A stretch of DNA of 38,287 bases, from positions 1 to 38,287 of the forward strand of contig JADLEX010000107.1 in NCBI GenBank assembly GCA_020845895.1, given 5' to 3'. Shown here one piece after another: positions 1-38,287 of the stretch (positions are counted from its first letter, which is position 1; the number at the start of each line of letters is the position of its first letter). The translations under genes were made by a program, and so were the position numbers. The notes beneath the pieces were generated by a model. That model saw only the letters and a list, made by a program, of their open reading frames with translations, made no database searches and was not told the origin of the DNA. This DNA is from Deltaproteobacteria bacterium (GTDB lineage Bacteria > Lernaellota > Lernaellaia > JACKCT01).

Positions 1-2
1 AG

Positions 3-272
3 CAGGACAGCGCGCTCGTGATCCTCAAGTCGATTCCCGATCAAACGACCGGCGGACCGGACATCCCCGCGGCGGCGGAGTTGCAGATCCTGAACGCGAC
101 CCTCGCGAAAAGCGCGGCGTATTATGGTATTGTGCTGACCTCGCGGTCACTGCTCGTCGGCGCGAATCAGGTGCGGTTCAACGACGAGGCGATCAATCAG
201 GGCAAGGACACCGTGCCGGACGGGCAGCAGATCGTTCAGATGCCAGGGGAAGCGACCGTCAAAGTGGAGTAG
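3..272 (+). CDS. C-terminal part of an unrecognised protein (cut by window start)
   Basis: The reading frame is open from the first complete codon at position 3 to the TAG at 270-272, so this is the last 90 codons of a gene that begins outside the window. A GTG at 18 is possible as a start but has no convincing ribosome site. The visible part is soluble-looking, with no membrane segment, cysteine or recognisable motif. It ends in a polar segment rich in Val, Gln and Asp. Base composition is GC-rich like the rest of the window, unlike the gene that follows 42 bases later. I do not recognise a family. Confidence refers to it being a real coding tail. Confidence 0.55.
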   Translation, partial: QDSALVILKSIPDQTTGGPDIPAAAELQILNATLAKSAAYYGIVLTSRSLLVGANQVRFNDEAINQGKDTVPDGQQIVQMPGEATVKVE

Positions 273-314
273 TCAGCGGGAGCCGAGCGATCGTCCTGAC
301 TGGAAGCACCGTCG

Positions 315-2468
315 ATGAAAGCTTGCGAAGACAGTCTTTTTGCTGGAATAGCCGACGCCGCGCGAATTCAGCGTAAGTCGCCAGCGTGCGCGTGTGACAC
401 GATCACGGATGGCTACGTCGGCCTGCAATCGTCCGTCAATACAAATTATCATCAAATAGCTACGATCGGCGGCGAGAATTCGATCGACCGGAATTCGCTA
501 ATTAAGAAAGCAATTTTAGCCAGAGAATTTTACGAGCGGGATCCCGCCAAACAAAAAAGCGCATTGGTAAATGCGCTGGCCGTCGGGTTGCATGAGCCTC
601 GAATATTTTCCAGTAATCCGTCTGCGAAAGACAAAAATAAGCAGACTCAGATTCGCGTTATAATTAATGTGCCAACATTAGAAAACGAATTGCCGGAACT
701 GGCCGTACCATTTGAGCGGAACACATTCAAGTTGGTTGCTGAGTCCTTTCTTGCTTCAAGTGATCTGAGATTTGTTTTTGCAAGTCAACTTCGTCGACAA
801 TTGTCGGAACTTCAATGGGAAAGACTGGCGGAATTTTCGAAGAAATGGGTTCGATTCGTAAGGCAGAACGAAAAAATTCCGTTGGATGTTTTACGAAAAT
901 TTGTCTCCGCATCAGAATGGAGTCCGAAACTCAGCACGTATCCAAATGTCGAATTCAATGACCCTCCGGTCTACATGCCCGACGATTGGCCGTGCGCGTA
1001 TCGCTTTCCCCAAGTTCGAAACCCCAGCTGGTACCACGGGTTCATTAGCAATACAAGCTTCGAATTTCATGGTTACTCGACGTCCCAGAGCCCAATCGGA
1101 CTGATCAGGTTTGCGGCCGGCCAAAATCATCAACGAGAACTATTAGTTCCTTTACCAGGGGAATGGAATGGCACTTCGATCGGCAAATGGACGTATCCTC
1201 TCGCAACATCTGTAGCGGATTCGGGTCCAAATCACAGTTTTCTTGTGTATCCAGATGCCATCGAGGCCATGGGCGATTTGGCATTCACGTTATTCTCGTA
1301 TTATCAGTTAGATACAGGTGATACCGACCAGGACTCCGAGGTTTTTCTTGGATCGGTCATCGTTTGGAACTCGGATCTTTGGCGGTGCTGCCTCGAACCC
1401 GTTCCCGTCGACTTCCAAGAGGAGTCCGCCGAGTGGAAGGGTGCGTTTTCCAACGTTATGGACAGCATTCAACTTTGCGCGGTTTTGCCTCCGCCCGACA
1501 ACGTTGGCCCGGCAGTAGTCCGCATAGATCGATTTATTGTAACTTTGAACAATGCTGGCCTTCTAGGATTGTCGTCTTCATTTGCGCTTACGACGGATCT
1601 GTCAGTACCTCTACTTGATCTTTCCGACGATATCCACGATGGCCGGCTAAAGCGTCTCGAACCCATTCTCCTGCCTTCGCATGGTGCGGAAGAACGAATT
1701 CAGAGTTTTCTTGTTTTAAGAAACCGTATAGTCAGACAAGCGGTTGGGGATCTCGGCCAAGCATGGAGTCAGAAATACGGTGGCACATGGTTTTACAAAA
1801 GGAATGCCGGTTGGAATATTGGTCCGTACAACTGGTGTTCGGAATCTGGAATGTGGTTTATCAGAAAGGCGGCAAGTGCAAATACTGGTTTGGACTTCGC
1901 GACTATGGAGCGATTCTACGATGGGTTGGATATTGGTCTAAGTTATTGGGCACGTTGGTTCTTATGTCAGGGTCGCTATGCCTGCTGGCGTACGGAACAG
2001 TGGTCAAATTTGGGGAATACGATTTGGCCGGGATATTGGGTGCGTGTCAATGGTGGAACGCACGCCGTCCTATTTCTTTATTGGACCTTAATGGATGGAA
2101 TTGAAAATGAGATGGATCCGGCTGATCCGGCCAATGATTTTATTTACGAGGCAAGCCGAAATAATTCTATCAATAGAACTGTAAGTCGTTTTGATCCCAA
2201 AAGAAAAATAAATCGATTTCGATCGATCGCCGGAAATCAGGGTGCTCGCGTTAATTTTTCAACGTATAATTTGATTCGTATAGATGATCTATCGGAAATC
2301 GATGCTTGGGCTTACCGTTCAACGTCGGAAAGAAATAATAACTTCGTCTTTTGGAGAAACGACGAAGACGGGCAACAGGAATTTCTCCAAGACGGTTTCG
2401 GTAATACATATACAGAAAATAAATATACCGGAGATCGACAGGCTTGCTGGGAGCTATTTAACCGATGA
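315..2468 (+). CDS. 717-aa protein with a candidate CHAP/NlpC-like cysteine hydrolase domain at the C-terminus
   Basis: Seen: a long ORF clearly AT-richer than its neighbours. No signal peptide or membrane helix is evident. The first 490 residues match nothing I know; the middle is rich in Trp, Tyr and Pro. From about residue 500 the order of motifs resembles papain-like CHAP/NlpC-P60 amidases: an NWCSE motif with Cys508, then PGYWV followed by GGTHAVLFL with His583, then an IAGN motif with Asn641 in the place where CHAP domains often have an EGN turn. In that fold Cys-His-polar forms the catalytic site that cuts peptidoglycan peptides or similar amides. This is inference from motif order, not a database match. 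A GGAAG lies about 10 bases before the ATG. The Cys-rich lipoprotein follows 15 bases downstream. Composition suggests horizontal acquisition. A secreted effector or surface hydrolase is possible. Confidence 0.6.
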   Translation: MKACEDSLFAGIADAARIQRKSPACACDTITDGYVGLQSSVNTNYHQIATIGGENSIDRNSLIKKAILAREFYERDPAKQKSALVNALAVGLHEPRIFSSNPSAKDKNKQTQIRVIINVPTLENELPELAVPFERNTFKLVAESFLASSDLRFVFASQLRRQLSELQWERLAEFSKKWVRFVRQNEKIPLDVLRKFVSASEWSPKLSTYPNVEFNDPPVYMPDDWPCAYRFPQVRNPSWYHGFISNTSFEFHGYSTSQSPIGLIRFAAGQNHQRELLVPLPGEWNGTSIGKWTYPLATSVADSGPNHSFLVYPDAIEAMGDLAFTLFSYYQLDTGDTDQDSEVFLGSVIVWNSDLWRCCLEPVPVDFQEESAEWKGAFSNVMDSIQLCAVLPPPDNVGPAVVRIDRFIVTLNNAGLLGLSSSFALTTDLSVPLLDLSDDIHDGRLKRLEPILLPSHGAEERIQSFLVLRNRIVRQAVGDLGQAWSQKYGGTWFYKRNAGWNIGPYNWCSESGMWFIRKAASANTGLDFATMERFYDGLDIGLSYWARWFLCQGRYACWRTEQWSNLGNTIWPGYWVRVNGGTHAVLFLYWTLMDGIENEMDPADPANDFIYEASRNNSINRTVSRFDPKRKINRFRSIAGNQGARVNFSTYNLIRIDDLSEIDAWAYRSTSERNNNFVFWRNDEDGQQEFLQDGFGNTYTENKYTGDRQACWELFNR

Positions 2469-2483
2469 TGACAGAAGTCAAAA

Positions 2484-2882
2484 ATGCTCTCCTATACTAA
2501 ATTAGCATTCTTTTTGATTGTCGCGCTCTTTTGCTACCCGTCTTGCGCCAGCGACTCTTCTTCACCGGAAGGCGTGAAAGAGACCCCCGGCGAATTGACG
2601 TTGAATGATGAAGACGATTCTGAAATAGTGTATCATGATGGCGAGATTGAGGCTAATTTAGAACAAATCATGATATACTCGGTCTGTCGAAAGGACATCG
2701 AATGTCTAAATCCAGCGGATAATATTGAAGATTGTTATGAATTTTATGAAGATGACTTTATTTGTTTTGATAAAGAAAAGTATTTCAGCTGCATTGTGCA
2801 TGAATGCTATGATCGAACATGTTACTCTTATACTTCGTGTGACTTTCAGTGCGCGTTGGAGTTCTGTACTCCGCCAAATTAG
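2484..2882 (+). CDS. small cysteine-rich putative lipoprotein
   Basis: A 132-residue protein starts with a hydrophobic segment (residues 5-16) and then CYPSCAS, where Cys21 is a plausible, non-ideal lipobox cysteine. The mature part is acidic and carries ten further cysteines (for example SVCRKD, CYDRTCYSY, ALEFCTPP), enough for five disulfides. An exported, disulfide-stabilised envelope protein is therefore likely. The ATG follows the stop of the 717-residue gene by 15 bases with an AGAAG sequence upstream, so the two are probably cotranscribed. It shares the same AT-rich composition. No family is recognised. A role as partner or immunity protein to the upstream candidate hydrolase is only a guess from position. 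Confidence 0.6.
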   Translation: MLSYTKLAFFLIVALFCYPSCASDSSSPEGVKETPGELTLNDEDDSEIVYHDGEIEANLEQIMIYSVCRKDIECLNPADNIEDCYEFYEDDFICFDKEKYFSCIVHECYDRTCYSYTSCDFQCALEFCTPPN

Positions 2883-2905
2883 CGGGCCGCTAAAAAAGCC
2901 CGTTT
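2883..2905 (+). terminator. weak candidate intrinsic terminator
   Basis: CGGGC at 2883-2887 can pair with GCCCG at 2898-2902 around a ten-base loop, followed by TTT. It begins immediately after the stop of the cysteine-rich lipoprotein gene, where a terminator would be expected. The five-pair stem and short T run make it weak. Confidence 0.3.
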
Positions 2906-2950
2906 CACGCGAATTGCTTCACGAATCGGCGTGATCGAGTGTTCGGAATA

Positions 2951-3014
2951 GGAATTCCGGGGAATTCCGGGGAATTCCGGGAATTCCGGAATTCCGGGGA
3001 CACAATACTGAAAT
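2951..3014. repeat. tandem GGAATTCCGG units running into a GGGGACACAATACTG motif
   Basis: Three exact copies of GGAATTCCGG lie at 2951-2980. Two slightly shortened copies follow to 3000, leading into CCGGGGACACAATACTG. Each unit contains the self-complementary GGAATTCC, so the array can fold or be cut into nested hairpins. The same GGGGACACAATA motif recurs at 3151-3230. Such motifs remind me of the terminal repeats linked to REP-associated tyrosine transposases in delta-proteobacteria. No transposase frame is recognisable between the repeat blocks. Confidence 0.75.
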
Positions 3015-3131
3015 ATCCTCAGTCGATGCGCCAGGCTGAATGTTCTTGTGGGCTCGGCGGCAACGTCGCAGACGGGGCGCGCGTGCCACTTTTTTCGCGG
3101 GCCCATGCTGCGGGTGCGGAAGGGCCATTGC

Positions 3132-3232
3132 GGAATTCCGGGGGAATTCCGGGGACACAATACCGATCTCGGGAGTTCCGGGGACACAATACTGATCTCG
3201 GGAGTTCCGGGGACACAATACTGATCTCGGCT
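3132..3232. repeat. 29-bp tandem repeat, almost three copies
   Basis: The unit begins TTCCGGGGACACAATAC and ends GATCTCGGGAG. Copies are 3147-3175, 3176-3204 and a truncated third at 3205-3230. The copies differ by a single C/T change. It is preceded by two GGAATTCC units (3132-3150), linking it to the array at 2951. There are no spacers, so it is not a CRISPR. The stretch 2906-3439 holds no gene I can support; its short ORFs in all frames follow the repeat periodicity. Confidence 0.8.
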
Positions 3233-3334
3233 GCCGGTGTGGTCGGAGTCGCCCCGCTTCGGGGAGAGCCGGGGACCATCAACGCGACGGGCGACGCGGA
3301 CGGCGAAGGGCTGGTCGAGATTGCGTCGTGGAAA

Positions 3335-3385
3335 CCGGGGACACGCATCGCGAGGCGCGCAGCATGTCCCCGGCTAAGCGCTTAG
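3335..3385. repeat. inverted repeat CCGGGGACA...TGTCCCCGG plus adjacent palindrome
   Basis: CCGGGGACA at 3335-3343 is the exact reverse complement of TGTCCCCGG at 3365-3373, with a 21-base loop. One base after the second arm lies the 12-bp palindrome CTAAGCGCTTAG (3374-3385). The arms carry the same CCGGGGACA core as the direct repeats at 2994 and 3149. The whole block 2951-3385 may therefore be one decayed repeat element bounded by this inverted copy. Confidence 0.65.
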
Positions 3386-3439
3386 GCATCGCTCGTCGAA
3401 AAAGCGGTCCCATCGCAAATGGCTTGGGCCAAATAAACG

Positions 3440-3469
3440 TGGACATGCGCGTCCCTTGACGGCTAGAAT
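3440..3469 (+). promoter_or_regulatory. sigma-70-like promoter for bacterioferritin
   Basis: TGGACA at 3440-3445 (five of six to consensus), an 18-base spacer and TAGAAT at 3464-3469 (five of six). Transcription would begin near 3476, about 50 bases before the bfr ATG. No clear Fur box was seen. Confidence 0.45.
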
Positions 3470-3527
3470 GCGGCGGCGTGCGCAGGGGAGCACGCGCCTT
3501 GGACTTCCCAGACAAAAGGAGCCGGCC

Positions 3528-4040
3528 ATGAAAGGCGACGAACAGGTCATTGACGCGCTCAATCACGCGTTGCGTTCCGAGGTCACCGCGATCCTCCAGT
3601 ATTTCCTGCACGCCGAGATGTGCTCCGACTGGGGTTACACCAAGCTGGCGGCGTTCGTGAAAAAGAGCTCGATCGAGGAGATGATTCACGCCGAGAAGCT
3701 GATCGAGCGGATCCTGTTTCTCGAAGGTCACCCCGCGATGGCGCCGATGGCCCCCGTGAATGTCGGACGCACCGTGCCGGAGCAGTTCAAGAACGATCTC
3801 GCGCTCGAACACGAGGCCGTGAAGACTTACAACGGCTACGTCAAGCTGTGCTCGGACAAGGGCGACAACGTGTCGCGCGACCTTTTCCTGCAGCTCGTCA
3901 CCGACGAGGAGCGGCACGTCGATTTCCTCGAGACGCAGCTCTCGATGGTCGACCAACTCGGTCTGCCGAACTATCTCGTGCTCCAGTCGACCCCGGCGGG
4001 CGCCGCGGGCGCGGCCGACGCGGGCGGCGGCGGAGCGTAA
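3528..4040 (+). CDS. bfr: bacterioferritin
   Basis: This is a heme-containing ferritin that oxidises Fe(II) at a di-iron centre and stores it as mineral in a 24-subunit cytoplasmic shell. The 170-residue protein has every ferroxidase ligand at the position known for E. coli Bfr: Glu18, Glu51, His54, Glu94, Glu127 and His130, with Tyr25. The heme-ligating methionine is present at Met52 (EEMIHAEKL). The family signature ERILFLEG follows. The ATG at 3528 was chosen over upstream in-frame codons because AAAAGGA lies seven bases before it and the numbering then matches the family. The C-terminus ends in a short Ala/Gly-rich extension after LPNYLVLQS. It stands alone, with its own promoter and no bacterioferritin-associated ferredoxin gene beside it. 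Confidence 0.95.
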   Translation: MKGDEQVIDALNHALRSEVTAILQYFLHAEMCSDWGYTKLAAFVKKSSIEEMIHAEKLIERILFLEGHPAMAPMAPVNVGRTVPEQFKNDLALEHEAVKTYNGYVKLCSDKGDNVSRDLFLQLVTDEERHVDFLETQLSMVDQLGLPNYLVLQSTPAGAAGAADAGGGGA

Positions 4041-4058
4041 GCTTTATCGGATCGGCGG

Positions 4059-4088
4059 TTGCCGACGGATCGCAGTTTTTCGTATCAT
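4059..4088 (+). promoter_or_regulatory. candidate promoter for the hicB-hicA pair
   Basis: TTGCCG at 4059-4064, an 18-base spacer and TATCAT at 4083-4088. It lies just after the bfr stop, leaving a leader of roughly 70 bases before hicB at 4166. The spacer contains a T run that could also serve weak termination of bfr. HicB antitoxins normally repress their own promoter; no clear operator palindrome was seen. Confidence 0.35.
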
Positions 4089-4165
4089 GTCGGGGCGAGG
4101 TCGAGCGGATCGATCGGTGCGCTTGACCGCGCCAGGCGCCACTCGAACGCGGAGATGGGTTCCGA

Positions 4166-4531
4166 ATGGCGACGAAACAATCGAAGCCGAAGCCCGATAT
4201 CGATCTGACGATCAGCGTCTTGATCTACGACGAGGACGGCTATCGCGTGGCGCACGGGCTGGAAATGAATCTGAAAGGCCGCGGCGAAACGGATCGGGAA
4301 GCCTTGGCCGAACTCGTTGGACTGGTGAAGGCGCAGGTGGCGTTTGCGCTGCGTCGGAACGAGCCGGACCTGATCTATCGGCCGGCGCCGAAGACGTATT
4401 TTCGTCGATTTCGCGAGGCGCGCGAGCGGGCTCTCCGGTCGTTTCCCCGTCGGACCAAACTCGAATGGAAGAATGCCGTGTCGAGCTATCTCCCGCTCGG
4501 CGCTTCCTCTCGAAACGAACTGCGCGCATAG
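4166..4531 (+). CDS. hicB: HicB-like antitoxin
   Basis: A 121-residue protein whose first 70 residues fit the degenerate RNase H-like fold of HicB: a beta strand DLTISVLIYDEDGYRVA, then a loop with GRGETDREAL leading into a helix. This domain masks the HicA active site. The remainder is basic and ends without an obvious helix-turn-helix or ribbon-helix-helix, so DNA binding is not evident. GGAGA lies ten bases before the ATG. It precedes a clear HicA gene by 12 bases, the reverse of the more common hicA-hicB order. The assignment leans on that partner; by sequence alone it would be a HicB-family guess. Confidence 0.7.
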   Translation: MATKQSKPKPDIDLTISVLIYDEDGYRVAHGLEMNLKGRGETDREALAELVGLVKAQVAFALRRNEPDLIYRPAPKTYFRRFREARERALRSFPRRTKLEWKNAVSSYLPLGASSRNELRA

Positions 4532-4543
4532 AATTCCCGTCGC

Positions 4544-4780
4544 ATGTCGAGAGTCCTGAAATTCCGCGAACTCATCAGGATTCTGAAAAAGCACGATCCG
4601 CGTTTCGAGATCTGGTCCGGGCGCGGAAAAGGCAGCCATCGCATGCTCTATCACCCGGACATCGACGGTCGCGCCGAGTCGTTTCCCATTGTGTTTCACG
4701 GCGCCAACAACGATTTGAAACCTTACATCGTCAAGGACGTCATCGAACGGTTCCGCCTGCCGAAGGACCTGTTCGACTGA
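4544..4780 (+). CDS. hicA: HicA-like toxin (YcfA family mRNA interferase)
   Basis: HicA toxins are small double-stranded-RNA-binding-fold proteins that cleave mRNA independently of the ribosome using one histidine. The 78-residue product has that signature: GRGKGSHRMLYHP with His32, then a strand ending in FHG, and the C-terminal helix motif DLKPYIVKDVIERFRLP. Length is typical of the family. It starts 12 bases after hicB and is presumably cotranscribed with it. No downstream antitoxin exists, which supports the upstream gene as its partner. Confidence 0.82.
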   Translation: MSRVLKFRELIRILKKHDPRFEIWSGRGKGSHRMLYHPDIDGRAESFPIVFHGANNDLKPYIVKDVIERFRLPKDLFD

Positions 4781-4870
4781 CGGCCGCCTTCCGTGGTCGG
4801 TCGGATTGGCCGTCTTCCATTTGACAAGGCCGCGCGCCGATGATTGCGTGACGCGGATTTCGGACAGGGC

Positions 4871-5995
4871 ATGAGCGCGCGACAGACGAAAAAGCTGCCG
4901 AACTACTACGAGGTTCTGAACGTCGGCTCCGACGCGACCGCGGCCGAGGTGAAGGATGCGTTTCACCGTCTCGCGCTCGAATTGCATCCCGACGTGAACG
5001 ACGATCCGGCCGATCACGAGCGCTTCCGTCTCGCGAACGAAGCGTATCGCGTGCTCTCGGACCCCACCCAGCGTAAGACCTACGACACGATGCGGCTGCT
5101 GGATCTCGGCCTGCCGATCGGGCGGCTCAAGGAGTGGTTCGACGACCCGATCCGAATGCAGGGCGCCCTCAACAAGATCGCGACCGTGCTCGCGGTCGCC
5201 TCGGGGCTTTTTCGCCCCAAGCGCGGGCGCGACGGGCGCGACCTCACGATTCCCGCGTCGATCGGTCACGCCGATTCGTACGCGGGATGCGAGCGAGCGT
5301 TCGATTACGGCCGCGAGGCCGACTGCGACGCGTGCAAGGGGACAGGGTTCGAGTCGATCTCGACGTGCGCCCATTGCGACGGCGTCGGGCGGCTTCGCTC
5401 GGATTATTTCCCGCTCGTCGCCAAACGCTGCCCGCGCTGCGAAACCCGCGGATGGATCGGCGAGACGCGCTGCGCCGCGTGCGAGGGCAAGGGGCGCGTG
5501 ACCGGCGCACACCGCGTAAAAGTGCGCATGCCCGCCGGCGTGACCGACGGATACCGGCTGCGCGTGACGGGACACGGCGAGGCGGGATCGCGCGGCGGCA
5601 AGGACGGCGATCTGATCGTGCTCGTCTCGGTCGAATCGCGGTCCGATGGACGTCGGCAGGGCAACGACTGGACGGTCGATCACGCGGTGGACTTCGCCAC
5701 GGCGGCGCTGGGGGGCGTGACGCACGTGCCGCTGCCGGTGGGGACGCTGGCGCTGCGCATTCCCGCGGGATCGTGGGATGGACGTCGGCTGCGCGCCCCC
5801 GGGCGCGGGTTCCCCGACGTGCGCGGCGGCGAAGCGGGAGACGTCTTCGTCACGCTGCGCATCCGGGAGGATACACCTGGGGACGAGGCTCGGCGCGTCC
5901 TGATCGACGAATATCTGCGGACCGTGCGCAGCGAATCGACCGCTCCCGCGGGCGAGTTTCGAGGAGCGCTGGAGAGACACTTTGGAATCCGGTAA
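4871..5995 (+). CDS. dnaJ: DnaJ-type J-domain co-chaperone without a G/F linker
   Basis: J-domain proteins stimulate the ATPase of DnaK and hand it unfolded clients. Residues 8-75 form a J domain with the essential HPD at 39-41. Four zinc-finger repeats begin at Cys152-Cys155 (CDACKGTG, CAHCDGVG, CPRCETRG, CAACEGKG), followed by the two beta-sandwich substrate domains, as in class A DnaJ. Odd: the segment between the J domain and the zinc region is not the usual Gly/Phe-rich linker but a charged stretch containing LKEWFDDP and a hydrophobic helix. The ATG at 4871 was chosen over the TTG at 4844. A perfect TTGACA at 4821 has no good -10 partner. No dnaK or grpE lies nearby, so it may be a specialised paralogue. 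It overlaps the next gene by 14 bases. Confidence 0.88.
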   Translation: MSARQTKKLPNYYEVLNVGSDATAAEVKDAFHRLALELHPDVNDDPADHERFRLANEAYRVLSDPTQRKTYDTMRLLDLGLPIGRLKEWFDDPIRMQGALNKIATVLAVASGLFRPKRGRDGRDLTIPASIGHADSYAGCERAFDYGREADCDACKGTGFESISTCAHCDGVGRLRSDYFPLVAKRCPRCETRGWIGETRCAACEGKGRVTGAHRVKVRMPAGVTDGYRLRVTGHGEAGSRGGKDGDLIVLVSVESRSDGRRQGNDWTVDHAVDFATAALGGVTHVPLPVGTLALRIPAGSWDGRRLRAPGRGFPDVRGGEAGDVFVTLRIREDTPGDEARRVLIDEYLRTVRSESTAPAGEFRGALERHFGIR

Positions 5996-7907
5996 AGCCC
6001 GCCCGGCGCGGCGCACCGTCGCGTTCGTGGGGCTCGTCGCGCTCGCGTTCGCGTTGGCGGGCTGCGCGACGGTTCCCACCAAACCCTCGATGACCGACGA
6101 GCAGGTCAACGAGATTTTTCAGAAGGCCGAGGCGTATTACCGCAATCATTTTTACGACAAGGCGCTCGTGCTTTTCGTGCAGGCGTACGAGGCCGACCCC
6201 AAGGGCGGCTTCGCGGACAACGCGCTCTACAAGATCGCCGGCACGCATATGCGTCGGAGCGAACCCGAAAAGGCGGTCGTCTATTTCGCGCAGTTGCAGT
6301 CGGATTTTCCGACGAGTCCCTACGCCGAGGAGGCGCTCTACAACCTGGGCTACTGCTACTTTCAGATGGGCGACGCCCAACGCGCCTTCGACACGTACAA
6401 GCTCTACCTCGCGCGCAACTCGGCGCGGAACAAGAACCGCGCCCGCGCGTTGGCGGCGCAGTCGCTGGTGAAGCTGGGCCGCGCCGAAGAGGCGATCGGC
6501 TACTGGGCGACGGCGGCGCAGTCGGAAACGGACGCGGGACAGGTCGTCGAGATCCTGCAGCAGGTCAAGGATACGGTGGACCGCGAGATCCCCGGCGACC
6601 GGCTCGCTCAAGTGGTGGGTGACGCGCCCGAGGGCGTCGTGCGCGACTACCTGCGTTATCGGGCCGGGCAGGACGCGGCGTCGGCGGGCCGGACCGACGA
6701 GGCGCGGACGATGCTCGGGGCGATCGACTTTCGCCGCGCGAAGTACCGTTTTTATCAGCAGGCGCGCGACGCGCAGGCGGCGCTCGGCCGTGCGTCGGGA
6801 TCGAAGCCGAGCGTCACGGTGGTCGCACCCGAGGGCGGCGCGCGTGACCCGAACATGCCGCGTCCGTCGTCGGACAAACTCGTCATCGGCGTGGTGCTGC
6901 CGCTCTCGGGGCCGCTGTCGATCTACGGCGATCAGGCGTTGCACGGCATCCTCGTCGGCGTGGAACGCTTCGGCGATTCTCCGGGCGTGCCGCGCATCGA
7001 GGTCGTGATCCGCGACAGCGAGGGTGACGGCGAGACGGCGGCGAGACGCGTGGCCGAGCTCGCCGCGGATTCGCGTGTCGTGGCGGTGATCGGCGCGTTG
7101 CTCGTGAAAGAGGCCGAAGCCACCGCGTCCGCGGCCGAGGAGCATGAGATCCCGCTGATTGCCCTGTCGCGCAAGGAAGATCTGCTCGCCGACAAGGCGT
7201 GGGTGGTGCGCAACGCGGTGACCTTCGCCGATCAGGCGCGCGCGCTGATCCGCTACGCGAAGACATATCAGGGCGCGGGCAGCTTCGGCGTCATGCACCC
7301 GGAAAGCGAGTTCGGCCAGGCGTTCGCCGATGCGTTCGAACAGGCGCTGGCCGAGGAAGACCTCGGGTCCGTCGTCACGACGTCGTACCCGGAGAACACG
7401 ACCGACTGGCGGGCGCAGGCCCGGCGCGTGCTGGGCGCGAAACCCGACGCCCTGTTCATTCCCGACAATGCGGATCGCGTCGCCCTGCTCGCGCCGCAGC
7501 TCGTGTACTTCGGCGTCAAGGACATCACGTTGCTCGGTCCCTCGTCCTGGAATCAGGACGATCTGGCGAAAAAGGCCGGAGCGTACCTGCGTCGCGCGGC
7601 GATCGCCGACGGGTTCTTCGCCCGGGCGGCCGACGCGAACGTGCAGAACTTCGTTGGGATGTACGCCGACAAATTCGCCGAAACCCCGACGCTGCTCTCG
7701 GCGCTCGGCTACGACAGCGTTGGGCTCGTCGCGCGGGTCGCGGCGTCGGGAAGCACGGACAATCGAGCCGCGCTGCGACGCGGCTTGTCGCTCATCCACG
7801 CCTGGTCGGGCGCGACGGGCGACACATCCATCAACGCCGCCGGCGAGTGCCGCAAGTCGCTCTACATCCTGCGCGTCGGCGACGACGCGATCGAAGAGAT
7901 GTACTGA
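5982..7907 (+). CDS. LpoA-like lipoprotein: TPR repeats plus type 1 periplasmic-binding domain
   Basis: A 641-residue protein starts at TTG 5982, chosen for the GGAGAG six bases upstream and the intact lipoprotein signal that follows (hydrophobic stretch ending LAGC, Cys28). Residues 40-270 are helical TPR/YbgF-type repeats (AEAYYRNHFYDKALVLF, ALYNLGYCYFQMGDAQRAF). From about residue 300 comes a Leu/Ile/Val-binding-protein fold, beginning KLVIGVVLPLSGPLSIYGDQ and including IGALLVKEAEA and SEFGQAF. This TPR plus binding-domain order is that of LpoA (LppC family), the outer-membrane activator of penicillin-binding protein 1A in gamma-proteobacteria. In other lineages the family is annotated as penicillin-binding protein activator. 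Ligand and partner here are unknown. Translation is coupled to dnaJ by a 14-base overlap, which hints at envelope protein quality control. Confidence 0.82.
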   Translation: MESGKARPARRTVAFVGLVALAFALAGCATVPTKPSMTDEQVNEIFQKAEAYYRNHFYDKALVLFVQAYEADPKGGFADNALYKIAGTHMRRSEPEKAVVYFAQLQSDFPTSPYAEEALYNLGYCYFQMGDAQRAFDTYKLYLARNSARNKNRARALAAQSLVKLGRAEEAIGYWATAAQSETDAGQVVEILQQVKDTVDREIPGDRLAQVVGDAPEGVVRDYLRYRAGQDAASAGRTDEARTMLGAIDFRRAKYRFYQQARDAQAALGRASGSKPSVTVVAPEGGARDPNMPRPSSDKLVIGVVLPLSGPLSIYGDQALHGILVGVERFGDSPGVPRIEVVIRDSEGDGETAARRVAELAADSRVVAVIGALLVKEAEATASAAEEHEIPLIALSRKEDLLADKAWVVRNAVTFADQARALIRYAKTYQGAGSFGVMHPESEFGQAFADAFEQALAEEDLGSVVTTSYPENTTDWRAQARRVLGAKPDALFIPDNADRVALLAPQLVYFGVKDITLLGPSSWNQDDLAKKAGAYLRRAAIADGFFARAADANVQNFVGMYADKFAETPTLLSALGYDSVGLVARVAASGSTDNRAALRRGLSLIHAWSGATGDTSINAAGECRKSLYILRVGDDAIEEMY

Positions 7908-7999
7908 CCGTCGGCTCTTACCCCGTTCGCCGCGACGCGGTATGGTGAAGTCGCCGGAAAATCCTGTGTTCGTCCGCGTCGAGACCTGACGGAGTTTCG

Positions 8000-9475
8000 A
8001 TGGATCGTCCGCCCGCCCATGCTGACAGGAGCCCTCGCGATTCGGCGCGCCTGCGCGAGCTTCGCATGCGGGCCCGGCGGATCGGGTGGCGCGCCAAGCT
8101 GGCGATCTTTTTCGGGAGCCTGCTCGTTTCGCTGGTGCTGGCCGAACTCGGCCTGCGTTTCACGTCGAAGCTGTATTTTCAGTCCGAATACGGTCTCGAC
8201 GGCCCGCACGTGTACGGCGAGGAACACGCGAAGGACGTACGAACGGTGCTTTGCGTCGGCGATTCGTTCACGTGGGGCGGCGCGGGTAGCGCGGGCGAAA
8301 CCTACCCCGCGTATCTCGAGAAGATTCTCAATGCGGCGGGCGGGCCGACGCGCTGGCGCGTCATCAATCGCGGGATCTGCGAGTCCAACACCTCGCGCCA
8401 CCGCCAGGAGATCGAGGGCTGGCTGCGCGAGTACAAACCGGACGTGGTGGTTCTGCTCGCCGGTTCGGCCAACCGGTTCAACCCGTGGGACTACGACCTC
8501 TGGGCCGATCACAGCGCGTCGCATGCCCTGGCGAGCTGGTTCGCGCACCTGCGCGTCGTCAAGGTCGCGCGAATCCTCTATCTCAACGGATTCGGGCAGT
8601 CGTTCGCCGAGGCGATCTTTCCCGCCGCGGACCGCTTCGCATTCTGGGGGATGCAACGGGAAAAGTGGCGAAAGAACGCGGAAAATGAAGCCCCCGGGCC
8701 GCTGCGCGATTTGTGGCGCGCGGAGGCCGCCGGCCGGCGCACGGATGCGGTCGAAATCGGACGCGCGGCGATCGACCGTGGCGAAGCCGATGATGCCGTT
8801 TATGCTTCCGTCGCGTGGCTGCTGACGGAAGACGGCGACGACGAGTCCGCTGCCCGGCTCGCGGCCGAGGCGCGCGAGCGGTTTCCGAATTCCGAAGTCG
8901 TTCGAAATTTTCAGGCGGCCTATGCCGGGCGGCGGTGCGAACAACTGCTTTTGCGCCGCGGCGCGTATGACGACGGTGTCGGCGCCTGCCTCGACGCGAT
9001 GGACCTCGTCCCGACCGCTTTTCCGATCTACTACGGGGTCACCAAGTATTTCGACCGCCAGAGCCGATTCACGGCGCAAATGGTGCATGATCGCCTTGTC
9101 GCCGTGGCCCGGACGAATCCGGCGGTGCTCGACTACGGCTGGTATCACGATTACCTTGCGATCTTTCGGGACAAGGAAACGTGGGAGGCCGGGGTCCGCG
9201 ACTGGATGTGGGACGATTTGAACGAAATCGCCGGAATATGCGCCGGACACCATGTTTCGTTGACCGTTCTGAATTATCCTATCGACTACCCGCTGGCGAA
9301 CCGAACGCTTCGGGAGTTGTCGGATCGGCATGGACTCGCGTTCGTGGATCTGTTCTCGACGTTCTCGGGCTTGTCCCCCCGGGAACGATATCTGCTCGAT
9401 GACGACCACTGTACGTCCGAAGGCCATCGGGTGATGGCCGAGGCCGTGGCCGCCGCGTTGACGGGGAGGCAATGA
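8000..9475 (+). CDS. membrane-anchored SGNH hydrolase/acyltransferase-like protein (first of cluster)
   Basis: 491 residues. A basic N-terminal tail (1-33) is followed by one membrane helix (about 34-50: AIFFGSLLVSLVLAELGL), so the catalytic part should face the periplasm. SGNH blocks are visible: GDSFTWG with nucleophile Ser89, NRGICESNTSRH, a block III variant GSANRFNP lacking the usual N-D pair, and DDDHCTSEGH with His470 (Asp467 in the DxxH position). SGNH enzymes hydrolyse or transfer acyl groups on lipids or glycans. A middle region (about 230-310) is helical and repeat-like. An ACGGAG sequence lies seven bases before the ATG. Its TGA overlaps the ATG of the next gene by four bases (ATGA), placing it at the head of a coupled cluster. 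Confidence 0.85.
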   Translation: MDRPPAHADRSPRDSARLRELRMRARRIGWRAKLAIFFGSLLVSLVLAELGLRFTSKLYFQSEYGLDGPHVYGEEHAKDVRTVLCVGDSFTWGGAGSAGETYPAYLEKILNAAGGPTRWRVINRGICESNTSRHRQEIEGWLREYKPDVVVLLAGSANRFNPWDYDLWADHSASHALASWFAHLRVVKVARILYLNGFGQSFAEAIFPAADRFAFWGMQREKWRKNAENEAPGPLRDLWRAEAAGRRTDAVEIGRAAIDRGEADDAVYASVAWLLTEDGDDESAARLAAEARERFPNSEVVRNFQAAYAGRRCEQLLLRRGAYDDGVGACLDAMDLVPTAFPIYYGVTKYFDRQSRFTAQMVHDRLVAVARTNPAVLDYGWYHDYLAIFRDKETWEAGVRDWMWDDLNEIAGICAGHHVSLTVLNYPIDYPLANRTLRELSDRHGLAFVDLFSTFSGLSPRERYLLDDDHCTSEGHRVMAEAVAAALTGRQ

Positions 9476-9711
9476 GCATGGACGACCGGCCCGAAACCAA
9501 GCCCGATACAGCCGCGCCGACCGACGCGGACGGACGCGAGCTGCCGAAGTTCACGTCGAATCGGGATCTGCTGCTGTTCCTGTTCCTGATGATCCGGGAG
9601 AACAAGAAGTGGTGGCTGTTGCCCCTGCTCTTCGTGCTCTCGATCCTGTCGATGTTCGTCAGTCTCACCGGCAACGCGTCGATCCTTCCGGCGATCTACG
9701 CGCTTTTCTAG
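9472..9711 (+). CDS. DUF5989-like small membrane protein
   Basis: 79 residues. A polar, acidic 25-residue head, then FTSNRDLLLFLFLMIRENKKWWLLPLLF and one membrane helix (about 44-62), ending with the short tail ILPAIYALF. The KKWWLLPL entry into the helix and the terminal PxIYxLF are what I know as DUF5989, a family of single-helix proteins of unknown role. From memory it often sits beside SGNH hydrolases and carbamoyltransferases in biosynthetic clusters. Start overlaps the upstream stop (ATGA). It is probably a scaffold or anchor for the neighbouring enzymes, by inference only. Confidence 0.8.
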   Translation: MSMDDRPETKPDTAAPTDADGRELPKFTSNRDLLLFLFLMIRENKKWWLLPLLFVLSILSMFVSLTGNASILPAIYALF

Positions 9712-9723
9712 TCGGAGGACGGC

Positions 9724-11229
9724 GTGGTTCAAGCCGGTTTCGACACGCGCGCGCCAAACACCCGGGAGCGGGTGCTCCTCGTACGCACGTACGAATCGCT
9801 CAAGGGGGGCGGACCCACACCCCCGATCGGTCTGGCGTATCTCGCATCGTCGGTCGAGCGGCAATTCGGTTCGGATGTGGACGTTCGTGTCATCGACTCC
9901 GGTCTTCTCGGCGCCGACGACGCGAAGCGCGTGATCGCCGAATTCGCGCCGCGCTGGGTCGGGCTGTCGGGCATGAGCTGCGAGATCGAGCGGATGCGTT
10001 GGTTCGCCCGCGCCGCGAAGGAACTCGCCCCGGGCGCAATCGTGATCGCCGGCGGACCGCACGCCACCATCGCGTGGGAGTCGCTCCTGCGGGATCCGGA
10101 CTTCGATCTCGTGTCGGTGGGCGAATCGGAACACACGATGGTCGAGGTGCTCGGGACCGGGGGCGATGAAGATCGGCTCGCGCGCATCGCCGGCCTCGCC
10201 TCGCGGCGGAACGGCGAGCTGGTCGCGCCCGCACACCGGGAGATGGAACCGGATCTCGACGAGCTACCCTTCCCGTCGTGGGGGCACGTCCCGCTGCGGG
10301 CTTACGCCGCGTTTCCCAACTGGAACGGCACCCCCCGCGAGGCCGCTTACGCGCCGATCGTGTCGTCGCGCGGATGCCCATACCACTGCTCGTTCTGCCA
10401 TAGCATCTTCGGCAAACGCACCCGCCTGCGCTCGGCGCAAAATGTCTTCGACGAGATGGTCTGGCTCGCCGACGCGCACGGCATCCGCGAGTTCCACTTT
10501 CTCGACGACATCTTCAACCTCGACGTCGAACGCGCGTCGGCGCTGTGCCGCCTCATCATCGACTCGGGGCGCAAATTCTCGCTGGCGTTTCCCAACGGGC
10601 TACGCCCCGACATCATGACGAAAGACCTCGTCGGCCTGCTGCGCGCGGCGGGGACCTACCGCGTGCAATTCGGCTTCGAGAGTTTTTCGCCGCGTCTGCA
10701 AAAGGAAACGAAGAAGCACCTCGACATCGAAAAGGCGCTCGACGCGATCCGATGGACCTCGGCGTCGGGCATCATCACCGGCGCTTATTTCATGTTCGGC
10801 TTTCCGACGCAGACCCGCGCCGAGGCGCTGGACACGATCGAGAAGGCTGCGGCCTCCCCGCTCGACGTGGCATATTTTTTCAAGGCGACGCCGTATCCCG
10901 GCAGCGGATTCTTCGACGCCGTCGCGCACGACGCGTGCGACGGCGGCCCGGCGAAGAGCGCGGCGCCCGGCAGCCTCGACGAATACACCCAGCACCACTT
11001 TTTTTCGGTCGACCGCTCGTACGGATTGCTCGACGCGCGGGAGCTCAACGAGTTGATTCTGCTGGCGCAGCGTAAGTTCTATCTCAGAATCGGCAGGCTC
11101 TGGCGCGGATTTCGCAAAGCCCACAACAAACGGGCGTTCTTGTCGAATTTGCTGGCGGTGTTTGCGCTAGTGTTGCAGGGCATGATCCTGACGAGCCTGG
11201 CCGCGCCGTCCGGGAAGGAGAAGCCGTGA
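9724..11229 (+). CDS. B12-binding-type radical SAM enzyme with C-terminal membrane helix
   Basis: 501 residues from GTG 9724, chosen for GGAGGA five bases upstream. Residues 15-160 look like the cobalamin-binding Rossmann domain of B12-dependent radical SAM enzymes (PPIGLAYLAS, VGLSGMS, IVIAGGPHAT), though the classical DxHxxG cobalamin motif is absent, as in many of this class. The radical SAM core follows with Cys218-x3-Cys222-x2-Cys225 (CPYHCSFC), which holds a [4Fe-4S] cluster that cleaves S-adenosylmethionine. FHFLDDIFN and FGFESFS are typical core strands. Unusually, the C-terminus carries a hydrophobic helix (AFLSNLLAVFALVLQGMIL), suggesting membrane attachment. Such enzymes commonly methylate or rearrange unactivated carbons; the substrate here is unknown. 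The TGA overlaps the GTG of the next gene. Confidence 0.88.
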   Translation: MVQAGFDTRAPNTRERVLLVRTYESLKGGGPTPPIGLAYLASSVERQFGSDVDVRVIDSGLLGADDAKRVIAEFAPRWVGLSGMSCEIERMRWFARAAKELAPGAIVIAGGPHATIAWESLLRDPDFDLVSVGESEHTMVEVLGTGGDEDRLARIAGLASRRNGELVAPAHREMEPDLDELPFPSWGHVPLRAYAAFPNWNGTPREAAYAPIVSSRGCPYHCSFCHSIFGKRTRLRSAQNVFDEMVWLADAHGIREFHFLDDIFNLDVERASALCRLIIDSGRKFSLAFPNGLRPDIMTKDLVGLLRAAGTYRVQFGFESFSPRLQKETKKHLDIEKALDAIRWTSASGIITGAYFMFGFPTQTRAEALDTIEKAAASPLDVAYFFKATPYPGSGFFDAVAHDACDGGPAKSAAPGSLDEYTQHHFFSVDRSYGLLDARELNELILLAQRKFYLRIGRLWRGFRKAHNKRAFLSNLLAVFALVLQGMILTSLAAPSGKEKP

Positions 11230-11399
11230 GACGCGTGATGGCGATCATCTACTGCTCGCTGGCGATGCTGATGCCGTGGCGCGTGCGCGTGTGGTTCGGC
11301 AGCGTGCTCGCCTATTCGTCGCAGGCGGTCTACGGATTCACGACCTGGCTGGTGCGCACGATCGTGAAGAACTTGCAGCCGAAGAAGGAATCGGCGTGA
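11226..11399 (+). CDS. 57-residue membrane-associated peptide, unrecognised
   Basis: This short gene fills what would otherwise be a 166-base gap. It starts at GTG 11226, overlapping the radical SAM stop (GTGA), and its own TGA at 11397 overlaps the GTG of the PP-loop gene in the same way. The product begins MRRVMAIIYCSLAMLMPW, continues with an aromatic second hydrophobic segment (VWFGSVLAYSSQAVYGFTTW) and ends in a basic tail QPKKESA. Two short hydrophobic segments suggest a hairpin or amphipathic membrane peptide. The double coupling to flanking genes is the main evidence that it is real. No family recognised. Confidence 0.68.
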   Translation: MRRVMAIIYCSLAMLMPWRVRVWFGSVLAYSSQAVYGFTTWLVRTIVKNLQPKKESA

Positions 11400-12238
11400 A
11401 GAAACTCGCCGTCATGTACTCGGGGGGCACGGACTCGACCGCGGCGGTGATCCGCGTCGCGCGGGACTTCGACGAGGTCCACCTGCTCACCTACAAACAC
11501 CGCGGCATCACGCAGGTCGAGAACAGCCACCACAACGTTCCCAAGCTTTCCGAGCTTTTCGGCGACGACAAGTTCGTCCACCGCTATTACGACATCGACC
11601 GTCTGCTGCGCGAGGTGAGCTACTCGCGCTACGCGCACTTCGTGGGGCGTTACGGATTCTTCAACCTGGCGACCTGCGGGCTGTGCAAGTTCACGATGCA
11701 CCTGCGCACGCTGCTGTACTGCCTCGACAACGGCATCACGCACATGATCGACGGCGCGAACCACAACATGTCGCACTTTCCGGCGCAGATGCGCGAGGTG
11801 ATCGACGAGCTGCGGCGCATGTACGGGCGTTTCGGCGTCGAATACACGAACCCGGTGTTCGAGCTCGACTTCCCCGACAACATCGACTGGTACCACAAGA
11901 TGTGCCTGCAAAACCTCGCCCGCCGGCCCAAATCGAACACGCCCAAGCCCACCGGCGAGACGGTGACGACCGGCAAAATTCTCCAGGATCACGGCTTTTT
12001 CGAGGAGGAGAACATCAAGGGCGAGAAGATCGACCGCAAGGTCCAGCCCCGCTGTTTCCAGTTCGCGCTCCTCAACGTCTTCGCGCTGTCGTACTACATT
12101 CCCAAACACGGCATGGACCGGTACAAGGAGATGCTCGCGAAATTCTTCGGCGAGAAGCGCGTGATGTTCGAGGAGGAAGTGGCGGAATACGTGAAGGACC
12201 GGCAGCGAAGCCGACTGGCGCGGCTCATCGAAGCGTGA
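11396..12238 (+). CDS. PP-loop ATP pyrophosphatase of unknown substrate
   Basis: 280 residues from GTG 11396, giving MKKLAVMYSGGTDS at the N-terminus. The frame stays open upstream but the extra residues are the shadow of the small membrane gene. SGGTDS at 9-14 is the PP-loop, which binds ATP and adenylates a carbonyl or activates a base, releasing pyrophosphate, as in QueC, ThiI and asparagine synthetase. A CGLC pair (Cys94, Cys97) with Cys109 nearby, together with the later QPRC motif, could bind zinc or carry sulfur. IDGANHNMSH resembles the second nucleotide-binding loop of the fold. It is not QueC: the C-terminal CxxCxxC zinc motif is missing. Translation is coupled to the upstream peptide by GTGA. 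Its likely role is amide, nitrile or thio group formation on the cluster's product. Confidence 0.82.
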   Translation: MKKLAVMYSGGTDSTAAVIRVARDFDEVHLLTYKHRGITQVENSHHNVPKLSELFGDDKFVHRYYDIDRLLREVSYSRYAHFVGRYGFFNLATCGLCKFTMHLRTLLYCLDNGITHMIDGANHNMSHFPAQMREVIDELRRMYGRFGVEYTNPVFELDFPDNIDWYHKMCLQNLARRPKSNTPKPTGETVTTGKILQDHGFFEEENIKGEKIDRKVQPRCFQFALLNVFALSYYIPKHGMDRYKEMLAKFFGEKRVMFEEEVAEYVKDRQRSRLARLIEA

Positions 12239-12284
12239 CACCCGTTCGAGGTTCGCTCCGCTCCGCGAAATCCGCCCCCGTGCG

Positions 12285-13586
12285 ATGACTCGATCCGTCT
12301 CCATCCGCGACCGCATCGCCCGTGCGATGGTTCGTCCCGCGTTCGCGCGGGTGCTCGCCCTCGCGTTCTCGCTGGCGATCCTCGCCGCCGCCGAATTCGC
12401 CGCGCGCGCGCTCGTGCCCGTCGCCGAGCTCGACCGCGTATGGTCGATCATCGAGCGCGACTCCGCGCTCATGTGGCGAAACCGTCCGGACCTGCGCACC
12501 GAATTCGCCGGCGTGCCCGTGCGCGCTGACCGGCGGGGATTCCGCATCTCGGCCGAACGGCCCGCAGCGATTGACGACCGGCGATCGGACGCGCCGCGCA
12601 TCGTCTGCCTCGGCGAGTCGCCCACGTTCGGATGGGGGGTGCGTTTCGAGGACGCGTACCCCGCGCGCGTGGAGAAGTTGCTTTCCGAGCGGCTCGGGCG
12701 CGCGGTCGAGGTCGTGAACGCGGGCATGATCGGCTACTCGTCGCATCAGGGGCGTCTGCTGCTCGAGCGCGAAATCCTCGCGCTGCGTCCCGACATCGTG
12801 AGCGTGCCCTTCGTCATCAACGACATCGACAAATACCGCTTCTACTACAACGACGGCGGCCCCGACCGTGGCGTGGTCCCAGCCCGCCGCGCGCTGACGA
12901 CCGCCGAAAATCTGCTCGATCGCAGTCGGTTCTTTCAAGTCTTCACGCGCGCGTTCCGGCAGGTCGCGTATCGCGGCGAGACCGCCGACGGAAAGCCGAT
13001 GGCCTTCTACCGGCCGCAGCGGCTGCGCGTCGATCTGGCGGATTATCGCGAAAACCTCGTCGCCATCGCGCGGATCTGCCGGGAGCATGCGATCACGCCC
13101 GTCTTCCTCGCGATGAAGGTAAACCTGCCGGTCGCCCCCGTCATCGCCCCCGAAGCGGCGACGGCCGCCGCCGAGCATGTGGCTGCGGCCGAGCGCGCGA
13201 TCGATGAAGGCCGGACCGACGACGCGAAGCGGGAACTCGACGCCGCGGCCGGACTCGATCCGACCAATTGCGAGATCGTTTATCATCGGGCCGTGATGGC
13301 GCGGCATGCGGGCGACGCGCGCGGCGCCGAGGCGGCGTTCGCTGAAACCATGGACTGCGAAGCCGGCCGTTGCGGCCGCGACGCGCTCACCTACAACATC
13401 GAGATGGGGCGCATCGCGACCGAGGAGCAGGTGCGTTTCATCGACATCGCCGCGTCGTTCGCCGGGGCTCCCGGTGTCGAATACTTCCGCACGCTCCAGC
13501 GCGATCCCATCCATCCAAATGAGGCGGGCCACCGTCTGATCGCCGACCGGCTCGCCGAGGTGGCCGAGCGCGTGCTGGCGAAATGA
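12285..13586 (+). CDS. membrane-anchored SGNH hydrolase-like protein (second of cluster)
   Basis: 433 residues with an N-terminal membrane helix (about 22-40: FARVLALAFSLAILAAAEFA). SGNH blocks: GESPTFGWG with Ser112 in the nucleophile position (GDS replaced by GES), NAGMIGYSSHQG, a block III form VINDIDKY with the N-D pair present, and DPIHPNEAGH with Asp407 and His410. Residues about 280-350 contain an Ala-rich helical insert with a TPR-like appearance. It is more like the third SGNH protein at 30927 than the first at 8000 in its GYSSxQG block. It follows the PP-loop gene by 46 bases without a strong ribosome site, and a perfect hairpin lies directly after its stop. Confidence 0.85.
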   Translation: MTRSVSIRDRIARAMVRPAFARVLALAFSLAILAAAEFAARALVPVAELDRVWSIIERDSALMWRNRPDLRTEFAGVPVRADRRGFRISAERPAAIDDRRSDAPRIVCLGESPTFGWGVRFEDAYPARVEKLLSERLGRAVEVVNAGMIGYSSHQGRLLLEREILALRPDIVSVPFVINDIDKYRFYYNDGGPDRGVVPARRALTTAENLLDRSRFFQVFTRAFRQVAYRGETADGKPMAFYRPQRLRVDLADYRENLVAIARICREHAITPVFLAMKVNLPVAPVIAPEAATAAAEHVAAAERAIDEGRTDDAKRELDAAAGLDPTNCEIVYHRAVMARHAGDARGAEAAFAETMDCEAGRCGRDALTYNIEMGRIATEEQVRFIDIAASFAGAPGVEYFRTLQRDPIHPNEAGHRLIADRLAEVAERVLAK

Positions 13587-13610
13587 AACCGGCGGCTCGC
13601 GCCGCCGGTT
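13587..13610. terminator. bidirectional terminator hairpin between convergent genes
   Basis: AACCGGCGGC (13587-13596) pairs perfectly with GCCGCCGGTT (13601-13610) around the tetraloop TCGC. It starts on the base after the SGNH stop and lies 30 bases past the end of the prepilin gene on the other strand. The minus-strand side is followed by a T-rich TTTCATTT; the plus-strand side lacks a T run. Confidence 0.65.
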
Positions 13611-13640
13611 GATGTTCGGTCGATATGGAGACGAGCCGCG

Positions 13641-14660
13641 TCAGTGGTGTCCCCCCTGGCAGCCTTCGTCGTCCTTGTGCTTCGACCCGTGATTCACTTT
13701 TTCCTCGCACTGCTTCTTGGCGTGCGCGATGCAACTCGCGTAGTCGCCGTGGTTCTTCCACTTCTTGTCCGGCGGGCAGGATTTGTCGAGATCGCAGTCA
13801 CCTTCGTCGTCCTTGCCCTTGTGCCCGTGGCCATCATCATCGTCGTCGTCATCGTTGTCGTGACCGCCGCCGTGATGTCCATCATCGTCGTCGTCATCGT
13901 CGGCATGGTTGCCCGGGTTTCCGTTGCCGTTGCCGTCGTCGTCGGGCGGAGTCGACGGGGAACCGTTGTCGTCCGGCGGAGCTGACGGGGAACCGTTGTC
14001 GTCCGGCGGAGCCGACGGCGAGCCATTGTCGTCGGGCGGAGCTGACGGCGAACCGTTGTCGTCCGGCGGAGTGGACGGGGACCCGTTGTCGTCCGGCGGA
14101 GCCGACGGCGAGCCATTGTCATCCGGCGGAGCGGACGGGGAGCCGTTGTCGTCGGGCGGAGACGCCGGCGAACCGTTCGACGACTGTCCCGAGCCGCAAA
14201 CGCTGGAACCGACCGGATCGGCGCCCAACCCGGCCACCATCGGCGGGTTGTCGTCGAGGCCGTACACGTACGCGTAGCCGCTGATCTCCATGAGACTGCA
14301 GATCACGTAACGCTGCGGCTCGTAGCCGTCCTCGCCGACCTCGGCGAGCTTCATCGGCGCCGATCCGCCTTGTCCCGCGACGGGGACGACCGCGTAGCGA
14401 CCGATCAGCGAGTCGTGGCCGTTGCGCGTGTAGACCGCGTCGATCTGTTCGATTGTTGGAGTCATCGCGGTTTCGGCGTAGTGGATCGTCGCGATGGACT
14501 GCACGTCCTTCATCTGATCCAAAACGACCGCGAGATCGGCCGCCGATCGGACCCGCAGCATGCGCGGGATCATGATGGCGGACATGATGCTGAGGATGGC
14601 GATGACAACCATCGCCTCGACGAGAGTGAAACCCGACCGTCCTTGGCGCGAGCAACGCAT
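13641..14660 (-). CDS. type IV prepilin-like protein with a repeat stalk and Asp/His/Cys-rich tail
   Basis: 339 residues. The N-terminus is a class III signal: short basic leader, then G10|FTLVEAMVVIAILSIMSAIMIP, with the conserved Glu15 at +5. It should be cut and methylated by prepilin peptidase and then join a pilus or secretion pseudopilus. Residues 35-155 are a small globular head with a Cys pair. Residues 162-237 are seven-plus copies of the decapeptide DDNGSPSAPP. Next comes an Asp/His/Gly-rich segment (DDDDDDDGHH), which could bind metal or calcium. The tail contains WKNHGDYASCIAHA, a motif I recall recurring in secreted proteins of unknown function. GAAGGGGG precedes the ATG by about seven bases. 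It is not beside the gsp genes, so membership of that system is unproven. Confidence 0.82.
   Translation of the reverse strand: MRCSRQGRSGFTLVEAMVVIAILSIMSAIMIPRMLRVRSAADLAVVLDQMKDVQSIATIHYAETAMTPTIEQIDAVYTRNGHDSLIGRYAVVPVAGQGGSAPMKLAEVGEDGYEPQRYVICSLMEISGYAYVYGLDDNPPMVAGLGADPVGSSVCGSGQSSNGSPASPPDDNGSPSAPPDDNGSPSAPPDDNGSPSTPPDDNGSPSAPPDDNGSPSAPPDDNGSPSAPPDDNGSPSTPPDDDGNGNGNPGNHADDDDDDDGHHGGGHDNDDDDDDDGHGHKGKDDEGDCDLDKSCPPDKKWKNHGDYASCIAHAKKQCEEKVNHGSKHKDDEGCQGGHH
13951..14176 (-). repeat. 30-bp coding tandem repeat in the prepilin gene
   Basis: Seven full 30-bp units run from 13951 to 14160, with partial units at both ends. Read on the plus strand the unit resembles GACGGGGAACCGTTGTCGTC followed by CGGCGGAGC. 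Third-position and Ala/Thr differences between copies show the protein repeat DDNGSPSAPP is maintained while DNA copies drift. Copy number is likely to vary between strains by slippage. Confidence 0.9.
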
Positions 14661-14693
14661 GGAAAACCCCCTTCATGCACCCGGAGGGGTCTT

Positions 14694-14709
14694 ATCAACC
14701 TTCGTGCCA
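14694..14709 (-). promoter_or_regulatory. near-consensus sigma-54 promoter for the prepilin gene
   Basis: On the minus strand the sequence reads TGGCAC-GAAGG-TTGAT, against the RpoN consensus TGGCAC-N5-TTGCA/T. The -24 element is perfect; the -12 GC is GA. Transcription would begin near 14683, leaving about 22 bases of leader containing the ribosome site. Many type IV pilin genes use RpoN, which makes the match plausible despite the -12 change. Confidence 0.4.
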
Positions 14710-14867
14710 ACCGACGGTTATTTTGAATTGCTCTGAAATATCAATAAGTTAGAAGTCGTGGCGTCCTGACGGGGCATCCGCGCGCCCTGAATTTTCCTTA
14801 CGTTTTGTTATGGCCGCACCGTGAATTTCCTACTGGACGTCGATGGAGGATTTGCATGCTCGCTTTC

Positions 14868-14896
14868 TTGACAGTCTCACGGGGGAGTTCTAGTCT
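14868..14896 (+). promoter_or_regulatory. sigma-70 promoter for the nuo operon
   Basis: A perfect TTGACA at 14868-14873, a 17-base spacer and TAGTCT at 14891-14896. Transcription would begin near 14903, about 70 bases before nuoA. The intergenic stretch 14661-14974 also holds the divergent prepilin promoter; otherwise it is an AT-richer segment with no gene. Confidence 0.55.
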
Positions 14897-14974
14897 CGCC
14901 GCGCTCGTTTCCGCACGGGCGTTTTGAAATGGAATTGGGGCACTTTTCCCCTCTCCCTCCCTGGGAGTCCTTCC

Positions 14975-15346
14975 ATGGAACAATATCTGGGCGTACTCAT
15001 CGCCGCGGGCTTCGGGGTGATCCTTTTATCCACCCTCCTGCTGCTGGCGAAGTTCCTTCCTCCCGGTCCACGCAAAGGCGCGCGGACACCGCACGACGAG
15101 AGCAAGGAAGACGTTTACGAGTGCGGCGTTCCCCCGTCGGGCGGCGCGCATCGCCGATTCTCGGTCAAGTTCTTTCTGGTCGCCATGCTCTTCGTTGTCT
15201 TCGACGTCGAGGCGGTGCTGATCCTTCCGTGGGCGGTGACCTATCCCAAGCTCGGCGTGTTCGGCTTCATCGAGATGCTCGGGTTCCTCGGCGTGCTCGG
15301 CGTCGGGCTCGCCTACATCTGGAAAAAGGGAGCGCTGGAATGGTGA
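14975..15346 (+). CDS. nuoA: NADH-quinone oxidoreductase subunit A
   Basis: A small membrane subunit of complex I, at the junction of the membrane arm and the quinone cavity. The 123 residues contain three membrane helices (about 5-27, 66-88, 95-115). The family's loop signature is present: [20 protein letters not shown] and then [13 protein letters not shown], whose cysteine lies on the mobile loop near the quinone channel. The ATG at 14975 follows GGGAG by seven bases; the frame is open upstream but without a ribosome site. It is first in a 14-gene operon and its stop overlaps the start of nuoB. Confidence 0.95.
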
Positions 15347-15933
15347 AGGGCGAGGACGACAACGTCACGGGCGAGCACGGCTTGGACGGCGTCGTTTACA
15401 CATCCAAACTTTCGAGTTTGGTCGAAGCGCTCAAGGAGCGCACCGCGCAGGTCGCATCCTGGTCGCGCAAGAGTTCGCTTTGGCCCTACACGTTCGGCAC
15501 CGCCTGCTGCGGCATCGAACTGATGGCGTACATGGCCAGTTACACCGACGCCTCGCGCTTCGGCGCCGAGGTGGTGCGTTTTTCGCCGCGCCAGTCGGAC
15601 TGCATGATCGTCGCCGGAACGATCACCGACAAGCAGGCGCCGATCCTGAAAAAAATCTACGACCAGATGCTGGAACCCAAATACGTGATCTCGATGGGCG
15701 TGTGCGCCTCGTCGGGAGGATTCTACCGCGCGTATCACGTTGTGCAGGGCATCGACGAGTTCGTGCCCGTGGACGTGTACGTGGCCGGATGCCCGCCGAC
15801 GCCCGAGGCGCTGCTGCACGGGCTGATCAAGTTGCAGGAGCGCATTGAGCGCGAGGGTTTCGACTTCAACACGCGCGAACGGCTCAACCGCCGTCTCGCC
15901 CAAACCGAGGCCGCGCCGAAGAACCTGGGCTGA
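15340..15933 (+). CDS. nuoB: NADH-quinone oxidoreductase subunit B
   Basis: NuoB holds iron-sulfur cluster N2, the last electron carrier before quinone. All four ligands are visible in the 197-residue product: Cys56-Cys57 (ACCGIEL), Cys122 (GVCASSGG) and Cys151 (AGCPPTPE). The start is ATG 15340, overlapping nuoA by seven bases; GTG 15343 is the next in-frame codon. The first 18 residues are a polar extension with no counterpart I recognise. The conserved RFSPRQSD and [12 protein letters not shown] segments are intact. Confidence 0.95.
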
Positions 15934-15961
15934 CAGCAACGGGAGACGATTGGGTGAACCG

Positions 15962-16504
15962 ATGACCGAGGAAGCCGGACACGTGACCGAAGAAGCCGGA
16001 CACATCGAACCGAAAACGATCGGAAAGCTGCGCGAGCGGTTCGCGGATCAGATCGTGGACGTGACGGTCCGCGAAGGCGATGACGCCGTGACCGTTCGTC
16101 GCGAGCGCATCGTCGAAATCTGCACCTTTCTGCGCGACGATCCCGACCTGCTCTTCAACTATTTCATCGACGTCTGCGGCGTCGACTACAGCGAGTTCGA
16201 TCCCGACATGCCGCGTTACGGCGTGATCTATCACCTGTATTCGCTCGGGCACAATCACCGCATTCGCCTTCGCGTTCTGCTCGACGAGGACGACGCCAAA
16301 ATCGACACCGTGACCGGTGTGTGGAAGGGCGCGAACTGGTTCGAGCGCGAGGCGTTCGACCTGTACGGCATCGAATTCACGGGGCACCCGTTCCTGCGTC
16401 GGATTCTGACGCACCACCAGTTCGTCGGCCACGCCCTGCGCAAGGATTACGATCACGGCAAACGGCAGCTTTGCACCGAGGTCTGGGACCTCGAATTCGA
16501 ATGA
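15962..16504 (+). CDS. nuoC: NADH-quinone oxidoreductase subunit C
   Basis: A peripheral 30-kDa-type subunit that packs against NuoD in the connecting module. The 180-residue product has the family signature EREAFDLYGIEFTGHPFLRRIL and then LRKDYD near the C-terminus. It is a separate gene, not fused to nuoD as in E. coli. The first residues contain a perfect short duplication, EEAGH-VT-EEAGH, encoded by a 21-base near-repeat, so the N-terminus is probably flexible. The ATG was chosen as the first in-frame start after nuoB; its ribosome site is weak. Confidence 0.93.
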   Translation: MTEEAGHVTEEAGHIEPKTIGKLRERFADQIVDVTVREGDDAVTVRRERIVEICTFLRDDPDLLFNYFIDVCGVDYSEFDPDMPRYGVIYHLYSLGHNHRIRLRVLLDEDDAKIDTVTGVWKGANWFEREAFDLYGIEFTGHPFLRRILTHHQFVGHALRKDYDHGKRQLCTEVWDLEFE

Positions 16505-16517
16505 GAGCGGCAAGCGC

Positions 16518-17747
16518 ATGACTGCAACGATGACATCCACCGCCGCCCGGACCGCCGATCTGAAGCTCGCCACCCGAGATGAGGGCGAGACGCAGATCCT
16601 CAATTTCGGCCCCGCCCAGCCGATCATGCACGGTGCGCTTCGCCTCAAGCTCCGGCTCGACGGCGAATCGATCGTCGCGTCGCGCATGGAGATCGGCTAC
16701 CTGCACCGCTGCTTCGAGAAGATGGCCGAGCAGCAGACCTGGAACACGGTCATCCCCTTCACCGACCGCCTGAACTACTGCTCCAGCGTCATGAACAACC
16801 TCGGCTGGTGCAAGGCGATCGAGGACTGGATGGGGATCGAGGTCCCCGCGCGCGCACAGGCGATTCGCGTGTTTTTCAACGAGATGCACCGGATCATGGA
16901 CCACTGCGTGTGCCTGGGACCGGGCTTGGTCGACCTCGGCGCGCTCACCAACCTCTGGTATCTCTTCACGGTCCGCGAGATGGCGTACACGATGATCGAG
17001 CACGCCTGCGGCTCGCGGCTCACCACGTCGTACCTGCGCATCGGCGGCGTGGCCTTCGACCTGCACAAAACCTTCTGGAAAGAGGCCGAGGAGTTTCTGA
17101 CCAAGGGTCCGAAATTCATCGACGATGTGCGCCGTCTCATCGAGCGCAACCGCATCTTCATCGAACGCACCCGCGACGTGGGCGCCGTGTCGAAGGAAGA
17201 CGCCATCGCGTGGGGCTGGACGGGACCGTGCGCCCGGGCGAGCGGCGTGAACTACGACGTCCGTAAGGCGCGGCCCTATCAAGGCTACGACCAACTCGAT
17301 TTCGACGTGCCGCTGGCCGAAAACGGCGACAGCTATGACCGATACTGGGTGCGTCTGGAAGAGATCACGCAGTCGTTTCGCATCATGCGCCAGGTGCTCG
17401 ATCATCTGCCGGAAGGGCCGATCATCACGCACGACCGGCGCGTGGCGCTGCCGCCGAAAAAAGAGACCTACGGCAACATCGAATCGCTGATGAACCACTT
17501 CAAGCTCGTGTTCGAGGGCATTCAGGTGCCCAAGGGCGAGTGGTACTCGAGTACCGAGGCGGCGAACGGCGAGCTGGGCTTTTTCGTCGTCAGCGACGGA
17601 AGCGGTAATCCTTACCGCGTGAAGGTGCGGCCGCCGTGCTTCGCGGTGGCGCAGGCTATCGAGCACATCGCGGTGGGCCACATGGTGCCCGACCTCACGG
17701 CCATCATCGGCAGTCTGAACATCATCGCGGGCGAACTCGACCGCTAG
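16518..17747 (+). CDS. nuoD: NADH-quinone oxidoreductase subunit D
   Basis: The 49-kDa subunit that lines the quinone pocket together with NuoB. The 409-residue product aligns along its length with Thermus Nqo4. The quinone-binding His38 and Tyr87 fall at identical numbers. The signature normally written GPQHPxxHG reads GPAQPIMHG here: the second histidine (His38) is kept but the first is Gln34. Later landmarks are standard: IGYLHRCFEK, RASGVNYDVRK, and PYRVKVRPPCF near the C-terminus. Position between nuoC and nuoE confirms the identity. The His-to-Gln change may slightly alter the quinone site; the gene otherwise looks intact. Confidence 0.94.
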   Translation: MTATMTSTAARTADLKLATRDEGETQILNFGPAQPIMHGALRLKLRLDGESIVASRMEIGYLHRCFEKMAEQQTWNTVIPFTDRLNYCSSVMNNLGWCKAIEDWMGIEVPARAQAIRVFFNEMHRIMDHCVCLGPGLVDLGALTNLWYLFTVREMAYTMIEHACGSRLTTSYLRIGGVAFDLHKTFWKEAEEFLTKGPKFIDDVRRLIERNRIFIERTRDVGAVSKEDAIAWGWTGPCARASGVNYDVRKARPYQGYDQLDFDVPLAENGDSYDRYWVRLEEITQSFRIMRQVLDHLPEGPIITHDRRVALPPKKETYGNIESLMNHFKLVFEGIQVPKGEWYSSTEAANGELGFFVVSDGSGNPYRVKVRPPCFAVAQAIEHIAVGHMVPDLTAIIGSLNIIAGELDR

Positions 17748-17760
17748 GGAAACCGGACCC

Positions 17761-18240
17761 ATGGACTGGACGCTGTCGGAAGCAAGCAAGCAGGCGATCG
17801 CCGAGGAGGCGACGAAATACCCCACGCGACGCTCGGCGCTGATGCCCGCGCTGCACATCGCGCAGCGGCAATTCGGTTGGCTGTCCGAGGCGGCGATCGA
17901 GGCGGTCGCGAAGGAACTGGGCGTGCCCGTGGCCGACGCCCAGGGCGTCGTCACGTTCTACACGATGTACCGCACCAAGCCGGTGGGCCGCTACCACATA
18001 CAGGTCTGCCAGAATTTGAGCTGTTCGCTGATGGGCGCCGAGGGGCTCATCGGCTACCTCGAAAAGAAACTCGGTGTGAAGTGCGGCGAGACGTCGCCGG
18101 ACGGCAAGTTCACGATTTCGCGGGTCGAGTGTCTTGCCGCGTGCGGAACTGCGCCGGTGATGCAGGTGAACGACACGTATTACGAAAAACTCACCCCGCA
18201 AAAGGTCGATGACCTCGTCGCCGGGTGGGCGAAAAGCTGA
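17761..18240 (+). CDS. nuoE: NADH-quinone oxidoreductase subunit E
   Basis: The 24-kDa subunit of the NADH dehydrogenase module, carrying the off-path [2Fe-2S] cluster N1a in a thioredoxin-like domain. The four ligands are Cys83, Cys88, Cys124 and Cys128 (VCQNLSC and ECLAACG), the standard spacing. The N-terminal helical bundle includes YPTRRSALMPALHIAQRQFG, typical of the family. 159 residues, the usual length. It starts 13 bases after nuoD, and nuoF follows after 25 bases. Confidence 0.95.
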   Translation: MDWTLSEASKQAIAEEATKYPTRRSALMPALHIAQRQFGWLSEAAIEAVAKELGVPVADAQGVVTFYTMYRTKPVGRYHIQVCQNLSCSLMGAEGLIGYLEKKLGVKCGETSPDGKFTISRVECLAACGTAPVMQVNDTYYEKLTPQKVDDLVAGWAKS

Positions 18241-18265
18241 CGGTTTACTCGGAAGGCGATTGACG

Positions 18266-19570
18266 ATGGCCGGCCCGCTTGTATTGCTCAGGGATCTGAA
18301 GCCCCAGGTCGACGACCCGCGGACGCGGGATCTGGACTGGTACGTCGGCCAGGGCGGCTACAAGACCGCCGAAACGGTGCTGAAGACGAAGACGCCCGAC
18401 GACGTGATCGCCGAGGTGAAAGCCAGCGGCATCCGTGGGCGCGGCGGCGCGGGATTCCCCACGGGGATGAAGTGGTCGTTCGTGCCCAAGGGCGACGGCC
18501 CCAAGTATCTGCTGTGCAACGCCGACGAGGGCGAGCCGGGCACCTTCAAGGACCGGTTGCTCCTCACGCAGCATCCGCATCAGCTCATCGAGGGCATGAT
18601 CATCGCGGGCTTCGCGTTCGGCGCGCGCCAGGGTTACGTCTACATCCGCGGCGAATTCGTGATCGAGGCCGAGATCGTGCGCCGCGCGATCGCCGAGGCC
18701 TACGCGAAAAATTGGCTCGGCAAAAATCTGTGGGGTACCGGGGTCGATTTCGACCTGCACGTGTACCGGGGCGCGGGCGCGTACATCTGCGGCGAGGAGA
18801 CCTCGCTCATCGAGTCGATCGAGGGCAAGCGCGGGTATCCGCGCCTCAAGCCGCCGTTTCCCGCCGTATACGGCGCGTGGGGCAAACCCACGGTCGTGAA
18901 CAACGTCGAGACGCTCTCGGCGGTGCCGTGGATTTTGGCGAAGGGCGGCGCCCAGTACGCGAAGATCGGCACGGCCAAGAGCGCGGGCACGCGGCTCTTC
19001 TCGGTGTCGGGCCACGTGAACCGTCCCGGCGTGTACGAGATTCCGCTGGGCACCCCGTTTACGACGATTCTGAACGACGTGTGCGGCGGCGTGAGCGGCG
19101 GTCGTAAGCTCAAGGCGCTCATCACGGGCGGTTCCTCGGTGCCGATCCTGACCGCGGCCGAGACCGAGGGCCTGATCTTCGATTTCGAATCGCCCGCGTC
19201 CAAGGGTACGATGCTCGGCTCGGGCGGCGTGATCGTCATGGCCGAGGGCACGTGCATGGTGCGCGCGCTGATGGTGCTCATGCGCTTTTACGCCCACGAA
19301 TCGTGCGGGCAGTGCACGCCGTGCCGCGACGGCACGCCGTGGCTCGCGAACCTGACGAAGATGATCGAAACCGGCCAGGCCTCGATGAACGAGATCGAGT
19401 TGCTGATGTCGGTCTCGAAGAAGATGGCGGGAAACACGATCTGCCCGCTCGCCGACGCGGCCGTCATGCCCGCGCAGTCCTACGCCACGAAGTTCCGCGA
19501 CGAATTCATCGCGCACCTCGATGGCAAGGGCTGCCCGTTCCCGGCATGGACCTTCGGCGAGGGACATTAG
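18266..19570 (+). CDS. nuoF: NADH-quinone oxidoreductase subunit F
   Basis: The 51-kDa subunit that binds NADH and FMN and carries cluster N3. The 434-residue product shows the flavin/NADH loop IRGRGGAGFPTGMKW, the NADEGEPGTFKDR segment, and YICGEETSLIESIEG. The [4Fe-4S] motif is SCGQCTPCRDG, with the fourth ligand in NTICPLAD. The ATG at 18266 follows GGAAGG by nine bases; the upstream in-frame residues overlap nuoE and are not needed. N-terminal and C-terminal regions match the family length. Confidence 0.96.
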   Translation: MAGPLVLLRDLKPQVDDPRTRDLDWYVGQGGYKTAETVLKTKTPDDVIAEVKASGIRGRGGAGFPTGMKWSFVPKGDGPKYLLCNADEGEPGTFKDRLLLTQHPHQLIEGMIIAGFAFGARQGYVYIRGEFVIEAEIVRRAIAEAYAKNWLGKNLWGTGVDFDLHVYRGAGAYICGEETSLIESIEGKRGYPRLKPPFPAVYGAWGKPTVVNNVETLSAVPWILAKGGAQYAKIGTAKSAGTRLFSVSGHVNRPGVYEIPLGTPFTTILNDVCGGVSGGRKLKALITGGSSVPILTAAETEGLIFDFESPASKGTMLGSGGVIVMAEGTCMVRALMVLMRFYAHESCGQCTPCRDGTPWLANLTKMIETGQASMNEIELLMSVSKKMAGNTICPLADAAVMPAQSYATKFRDEFIAHLDGKGCPFPAWTFGEGH

Positions 19571-19583
19571 GACGGAATGACCA

Positions 19584-21191
19584 ATGGCCGACGTGACGCT
19601 GACCATTGACGGACAATCGGTGACGGTCCCGCAGGGGACGACGATCCTGCAGGCGGCGAAGATGCGGCTCGGCATGGAACTGCCGCACTATTGCTACCAC
19701 CCGGGACTGTCGATCGCGGGCAACTGCCGCATCTGTCTCGTCGAAGTCGAAAAAATGCCCAAACTCGTCACCGGCTGCTCCACGCAGTGCGGCGAGGGGA
19801 TGGTCGTCCACACGCAGAGCGCGCGGGCCAAAGAGGGCCGCGGCGGCGTGCTCGAGATCATGCTGACGAACCACCCGCTCGACTGCCCGATCTGCGATCA
19901 GGCCGGCGAGTGCAAGCTGCAGGACTACTACATGACCGTCGGGATGCACGACAACCACGTCGTCTTCCCGAAGGTGCACAAGAAAAAGATCGTCCCCCTG
20001 CCGCCCCACATCGTGCTCGATCAGGAGCGCTGCATCCTGTGCAGCCGGTGCGTTCGTTTCTGCCAGGAGATCACGAAGACGAACGAACTGACGATCGCCA
20101 TGCGCGGCACGCACTCCGAAATCGAGGCGGCGGGCGACGGTACGATCGACAACGGCTACGCGGGCAACCTGCACGAGATTTGCCCGGTCGGCGCGCTGAC
20201 GTCCACCGATTTCCGATTTCAGGCGCGCGTGTGGTGGCTCAAGTCGCACAAGAGTGTGTGCCCCGGCTGTTCGACGGGCTGCAACACGTGGGTCGACGAC
20301 CGGCGCGGCGAGGTCAAGCGCCTGCGCGCCCGCGAGAACGCCTCCGTCAATCAATGGTGGCTGTGCGACGAGGGCCGCTACGGCTACAAGTCGATCAACG
20401 CGCCGGATCGCCTGAAGACCGCGCGCGTGAAGAAGACCGACGCGACATCCGGGACGGCGATCGGCGAAGTCTGGGCGCGGCTCAAGACGATCGCCGCGAA
20501 AAAGGGCGGCTTCGCGGGCATCGCGAGCGCGCAGGCATCGAACGAGGATCTGTTCGTCTTTCGACGTCTCGTCGCGCACATGGGCGGCGTCGCCGACTTT
20601 CGCATCGATGATTCCCTCACGAAAACGCAGACCCGCGTCGACGAAATCCTGCGCCGCGCCGACAAGAATCCCAACACGACCGGCGCGAAGCTGCTGGGCT
20701 TCGGCGACGGACCCGGCGTCGAGGCGATCCTGAAAAGCGCCGCCGAGGGCAAGATCTCCGCGCTCTACGTGCTGGATGCGGATCGGTTCGACGCGGCGGG
20801 TTGGACGGACAAGCTGCGCGCCGTGCGCACAAAAATCGAGTTCGTCGTGATGCATGCGACACGCGAGTGCGGCGCGCTCGATCTCGCCGACGTGGTGCTG
20901 CCCGCCGCGACGTACGCGGAAAAAGACGGCACGTTCACAAACTACGAAGGCCGCGTGCAGCGGTTTTGGCGCGCGATCCGACCGATCGGCGATGCGCGGG
21001 CCGACGGCGCGTGGCTCGCGACAATCTGCGCGGAGTTCGACGCGGCGGACGCCGCGCTCGCGAAACCGGCGGCGGCGTTCAATGCAGTGGCGTCGGAAAC
21101 GCCGGCGCTGGGCGATCTGCGGTGGGAGATGATTCCGGCCGAGGGCGCGCTTATCGCGCCGGGTGCGGCGCCGAAGGACAAAGTGGGATGA
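19584..21191 (+). CDS. nuoG: NADH-quinone oxidoreductase subunit G, short form
   Basis: The 75-kDa subunit that relays electrons from N3 toward N2. Ligand sets seen: [2Fe-2S] Cys37, Cys48, Cys51, Cys65; N5-type HPLDCPICDQAGEC; N4-type CILCSRCVRFC with CPVG. The extra N7 set is also complete: Cys226, Cys229, Cys233, Cys261 (C-x2-C-x3-C-x27-C), a cluster present only in some bacteria. At 535 residues it is much shorter than E. coli or Thermus NuoG. The molybdopterin-enzyme-like C-terminal domain is reduced to about 270 residues, still containing the ECGALDLADVVLPAATYAEKD-type segment. Normal spacing to nuoF and nuoH argues against recent truncation. Confidence 0.94.
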   Translation: MADVTLTIDGQSVTVPQGTTILQAAKMRLGMELPHYCYHPGLSIAGNCRICLVEVEKMPKLVTGCSTQCGEGMVVHTQSARAKEGRGGVLEIMLTNHPLDCPICDQAGECKLQDYYMTVGMHDNHVVFPKVHKKKIVPLPPHIVLDQERCILCSRCVRFCQEITKTNELTIAMRGTHSEIEAAGDGTIDNGYAGNLHEICPVGALTSTDFRFQARVWWLKSHKSVCPGCSTGCNTWVDDRRGEVKRLRARENASVNQWWLCDEGRYGYKSINAPDRLKTARVKKTDATSGTAIGEVWARLKTIAAKKGGFAGIASAQASNEDLFVFRRLVAHMGGVADFRIDDSLTKTQTRVDEILRRADKNPNTTGAKLLGFGDGPGVEAILKSAAEGKISALYVLDADRFDAAGWTDKLRAVRTKIEFVVMHATRECGALDLADVVLPAATYAEKDGTFTNYEGRVQRFWRAIRPIGDARADGAWLATICAEFDAADAALAKPAAAFNAVASETPALGDLRWEMIPAEGALIAPGAAPKDKVG

Positions 21192-21228
21192 GGATGCGTT
21201 TTTTTACGCCTGACACAGAAGGTCGGCG

Positions 21229-22560
21229 ATGATGGATGGCATCGATTATCTGCTGATGGCGATCAAGGTCGTGGTCGTGGTCATGGCCTTCGTGTCCCTC
21301 GTGCCCGTGCTGGTGTGGCTGGAGCGCCGCGCGAGCGCGCTCATGCAGGACCGGCTCGGTCCGAACCGCACGCACGTGTTCGGCTTCAAGGCGTTCGGCA
21401 TCATCCAGGCCGTGGCCGACGTGGCGAAATTGCTGCTGAAGGAAGATTTCGTTCCGGCCAAGGCCGACCGGCTGCTCTACGCGATCGGCCCCTTCATGGT
21501 GCTGGTGCCCGCGGTCGTCGTGCCGATCGCGATTCCCTTCGCCGACTCGATCCGCCTCGGCGCGCGGGAGTTTTCGTTTCAGGCCGCGAATGTGGACGGC
21601 GGACTGCTGTTCGTCTTCGCCATCGCGTCGCTCGGCGTATACGGCCTGATCCTGTCGGGCTGGTCGTCCAACAACAAGTTTTCGATGCTCGGCGCGATGC
21701 GCTCCTCCGCGCAGATGGTCAGCTACGAAATCTCGATGGGTCTCGCGGTGGTCGGCGTGCTGATGCTCTTCGGCACCTACCAGGGCGTGTCGTCGTTCGA
21801 GCTCAATCATCTGATTCGGGCGCAGGGCGAAACGATCAGCATCTTCGGCCTGTTCACGCTGCCCAAATGGGGCGTGTTCGTGCAGCCGCTGGGCTTTTTG
21901 CTTTTCCTCGCGGCGTCGTACGCCGAAACCAACCGCCTTCCCTTCGACATGCCCGAGGACGAGTCGGCTCTCGTCGCCGGCTACCACACCGAATACGGCG
22001 GTATGAAATTCGCCGTCTTCTTCATGAGCGAATACGTGGCGATGGTGACCGCGAGCTGCCTCGTCGTCGCGCTGTTTTTCGGCGGATGGCAGGTGCCGTG
22101 GGCGCCCACCGACGTGCTGCGCGCGAACGCGCCGCTCGTCGCGCGCATTCTGCTGGCCGGGGCCGGTGTCGCGGCAGTCGGCACGGGGCTGCTCTTCTGG
22201 CACCTCGTGACGAATGAAATCTACGCCTACGGCATCTCCCCGGCGATCCGCCGCATGACGGATCCAATCAAAAAAATCGGTTCCATCGGCATCGGCCTCG
22301 CGGGCCTCGCGATGCTGGCGGCCGCCGCGTTCGCCGTTCCGACCTCGATGAGCGCGCAGGCCGGCCAGATCGTCGCGGCGATCGCGCAGCTCGGCGCGTT
22401 CGTCATGAAGCTGGGATTCTTCTTGTTTTTGTACATCTGGGTGCGTTGGACGCTTCCGCGTTTCCGCTATGACCAGGTGATGCGTTTGGGTTGGAAGGTG
22501 ATGTTGCCGCTGGCTCTCGTGAACATCCTGGTGACCGGCTTTGTCGGTCTGGCCTTCTGA
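21229..22560 (+). CDS. nuoH: NADH-quinone oxidoreductase subunit H
   Basis: The membrane subunit that forms the lower half of the quinone chamber and the first proton half-channel. 443 residues with about nine membrane helices. Family marks: LVWLERRASALMQDRLGPNR near the N-terminus, QAVADVAKLLLKED, and the acidic loop RLPFDMPEDESALVAGYHTE followed by GMKFAVFF. Two consecutive ATG codons (21229, 21232) are possible starts; AAGGTCGG lies upstream. The C-terminus is about 100 residues longer than the E. coli protein and contains two further helices. Confidence 0.95.
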   Translation: MMDGIDYLLMAIKVVVVVMAFVSLVPVLVWLERRASALMQDRLGPNRTHVFGFKAFGIIQAVADVAKLLLKEDFVPAKADRLLYAIGPFMVLVPAVVVPIAIPFADSIRLGAREFSFQAANVDGGLLFVFAIASLGVYGLILSGWSSNNKFSMLGAMRSSAQMVSYEISMGLAVVGVLMLFGTYQGVSSFELNHLIRAQGETISIFGLFTLPKWGVFVQPLGFLLFLAASYAETNRLPFDMPEDESALVAGYHTEYGGMKFAVFFMSEYVAMVTASCLVVALFFGGWQVPWAPTDVLRANAPLVARILLAGAGVAAVGTGLLFWHLVTNEIYAYGISPAIRRMTDPIKKIGSIGIGLAGLAMLAAAAFAVPTSMSAQAGQIVAAIAQLGAFVMKLGFFLFLYIWVRWTLPRFRYDQVMRLGWKVMLPLALVNILVTGFVGLAF

Positions 22561-22571
22561 CGAGGACATTT

Positions 22572-23126
22572 ATGGATCATCAAACCGCGCACAAACTGGA
22601 ACCGGAAGGCGACGCGCCGCGCCGGCCGGTCCGCGAACTGACCGCGGGCGAAGCCGTCTATCTGGTCGAGGCGTTCAAGGGCCTCGGCGTCACATTCCGC
22701 CATTTCATCAAGAACCTGTTCAACCGCCGGGAACTTCCGACGGTCAGTTACCCCGAGGAAAAACGCGACTACGGCGAGCGGTTTCGCGGGCGGCACGTGC
22801 TCAATCTACGCGAAGACGGCACGACGAAATGCGTCGCGTGCATGATGTGCGCGACGATCTGCCCGGCCCGTTGCATCGAGATCGTGGCCGAGGAATCGCC
22901 GACCCCGGCGATCGAAAAACGCCCGAAGTCCTTCGTCATCGACGGACTGCGGTGCGTGATGTGCGGTTTTTGCGTGGATGCGTGTCCGTGCGACGCCATC
23001 TACATGACCGGCGAGTACGACTTCGCGGAATACGCCCGCGAGGATTTCCTGTGGGATCTGACGCACCTGACGCGCCGTCCGAGCCTTGCGGACGCGCCGC
23101 GGGGCTATCGCCCGCGCATCGAGTAA
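22572..23126 (+). CDS. nuoI: NADH-quinone oxidoreductase subunit I
   Basis: A ferredoxin-like subunit carrying [4Fe-4S] clusters N6a and N6b, which pass electrons to N2. The two motifs are CVACMMCATICPARC and CVMCGFCVDACPCDA; the second has an extra cysteine in place of the common CPxDAI residue. 184 residues; an N-terminal amphipathic segment (GLGVTFRHFIKNLF) anchors it on the membrane side. The ATG at 22572 is 11 bases after nuoH. A 91-base gap without any gene follows, before nuoJ, the widest gap inside the operon. Confidence 0.95.
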   Translation: MDHQTAHKLEPEGDAPRRPVRELTAGEAVYLVEAFKGLGVTFRHFIKNLFNRRELPTVSYPEEKRDYGERFRGRHVLNLREDGTTKCVACMMCATICPARCIEIVAEESPTPAIEKRPKSFVIDGLRCVMCGFCVDACPCDAIYMTGEYDFAEYAREDFLWDLTHLTRRPSLADAPRGYRPRIE

Positions 23127-23217
23127 TCGGGCGGCTCGGGTCGTGACGGGCGTCGGTGATCGGCGACCCGATGTGTGCGCGGCGGACAGTTCATCGCCGC
23201 GACGGTGAGGGAGGGAC

Positions 23218-23754
23218 ATGACGGGACTGGGCATCAACCTGGCCTTTTGGATCGTTGCGCTCGTCGGCGTGGTGTGTTCGGTCGGCGTCATCACCGCCAG
23301 GCATCCGCTCAAGTCGGCGATCCTGCTGGTCATCGTGTTCTTCGACACGGCGGCGGCGTTCCTGTTGCTCGACGCGCGGCTGCTCGCGGTGCTTCAGGTG
23401 CTCGTTTACGCGGGCGCCATCATGGTCTTTATCCTCTTCGTCGTCATGCTGATCGATCTGCAGCCGCACGATCTGGGTGCGCCGGCGATCACGCCGAACA
23501 AGGTCGTGGGGATTCTCGTGGCCGTTGTTCTCGCCGTGGCGGGAGGGCTCGTGGGTTACAACGCCTTCGAGCCGAAGCCGCTGCCCGAAGGGTTCGGCAG
23601 CGTCGAGCAGATTTCCGAGTCGCTTTACACGCAATACGCGTTTGCCTTCGAGGCGCTTTCGCTGCTCCTGCTCATCGCCATCGTGGGCGCGGTGATCTAC
23701 GCGAACAAGCGCACGGGGCTCGTGGACGCGAAGCGGGAAGGGGGCTCGCGATGA
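23218..23754 (+). CDS. nuoJ: NADH-quinone oxidoreductase subunit J
   Basis: A membrane subunit beside NuoA and NuoK. Five predicted helices in 178 residues. The hallmark segment VLVYAGAIMVFILFVVMLI in the third helix forms the pi-bulge that changes shape during turnover. A soluble loop (about 112-140) precedes the last helix, and the tail is basic. GGGAGGGAC lies before the ATG. Its stop overlaps the nuoK start (ATGA). Confidence 0.94.
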   Translation: MTGLGINLAFWIVALVGVVCSVGVITARHPLKSAILLVIVFFDTAAAFLLLDARLLAVLQVLVYAGAIMVFILFVVMLIDLQPHDLGAPAITPNKVVGILVAVVLAVAGGLVGYNAFEPKPLPEGFGSVEQISESLYTQYAFAFEALSLLLLIAIVGAVIYANKRTGLVDAKREGGSR

Positions 23755-24053
23755 TCGGGCTCTACCACTTCCTGTCGCTCGCGGGCGTGATGTTTCTCAT
23801 CGGCGCGGTCGGCGTGCTGATCCGCAAAAACGCGCTCATCATCCTCATGTCGCTCGAAATGATGCTCAACGCGGCGAACATCGCGCTCATCGCGTTCGCC
23901 CGGTTCACCGGCAACATCGACATGCAGGTCGCGGTGTTCGTCATCATGACCATCGCCGCGGCCGAGGTCGCGGTGGGTCTCGCGATCATCCTCAAGGTCT
24001 TCGGCGCGCGGCGAACCATCAACGTCGACGCTCTCACGAGCCTGAAGAGATAA
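23751..24053 (+). CDS. nuoK: NADH-quinone oxidoreductase subunit K
   Basis: A three-helix, MrpC-like subunit in the proton path. The 100-residue product keeps both functionally important membrane glutamates at their standard numbers, Glu36 (LMSLEMMLNAAN) and Glu72 (AAAEVAVGLAI). Start ATG 23751 overlaps the nuoJ stop by four bases. Confidence 0.95.
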   Translation: MIGLYHFLSLAGVMFLIGAVGVLIRKNALIILMSLEMMLNAANIALIAFARFTGNIDMQVAVFVIMTIAAAEVAVGLAIILKVFGARRTINVDALTSLKR

Positions 24054-24068
24054 CGGAGCGGTTTTCCG

Positions 24069-26027
24069 ATGCACTCGCTCGGCTATTTGTGGCTCATCCC
24101 GGTCCTGCCGCTCTTCGGCGCGATCTTCAACGGCCTGTTCGCCTATCGCGCGCCGCGCCGTCTGATTGCGTTCGTGGGTTGCGGAACCGTATTCGTGTCC
24201 TTCCTCCTCGCCGTCGCCGCGACCATCTCCCTCGCGCGGCTGCCGCACGAAGAACGCGTCATTTCCGATCTCTTCTACACGTGGTTCGTCTCCGGCCCAC
24301 TTTCGATCGAGTTCCGCTTTCACCTCGATCCGCTGTCCGCGGTCATGGCGCTCGTCGTCACCGGCGTCGGCTTCCTGATCCACCTGTATTCGACCGAATA
24401 CATGCGCGACGACGAGGGCTTCGGCAAATACTTCGCCTACATCAACCTCTTCCTCTTTTCGATGTGCGTGCTGATCCTGTCCGACAACCTCGTCGGTCTG
24501 TTCCTGGGCTGGGAGGGCGTGGGGCTGTGCAGCTACCTGCTGATCGGCTTCTGGTATCAGGACCCGGAAAAAGCCGACGCGGGCAAGAAGGCGTTCATCG
24601 TCAACCGTATCGGCGACGCCGGCTTCATCTTCGGCATGTCGCTACTGTTCGCGGCATTCGGCACGACGAGCATTCCCGCGCTCGCGCACGCGCCCTTCGC
24701 GGCGTCGCCCGCGCTGGTGACCATCGCGTGCCTCGCGCTGTTCGTCGGCGCCACCGGCAAGAGCGCGCAAATTCCACTGTACGTGTGGTTGCCCGACGCG
24801 ATGGCGGGCCCGACCCCCGTGTCCGCCCTCATCCACGCCGCGACCATGGTCACCGCGGGCGTGTACATGATCGCGCGCCTGTCGTTCCTCTACCACGTCG
24901 CGCCCACGGCGATGGGCGTGGTGGCTGCGATCGGCGCACTAACGGCCCTGTGGGCGGCGCTCATCGCCTTCACGCAAAACGACATCAAGAAGGTGCTGGC
25001 GTACTCGACCGTCAGCCAACTCGGCTACATGTTCGTGGCCGTCGGCGTCGGCGCGTACACCGCGGGCATCTTTCACCTGATGACGCACGCGTTTTTCAAA
25101 GCCTGCCTCTTCCTCGGGTCCGGCGCGGTGATCCATTACCTGCACGGCGAGCAGGACATCCGCAAAATGGGTGCGCTCAAAAACATGCCCGGCATGAAGC
25201 CGGTCTTTTATTCGTGGATCGCGGCGACGCTCGCGATCTCGGGTCTGCCCTTTGTGACGAGCGGATTTTTCTCGAAGGACGAGATTTTGTGGAGCGCGCT
25301 CGCGGGTGAACGCGGCAGCGTCATCATCTACGCCATGGGCGCGGTGACCGCGATCTTCACGGCGATCTACATGTGGCGGCTCACGGTGCTGACGTTCTTC
25401 GGCGAGAGCCGCGTCGATCACCACGTCGCCGCGCATCCCCACAAACCGGGCTGGGCGATCAAGTTCGTCCTCTCGACCCTGGGCGTCCTGTCGATCGTCG
25501 GCGGCTGGATCGGCATCCCGAAATTTCTGGGCGGCGCGGTCGGCATTCCCAACGTCTTAGAACACTGGCTGGAGCCGGTCTTTCACGCCGCGCCCTTCGC
25601 GTTCGCCGAGTCGTGGGGCGGCGAGCACGGCCTGCACGCGCTGGAGATGAAGGCGTTCGTCGTCGGCCTGCTCATTCCGCTCGTCGGCATCGGCATCGGC
25701 GTTTTCCTGTGGACGAAAAAACGCGACGCGCTCGCGCGGCTCGCCGGCGGCGGCGCGACGGGCGCGGTCTACCGGGCGTCGCTCGGCAAGTTCTACGTGG
25801 ACGAAATTTACGCCGCGACGGTGGTGAAGCCGATCAAGAACGGCTCGGAGAGCCTTCTGTGGAAGGTCGTGGATGTGAAGATCACCGACGGCTTCGTCAA
25901 CGCGCTGGCCCGGGTGGGCAAGGCGATCGGCGAGGGCGTGCGCGCCATCCAGACCGGCGACATTCACGTGTACGCATTTTCGATTTTCGCGGGCCTGGCG
26001 GTGCTGGTCCTGTGGCTGCTGGTTTAG
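24069..26027 (+). CDS. nuoL: NADH-quinone oxidoreductase subunit L
   Basis: The distal antiporter-like proton pump of the membrane arm. 652 residues with about 16 helices. Seen: FLGWEGVGLCSYLLIGFW with the key Glu149, NRIGDAGF, and the lysine-containing KSAQIPLYVWLPDAMAGPTPVSALIHAAT, with the broken helix that follows. The C-terminal extension (about residues 500-652) corresponds to the long lateral helix that braces NuoM and NuoN, ending in an anchoring helix (FAGLAVLVLWLLV). It starts 15 bases after nuoK. Confidence 0.96.
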   Translation: MHSLGYLWLIPVLPLFGAIFNGLFAYRAPRRLIAFVGCGTVFVSFLLAVAATISLARLPHEERVISDLFYTWFVSGPLSIEFRFHLDPLSAVMALVVTGVGFLIHLYSTEYMRDDEGFGKYFAYINLFLFSMCVLILSDNLVGLFLGWEGVGLCSYLLIGFWYQDPEKADAGKKAFIVNRIGDAGFIFGMSLLFAAFGTTSIPALAHAPFAASPALVTIACLALFVGATGKSAQIPLYVWLPDAMAGPTPVSALIHAATMVTAGVYMIARLSFLYHVAPTAMGVVAAIGALTALWAALIAFTQNDIKKVLAYSTVSQLGYMFVAVGVGAYTAGIFHLMTHAFFKACLFLGSGAVIHYLHGEQDIRKMGALKNMPGMKPVFYSWIAATLAISGLPFVTSGFFSKDEILWSALAGERGSVIIYAMGAVTAIFTAIYMWRLTVLTFFGESRVDHHVAAHPHKPGWAIKFVLSTLGVLSIVGGWIGIPKFLGGAVGIPNVLEHWLEPVFHAAPFAFAESWGGEHGLHALEMKAFVVGLLIPLVGIGIGVFLWTKKRDALARLAGGGATGAVYRASLGKFYVDEIYAATVVKPIKNGSESLLWKVVDVKITDGFVNALARVGKAIGEGVRAIQTGDIHVYAFSIFAGLAVLVLWLLV

Positions 26028-26037
26028 GAGACGTCCG

Positions 26038-27729
26038 ATGGACGCGAATCCGCAATTGATCTTTCCGTATCTGACGCTTCTGATCGTCCTGCCGCTCGCC
26101 GGCCTGCCGATCGTCGGCGTCATCAGCCGCAAAGACCCGCACGTCATCAAGGGCGTCGGCTTCGCGATCCTGCTGGCGGAATTCGTCGTGTCCATTCCGC
26201 TCGCCTTCGCGTTTCAGGGTGGAACGGCGGCGATGCAGTTCGTCGAGTATTACCGCTGGGTGCCGCGCTTCGACATCGCTTATCACGTCGGCATCGACGG
26301 CCTGTCGCTGTGGCTCGTCATGCTCACCACCTTCTTCGGTCCCATCGTCGTCCTGTCGATCTGGCGCAGCATCGACCGCATGGAAAAAGAGTTCATGCTC
26401 TCGCTGTTGTTGCTTCAGGCGTCGATGATCGGCGCGTTCGTCTCCGCCAATCTGTTCCTCTTCTACGTCTTCTGGGAACTCATGCTGATCCCGATGTATT
26501 TCATGATCGGGATCTGGGGCGGCGCTCGGCGCATCTACGCAGCCGTCAAGTTTTTTCTCTTCACGATGGCCGGCTCGCTGCTGATGCTCGTCGCCATCTT
26601 CGTGCTCTATCGCACCGCGCTCGCGCAGTACGGCGTGCCGACGATGGAGATCGCGAAACTCTACGACATGAAGCTGCCCGCGACCGTGATCCTCGGCCTT
26701 CGCGTCGATCAGTGGTTGTTCCTCGCCTTTGCGCTCGCGTTCGCGATCAAGGTGCCGATGTGGCCGTTCCACACGTGGCTGCCCGATGCGCACGTCGAGG
26801 CGCCCACGCCGGGCTCGGTCATCCTCGCGGCGATCCTCCTGAAGATGGGCACCTACGGCTTCCTGCGTCTCGCGATTCCGCTCTACCCGGCTGCGGCCCT
26901 GGACTTCGCCCCGATGATGGCGACGCTCGCGGTCATCGGCATCGTGTACGGCGCGCTGGTCGCGATGGTACAGCCCGACATCAAGAAGCTCGTCGCGTAC
27001 AGTTCCGTCAGCCACCTGGGATTCGTCATGCTCGGCCTGTTCGCGTTCAACGCGATGGGCGTGCAGGGCGCGATCCTGCAGATGGTCAATCACGGGCTTT
27101 CCACCGGCGCGCTCTTCCTCATCGTCGGCATGATTTACGAGCGCCGCCACACGCGGCTCATCGCCGACTTCGGCGGCATCGCGAAGATCATGCCGGTCTT
27201 CACCGTGTTCTTCATGATCGTCACGCTCAGCTCGATCGGGCTGCCGGGCACCAACGGATTCATCGGCGAGTTCCTGATTCTCGTCGGCGCGTACAAGGCC
27301 GTCTTCCCGGCGGCGCTCGCGGGCAACTGGCCCGAGGCCGTGCACGCGATCGGCATCGCGCGCATGGGCGGCGCGGGACTCGTGCTCGCGGTCCTCGCCA
27401 CGACGGGCGTGATCTTCGGCGCGGTCTACATGCTCTGGATGTTCCAGCGCGTGATGTTCGGGCCCGTGACGCACGAGGAGAACCGGCGCCTACCGGATCT
27501 GTCGGCGCGCGAGATCGCCGTGTTGTTGCCGATCTTGGCGTTTATCTTCGTGATCGGGCTCTATCCCCGCCCGTTCCTCGACCGGATGCAGCCGTCGGTG
27601 GACGCGCTGAACGCGCGCGTCGCGGCCGCGGCGATGGCGACGGCGCACGCGGAAAGTGAACCCGTGGCGCTTGTCGCCGATCTGGGCGCGACGACCGCGG
27701 TCGCGGATCTGGGCGCGACGGCGAAATGA
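26038..27729 (+). CDS. nuoM: NADH-quinone oxidoreductase subunit M
   Basis: The middle antiporter-like pump. 563 residues with about 14 helices. Glu147 lies in FYVFWELMLIPMYFMIGIWG, and the lysine motif is KVPMWPFHTWLPDAHVEAPT. DIKKLVAYSSVSHLGFVMLG is also typical. The C-terminus is unusual in ending with two copies of a VADLGAT heptapeptide separated by two residues, a recent-looking microduplication in an exposed tail. GGAGACGTCC precedes the ATG, ten bases after nuoL. Confidence 0.95.
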   Translation: MDANPQLIFPYLTLLIVLPLAGLPIVGVISRKDPHVIKGVGFAILLAEFVVSIPLAFAFQGGTAAMQFVEYYRWVPRFDIAYHVGIDGLSLWLVMLTTFFGPIVVLSIWRSIDRMEKEFMLSLLLLQASMIGAFVSANLFLFYVFWELMLIPMYFMIGIWGGARRIYAAVKFFLFTMAGSLLMLVAIFVLYRTALAQYGVPTMEIAKLYDMKLPATVILGLRVDQWLFLAFALAFAIKVPMWPFHTWLPDAHVEAPTPGSVILAAILLKMGTYGFLRLAIPLYPAAALDFAPMMATLAVIGIVYGALVAMVQPDIKKLVAYSSVSHLGFVMLGLFAFNAMGVQGAILQMVNHGLSTGALFLIVGMIYERRHTRLIADFGGIAKIMPVFTVFFMIVTLSSIGLPGTNGFIGEFLILVGAYKAVFPAALAGNWPEAVHAIGIARMGGAGLVLAVLATTGVIFGAVYMLWMFQRVMFGPVTHEENRRLPDLSAREIAVLLPILAFIFVIGLYPRPFLDRMQPSVDALNARVAAAAMATAHAESEPVALVADLGATTAVADLGATAK

Positions 27730-27751
27730 GCGGATGAAAAGGGCGTAACGC

Positions 27752-29221
27752 ATGTTCCATATCGACCTCTCGCAGTACCGACTGGCCTTTCTCGCGCCCG
27801 AGCTCGTTTTGTGCGGCTTCGCGTTCCTGCTGCTGCTGCTCGGAGCGTTTTCGCGCGCCGAAAGCAATCGCCACAGCGCCGGGTGGATCGCGGTGACGGG
27901 CTTCGTCGTGGCCGTGGCGCTTTCCTTCGTGTATCGCCACGCGGCGACCGAGACGCTGTTCGGCGCGATTCGCGTCGACGGATTTTCGACCTTCTTCAAG
28001 ATCGTGATCTTTACCGGCGCGGCGATCTCGTCGCTGCTGTCGATGGACTATCTGCGCCGTCGCGACATTCAGGAGTGCGAGTTCTTCGCGCTGCTCGTTT
28101 TCGCCGCCGTCGGCATGTCGCTGCTCGCGGCGTCGGCCGATCTCATCGCCGTGCTCGTGTGCATCGAGATCATGTCGCTCGCGGTTTACGTGCTGGTCGG
28201 CATTCGCCCCGGCGACGAATTCGGCACCGAGGCGGCGCTCAAGTATTTCACGCTCGGCGCGTTCGCGTCGGGCATTCTCGTCTTCGGCATCGCGCTCGTG
28301 TACGGCACGGCCGGCACGGTTCACTTGGCCGCGATCGCCCGGGCCGCCGCCGCCGGGGCGATTGCCGAACCGACGCTTTTCAAGGTCGGTCTCGCGATGC
28401 TGCTGACGGGTTTTGCGTTCAAGGTCGCGGCCGTGCCGTTCCACATGTGGGCGCCGGACGTCTATCAGGGCGCACCCGCTCCGGTGACCGGATTCATGGC
28501 AATGGGCGTCAAAGCGGCGGCGTTCGCCGCGGCGATTCGCGTGTTTCAGGTTGCGTTCGGTGGCCAGTTCGACGACTGGCGACCGATCGTGTGGACGCTC
28601 GCGCTCGTCACGATGGTGCTCGGAAATTTCCTGGCGCTCATGCAGGATCACGTCAAACGGCTGCTCGCGTATTCGTCGATCGCCCACGCGGGCTACGTGC
28701 TGGTCGGCCTCGCGGGCAAAAGCGAGGCGCTCACGCCCGCCATGATGTTCTATCTGGGTTCGTACGCGTTCATGACGCTCGGCACCTTCGCGGTGCTCTC
28801 GGCGATCAGCGACGGCGACGGCGAACGCGACGCGCTCACCGAGTGGCGCGGCCTCGGGCGGCGGCGACCGGTGCTCGGCGCGATGATGGCGATGTTCCTG
28901 TTCTCCCTCGCGGGCATTCCGCCCTTCGCGGGATTCTTCGCGAAATTCTACCTGTTCTACGCGGCGGTCGAGGCGGGCGACACCGCGCTGGTGCTCGTGG
29001 CCGTGACGGCGAGCTTCGTGAGCCTCTACTACTACCTCAAGGTCATCGTGGTCATGTACATGAGCGAGGCCGAAGCGACCGAACCCGCGACCGAGTCCGA
29101 ACTCGGCTTCGGCACGCGCGCGGCGCTCGCGCTCTCGGCGCTCGGCGTGCTCGGGCTCGGCCTGCTGCCCTCGCGCGTGCTCGAATGGGCCGCGTCCGCC
29201 GCGCCCAGCCTCTTCCGCTGA
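27752..29221 (+). CDS. nuoN: NADH-quinone oxidoreductase subunit N
   Basis: The proximal antiporter-like pump, last gene of the operon. 489 residues with about 14 helices. Seen: CIEIMSLAVYVLVGIRPGDE with the conserved glutamate, KVAAVPFHMWAPDVYQGAPAP with the lysine, and RLLAYSSIAHAGYVLVGLAG. Its stop codon (29219-29221) lies inside the left copy of the 69-bp direct repeat. The last eight bases of the gene are therefore duplicated 1.7 kb downstream, after the AbiE module. Confidence 0.95.
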   Translation: MFHIDLSQYRLAFLAPELVLCGFAFLLLLLGAFSRAESNRHSAGWIAVTGFVVAVALSFVYRHAATETLFGAIRVDGFSTFFKIVIFTGAAISSLLSMDYLRRRDIQECEFFALLVFAAVGMSLLAASADLIAVLVCIEIMSLAVYVLVGIRPGDEFGTEAALKYFTLGAFASGILVFGIALVYGTAGTVHLAAIARAAAAGAIAEPTLFKVGLAMLLTGFAFKVAAVPFHMWAPDVYQGAPAPVTGFMAMGVKAAAFAAAIRVFQVAFGGQFDDWRPIVWTLALVTMVLGNFLALMQDHVKRLLAYSSIAHAGYVLVGLAGKSEALTPAMMFYLGSYAFMTLGTFAVLSAISDGDGERDALTEWRGLGRRRPVLGAMMAMFLFSLAGIPPFAGFFAKFYLFYAAVEAGDTALVLVAVTASFVSLYYYLKVIVVMYMSEAEATEPATESELGFGTRAALALSALGVLGLGLLPSRVLEWAASAAPSLFR

Positions 29222-29282
29222 TCTAATCCGGAATCTCGGGAGCGACGACGTCCGCGATCGCCCGGGCGATCGCGGCGTGGCC
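29214..29282. repeat. 69-bp direct repeat, left copy, flanking the AbiE module
   Basis: Matches 30918-30986 at 66 of 69 positions (differences at 29231, 29242 and 29265). It spans the last eight bases of nuoN and the duplicated 3' end of the SGNH gene found intact at 30927. Inside it, 29252-29275 is a perfect 24-bp palindrome centred on CCCGGG. That palindrome could act as a terminator-like hairpin or as the recombination site. Confidence 0.9.
29223..29282 (-). pseudogene. detached 3' fragment of an SGNH hydrolase gene
   Basis: On the minus strand these 60 bases read as 19 codons plus TAG, beginning GHAAIARAIADVV, nearly identical to residues 301-319 of the complete SGNH protein at 30927-31886. 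Two of three differences change the protein (Val to Ala, Ser to Pro) and one is silent. No upstream coding sequence is attached, so it is a remnant produced by the insertion. Confidence 0.8.
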
Positions 29283-29301
29283 GGTGAGGACCTCCGACCG
29301 T

Positions 29302-29349
29302 ATGATGATAATGTTCTCACATATTGACAAATGATGACAATATCATCAT
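29302..29349. promoter_or_regulatory. AT-rich inverted repeat upstream of abiEi, candidate operator
   Basis: ATGATGATA at 29302-29310 is the exact reverse complement of TATCATCAT at 29341-29349. Between them lie a TTGACA at 29324 and two direct TGACAA copies ten bases apart. The segment is far AT-richer than its surroundings. AbiEi antitoxins repress their own promoter by binding inverted repeats, so this is the expected site. A matching -10 is not clear. Confidence 0.5.
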
Positions 29350-29361
29350 CGTCCTTTCGAG

Positions 29362-29973
29362 ATGAAGGCCGCCGACAACCGATTTGACCGTGCGGAGACG
29401 GCTTTTCGCCGCGCGGGCGGAATCATGAAATATTCCGACGCCGTCCGTCTGCGCATTCACCCGGAAACGCTCGCCGGTTTATTGGCGGAAGGTCGGATCG
29501 AGCGATTGGCCCGCGGCGTCTACCGCCTCACCGACCTTCCTCCGCCGCGCATGCCGGATCTGGCCGTTGTCGCGGCACGTGTTCCCGGCGGCGTGATCTG
29601 TCTGATTTCGGCGTTGTCGTTTCACGGCCTGACCACGCAGATTCCCGGCGCGGTGCATCTGGCTGTTTTACGCGGATCGCGAATCCCGCGCCTCGACCAC
29701 CCGCCGATTCGGGTGTTCCGTTTCAGCGCGTCCGCGTTCGGAATCGGTGTGGTACAGCATGCCATCGACGGAGTGAACGTGCGGATTTTCGACGCGGAGA
29801 AGACGCTGGTGGACTGCTTCAAGTTTCGCAACGCAATTGGACTCGATGTCGCGCTCGAGGCCCTGAAGCTATACCGCGAACGAAAAAAACCGCGCGTGAA
29901 GAAACTCCTCGAATACGCGCGCACGTGCCGCATGGAGCGCGTCATGACGCCGTATCTGGATGCCGTGTTATGA
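29362..29973 (+). CDS. abiEi: AbiEi-family antitoxin
   Basis: 203 residues. The N-terminal 60 residues fit the winged helix-turn-helix of AbiEi: GIMKYSDAVRLRIHPETLAGLL, then the wing RIERLARGVYRL. The rest is the family's antitoxin domain, with VICLISALSFHGLTTQIP and FDAEKTLVDCFKFRN, both recognisable signatures. AbiEi neutralises the AbiEii nucleotidyltransferase indirectly and autorepresses the operon. The ATG at 29362 includes the preceding helix seen in this subfamily; ATG 29425 would start at MKYSD and is the alternative. It overlaps abiEii by four bases (ATGA). Composition is slightly less GC-rich than the nuo genes. Confidence 0.9.
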   Translation: MKAADNRFDRAETAFRRAGGIMKYSDAVRLRIHPETLAGLLAEGRIERLARGVYRLTDLPPPRMPDLAVVAARVPGGVICLISALSFHGLTTQIPGAVHLAVLRGSRIPRLDHPPIRVFRFSASAFGIGVVQHAIDGVNVRIFDAEKTLVDCFKFRNAIGLDVALEALKLYRERKKPRVKKLLEYARTCRMERVMTPYLDAVL

Positions 29974-30905
29974 CGAAACACGCCGTGACCGATCTGGCCG
30001 CTTCGGTTCATCAGCGGCTGCGCAATCTCGCGGCGCGCACTGATCGCCCCTTCGACGAACTGTTCCAGCGATACGCGATGGAGCGTTTTCTCCACCGCCT
30101 GTCCCGATCGCCGCATGCCGGCCGTTTTGTTCTCAAGGGCGCGCTGATGCTGGCCGTATGGGACGCGCCGATGTCGCGACCGACGATGGATATCGATCTG
30201 CTCGGCCGGATGCGTAACGACGTCGACTCGGTGTTGGACGTGGTCCGGGATGTGTGCGTGATGATGGTGGAACCCGACGGAATGGCGTTCGACCCGAATT
30301 CGGTTCGCGGGGTGGTCATCAAGGAAGATGCCGAATACAGCGGGGTTCGAGCGACTGCGCGCGGGAATCTCGGCGTATCCCGTGTCCAGATCCAGATCGA
30401 CGTGGGTTTCGGCGATGTGATCGTCCCCTGCGAATCGGAAATCGTTTTTCCCACGCTCCTCGACATGCCCGCGCCGATTCTCCAGGGATACAGTCGCGAA
30501 AGCGTCGTGGCGGAAAAATTCGAGGCCGCCGTCAAACTCGACCTGCGCAATACGCGAATGCGAGATATCTACGACCTTGGGTTCCTTTCTCGGCAATTTC
30601 CGTTCGACGCGGTGTCGCTCTCGCATGCGATCCGTGCCACCTTCGCGAATCGCGGAACGGATCTTGAGGCGAACCCGACGATCTTCGCCGGGGCGTTTGC
30701 CGACAACCCGGCGAAGGCGGCGCTGTGGCGAGCCTTTACCGCGCGCATGAGAATTCCCCGCGATCCGGGCGGATTGGCTGGCGTCATCGACGCCGTCGCG
30801 ACGTTTCTCCGTCCGATCATGGCATCCCTTGTCGAAGCGCGGGCGTTCGAAGCCGATTGGCCGCCGGGCGGGCCATGGCGGGAGCGCAAACCCGCCGCGA
30901 AGTGA
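29970..30905 (+). CDS. abiEii: AbiEii-family nucleotidyltransferase toxin
   Basis: 311 residues, starting at ATG 29970 overlapping abiEi. AbiEii/MenT-type toxins transfer nucleotides onto RNA targets such as tRNA and stop growth, originally recognised as abortive infection against phage. Seen: FVLKGALML, then RPTMDIDLLG with the metal-binding Asp74 and Asp76, then EKFEAAVKLDLRNTRMRDIYDLGFL, the second active-site motif. In place of the usual KGG-T of the first motif there is KGAL, which occurs in one branch of the family. The gene appears intact. It ends 12 bases before the right direct repeat. Confidence 0.9.
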   Translation: MTKHAVTDLAASVHQRLRNLAARTDRPFDELFQRYAMERFLHRLSRSPHAGRFVLKGALMLAVWDAPMSRPTMDIDLLGRMRNDVDSVLDVVRDVCVMMVEPDGMAFDPNSVRGVVIKEDAEYSGVRATARGNLGVSRVQIQIDVGFGDVIVPCESEIVFPTLLDMPAPILQGYSRESVVAEKFEAAVKLDLRNTRMRDIYDLGFLSRQFPFDAVSLSHAIRATFANRGTDLEANPTIFAGAFADNPAKAALWRAFTARMRIPRDPGGLAGVIDAVATFLRPIMASLVEARAFEADWPPGGPWRERKPAAK

Positions 30906-30917
30906 CGCAGGGTCCCG

Positions 30918-30986
30918 TCCGCTGATCTAATCCGAAATCTCGGGAACGACGACGTCCGCGATCGCCCGCGCGATCGCGGCGTGGCC
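30918..30986. repeat. 69-bp direct repeat, right copy, flanking the AbiE module
   Basis: Partner of 29214-29282 at a constant offset of 1,704 bases, 66 of 69 identical. It includes the stop codon and last 19 codons of the intact SGNH gene on the minus strand, plus eight bases (TCCGCTGA) equal to the end of nuoN. The internal palindrome is imperfect here: two ten-base arms around CCGC. It still forms a strong hairpin just inside the end of the gene. Confidence 0.9.
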
Positions 30987-31886
30987 CGCGGGCGTGGGAT
31001 GCACGTTGTCTGGACTCGCGAAGATCACCGTCTCGCCGCGCGCCGCCGCGGCGCTCATTTCGGGGAACACGTCGATCGCCGGGTCGTGGCGGCGGTGCGT
31101 CTCGATGCGCAGCGAGCCGTCAGACTCCTCCAGATACGGCGGGGCGATAAAGTGGATTTTCGCGCCGATACGCGTGGTGAGCGCCGCCATGGCGTCGAGG
31201 TTGGCGTGGTGGTCATCGATCGCGACGCGCTCCAGCGGTTCTCCCGGCGCGGTGGTTCGCCGCGCACGCACGAGCCCGCCCCGCAGCCATGCGTAAAGGC
31301 GGCTTTTCGCGAGCGCGCCGCGCATTGGGCCGAGCGCGGGCGCGTCCACGGGGCGCTGGTCCTTGTCGGCGAATCCGACCGCGTCGAACCCGTCGTTGAT
31401 GCCGAAATAGGCGATCACGAGATCGGGCCGGTACGCCGCCGCCTTCGATTCCAGCAGACGCAGTCCCTGAAAGCTCGAATACCCGGGGCAGCCGAAGTTG
31501 AGCACGCGGATGTCGCGCCCGGGCTTTGCCTCGCGCAGGAGTTGTTCGAGTCGCGCGCTGTAGGTTTCGTCGTAACGCAGCCCCGGCGTGCCAAGGCCAA
31601 ACGTGCACGAATCTCCGAGGGTGACGATGCGAAATTGCCCGGCGGGTTTTTCGCGTGGGGCGTCGGGTCCGCGAAAGCCCGATGCGTTCACCTCCCACGA
31701 CGGGTTATTTTCACGCAGCCGCCAGAACAGATGGTCGTCGGGCACGAACCCCGACTGCTCGCGGTGCGGGTTCGTGAAACGCATGAATGTCGCCTGTTCG
31801 CCGCCGCTCCCCGCAAGACGCGCAACCGTCTCGGCGAGCGCGAACACGATGAGCACGGCGATGACGGCGAACGCGGCCTTTTTCAT
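30927..31886 (-). CDS. exported SGNH/GDSL-type hydrolase
   Basis: 319 residues with an N-terminal hydrophobic signal or anchor (KKAAFAVIAVLIVFALAETV), so it acts outside the cytoplasm. All four SGNH blocks are present: GDSCTFGLG with nucleophile Ser93, NFGCPGYSSFQG, GINDGFD, and DNVHPTPAGH with Asp293 and His296. These enzymes deacylate or transacylate lipids or glycans. It is convergent to nuoN and abiE, and its last 19 codons are duplicated at 29223-29282. The block II wording GYSSFQG is close to GYSSHQG in the SGNH protein at 12285, suggesting related substrates. No ribosome site precedes the ATG, and a possible promoter abuts it. Confidence 0.87.
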   Translation of the reverse strand: MKKAAFAVIAVLIVFALAETVARLAGSGGEQATFMRFTNPHREQSGFVPDDHLFWRLRENNPSWEVNASGFRGPDAPREKPAGQFRIVTLGDSCTFGLGTPGLRYDETYSARLEQLLREAKPGRDIRVLNFGCPGYSSFQGLRLLESKAAAYRPDLVIAYFGINDGFDAVGFADKDQRPVDAPALGPMRGALAKSRLYAWLRGGLVRARRTTAPGEPLERVAIDDHHANLDAMAALTTRIGAKIHFIAPPYLEESDGSLRIETHRRHDPAIDVFPEMSAAAARGETVIFASPDNVHPTPAGHAAIARAIADVVVPEISD

Positions 31887-31892
31887 GGCGCG

Positions 31893-31921
31893 ACTCTATC
31901 AGCGCCCCCGCAACCGGCCAA
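31893..31921 (-). promoter_or_regulatory. possible leaderless promoter for the SGNH gene
   Basis: On the minus strand, TTGGCC, a 17-base spacer and TAGAGT, ending six bases before the ATG at 31886. Transcription would start at or next to the ATG, which fits the missing ribosome site. Both hexamers match consensus at four of six positions. Confidence 0.3.
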
Positions 31922-32131
31922 GCCGCGCCGATGCGTAGCGAAGTTCGCGCCGGGTGCCGTCTCGCGAAGCCGTTTTCGCCGATTGGGACGGATTTCGGAT
32001 GGAAATGCCATGGGACTTAAGGAATTCTCCGGTATTCGCCAGCGGCATGGAACGTGCTTATAGCGACGCGGAGCGTTGCGTCCTGGCGAAACAAATCCGA
32101 TCGCCAAGGGTCTGATTCGGGGCTGTTTGCC

Positions 32132-32161
32132 TTGTCAGTTGCGCCGGGATCGGCGTAAAGT
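32132..32161 (+). promoter_or_regulatory. candidate promoter for the type II secretion operon
   Basis: TTGTCA at 32132-32137 (five of six), an 18-base spacer and TAAAGT at 32156-32161 (four of six). Transcription would begin near 32168, 65 bases before gspC. The 31887-32232 interval shows nothing else beyond the opposite-strand promoter. Confidence 0.45.
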
Positions 32162-32232
32162 GCCGCGCATCGAACGAGTGGTCGTTGGTCGCCCATCGGG
32201 GCGACCGAAGCATGGAACGGCGGTTTGGGGCG

Positions 32233-33108
32233 ATGGACATCTTCGCCGAATACATCAAGCGCTACTTCTGGATCGTGAAGCTCGCGTTCACGGCGCTGCT
32301 CGCCGCGGAGATGGCGATGCTCGTCACGCGCGGCATCGACGCCAAGATCGGCGGCACGCCGCGTGTCGATGCGGGCGAGGTCAAGGTCAAGGAAGGTCGC
32401 GGATACGTGTCGATCGGCGAGTACGAACCGATTCTGAGGAAAAACGTCTTCAATTCCGCGTTTGTGTACGTCGAGGGCATGCTGACCGGGTCGTCGAAGG
32501 CGGCCAAGCGCGCCGACGACTACGCCCTCATCGGCACGATCGCGTGGAACGACGTGTACGCGATGTCCGTGATCCACGCCAAGGTCGCCAATCAGGTGGA
32601 TGTCTATCGCGTGGGCGACATGGTGCAGGACGAGGCCGAGGTCGTGAAGATCGAGCGCAAGCGCGTCGAGATCAAGCGCGGCAACAAGGTCGAGGTGCTG
32701 GAGCTTCCGGAGATCGAGGCCCCGCAAAGCATGCCGCTTTTCTCCGCGAACGCCGAGGAAATCGCCGAGGGCATCTCGAAGGCCGGAGAGGACAACTTCA
32801 CGATCGACAAGGCCGTCGTGGAGGACGCGTTTTCGAACTGGGGCAAGATGATGCGCGGCGCCCGCGTGGTGCCGCATTTCGAGAAGGGACAGATCGCCGG
32901 ACTGAAGATCGCGAAGATCAAGGCCGATAGCCTTTACGCGAAAATTGGGCTAGAAGACGGCGACATTCTGCACCGTATCAACGGCGTCGAGTTCAAGGGA
33001 CCCGAGGATGCGATGCGTTTGATGAGCGAAATCAAGGACGCGAAGAACATTGCGGTCGACATCACGCGCAAGGGGCAGCGCCGGTCGCTGTCGTACGCGG
33101 TGCGTTGA
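32233..33108 (+). CDS. gspC: type II secretion inner-membrane protein GspC
   Basis: GspC links the inner-membrane platform to the secretin and helps select substrates. The 291-residue product has a short cytoplasmic head MDIFAEYIKRYFW, a membrane helix (about 13-32), a periplasmic homology region (residues 70-160, with ALIGTIAWND and VYRVGDMVQD) and a C-terminal PDZ domain (about 215-291, IKADSLYAKIGLEDGDILHRINGVE). ATG 32233 gives the family-typical N-terminus. ATG 32212 would add seven residues and cannot be excluded; neither has a strong ribosome site. It is first in the gsp operon, 44 bases before gspD. Confidence 0.9.
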   Translation: MDIFAEYIKRYFWIVKLAFTALLAAEMAMLVTRGIDAKIGGTPRVDAGEVKVKEGRGYVSIGEYEPILRKNVFNSAFVYVEGMLTGSSKAAKRADDYALIGTIAWNDVYAMSVIHAKVANQVDVYRVGDMVQDEAEVVKIERKRVEIKRGNKVEVLELPEIEAPQSMPLFSANAEEIAEGISKAGEDNFTIDKAVVEDAFSNWGKMMRGARVVPHFEKGQIAGLKIAKIKADSLYAKIGLEDGDILHRINGVEFKGPEDAMRLMSEIKDAKNIAVDITRKGQRRSLSYAVR

Positions 33109-33152
33109 GGTCGGTGCGATTCGGCGGCGATGAAATCAAGGGATATCGAGGG

Positions 33153-35864
33153 ATGATCCGTCTGACCGGTTTCGGAACACGTGGACTGGTGGTCTGGGCC
33201 TGCCTGCTGGCGATGCTCATGTGGGCGGTTGTGCCCGCGTTCGCCCAGGACGAGGGCGAGGATTCCGGCGACGAGAAGAAAAAGGACGGCGGCGAGCAAC
33301 CGCCCGCCGATGGGGAGCCGCCGAAAGAGAAGGGTCAGCCCGGGCCCGATCCGGCCGAAATGACCAAGGCGCTGCAGGACGTGTTCAAGAGCATGCCCGG
33401 CGCGCTCGAGGCCATGAAGGAAGCCGGCATCACCGGCGAGACGGGCGCCGACGGCGACAGCACGAAGTCGGCCACCACGCCGCGTCCCGTGCCGAATCTG
33501 GACGACAAGAGCAAGTCGGTCTCCATCGACTTCACTGACACGGACATCAAGCAGATCGTGAAGATCATGTCGGAGATGACCGGCAAGAACTTCATGATCG
33601 ACAAAAACGTCGCGGGCACGGTGACGATCATCAGCCCGACCAAGGTGACGCCGCGCGAGGCCTACGACATCTTCATGTCGGTGCTCGCGGTCAACGGCCT
33701 GACCACGGTGGACGTCGGCGGCATCACGAAGATCATCCCGATCAAGGACGCGCAGACCTCGCCCATCGCGACCAATACCGCGGGCGTGCCGCGCTCCAAC
33801 GATCAGTTCATCACGCAGCTCGTTCCGCTCAAGAACATCGACGCAAACGACGTGGCCACGGCGTTTCGCGGTCTGGTCTCGGCCGACGGCAACATCTTTG
33901 CGTACGGCCCGTCGAACATGGTCATCGTGCTCGACTCCGCGAGCAACATCACGCGCCTCATGAAGATCCTGCAGCGCCTCGACGTGGCGGGGGCGGATCA
34001 GGAAGTCATCGTCATTCCGCTCGAGTACGCCTCGGCGGACATTCTCGCCGATGTCGTGCTGGAGCTGTTCGAGCAGCCGGGGGCGAAGTCGTCCGGCGCC
34101 GGAGCGTCGCCGCTTCAGGCGCGGCTGCAGGAGCGTCGCCAGGCGCTGAGCGCGCGACGTTTGCCCGGCATGGCGGGACAGGCGGGCGCATCGGCTTCGA
34201 TCGCGGGATCGGACGAGACCAAGGTCATCGCCGACACGCGCACGAACAGTCTGATCGTGAAGGCCAGCAAGTTCGGCGTGCAGCAGATTCGCGAACTCGT
34301 CGCCAAGCTCGATACGCCGCTGCCCGGCGGCGAAGGCAAGATCCACGTCGTGTATCTCGAAAACGCCGACGCCGAGGAACTCGCGGGAACGCTCGCCGAA
34401 CTCGCGGGCGGCAGCGCAGGCGGCATGGGCGGAACGGCCGCGAACCGTCGTCAGGGGCAGCTCGGCAACGACCCGCGGTCGCAGGCGCTGGGCGGATTGT
34501 CCGGCCGGGGCGGCGCTTCATCCAGCATGGCCCGGGGTTTGACCGGTGCGTTGGGCGGCCGTTCGGGCGCGGCGGGTCTCGGCAGCTCGCAGCTCGACCG
34601 ACGCGGCACATCCGGGATCGCCGCGACGTCGGGACGCTTTCTCGCAGACTTCGACGGCGCGGTGCGCATCACCGCCGAGGCATCGACCAACTCGCTCGTC
34701 ATCATCGCGTCGAACCGCGACTTCAAGATTCTCAAGGAAGTCATCGACAAACTCGACATCCCGCGGCGTCAGGTCTTCGTCGAAGCGCTCATCATGGAAA
34801 TCAGCGTCGATCGCGGCCTCGACCTCGGCTTCGAATTCCGCAGCACGAACGACGTGACGGAAGAAGGCGTGCAGGTCATCGGCGGCACGAACTACGGCGG
34901 CATCCAGCAGGCCGCCGCGAATCCGCTGGGCGTGTCGGGCTTCGCCATCGGCGCGGCCGACGGCACCATCACGTTTGCCGGCGAAACCTTCCCCAACATC
35001 GGCGCGTTGTTCCGCGCCATGGCGACCGATCAGGACGTCAACGTGCTCTCCACGCCGCACGTGCTGACCCTCGACAACGAGGAAGCGCAGGTCGTGGTTG
35101 CCAACAACATTCCGTTCATCACAGGCCAGATTTTTTCGGCGAACAACAGCAACCCGACCACCACGATCGAGCGGCAGGACGTCGGCATCACGCTGCGCAT
35201 CACTCCGCAGATCAACGAGTCGGACATGGTGAAACTGCTGATCTATCAGGAGGTCAGTCAGGTCACCGACAGCCCCGAGGGCCTGTCCGCCGCGTCGGTC
35301 GGCGTCACCACCGCCAAGCGCACCGCCGACACGGTCGTCGTCGTCAAGGACCGCCAGACCGTCATCATCGGCGGACTGCTCAAGGATCAGGTGGCCGTGG
35401 TCGAGTCCAAGGTGCCGGTGCTCGGAGACATCCCGCTGCTCGGCTACCTTTTCAAGACCAGCAAGACCAAGGTCCAGAAGACCAACCTGCTGATCTTCCT
35501 GACGCCGTATATCATCAAGGATTCGGGCGACCTCGAGGAAGTCACGCGCCTGACCAACGCGCGCAAGGAGATCTTCCGCGAGAAGAACCACATCCCGGAT
35601 CGCAACGACGACATGCGGATGTTCAATTACAACAACCTCACGCCGCGGCAGTCGAACTTCCAGGCGCCGCTCGACGACACCATCGAAACCGATCCGCGTC
35701 TGCGCCGCCTGATGGAAGAGCAGTCGCAGACGTCCGGTGACACGACGACCGGCGAAACGACCGGCGACGAAGGCTTCACGGGCGGCGAAGGCGAGGGTGA
35801 TTCGTCGGGCGGCGAAGGCGAGGGCGATTCGTCGGGCGGCGAATTCGACCCCATCGACCAGTAG
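33153..35864 (+). CDS. gspD: type II secretion outer-membrane secretin GspD
   Basis: GspD forms the outer-membrane channel through which folded proteins leave the cell. The 903-residue product starts at ATG 33153 with a signal peptide ending PAFA|Q (residue 31). An acidic segment follows, then N0 (from about 122, KSVSIDFTDTDIKQIVKIMS), N1-N3 domains and the secretin core (from about 530, RQVFVEALIMEISVDRGLDLG). The core includes VNVLSTPHVLTLDNEEAQVVVANNI-type and VIIGGLLKD motifs and VPVLGDIPLLGYLF. Two Gly/Ser/Ala-rich inserts break the N-domains, at about residues 310-350 and 416-490. The tail ends in acidic GEGDSSGGE repeats. It lies between gspC and gspE, with short spacing. Confidence 0.95.
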   Translation: MIRLTGFGTRGLVVWACLLAMLMWAVVPAFAQDEGEDSGDEKKKDGGEQPPADGEPPKEKGQPGPDPAEMTKALQDVFKSMPGALEAMKEAGITGETGADGDSTKSATTPRPVPNLDDKSKSVSIDFTDTDIKQIVKIMSEMTGKNFMIDKNVAGTVTIISPTKVTPREAYDIFMSVLAVNGLTTVDVGGITKIIPIKDAQTSPIATNTAGVPRSNDQFITQLVPLKNIDANDVATAFRGLVSADGNIFAYGPSNMVIVLDSASNITRLMKILQRLDVAGADQEVIVIPLEYASADILADVVLELFEQPGAKSSGAGASPLQARLQERRQALSARRLPGMAGQAGASASIAGSDETKVIADTRTNSLIVKASKFGVQQIRELVAKLDTPLPGGEGKIHVVYLENADAEELAGTLAELAGGSAGGMGGTAANRRQGQLGNDPRSQALGGLSGRGGASSSMARGLTGALGGRSGAAGLGSSQLDRRGTSGIAATSGRFLADFDGAVRITAEASTNSLVIIASNRDFKILKEVIDKLDIPRRQVFVEALIMEISVDRGLDLGFEFRSTNDVTEEGVQVIGGTNYGGIQQAAANPLGVSGFAIGAADGTITFAGETFPNIGALFRAMATDQDVNVLSTPHVLTLDNEEAQVVVANNIPFITGQIFSANNSNPTTTIERQDVGITLRITPQINESDMVKLLIYQEVSQVTDSPEGLSAASVGVTTAKRTADTVVVVKDRQTVIIGGLLKDQVAVVESKVPVLGDIPLLGYLFKTSKTKVQKTNLLIFLTPYIIKDSGDLEEVTRLTNARKEIFREKNHIPDRNDDMRMFNYNNLTPRQSNFQAPLDDTIETDPRLRRLMEEQSQTSGDTTTGETTGDEGFTGGEGEGDSSGGEGEGDSSGGEFDPIDQ

Positions 35865-35876
35865 CTCGCGTCACGC

Positions 35877-37574
35877 ATGGCGAAACGCATCGGCGAAATC
35901 CTGATCGAGCGCGGCGTCATCAGCGCCGAAACGCTCGCGTCCGCGCTCGACGCGCAACGCGACAAGGGCGGCATGCTCGGCGAGGTCCTCATCAAGATGA
36001 AGGCCGCGACCGAGTCCGACGTGCTCGCGGCCCTCGCTGACCAGTTTCATCTCGATTTCGTCGATTCGATCCCGACCGATCAGGTCGATCTCACCCTGCT
36101 GCAAAAGGTCCCGATCGGCTACGCCAAGCGCAACTTCATCCTGCCGATCCGCATCGAGGACGAAAAAATCCGCGTGGCCTGTGCGAACCCCCTCGATTAC
36201 GAAGTGCTCGACGACCTGCGCATTTATCTGGGCGGCGAGATCCGCCCGGTGCTCTCCACGCAGGGCGTCATCTTCGACACGATCAACATCGTGTACGACC
36301 GCGCCAAGGAAACCACCGAGCAGGTGCTCGACGACCTCGAGGATGATCAGGGTCCGACGACCTTCGACCTCGATGAGATGGTGGACCTGATCGACGCCAC
36401 CGACGAGGACGCGCCGATCATCCGCCTCATCAACCACCTGCTCTACCGGGCGGTCAAGGAACGCGCGTCGGACATTCACATCGAGGTGTTCGAAAACGAG
36501 ATCATCGTGCGCTTCCGCATCGACGGGGTGCTCTACGAAATCCTTCGCCCGCCCAAACGGTTCCACAACGCGATCGCGACCCGCGTGAAGATCATGGCGA
36601 AGCTCAACATCGCCGAAAAGCGCGTGCCGCAGGACGGCCGCATCCGCATCAAGATCGCCGGCAAGGACATCGACATCCGTACCAGCATCATCCCCACGGC
36701 GTGGGGTGAGCGCGTGGTCATGCGTCTGCTCGACAAATCCCAGGTGCGTCTCGATCTGTCCACGCTGGGCCTCGACCCGCCCAAGCTGGCGCTGGTCGAG
36801 GAACTCATCCGTCACTCCCACGGCATCATCCTCGTCACCGGCCCGACCGGATCGGGCAAAACGACGACGCTCTATGCCGCGCTCGTGCGTCTCAACAATC
36901 CCGACGTGAACATTCTCACGGTCGAAGACCCGGTCGAGTATCAGATCCCCGGCATCGGCCAGATGCAGGTGAATCCCAAGATCGAACTCACCTTCGCGTC
37001 GGGGCTGCGCTCGTTTCTTCGTCAGGACCCCGACATCATTCTTGTCGGCGAAATCCGCGACCTGGAGACGGCGGAGATCGCGATTCAGGCGTCCCTCACC
37101 GGCCATCTCGTGTTTTCCACGCTGCACACCAACGACTCGGCCAGCGCGTTCACGCGACTCGTCGACATGGGCGTCGAACCCTTCCTCGTTTCCAGTTCCC
37201 TCATCGGCGTCGTGGCCCAGCGCTTGGTGCGCATCCTGTGCCCCCAGTGCAAGGAAGCCTATGTCGCGACCGAAGAGGAACTCGGCAAGATCGGTCTCAC
37301 GACCGCCGACGTCACAGGCCCGCTGTATCGCCCCGTCGGATGCCCAAACTGCCTGCAGACCGGTTACTCCGATCGGGAGGCGATCTACGAAATTCTCGTC
37401 ATGCGCGAGAACATCCAGCAGCTCATCCTGAAAAACTCCGACGCCAACACGATCAAGCGACAGGCGATCGCGAACGGAATGGCCACGCTTCGCAAGGACG
37501 GCGCGCGCAAGGTGCTGCTCGGGTTCACGAGCATTCCCGAAGTCATGCGCGTCACCAGCGAAGACATCGTCTGA
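35877..37574 (+). CDS. gspE: type II secretion ATPase GspE
   Basis: The cytoplasmic hexameric ATPase that powers pseudopilus assembly. 565 residues. The N-terminal MshEN/GspE-N domain (about 1-150, RIGEILIERGVISAETLASAL) is followed by the ATPase core with Walker A GPTGSGKTT at 322-330, an Asp-rich IEVFENEIIVRFRIDG segment and Walker B ILVGEIRDLETAEIA. His-box HLVFSTLHTNDSASA and the tetracysteine zinc motif Cys455, Cys458, Cys489, Cys492 (CPQC and CPNC) are also present, the last typical of GspE and PilB. It is placed as GspE by its position between gspD and gspF. It starts 12 bases after gspD. Confidence 0.95.
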   Translation: MAKRIGEILIERGVISAETLASALDAQRDKGGMLGEVLIKMKAATESDVLAALADQFHLDFVDSIPTDQVDLTLLQKVPIGYAKRNFILPIRIEDEKIRVACANPLDYEVLDDLRIYLGGEIRPVLSTQGVIFDTINIVYDRAKETTEQVLDDLEDDQGPTTFDLDEMVDLIDATDEDAPIIRLINHLLYRAVKERASDIHIEVFENEIIVRFRIDGVLYEILRPPKRFHNAIATRVKIMAKLNIAEKRVPQDGRIRIKIAGKDIDIRTSIIPTAWGERVVMRLLDKSQVRLDLSTLGLDPPKLALVEELIRHSHGIILVTGPTGSGKTTTLYAALVRLNNPDVNILTVEDPVEYQIPGIGQMQVNPKIELTFASGLRSFLRQDPDIILVGEIRDLETAEIAIQASLTGHLVFSTLHTNDSASAFTRLVDMGVEPFLVSSSLIGVVAQRLVRILCPQCKEAYVATEEELGKIGLTTADVTGPLYRPVGCPNCLQTGYSDREAIYEILVMRENIQQLILKNSDANTIKRQAIANGMATLRKDGARKVLLGFTSIPEVMRVTSEDIV

Positions 37575-37579
37575 GTCCA

Positions 37580-38287
37580 TGACCGTCTACAGCTATAAAG
37601 CCATGGATGCCCGGGGCAAGAATGTCACGGGGATCATCGACGCCGAGAGCGAAAAGGCGGCCAAGGCCAAGCTGCGAAAAGAAGGCAAGTTCCCGACGAT
37701 GGTCGAGGAGACGCAGCAGGGCAAGGCGACCCGGGGCAAGGGCCTGGGGATGGAAATCGACCTGCGCATGCTGCTCGGGCGCGTCAAAGCCCGCGATCTG
37801 GCGATCGCCACGCGGCAGTTCGCCACGTTGATCGGCGCGCGCATCCCCATGGACAACTCGCTGCAGGCGCTCGCGAAGCAGGTCGAGAACCCGGTTCTGC
37901 AAAAGACGTTTTCGCAGATTCGCGACCGCGTCACGCAGGGCACCTCGCTCGCCAACGCCCTGCGCGAATTCCCCAAGGTGTTTCCGCCGCTCTACACGAA
38001 CATGGTCGCCGCGGGCGAGGAGTCGGGCACGCTCGAAGCGGTGCTGGCGCGCCTCGCTGACTACACCGAAGAGACGCTCGATCGCGAGCAGAAGATCAAG
38101 GCGGCCCTGACCTATCCGATTCTCATGTCGGTCATGGCGGCGCTGATCGTGTCGTTCCTTGTGGTCTTCGTCATCCCGAAGCTCTCGCAGATCTTCGCGG
38201 GCATGAACAAGGCGCTGCCGCCGATCACGATGGCGTTGCTCACGTTCGCCAACTTCGCGCGCGGCTACTGGTGGCTGATCCTCGCGG
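37580..38287 (+). CDS. gspF: type II secretion inner-membrane platform protein GspF (cut by window end)
   Basis: The frame opens at ATG 37580, five bases after the gspE stop, and is still open at the window edge, so 236 codons are visible out of about 400 usual. The product begins MTVYSYKAMDARGKNVTG, a standard GspF N-terminus. It contains the first T2SF domain (RDLAIATRQFATLIGARIPM, GTSLANALREFPKVFP, MVAAGEESGTLEAVLARLADY) and the first membrane helix (ALTYPILMSVMAALIVSFLVVFVIP). GspF binds GspE and GspL and transmits ATPase motion to the pseudopilus. No sign of damage. Confidence 0.95.

Follow-up and report, generated by a model that had tools for sequence, protein, structure and literature searches.

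A conserved PP-loop, DUF5989 and SGNH gene cassette that may modify the envelope by a Dlt-like route lacking an MBOAT

Six genes in the window, the whole 38,287-nucleotide stretch of DNA analyzed here, form a cassette in which a PP-loop ATPase and a B12-binding radical SAM enzyme are encoded together with two SGNH proteins and two small membrane proteins. We put at roughly 45% the probability that the cassette specifies an envelope-modification pathway resembling the acyl transfer of the Dlt and PatAB systems, with no MBOAT. The Dlt pathway is formed by DltA-DltC-DltB-DltX-DltD, and both Dlt and PatAB combine an acyl-tyrosine shuttle with an SGNH transferase. The features of the cassette (8000-13610) are as follows.

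8000..9475, + strand: SGNH1, 491 aa; Lipase_GDSL_2 (1e-16), N-terminal TM helix 34-52, block I GDSF, block V DDDH
9472..9711, + strand: DUF5989 (PF19451) microprotein, 79 aa; Pfam 3.7e-13, one TM helix (49-67)
9691..9708, + strand: C-terminal hexapeptide AIYALF of DUF5989; Tyr76 codon at 9697-9699
9724..11229, + strand: B12-binding radical SAM enzyme, 501 aa; PF02310 (1e-17), PF04055 (1e-19), CPYHCSFC
11226..11399, + strand: 57-aa membrane peptide; conserved core LLPxRxRxxYxxxxxxxxQ
11396..12238, + strand: PP-loop (AANH) ATPase; GTG start, SGGTDS motif, cysteine triad C94/C97/C220
12285..13586, + strand: SGNH2, 433 aa; Lipase_GDSL_2 (1e-16), N-terminal TM helix, block I GESPTFG, block V DPIH
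13587..13610, + strand: hairpin closing the set; perfect 10-bp stem

All six ORFs lie on the + strand and four of the five junctions are coupled, in agreement with an earlier note on this DNA. SGNH1 and DUF5989 share an ATGA overlap (-4), the radical SAM gene starts 12 bases after DUF5989 (+12) with GGAGG upstream, and the 57-aa ORF overlaps the radical SAM gene before it and the PP-loop gene after it by four bases each (-4, GTGA). The PP-loop/SGNH2 junction is a gap of 46 bases (+46) with no overlap. The perfect hairpin described earlier is present at the end of the cassette (-23.5 kcal/mol, z -3.7); no T-run comes after the stem, and a classical terminator is therefore not established.

Among the genomes searched, 12 carry the PP-loop clade of the cassette; they belong to three separate lineages, and the first four members of the clade group with 100/100 support in the tree. 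The gene for the 57-aa peptide adjoins the PP-loop gene in all 12 genomes, an SGNH2-type protein is encoded nearby in 10 of them, and DUF5989 in 9/12 versus 0/15 paralogue loci. Five of the 12 genomes have the B12 radical SAM gene and four have SGNH1. The core of the cassette is formed by the peptide, PP-loop, SGNH2 and DUF5989 genes, with the radical SAM and SGNH1 genes as an optional pair. Homologues are not scattered in the other genomes; their co-location is conserved in distant bacterial groups, and gene overlaps recur among the co-located cassettes of the 12 genomes. Because the overlap of the 57-aa ORF and the PP-loop gene is among those recurring in distant genomes, the six-gene observation goes beyond chance. 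The earlier description of the six genes as one set holds as far as conserved co-location is concerned, but the set is not a fixed unit. No housekeeping pathway was matched; the earlier note knew of no described pathway with this gene content. Genome G669 has the peptide and PP-loop genes only, and this counts against a pathway that includes a shuttle.

To judge from its cysteines, the PP-loop enzyme is probably sulfur-handling, with a predicted [4Fe-4S] cluster on C94, C97 and C220 (codons at 11675, 11684 and 12053). Pfam gave just weak QueC/AANH matches. The predicted fold, a modest model with a pLDDT of 62, is nearest to YcfA, the 6-thioguanine enzyme of Erwinia. C94 and C220 are each kept in 13/13 members of the clade, and C220 also in 25/26 members of an earlier PP-loop family set. 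C97 and the complete triad are found in 11/13; C97 is lost in G261 and G652, so the Fe-S/thiolation step would not be universal. The SGGxDS PP-loop is shared with YcfA/TgsB and CtaC/TtuA/TtcA and the CxxC...C triad with the latter group, its spacing resembling C154/C157/C284 of CtaC, although the cluster and sulfur transfer are predicted only. The enzyme differs from both groups: it belongs to a separate clade, has a C-terminal region of its own, and is translationally coupled to a membrane peptide, with DUF5989 and SGNH neighbors. The loss of C97 in two members also suits an alternative in which the PP-loop enzyme, like asparagine synthetase or QueC, would make an amide or acyl-adenylate with no sulfur, the cysteines binding zinc or being structural. 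The weak QueC matches fit this alternative as well, as does the lack of a nearby sulfur source: neither a desulfurase nor a sulfur carrier was found in the cassette, which counts against the sulfur step. We nevertheless consider it rather unlikely, given the CtaC-like spacing, the conservation of C94 and C220, YcfA as the nearest structure, and the class-V aminotransferases of the cysteine-desulfurase type that adjoin some PP-loop paralogues.

DUF5989 contains a single TM helix preceded by positive residues (N-in type) and ends in ...LPAIYALF. By its residues, this C-terminus looks like a counterpart of the FXYXXF acyl-shuttle motif found in DltX and PatA. The tyrosine of that motif takes the acyl group to the SGNH transferase; PatB accepts acetyl-FIYANF (PMC12148441). 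AIYALF keeps the tyrosine and the final Phe of the motif; the first Phe is replaced, which weakens the case for DUF5989 as an acyl shuttle. Tails of the family are P-F-I-Y-x-x-F in nearly all of 30 family loci, with small variants. In the PP-loop cassettes the tyrosine is kept in 9/9; A, G or I stands at the first motif position, and one tail has L as its last residue. The pattern [FA]xYx(2-3)F ends just 34 of 6,676 ORFs in 708 kb, comprising 30 DUF5989, two MBOAT-linked microproteins and two others. The genome of the window has two SGNH-MBOAT-microprotein operons. One microprotein ends in FLYVTF and the other in FIYAGF, the tail also carried by the second DUF5989 of this genome. The sharing of this tail by a DUF5989 and an MBOAT-linked microprotein within one genome serves as an internal control and argues for a shuttle role of DUF5989. 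Sequence homology to DltX (PF12459) was rejected; the DltX profile had no match in the genome of the window, no match exceeded the cut-off across 193 genomes, and the agreement is limited to tail and topology. DUF5989 itself is above cut-off in 63/193 sampled genomes, and no mention of it was found in the literature searched. The earlier note had overlooked both the acyl-shuttle-like C-terminus and the putative Fe-S-type triad of the PP-loop enzyme.

Both SGNH proteins appear to face the periplasm, as had been proposed: each has an N-terminal TM helix after positive charge (N-in type), together with Ser (GDS/GES) and Asp/His (DxxH) motifs. The membrane-linked acyl-transfer theme of the earlier note is likewise supported. 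SGNH2 is the most widespread SGNH protein of the cassette. In SGNH1, a helical repeat-like insert splits the SGNH/GDSL domain; its homologues are found in the cassettes of G424 (1.5e-31), G545 and G730. A fold search with SGNH1 gave weak GDSL matches only (best E 0.016), which do not tell transferase from esterase. The SGNH proteins might be ordinary esterases trimming a product, with DUF5989 and the 57-aa peptide as assembly scaffolds that give two soluble enzymes, PP-loop and radical SAM, a docking site at the membrane, and with a tail that packs on SGNH and carries nothing. Such an arrangement fits the membrane embedding and conservation of both small proteins, the missing first Phe, and the annotation in a related cluster of a DUF5989-type gene as 'Unknown' and a GDSL gene as hydrolase (PMC2679770). 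It appears unlikely, since it sits poorly with a tyrosine that is the fixed tail point in every DUF5989 examined and with the hexapeptide shared with the MBOAT-linked microprotein.

For the envelope-modification pathway, we infer the following chemistry, including the identity of the group and its acceptor and the passage through the membrane. The PP-loop enzyme and its 57-aa membrane partner would use ATP to adenylate the carbonyl of a small substrate at the cytosolic face. The enzyme would then probably exchange oxygen for sulfur by means of its predicted cluster, yielding, for example, a thioacid or thiocarbamoyl as the activated group. The B12 radical SAM enzyme would in some lineages alter the carbon skeleton of the group, most simply by methylation. 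The group would be loaded onto the C-terminal tyrosine of DUF5989, from which the active-site serine of SGNH2, and of SGNH1 where present, would take it up and pass it on to a glycan or lipid in the periplasm.

The proposed pathway resembles Dlt and PatAB in its microprotein, an N-in protein that has one TM helix and ends in a tyrosine-containing tail (FXYXXF in DltX/PatA, FIYxxF in DUF5989 generally, AIYALF here), and in its membrane-anchored SGNH partners with Ser/Asp/His. It also has a cytosolic ATP-using activator, which is DltA in Dlt and the PP-loop enzyme here. Major differences are the replaced first Phe, the lack of detectable DltX homology, the PP-loop nature of the activator, and the absence of a detected MBOAT or acyl-carrier protein. 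No MBOAT was found among the six window genes (Pfam) or in nine Elusimicrobiota cassettes; three MBOATs of the window's genome sit on other contigs. The shuttle pathway is weakened by the lack, within the cassette, of an MBOAT or any other acyltransferase known to work across the membrane.

Sets of the SxtI-SxtJ-SxtK-SxtL type, containing a carbamoyltransferase, SxtJ (PF19588), DUF5989 and a GDSL protein, are widespread in bacteria. They share with the cassette the combination of DUF5989, SGNH, a small membrane protein and a cytosolic ATP-using group-transfer enzyme. The cassette differs in having a PP-loop enzyme instead of a NodU/CmcH carbamoyltransferase, none of which was found in the window, G005, G261 or the nine Elusimicrobiota cassettes. 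SxtJ was not found in the cassettes either; the 57-aa ORF has no reliable Pfam match, and its assignment as a short SxtJ was rejected, the two showing no relation (hhalign probability 0.3%). The association of DUF5989 with carbamoyltransferases that the earlier note mentioned was found, with SxtJ, in 15/20 sampled loci, but here no carbamoyltransferase accompanies the PP-loop enzyme. Tentatively, DUF5989 might be a general tyrosine-tail group shuttle for at least three cytosolic activators (carbamoyltransferase, PP-loop enzyme and a methyltransferase/SPASM radical SAM set), with the cassette as an MBOAT-independent version that brings thio- or modified acyl groups to the envelope. This proposes a concrete role for a widespread domain with no assigned function: bringing activated groups to SGNH transferases. 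The cassette suggests that acyl-tyrosine shuttling extends beyond MBOAT systems, which raises the question of what substitutes for the MBOAT, and it connects envelope chemistry with a PP-loop family whose cysteines are of the thiolase type.

The radical SAM enzyme shares the B12-binding and radical SAM domains and CxxxCxxC with class B B12-dependent enzymes (BchE, HpnJ, TIGR families). It differs from them in lying below every NCBIfam cut-off (best 131.7 bits versus 481 for BchE), in its C-terminal hydrophobic membrane helix (476-494), and in being conserved with the cassette. A full-length orthologue, 40% identical, is encoded in G545, and others in G424, G570 and G730. SPASM and B12 radical SAM genes are present in several Elusimicrobiota loci. 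Those genes, and the PP-loop relatives YcfA/TgsB (6-thioguanine; PMC7994395) and CtaC (PMC6772006), which make small antimetabolites or antibiotics, bring to mind a pathway whose product is a small metabolite, secreted or membrane-bound, instead of a decorated envelope polymer. A thioamide-type compound would arise from the joint action of the PP-loop and radical SAM enzymes, with the two SGNH proteins transferring or removing an acyl group on it during export. This seems improbable for a cassette that in the window has no exporter, carrier protein or ligase, and in whose clade SGNH2 and DUF5989 are commoner than the radical SAM enzyme.

An accidental succession of small operons unrelated to one another, suggested by the 46-base gap before SGNH2 and by cassettes with no radical SAM gene, is refuted for the core four genes by their recurrent co-location, with repeated overlaps in 12 genomes of three lineages, and is extremely improbable for the six. 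A single-sequence PP-loop scan of genome contigs gave no match, nor did a scan of viral contigs. A plasmid search returned just distant PP-loop matches, hosted by Staphylococcus chromogenes/epidermidis, for which 6-thioguanine clusters have been published (PMC7994395).

All six open reading frames described in the earlier note were found at the positions it gave, and the coupling it claimed was confirmed. Four-base overlaps join SGNH1 to DUF5989, the radical SAM gene to the peptide and the peptide to PP-loop; the DUF5989–radical SAM spacing is +12 with a GGAGG, and the PP-loop–SGNH2 spacing is +46.

8000-13586, + strand: cassette of SGNH1, DUF5989, B12 radical SAM, 57-aa peptide, PP-loop and SGNH2
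13587-13610: 10-bp hairpin, 3' of the cassette
13641-14660, - strand: prepilin-like protein, directly downstream, in which NGSPSAPPDD is repeated in tandem and acidic/His residues form long runs

The flanking genes look unrelated to the cassette: a TPR/periplasmic-binding gene upstream (Pfam) and, by eye, the pilin-like gene on the opposite strand and nuo-type genes downstream. D-rich acidic stretches like those of the prepilin-like protein also occur in proteins of loci L020, L059 and L060.

Pfam identified GDSL domains in SGNH1 and SGNH2, a DUF5989 domain in the DUF5989 protein, and B12-binding and radical SAM domains in the radical SAM protein, which fell under every NCBIfam cut-off; neither the 57-aa ORF nor the PP-loop protein could be given a confident Pfam family. 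Hydropathy predicts one transmembrane helix in DUF5989, a weaker one in the peptide, N-terminal helices in SGNH1 and SGNH2 (the latter with a second, weaker peak) and a C-terminal helix in the radical SAM protein.

PP-loop orthologues occur in one more member of the window's class (G005, 54%), in another phylum (G261) and in an Elusimicrobiota MAG (L028); a search of 341 Elusimicrobiota genomes yielded nine clade members in total. The first four sequences form a clade with 100/100 support, separate from 22 paralogues in the tree, and the other eight members were placed there by profile score without a new tree. Across the 12 genomes counted (13 PP-loop genes), the small peptide adjoins PP-loop in all 12 (weak in G756), an SGNH2-type protein accompanies it in 10, DUF5989 lies nearby in nine (the G731 locus is cut by a contig end), and the B12 radical SAM is present in five and SGNH1 in four, each time together with the radical SAM. 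All six gene kinds are present in G545, G730 and the L028 genome, and the G545 radical SAM is 40% identical to that of the window over its full length, including the C-terminal helix. A DUF5989-type tail was found in none of 15 paralogue loci. The homologues are therefore co-located rather than scattered, the outcome that would have refuted the earlier note.

In all 30 loci fetched by the family search, the C-terminus of DUF5989 reads (A/L)PFIYxxF or a slight variant of it. FXYXXF is the acyl-shuttle motif of the JBC 2025 PatAB paper, in which the motif Tyr of DltX or the PatA C-terminus brings the acyl group to the SGNH protein and acetyl-FIYANF serves PatB as donor (PMC12148441). The cassette tails (AIYALF in the window; AIYAFF, AIYLIGF, GIYIAL, ILYIAF and IIYALF elsewhere) keep the Tyr in 9/9 and the final Phe in 8/9, and the first Phe in 0/9. 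Among 6,676 ORFs (708 kb), the pattern is nearly limited to DUF5989 and two MBOAT-operon microproteins; as DUF5989 was the reason for fetching most of the loci, what is informative is that the pattern is nearly absent from other ORFs. DltX-like microproteins are reported to be absent from MBOAT pathways other than Dlt (PMC12148441), a rule to which the window's genome looks like an exception: each of its two SGNH–MBOAT operons is followed by a single-TM microprotein (tails FIYAGF and FLYVTF), and neither MBOAT carries the tail. The second DUF5989 of this genome (L059) likewise ends FIYAGF. These operons (L107:110-2806 and L106:2886-5475, contigs C51 and C27) have a split, DltX-like arrangement, and the genome has no PF12459 match.

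By analogy, the cassette may work like an acyl-Tyr shuttle–SGNH system; it was kept out of that class because it showed neither an MBOAT nor DltX homology and its tails depart from the strict motif. Nor is it an SxtIJKL set. Twenty extended canonical DUF5989 loci contained a NodU/CmcH carbamoyltransferase with SxtJ in 15 (Pfam names), an SGNH protein in six and an MBOAT in none; the PP-loop enzyme and small peptide thus fill the place of carbamoyltransferase and SxtJ, the peptide having no detectable relation to SxtJ. The cassette joins features of both systems with an AANH enzyme in a new combination. The searched literature nowhere mentions DUF5989 and, in titles and abstracts, holds no relevant DltX–carbamoyltransferase link. 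Class relatives show a third context of DUF5989 in this class, which lacks a carbamoyltransferase: at L060:8921-12254 and L062:5710-8998, DUF5989 (LPFIYAVF/LPFIYALF) lies directly 3' of a SAM methyltransferase-like protein of ~470-490 aa and a SPASM radical SAM.

Both sequence and fold place the Erwinia amylovora protein YcfA closest to the PP-loop protein among solved structures. YcfA and YcfB together are reportedly both required and enough to make 6-thioguanine (PMC7994395). Unlike YcfA in the sequence alignment, the family has a CxxC...C triad, identical in order and nearly so in spacing to C154/C157/C284 of CtaC, an Fe-S thioamide synthetase (PMC6772006). C94 and C220 are present in 13/13 clade members and C97 in 11/13; in a PP-loop set picked without regard to C220, 25/26 have it. 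Paralogues adjoin class-V aminotransferases or, in the window's class, lie near carbamoyltransferases and radical SAM genes. The YcfA likeness, the CtaC-like triad and these neighbours favour thiolation as the putative chemistry; the lack of an encoded sulfur source near the cassette and the loss of C97 in G261 and G652 count against it.

At L018, L019, L020, L021, L025 and L027, paralogues are no more than a few kb from NodU/CmcH-type carbamoyltransferases, and a radical SAM gene accompanies most of them; a polysaccharide-deacetylase-like gene intervenes in L021. Paralogues at L090:4645-5815, L091:11114-12360 and L092:195-2526 precede a membrane protein of ~120-130 aa that begins near a CCG motif, with adjacent desulfurase-type class-V aminotransferases in L091 and L092.

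In the scheme we propose, the PP-loop enzyme and 57-aa peptide would activate a group in the cytosol, the radical SAM protein would optionally modify its carbon, the activated group would be loaded on the DUF5989 Tyr, and SGNH2/SGNH1 would pass it to an envelope acceptor. We give this scheme of activation, Tyr carriage and SGNH transfer a probability of 0.45; in it the group would likely, but need not, contain sulfur. The Tyr-shuttle step is in itself somewhat more probable than not; sulfur chemistry in the pathway is suggested tentatively. Membrane crossing is the weakest step, because no MBOAT was found in the cassette and we know of no activity for the 57-aa peptide or SxtJ.

In one Elusimicrobiota genome (L028/L152), several B12- and SPASM-type radical SAM proteins surround the cassette on both strands of a ~19-kb locus, where HMMs mark nine radical SAM ORFs, one marginal. 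Also encoded there are a membrane protein of 536 aa and a protein resembling methylthiotransferases.

Follow-up and report, generated by a model that had tools for sequence, protein, structure and literature searches.

Integrative elements that enter genes at their 3′ ends duplicate the gene end and restore it. Insertion with a long target duplication was reportedly described for restriction–modification systems by Nobusato et al. in 2000. According to the relevant passages of PMC3874152, which cites Nobusato 2000 and Furuta 2010, these systems insert with long, variable target duplications of the order of 100 bp. The corresponding passages of PMC3031569 likewise give long, variable target duplications for restriction–modification systems, and suggest that post-segregational killing could help other toxin–antitoxin (TA) systems to spread too. 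In Microcystis, a ParE/ParD-like TA pair is described, in the portion of the article concerned, as flanked by identical 152-bp direct repeats placed 147 bp upstream and 120 bp downstream (PMC7935541). Transposed genes with flanking repeats are also found in Arabidopsis, for which the authors, in the section dealing with them, favour excised circles derived from tandem repeats (PMC2869330). Among the matches listed from the full-text literature, there was no account of AbiE flanked by such repeats.

The locus described here lies in a stretch of 38,287 nucleotides (the window; contig JADLEX010000107.1 of assembly GCA_020845895.1, Deltaproteobacteria bacterium), in which an AbiE operon separates nuoN from an SGNH/GDSL hydrolase gene (Table 1). 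A repeat search returned a direct repeat of 69 nt around the operon, identical at 66/69 positions and 1704 nt apart from start to start, the runner-up in the same 3.3 kb being 23 nt long at 74%. Since nuoN stops at 29221 and SGNH ends on the minus strand at 30927, the repeat consists of eight nuoN bases, a single spacer base and the final 19 codons of SGNH with their stop. Read on the minus strand, the left copy translates as GHAAIARAIADVVAPEIPD and the right copy as GHAAIARAIADVVVPEISD, each ending in the stop; of their three differences, two replace an amino acid and one is silent, and they are distributed 1/1/1 over the codon positions, with no coding bias and no power to discriminate between origins. 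The coordinates and composition of the repeat given in the initial annotation were thus reproduced by the repeat search and the open reading frames, and its assignment of the right copy as the one completing SGNH, and of the left copy as an orphan, is correct. The repeat is real and far above background, as only 2/419 arbitrary positions in 80 nuo loci reach the detection threshold. Searched against Rfam and for tRNAs, the window gave no matches.

Table 1. Features of the nuoN–SGNH junction in the window
Feature	Coordinates	Strand	Basis or remark
nuoN	27752..29221	+	ORF; left repeat opens with its final 8 bases, stop included
Left repeat copy	29214..29282		66/69; past 29221, an orphaned piece of the 3′ end of SGNH
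Perfect 24-bp palindrome, two GCGATCGC octamers	29252..29275		Inside the left repeat
Leader/promoter of the operon, 79 bp, G+C 0.42	29283..29361	+	Inverted repeat 29302-29319/29332-29349
abiEi, antitoxin/regulator, 203 aa	29362..29973	+	PADLOC PDLC02265 1.4e-70; Pfam AbiEi_4 PF13338 4e-07
abiEii, nucleotidyltransferase toxin (predicted), 311 aa	29970..30905	+	PADLOC PDLC02312 1.4e-90; Pfam AbiEii PF08843 9.8e-41
12 bp, toxin stop to right repeat	30906..30917		Sequence
Right repeat copy	30918..30986		Carries the final 19 codons and stop of SGNH
SGNH/GDSL hydrolase gene	30927..31886	-	Complete, convergent with nuoN; PF13472 2e-16

The 1635-bp segment between the copies holds the AT-rich leader, abiEi, abiEii and the final 12 bp, and nothing else; abiEi and abiEii are its only genes, and the absence of a recombinase gene stated earlier is supported. 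Both Pfam matches exceed the family cut-offs, and the two genes overlap by 4 bp. In an alignment of 12 AbiEii sequences, the R-T-D-D and A-E-K positions are among the invariant columns, which we take to be conserved positions of the nucleotidyltransferase family. By their PADLOC and Pfam matches abiEi and abiEii are genuine, both proteins being clear members of their families; with the conserved columns and the adjacency of AbiEi and AbiEii, the pair is assigned to the AbiE type IV TA systems, and the inverted repeat in its leader is a candidate AbiEi operator. The operon itself is ordinary. The GC3 of the abiE genes (0.72–0.74) is lower than that of their neighbours (0.82–0.90), as expected for foreign genes, and the initial impression that the module had been inserted is supported by the repeat anatomy and the intact operon.

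Flanking repeats were surveyed with one uniform script for all sets, which seeks direct repeats between the sequence to the left and to the right of each operon with an ungapped score of at least 25 (match +1, mismatch −2); a repeat was called unique when it had two copies in the locus and was not of low complexity. For AbiE, 47 matches in 386 genomes gave 44 loci including the window (43 further ones, 40 + three), with the rows of G050 (short contig) and of G053 and G111 (in already counted loci) left out; one of the 44 was excluded from the uniform count for short flanks, leaving 43. The HigB sample comprises the best-scoring 40 loci, some near contig ends being omitted, and one exclusion leaves 39. 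For the SGNH control, 24 of the 29 loci L007–L035 were used, five with short flanks being omitted. A first comparison over all 44 AbiE loci had put 11, among them the window, above the threshold. In the uniform count, long direct repeats flank the AbiE operons at 11/43 loci, seven of which (window included) have unique two-copy repeats, and the HigB/Gp49 toxin operons of the same genome set at 8/39, seven of them unique; acetyltransferases (GNAT, PF13420) have them at 1/30, none unique, and SGNH genes at 0/24. Unique repeats are thus found at 14/82 TA operons versus 0/54 non-TA genes (P = 8e-4), and the comparison with the arbitrary nuo-locus positions gives P = 3e-10. With the window excluded, AbiE alone still stands at 6/42 versus 0/54 (P = 0.006). 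An earlier control at other places within AbiE loci gave 14/268 positions, all of them in the repetitive loci L156 and L185. Some of the counted cases are weak, because of AT-rich sequence at L196, paralogous neighbours at L176, and a repeat copy number above two at L170, L180 and L186.

The unexpected part of these counts, which goes beyond the initial annotation, is that the insertion scar recurs around two unrelated TA families, AbiE and HigB. Since the rate is the same for HigB operons, a mechanism specific to AbiE was rejected. A rule for all TA loci is argued against by eight TA loci of E. coli K-12, none of which has repeats (0/8), and by the E. coli ccd insertion at folA–apaH; the scar may be confined to recent insertions or to some lineages. 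AbiE operons on plasmids had repeats in 0/10 cases. On IMG/VR viral contigs, where an alignment-based scan gave 51 AbiE loci and an earlier scan none, repeats were scored at 2/45, one being a script artefact and the other, L256, genuine, so that plasmids and viral contigs combined give one genuine case in 55. The artefact is L208, whose score of 1000 arises because the module start falls off the contig.

In ten mapped loci, the window included, the host gene is complete and its end is repeated across the TA operon. The repeats are unrelated to one another across the AbiE and HigB loci, and range in length from 28 to about 200 bp. Among the AbiE loci, L175 has a 52-bp copied 3′ end; its right repeat overlaps the final 13 bp of the toxin gene, stop included, and the last codons of the toxin are therefore host sequence. 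At L176 the convergent gene keeps its 3′ end, with an orphan of 83% identity across the operon, and L186 and L188 have copied 5′ ends. HigB loci with copied 3′ ends are L288 (78/78), L299 (129 bp), L292 (48 bp) and L272 (146 bp), the last of which was found by a wider, gapped comparison and stands outside the 8/39 HigB count. The sequence beside HigB at L288 resembles a tRNA 3′ end, and ARAGORN finds no tRNA there. Part of the L268 repeat recurs in L273, outside the unit, so this repeat may be a dispersed one.

Related operons found at different sites indicate what may have moved. The AbiE operons of L180 and L183 are 91% identical from −97 to +4, where the similarity stops. The HigB operons of L288 and G396 are 88% identical over 760 bp at different sites, each with its own exact repeat of a different host gene (78/78 and 100/100, the second G396 copy lying at a contig end), and the HigB of three congeneric genomes is similar over 700–844 bp only. 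As such operons share the operon alone, the mobile thing would be the bare operon.

Comparisons with relatives of the source genome were uninformative as to an empty site. The class is represented by six other genomes, two of which (G001 and G002) belong to the same family; their nuoN is 34% and 56% identical, respectively, to that of the window, and SGNH is not beside nuoN in either but elsewhere in both. A scan of named genomes for nuoN gave distant relatives alone (37–50%). For the other loci, a same-genus empty site was sought for L176 in G190, which has no ortholog (best match 37%), and among 18 relatives of G143 a VOC-like match without the TA unit was found in the same-genus G388, at 73%, too distant for the junction to be read. 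The E. coli ccd operon at folA–apaH was tried as a model empty-site case and set aside, since there the spacer is replaced with no target duplication.

On balance, we lean towards the reading that a bare AbiE operon from foreign DNA entered the nuoN–SGNH junction and duplicated 69 bp of its target, as in insertion with long target duplication. Its strongest competitor, which we consider rather unlikely, is a one-sided homologous import, in which a sister strain had SGNH–abiE at this site, and a crossover within the gene end on one side was combined with an illegitimate or circle join on the other, so that the gene ends of donor and recipient both remain. In favour of it is L158, an AbiE locus with an intact gene of 377 residues, whose 3′ end recurs, together with the stop, as a 194-bp copy 11 bp past the toxin. 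In two related genera (G040 and G386) the same site is occupied by AbiE or what remains of it, without the second repeat, and the left tail beside AbiE at L158 (WGRLFLSY) resembles that of the AbiE-bearing G040 (WGRLFLEY), while the right orphan (WGQLFQQY) resembles that of G386 (WGQLFQKY). Tails that resemble different relatives, with AbiE at the same site, favour allele import over a simple target duplication at L158. The pooled copy differences, 43/73 of which fall at third codon positions (P = 0.007 versus the 44% of a neutral orphan, by our own estimate), also fit partly diverged alleles. However, the exact repeats and the unit-only homology of L288 and G396 need no donor allele, and the three differences in the window lack the coding bias. 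The same final layout would be given by an operon already present at the site, if gene end plus operon had been duplicated in tandem and one of the two operons then lost. Such duplications are frequent in bacteria, but no remnant of a second operon lies beside the right copy, and we regard this origin as highly improbable.

The initial annotation had suggested either a cassette moved in trans or capture by recombination. In the former case, a tyrosine or serine recombinase encoded elsewhere would recognise the repeat, possibly through its palindrome, and a gene 3′ end that is entered and restored is indeed the classical footprint of an integrase. Nevertheless, the octamer of the palindrome, GCGATCGC, occurs 856 times in the genome, and a search for the repeat returned the two copies at this locus and no third one in the whole genome (4.98 Mb, 171 contigs), the sole further partial match being 32 bp that cover the palindrome alone. 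From a recombinase one would expect the same target and the same end each time, whereas the repeats of the surveyed loci are unrelated and the L175 junction falls inside toxin codons, so that movement in trans finds no support and is considered quite improbable. Variable length, unrelated targets, the lack of a recombinase and ragged junctions argue against a site-specific enzyme and fit insertion with long target duplication, and capture by recombination was the better of the two suggestions. It could also be argued that the contig joins strains with and without the module, given an assembly in 171 pieces, the fragmentation of many comparison genomes and the position of one comparison repeat at a contig end. 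Such an assembly or strain-mixture artefact is quite improbable, as a join through exact overlap does not yield imperfect repeats, here with three differences, and nuoN and SGNH are both intact. Furthermore, the Microcystis TA locus is reported, in the part of the article devoted to it, with identical repeats in more than one strain (PMC7935541).

The preferred model, insertion of a bare operon with duplication of its target, proposes that the operon would need no recombinase of its own and could enter variable targets, with variable duplications of the order of 100 bp. The duplication of 69 bp of the target would have left the genes on either side whole. Most likely, the operon would have been captured illegitimately at a staggered break, or joined through a template switch returning upstream of the point of departure, with allele import as a further possible source of the duplication. 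Once in place, the insertion was probably retained by addiction, because recombination between the two copies would delete antitoxin and toxin gene together and, from what is known of TA biology, would kill the cell. As a more tentative generalisation, possible rather than probable, chromosomal TA operons of unrelated families such as AbiE and HigB may be mobile as bare operons, whose recombinase-free insertion duplicates about 30–200 bp of the target. The survivors would be those that left a host gene end whole, and addiction would guard the unstable, repeat-flanked state from deletion. The question touched by these loci is how solitary chromosomal TA operons spread without a transposon or phage. 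A scar around a sizeable share of TA operons offers a dating mark and a route to recent insertions and their empty sites, and it would allow the idea that addiction keeps repeat-flanked DNA stable to be tested directly in the laboratory.

Among the matches listed, the nearest published TA case, as far as the article's account of it extends, is the Microcystis ParE/ParD-like pair (PMC7935541), which is also a two-gene TA system tightly bracketed by long direct repeats. In that account its repeat, unlike the one in the window, begins 14 bp beyond the gene next to it and includes an inverted repeat of 16 bp; the system is of type II, not AbiE, and the repeat is not described there as a gene end (PMC7935541). 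The transposed genes of Arabidopsis, according to the pertinent section, are likewise moved non-transposon genes with direct repeats of the target, which is mostly genic sequence, although these cases are in plants (PMC2869330). The window also shares with integrative elements the duplicated and restored gene 3′ end, but its unit is of 1.6 kb and has no integrase, and the attachment core common to insertions that would be expected of CIME- or IME-like elements is absent, the repeats being unrelated among cases. The likeness to the long-target-duplication insertions of restriction–modification systems, as these are presented in the passages cited above, is closer. In both there is a bare addiction module with no transposase, a variable duplication of about 100 bp, and a mobility deduced from genome comparison. 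Unlike the published cases, as there presented, the window carries a type IV TA operon and is known from the inserted allele alone. Its unit is tightly flanked by repeats of host sequence and has neither transposase nor recombinase, and the place of the restriction–modification system is taken by AbiE; the window is therefore filed as a variant of insertion with long target duplication, outside the published set.

The AbiE toxin-antitoxin module occupies one site common to three genera of a single family, at the loci L158, L194 and L265 (genomes G185, G040 and G386, respectively). The state of the module differs among these loci, being intact in L158, with a broken toxin gene in L194 and reduced to the antitoxin alone in L265, and the three loci form a natural series of AbiE decay. 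AbiE is also found on p195_2, a conjugative plasmid of Bradyrhizobium, where it is flanked by a DCL-family gene on one side and by a group of SbcCD exonuclease/AAA ATPase genes on the other.

The palindrome in the window's repeat is made up of two GCGATCGC octamers. This octamer occurs 856 times in the whole genome (4.98 Mb), whereas about 166 occurrences are expected from a G+C content of 0.63, and the reversed octamer, taken as a control, is found only 3 times. The octamer is HIP1-like.

Positions of the short sequence features
Feature	Locus	Position
24-bp palindrome	window	29252-29275
tRNA 3' end-like sequence, between HigB and the right repeat	L288 (HigB locus)	about 2930-2955

No complete tRNA was found at the tRNA-like sequence of L288. 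Another genome, G035, carries two HigB-type units (L280 and L286) at different sites, with 87% identity across 700 bp.

The folA-apaH interval of E. coli K-12 matched 5375 genomes, and 4843 of these contain a place that spans 80% or more of it. Some strains harbor other content there, which splits the match into two places, and in the ccd carriers the spacer is replaced.
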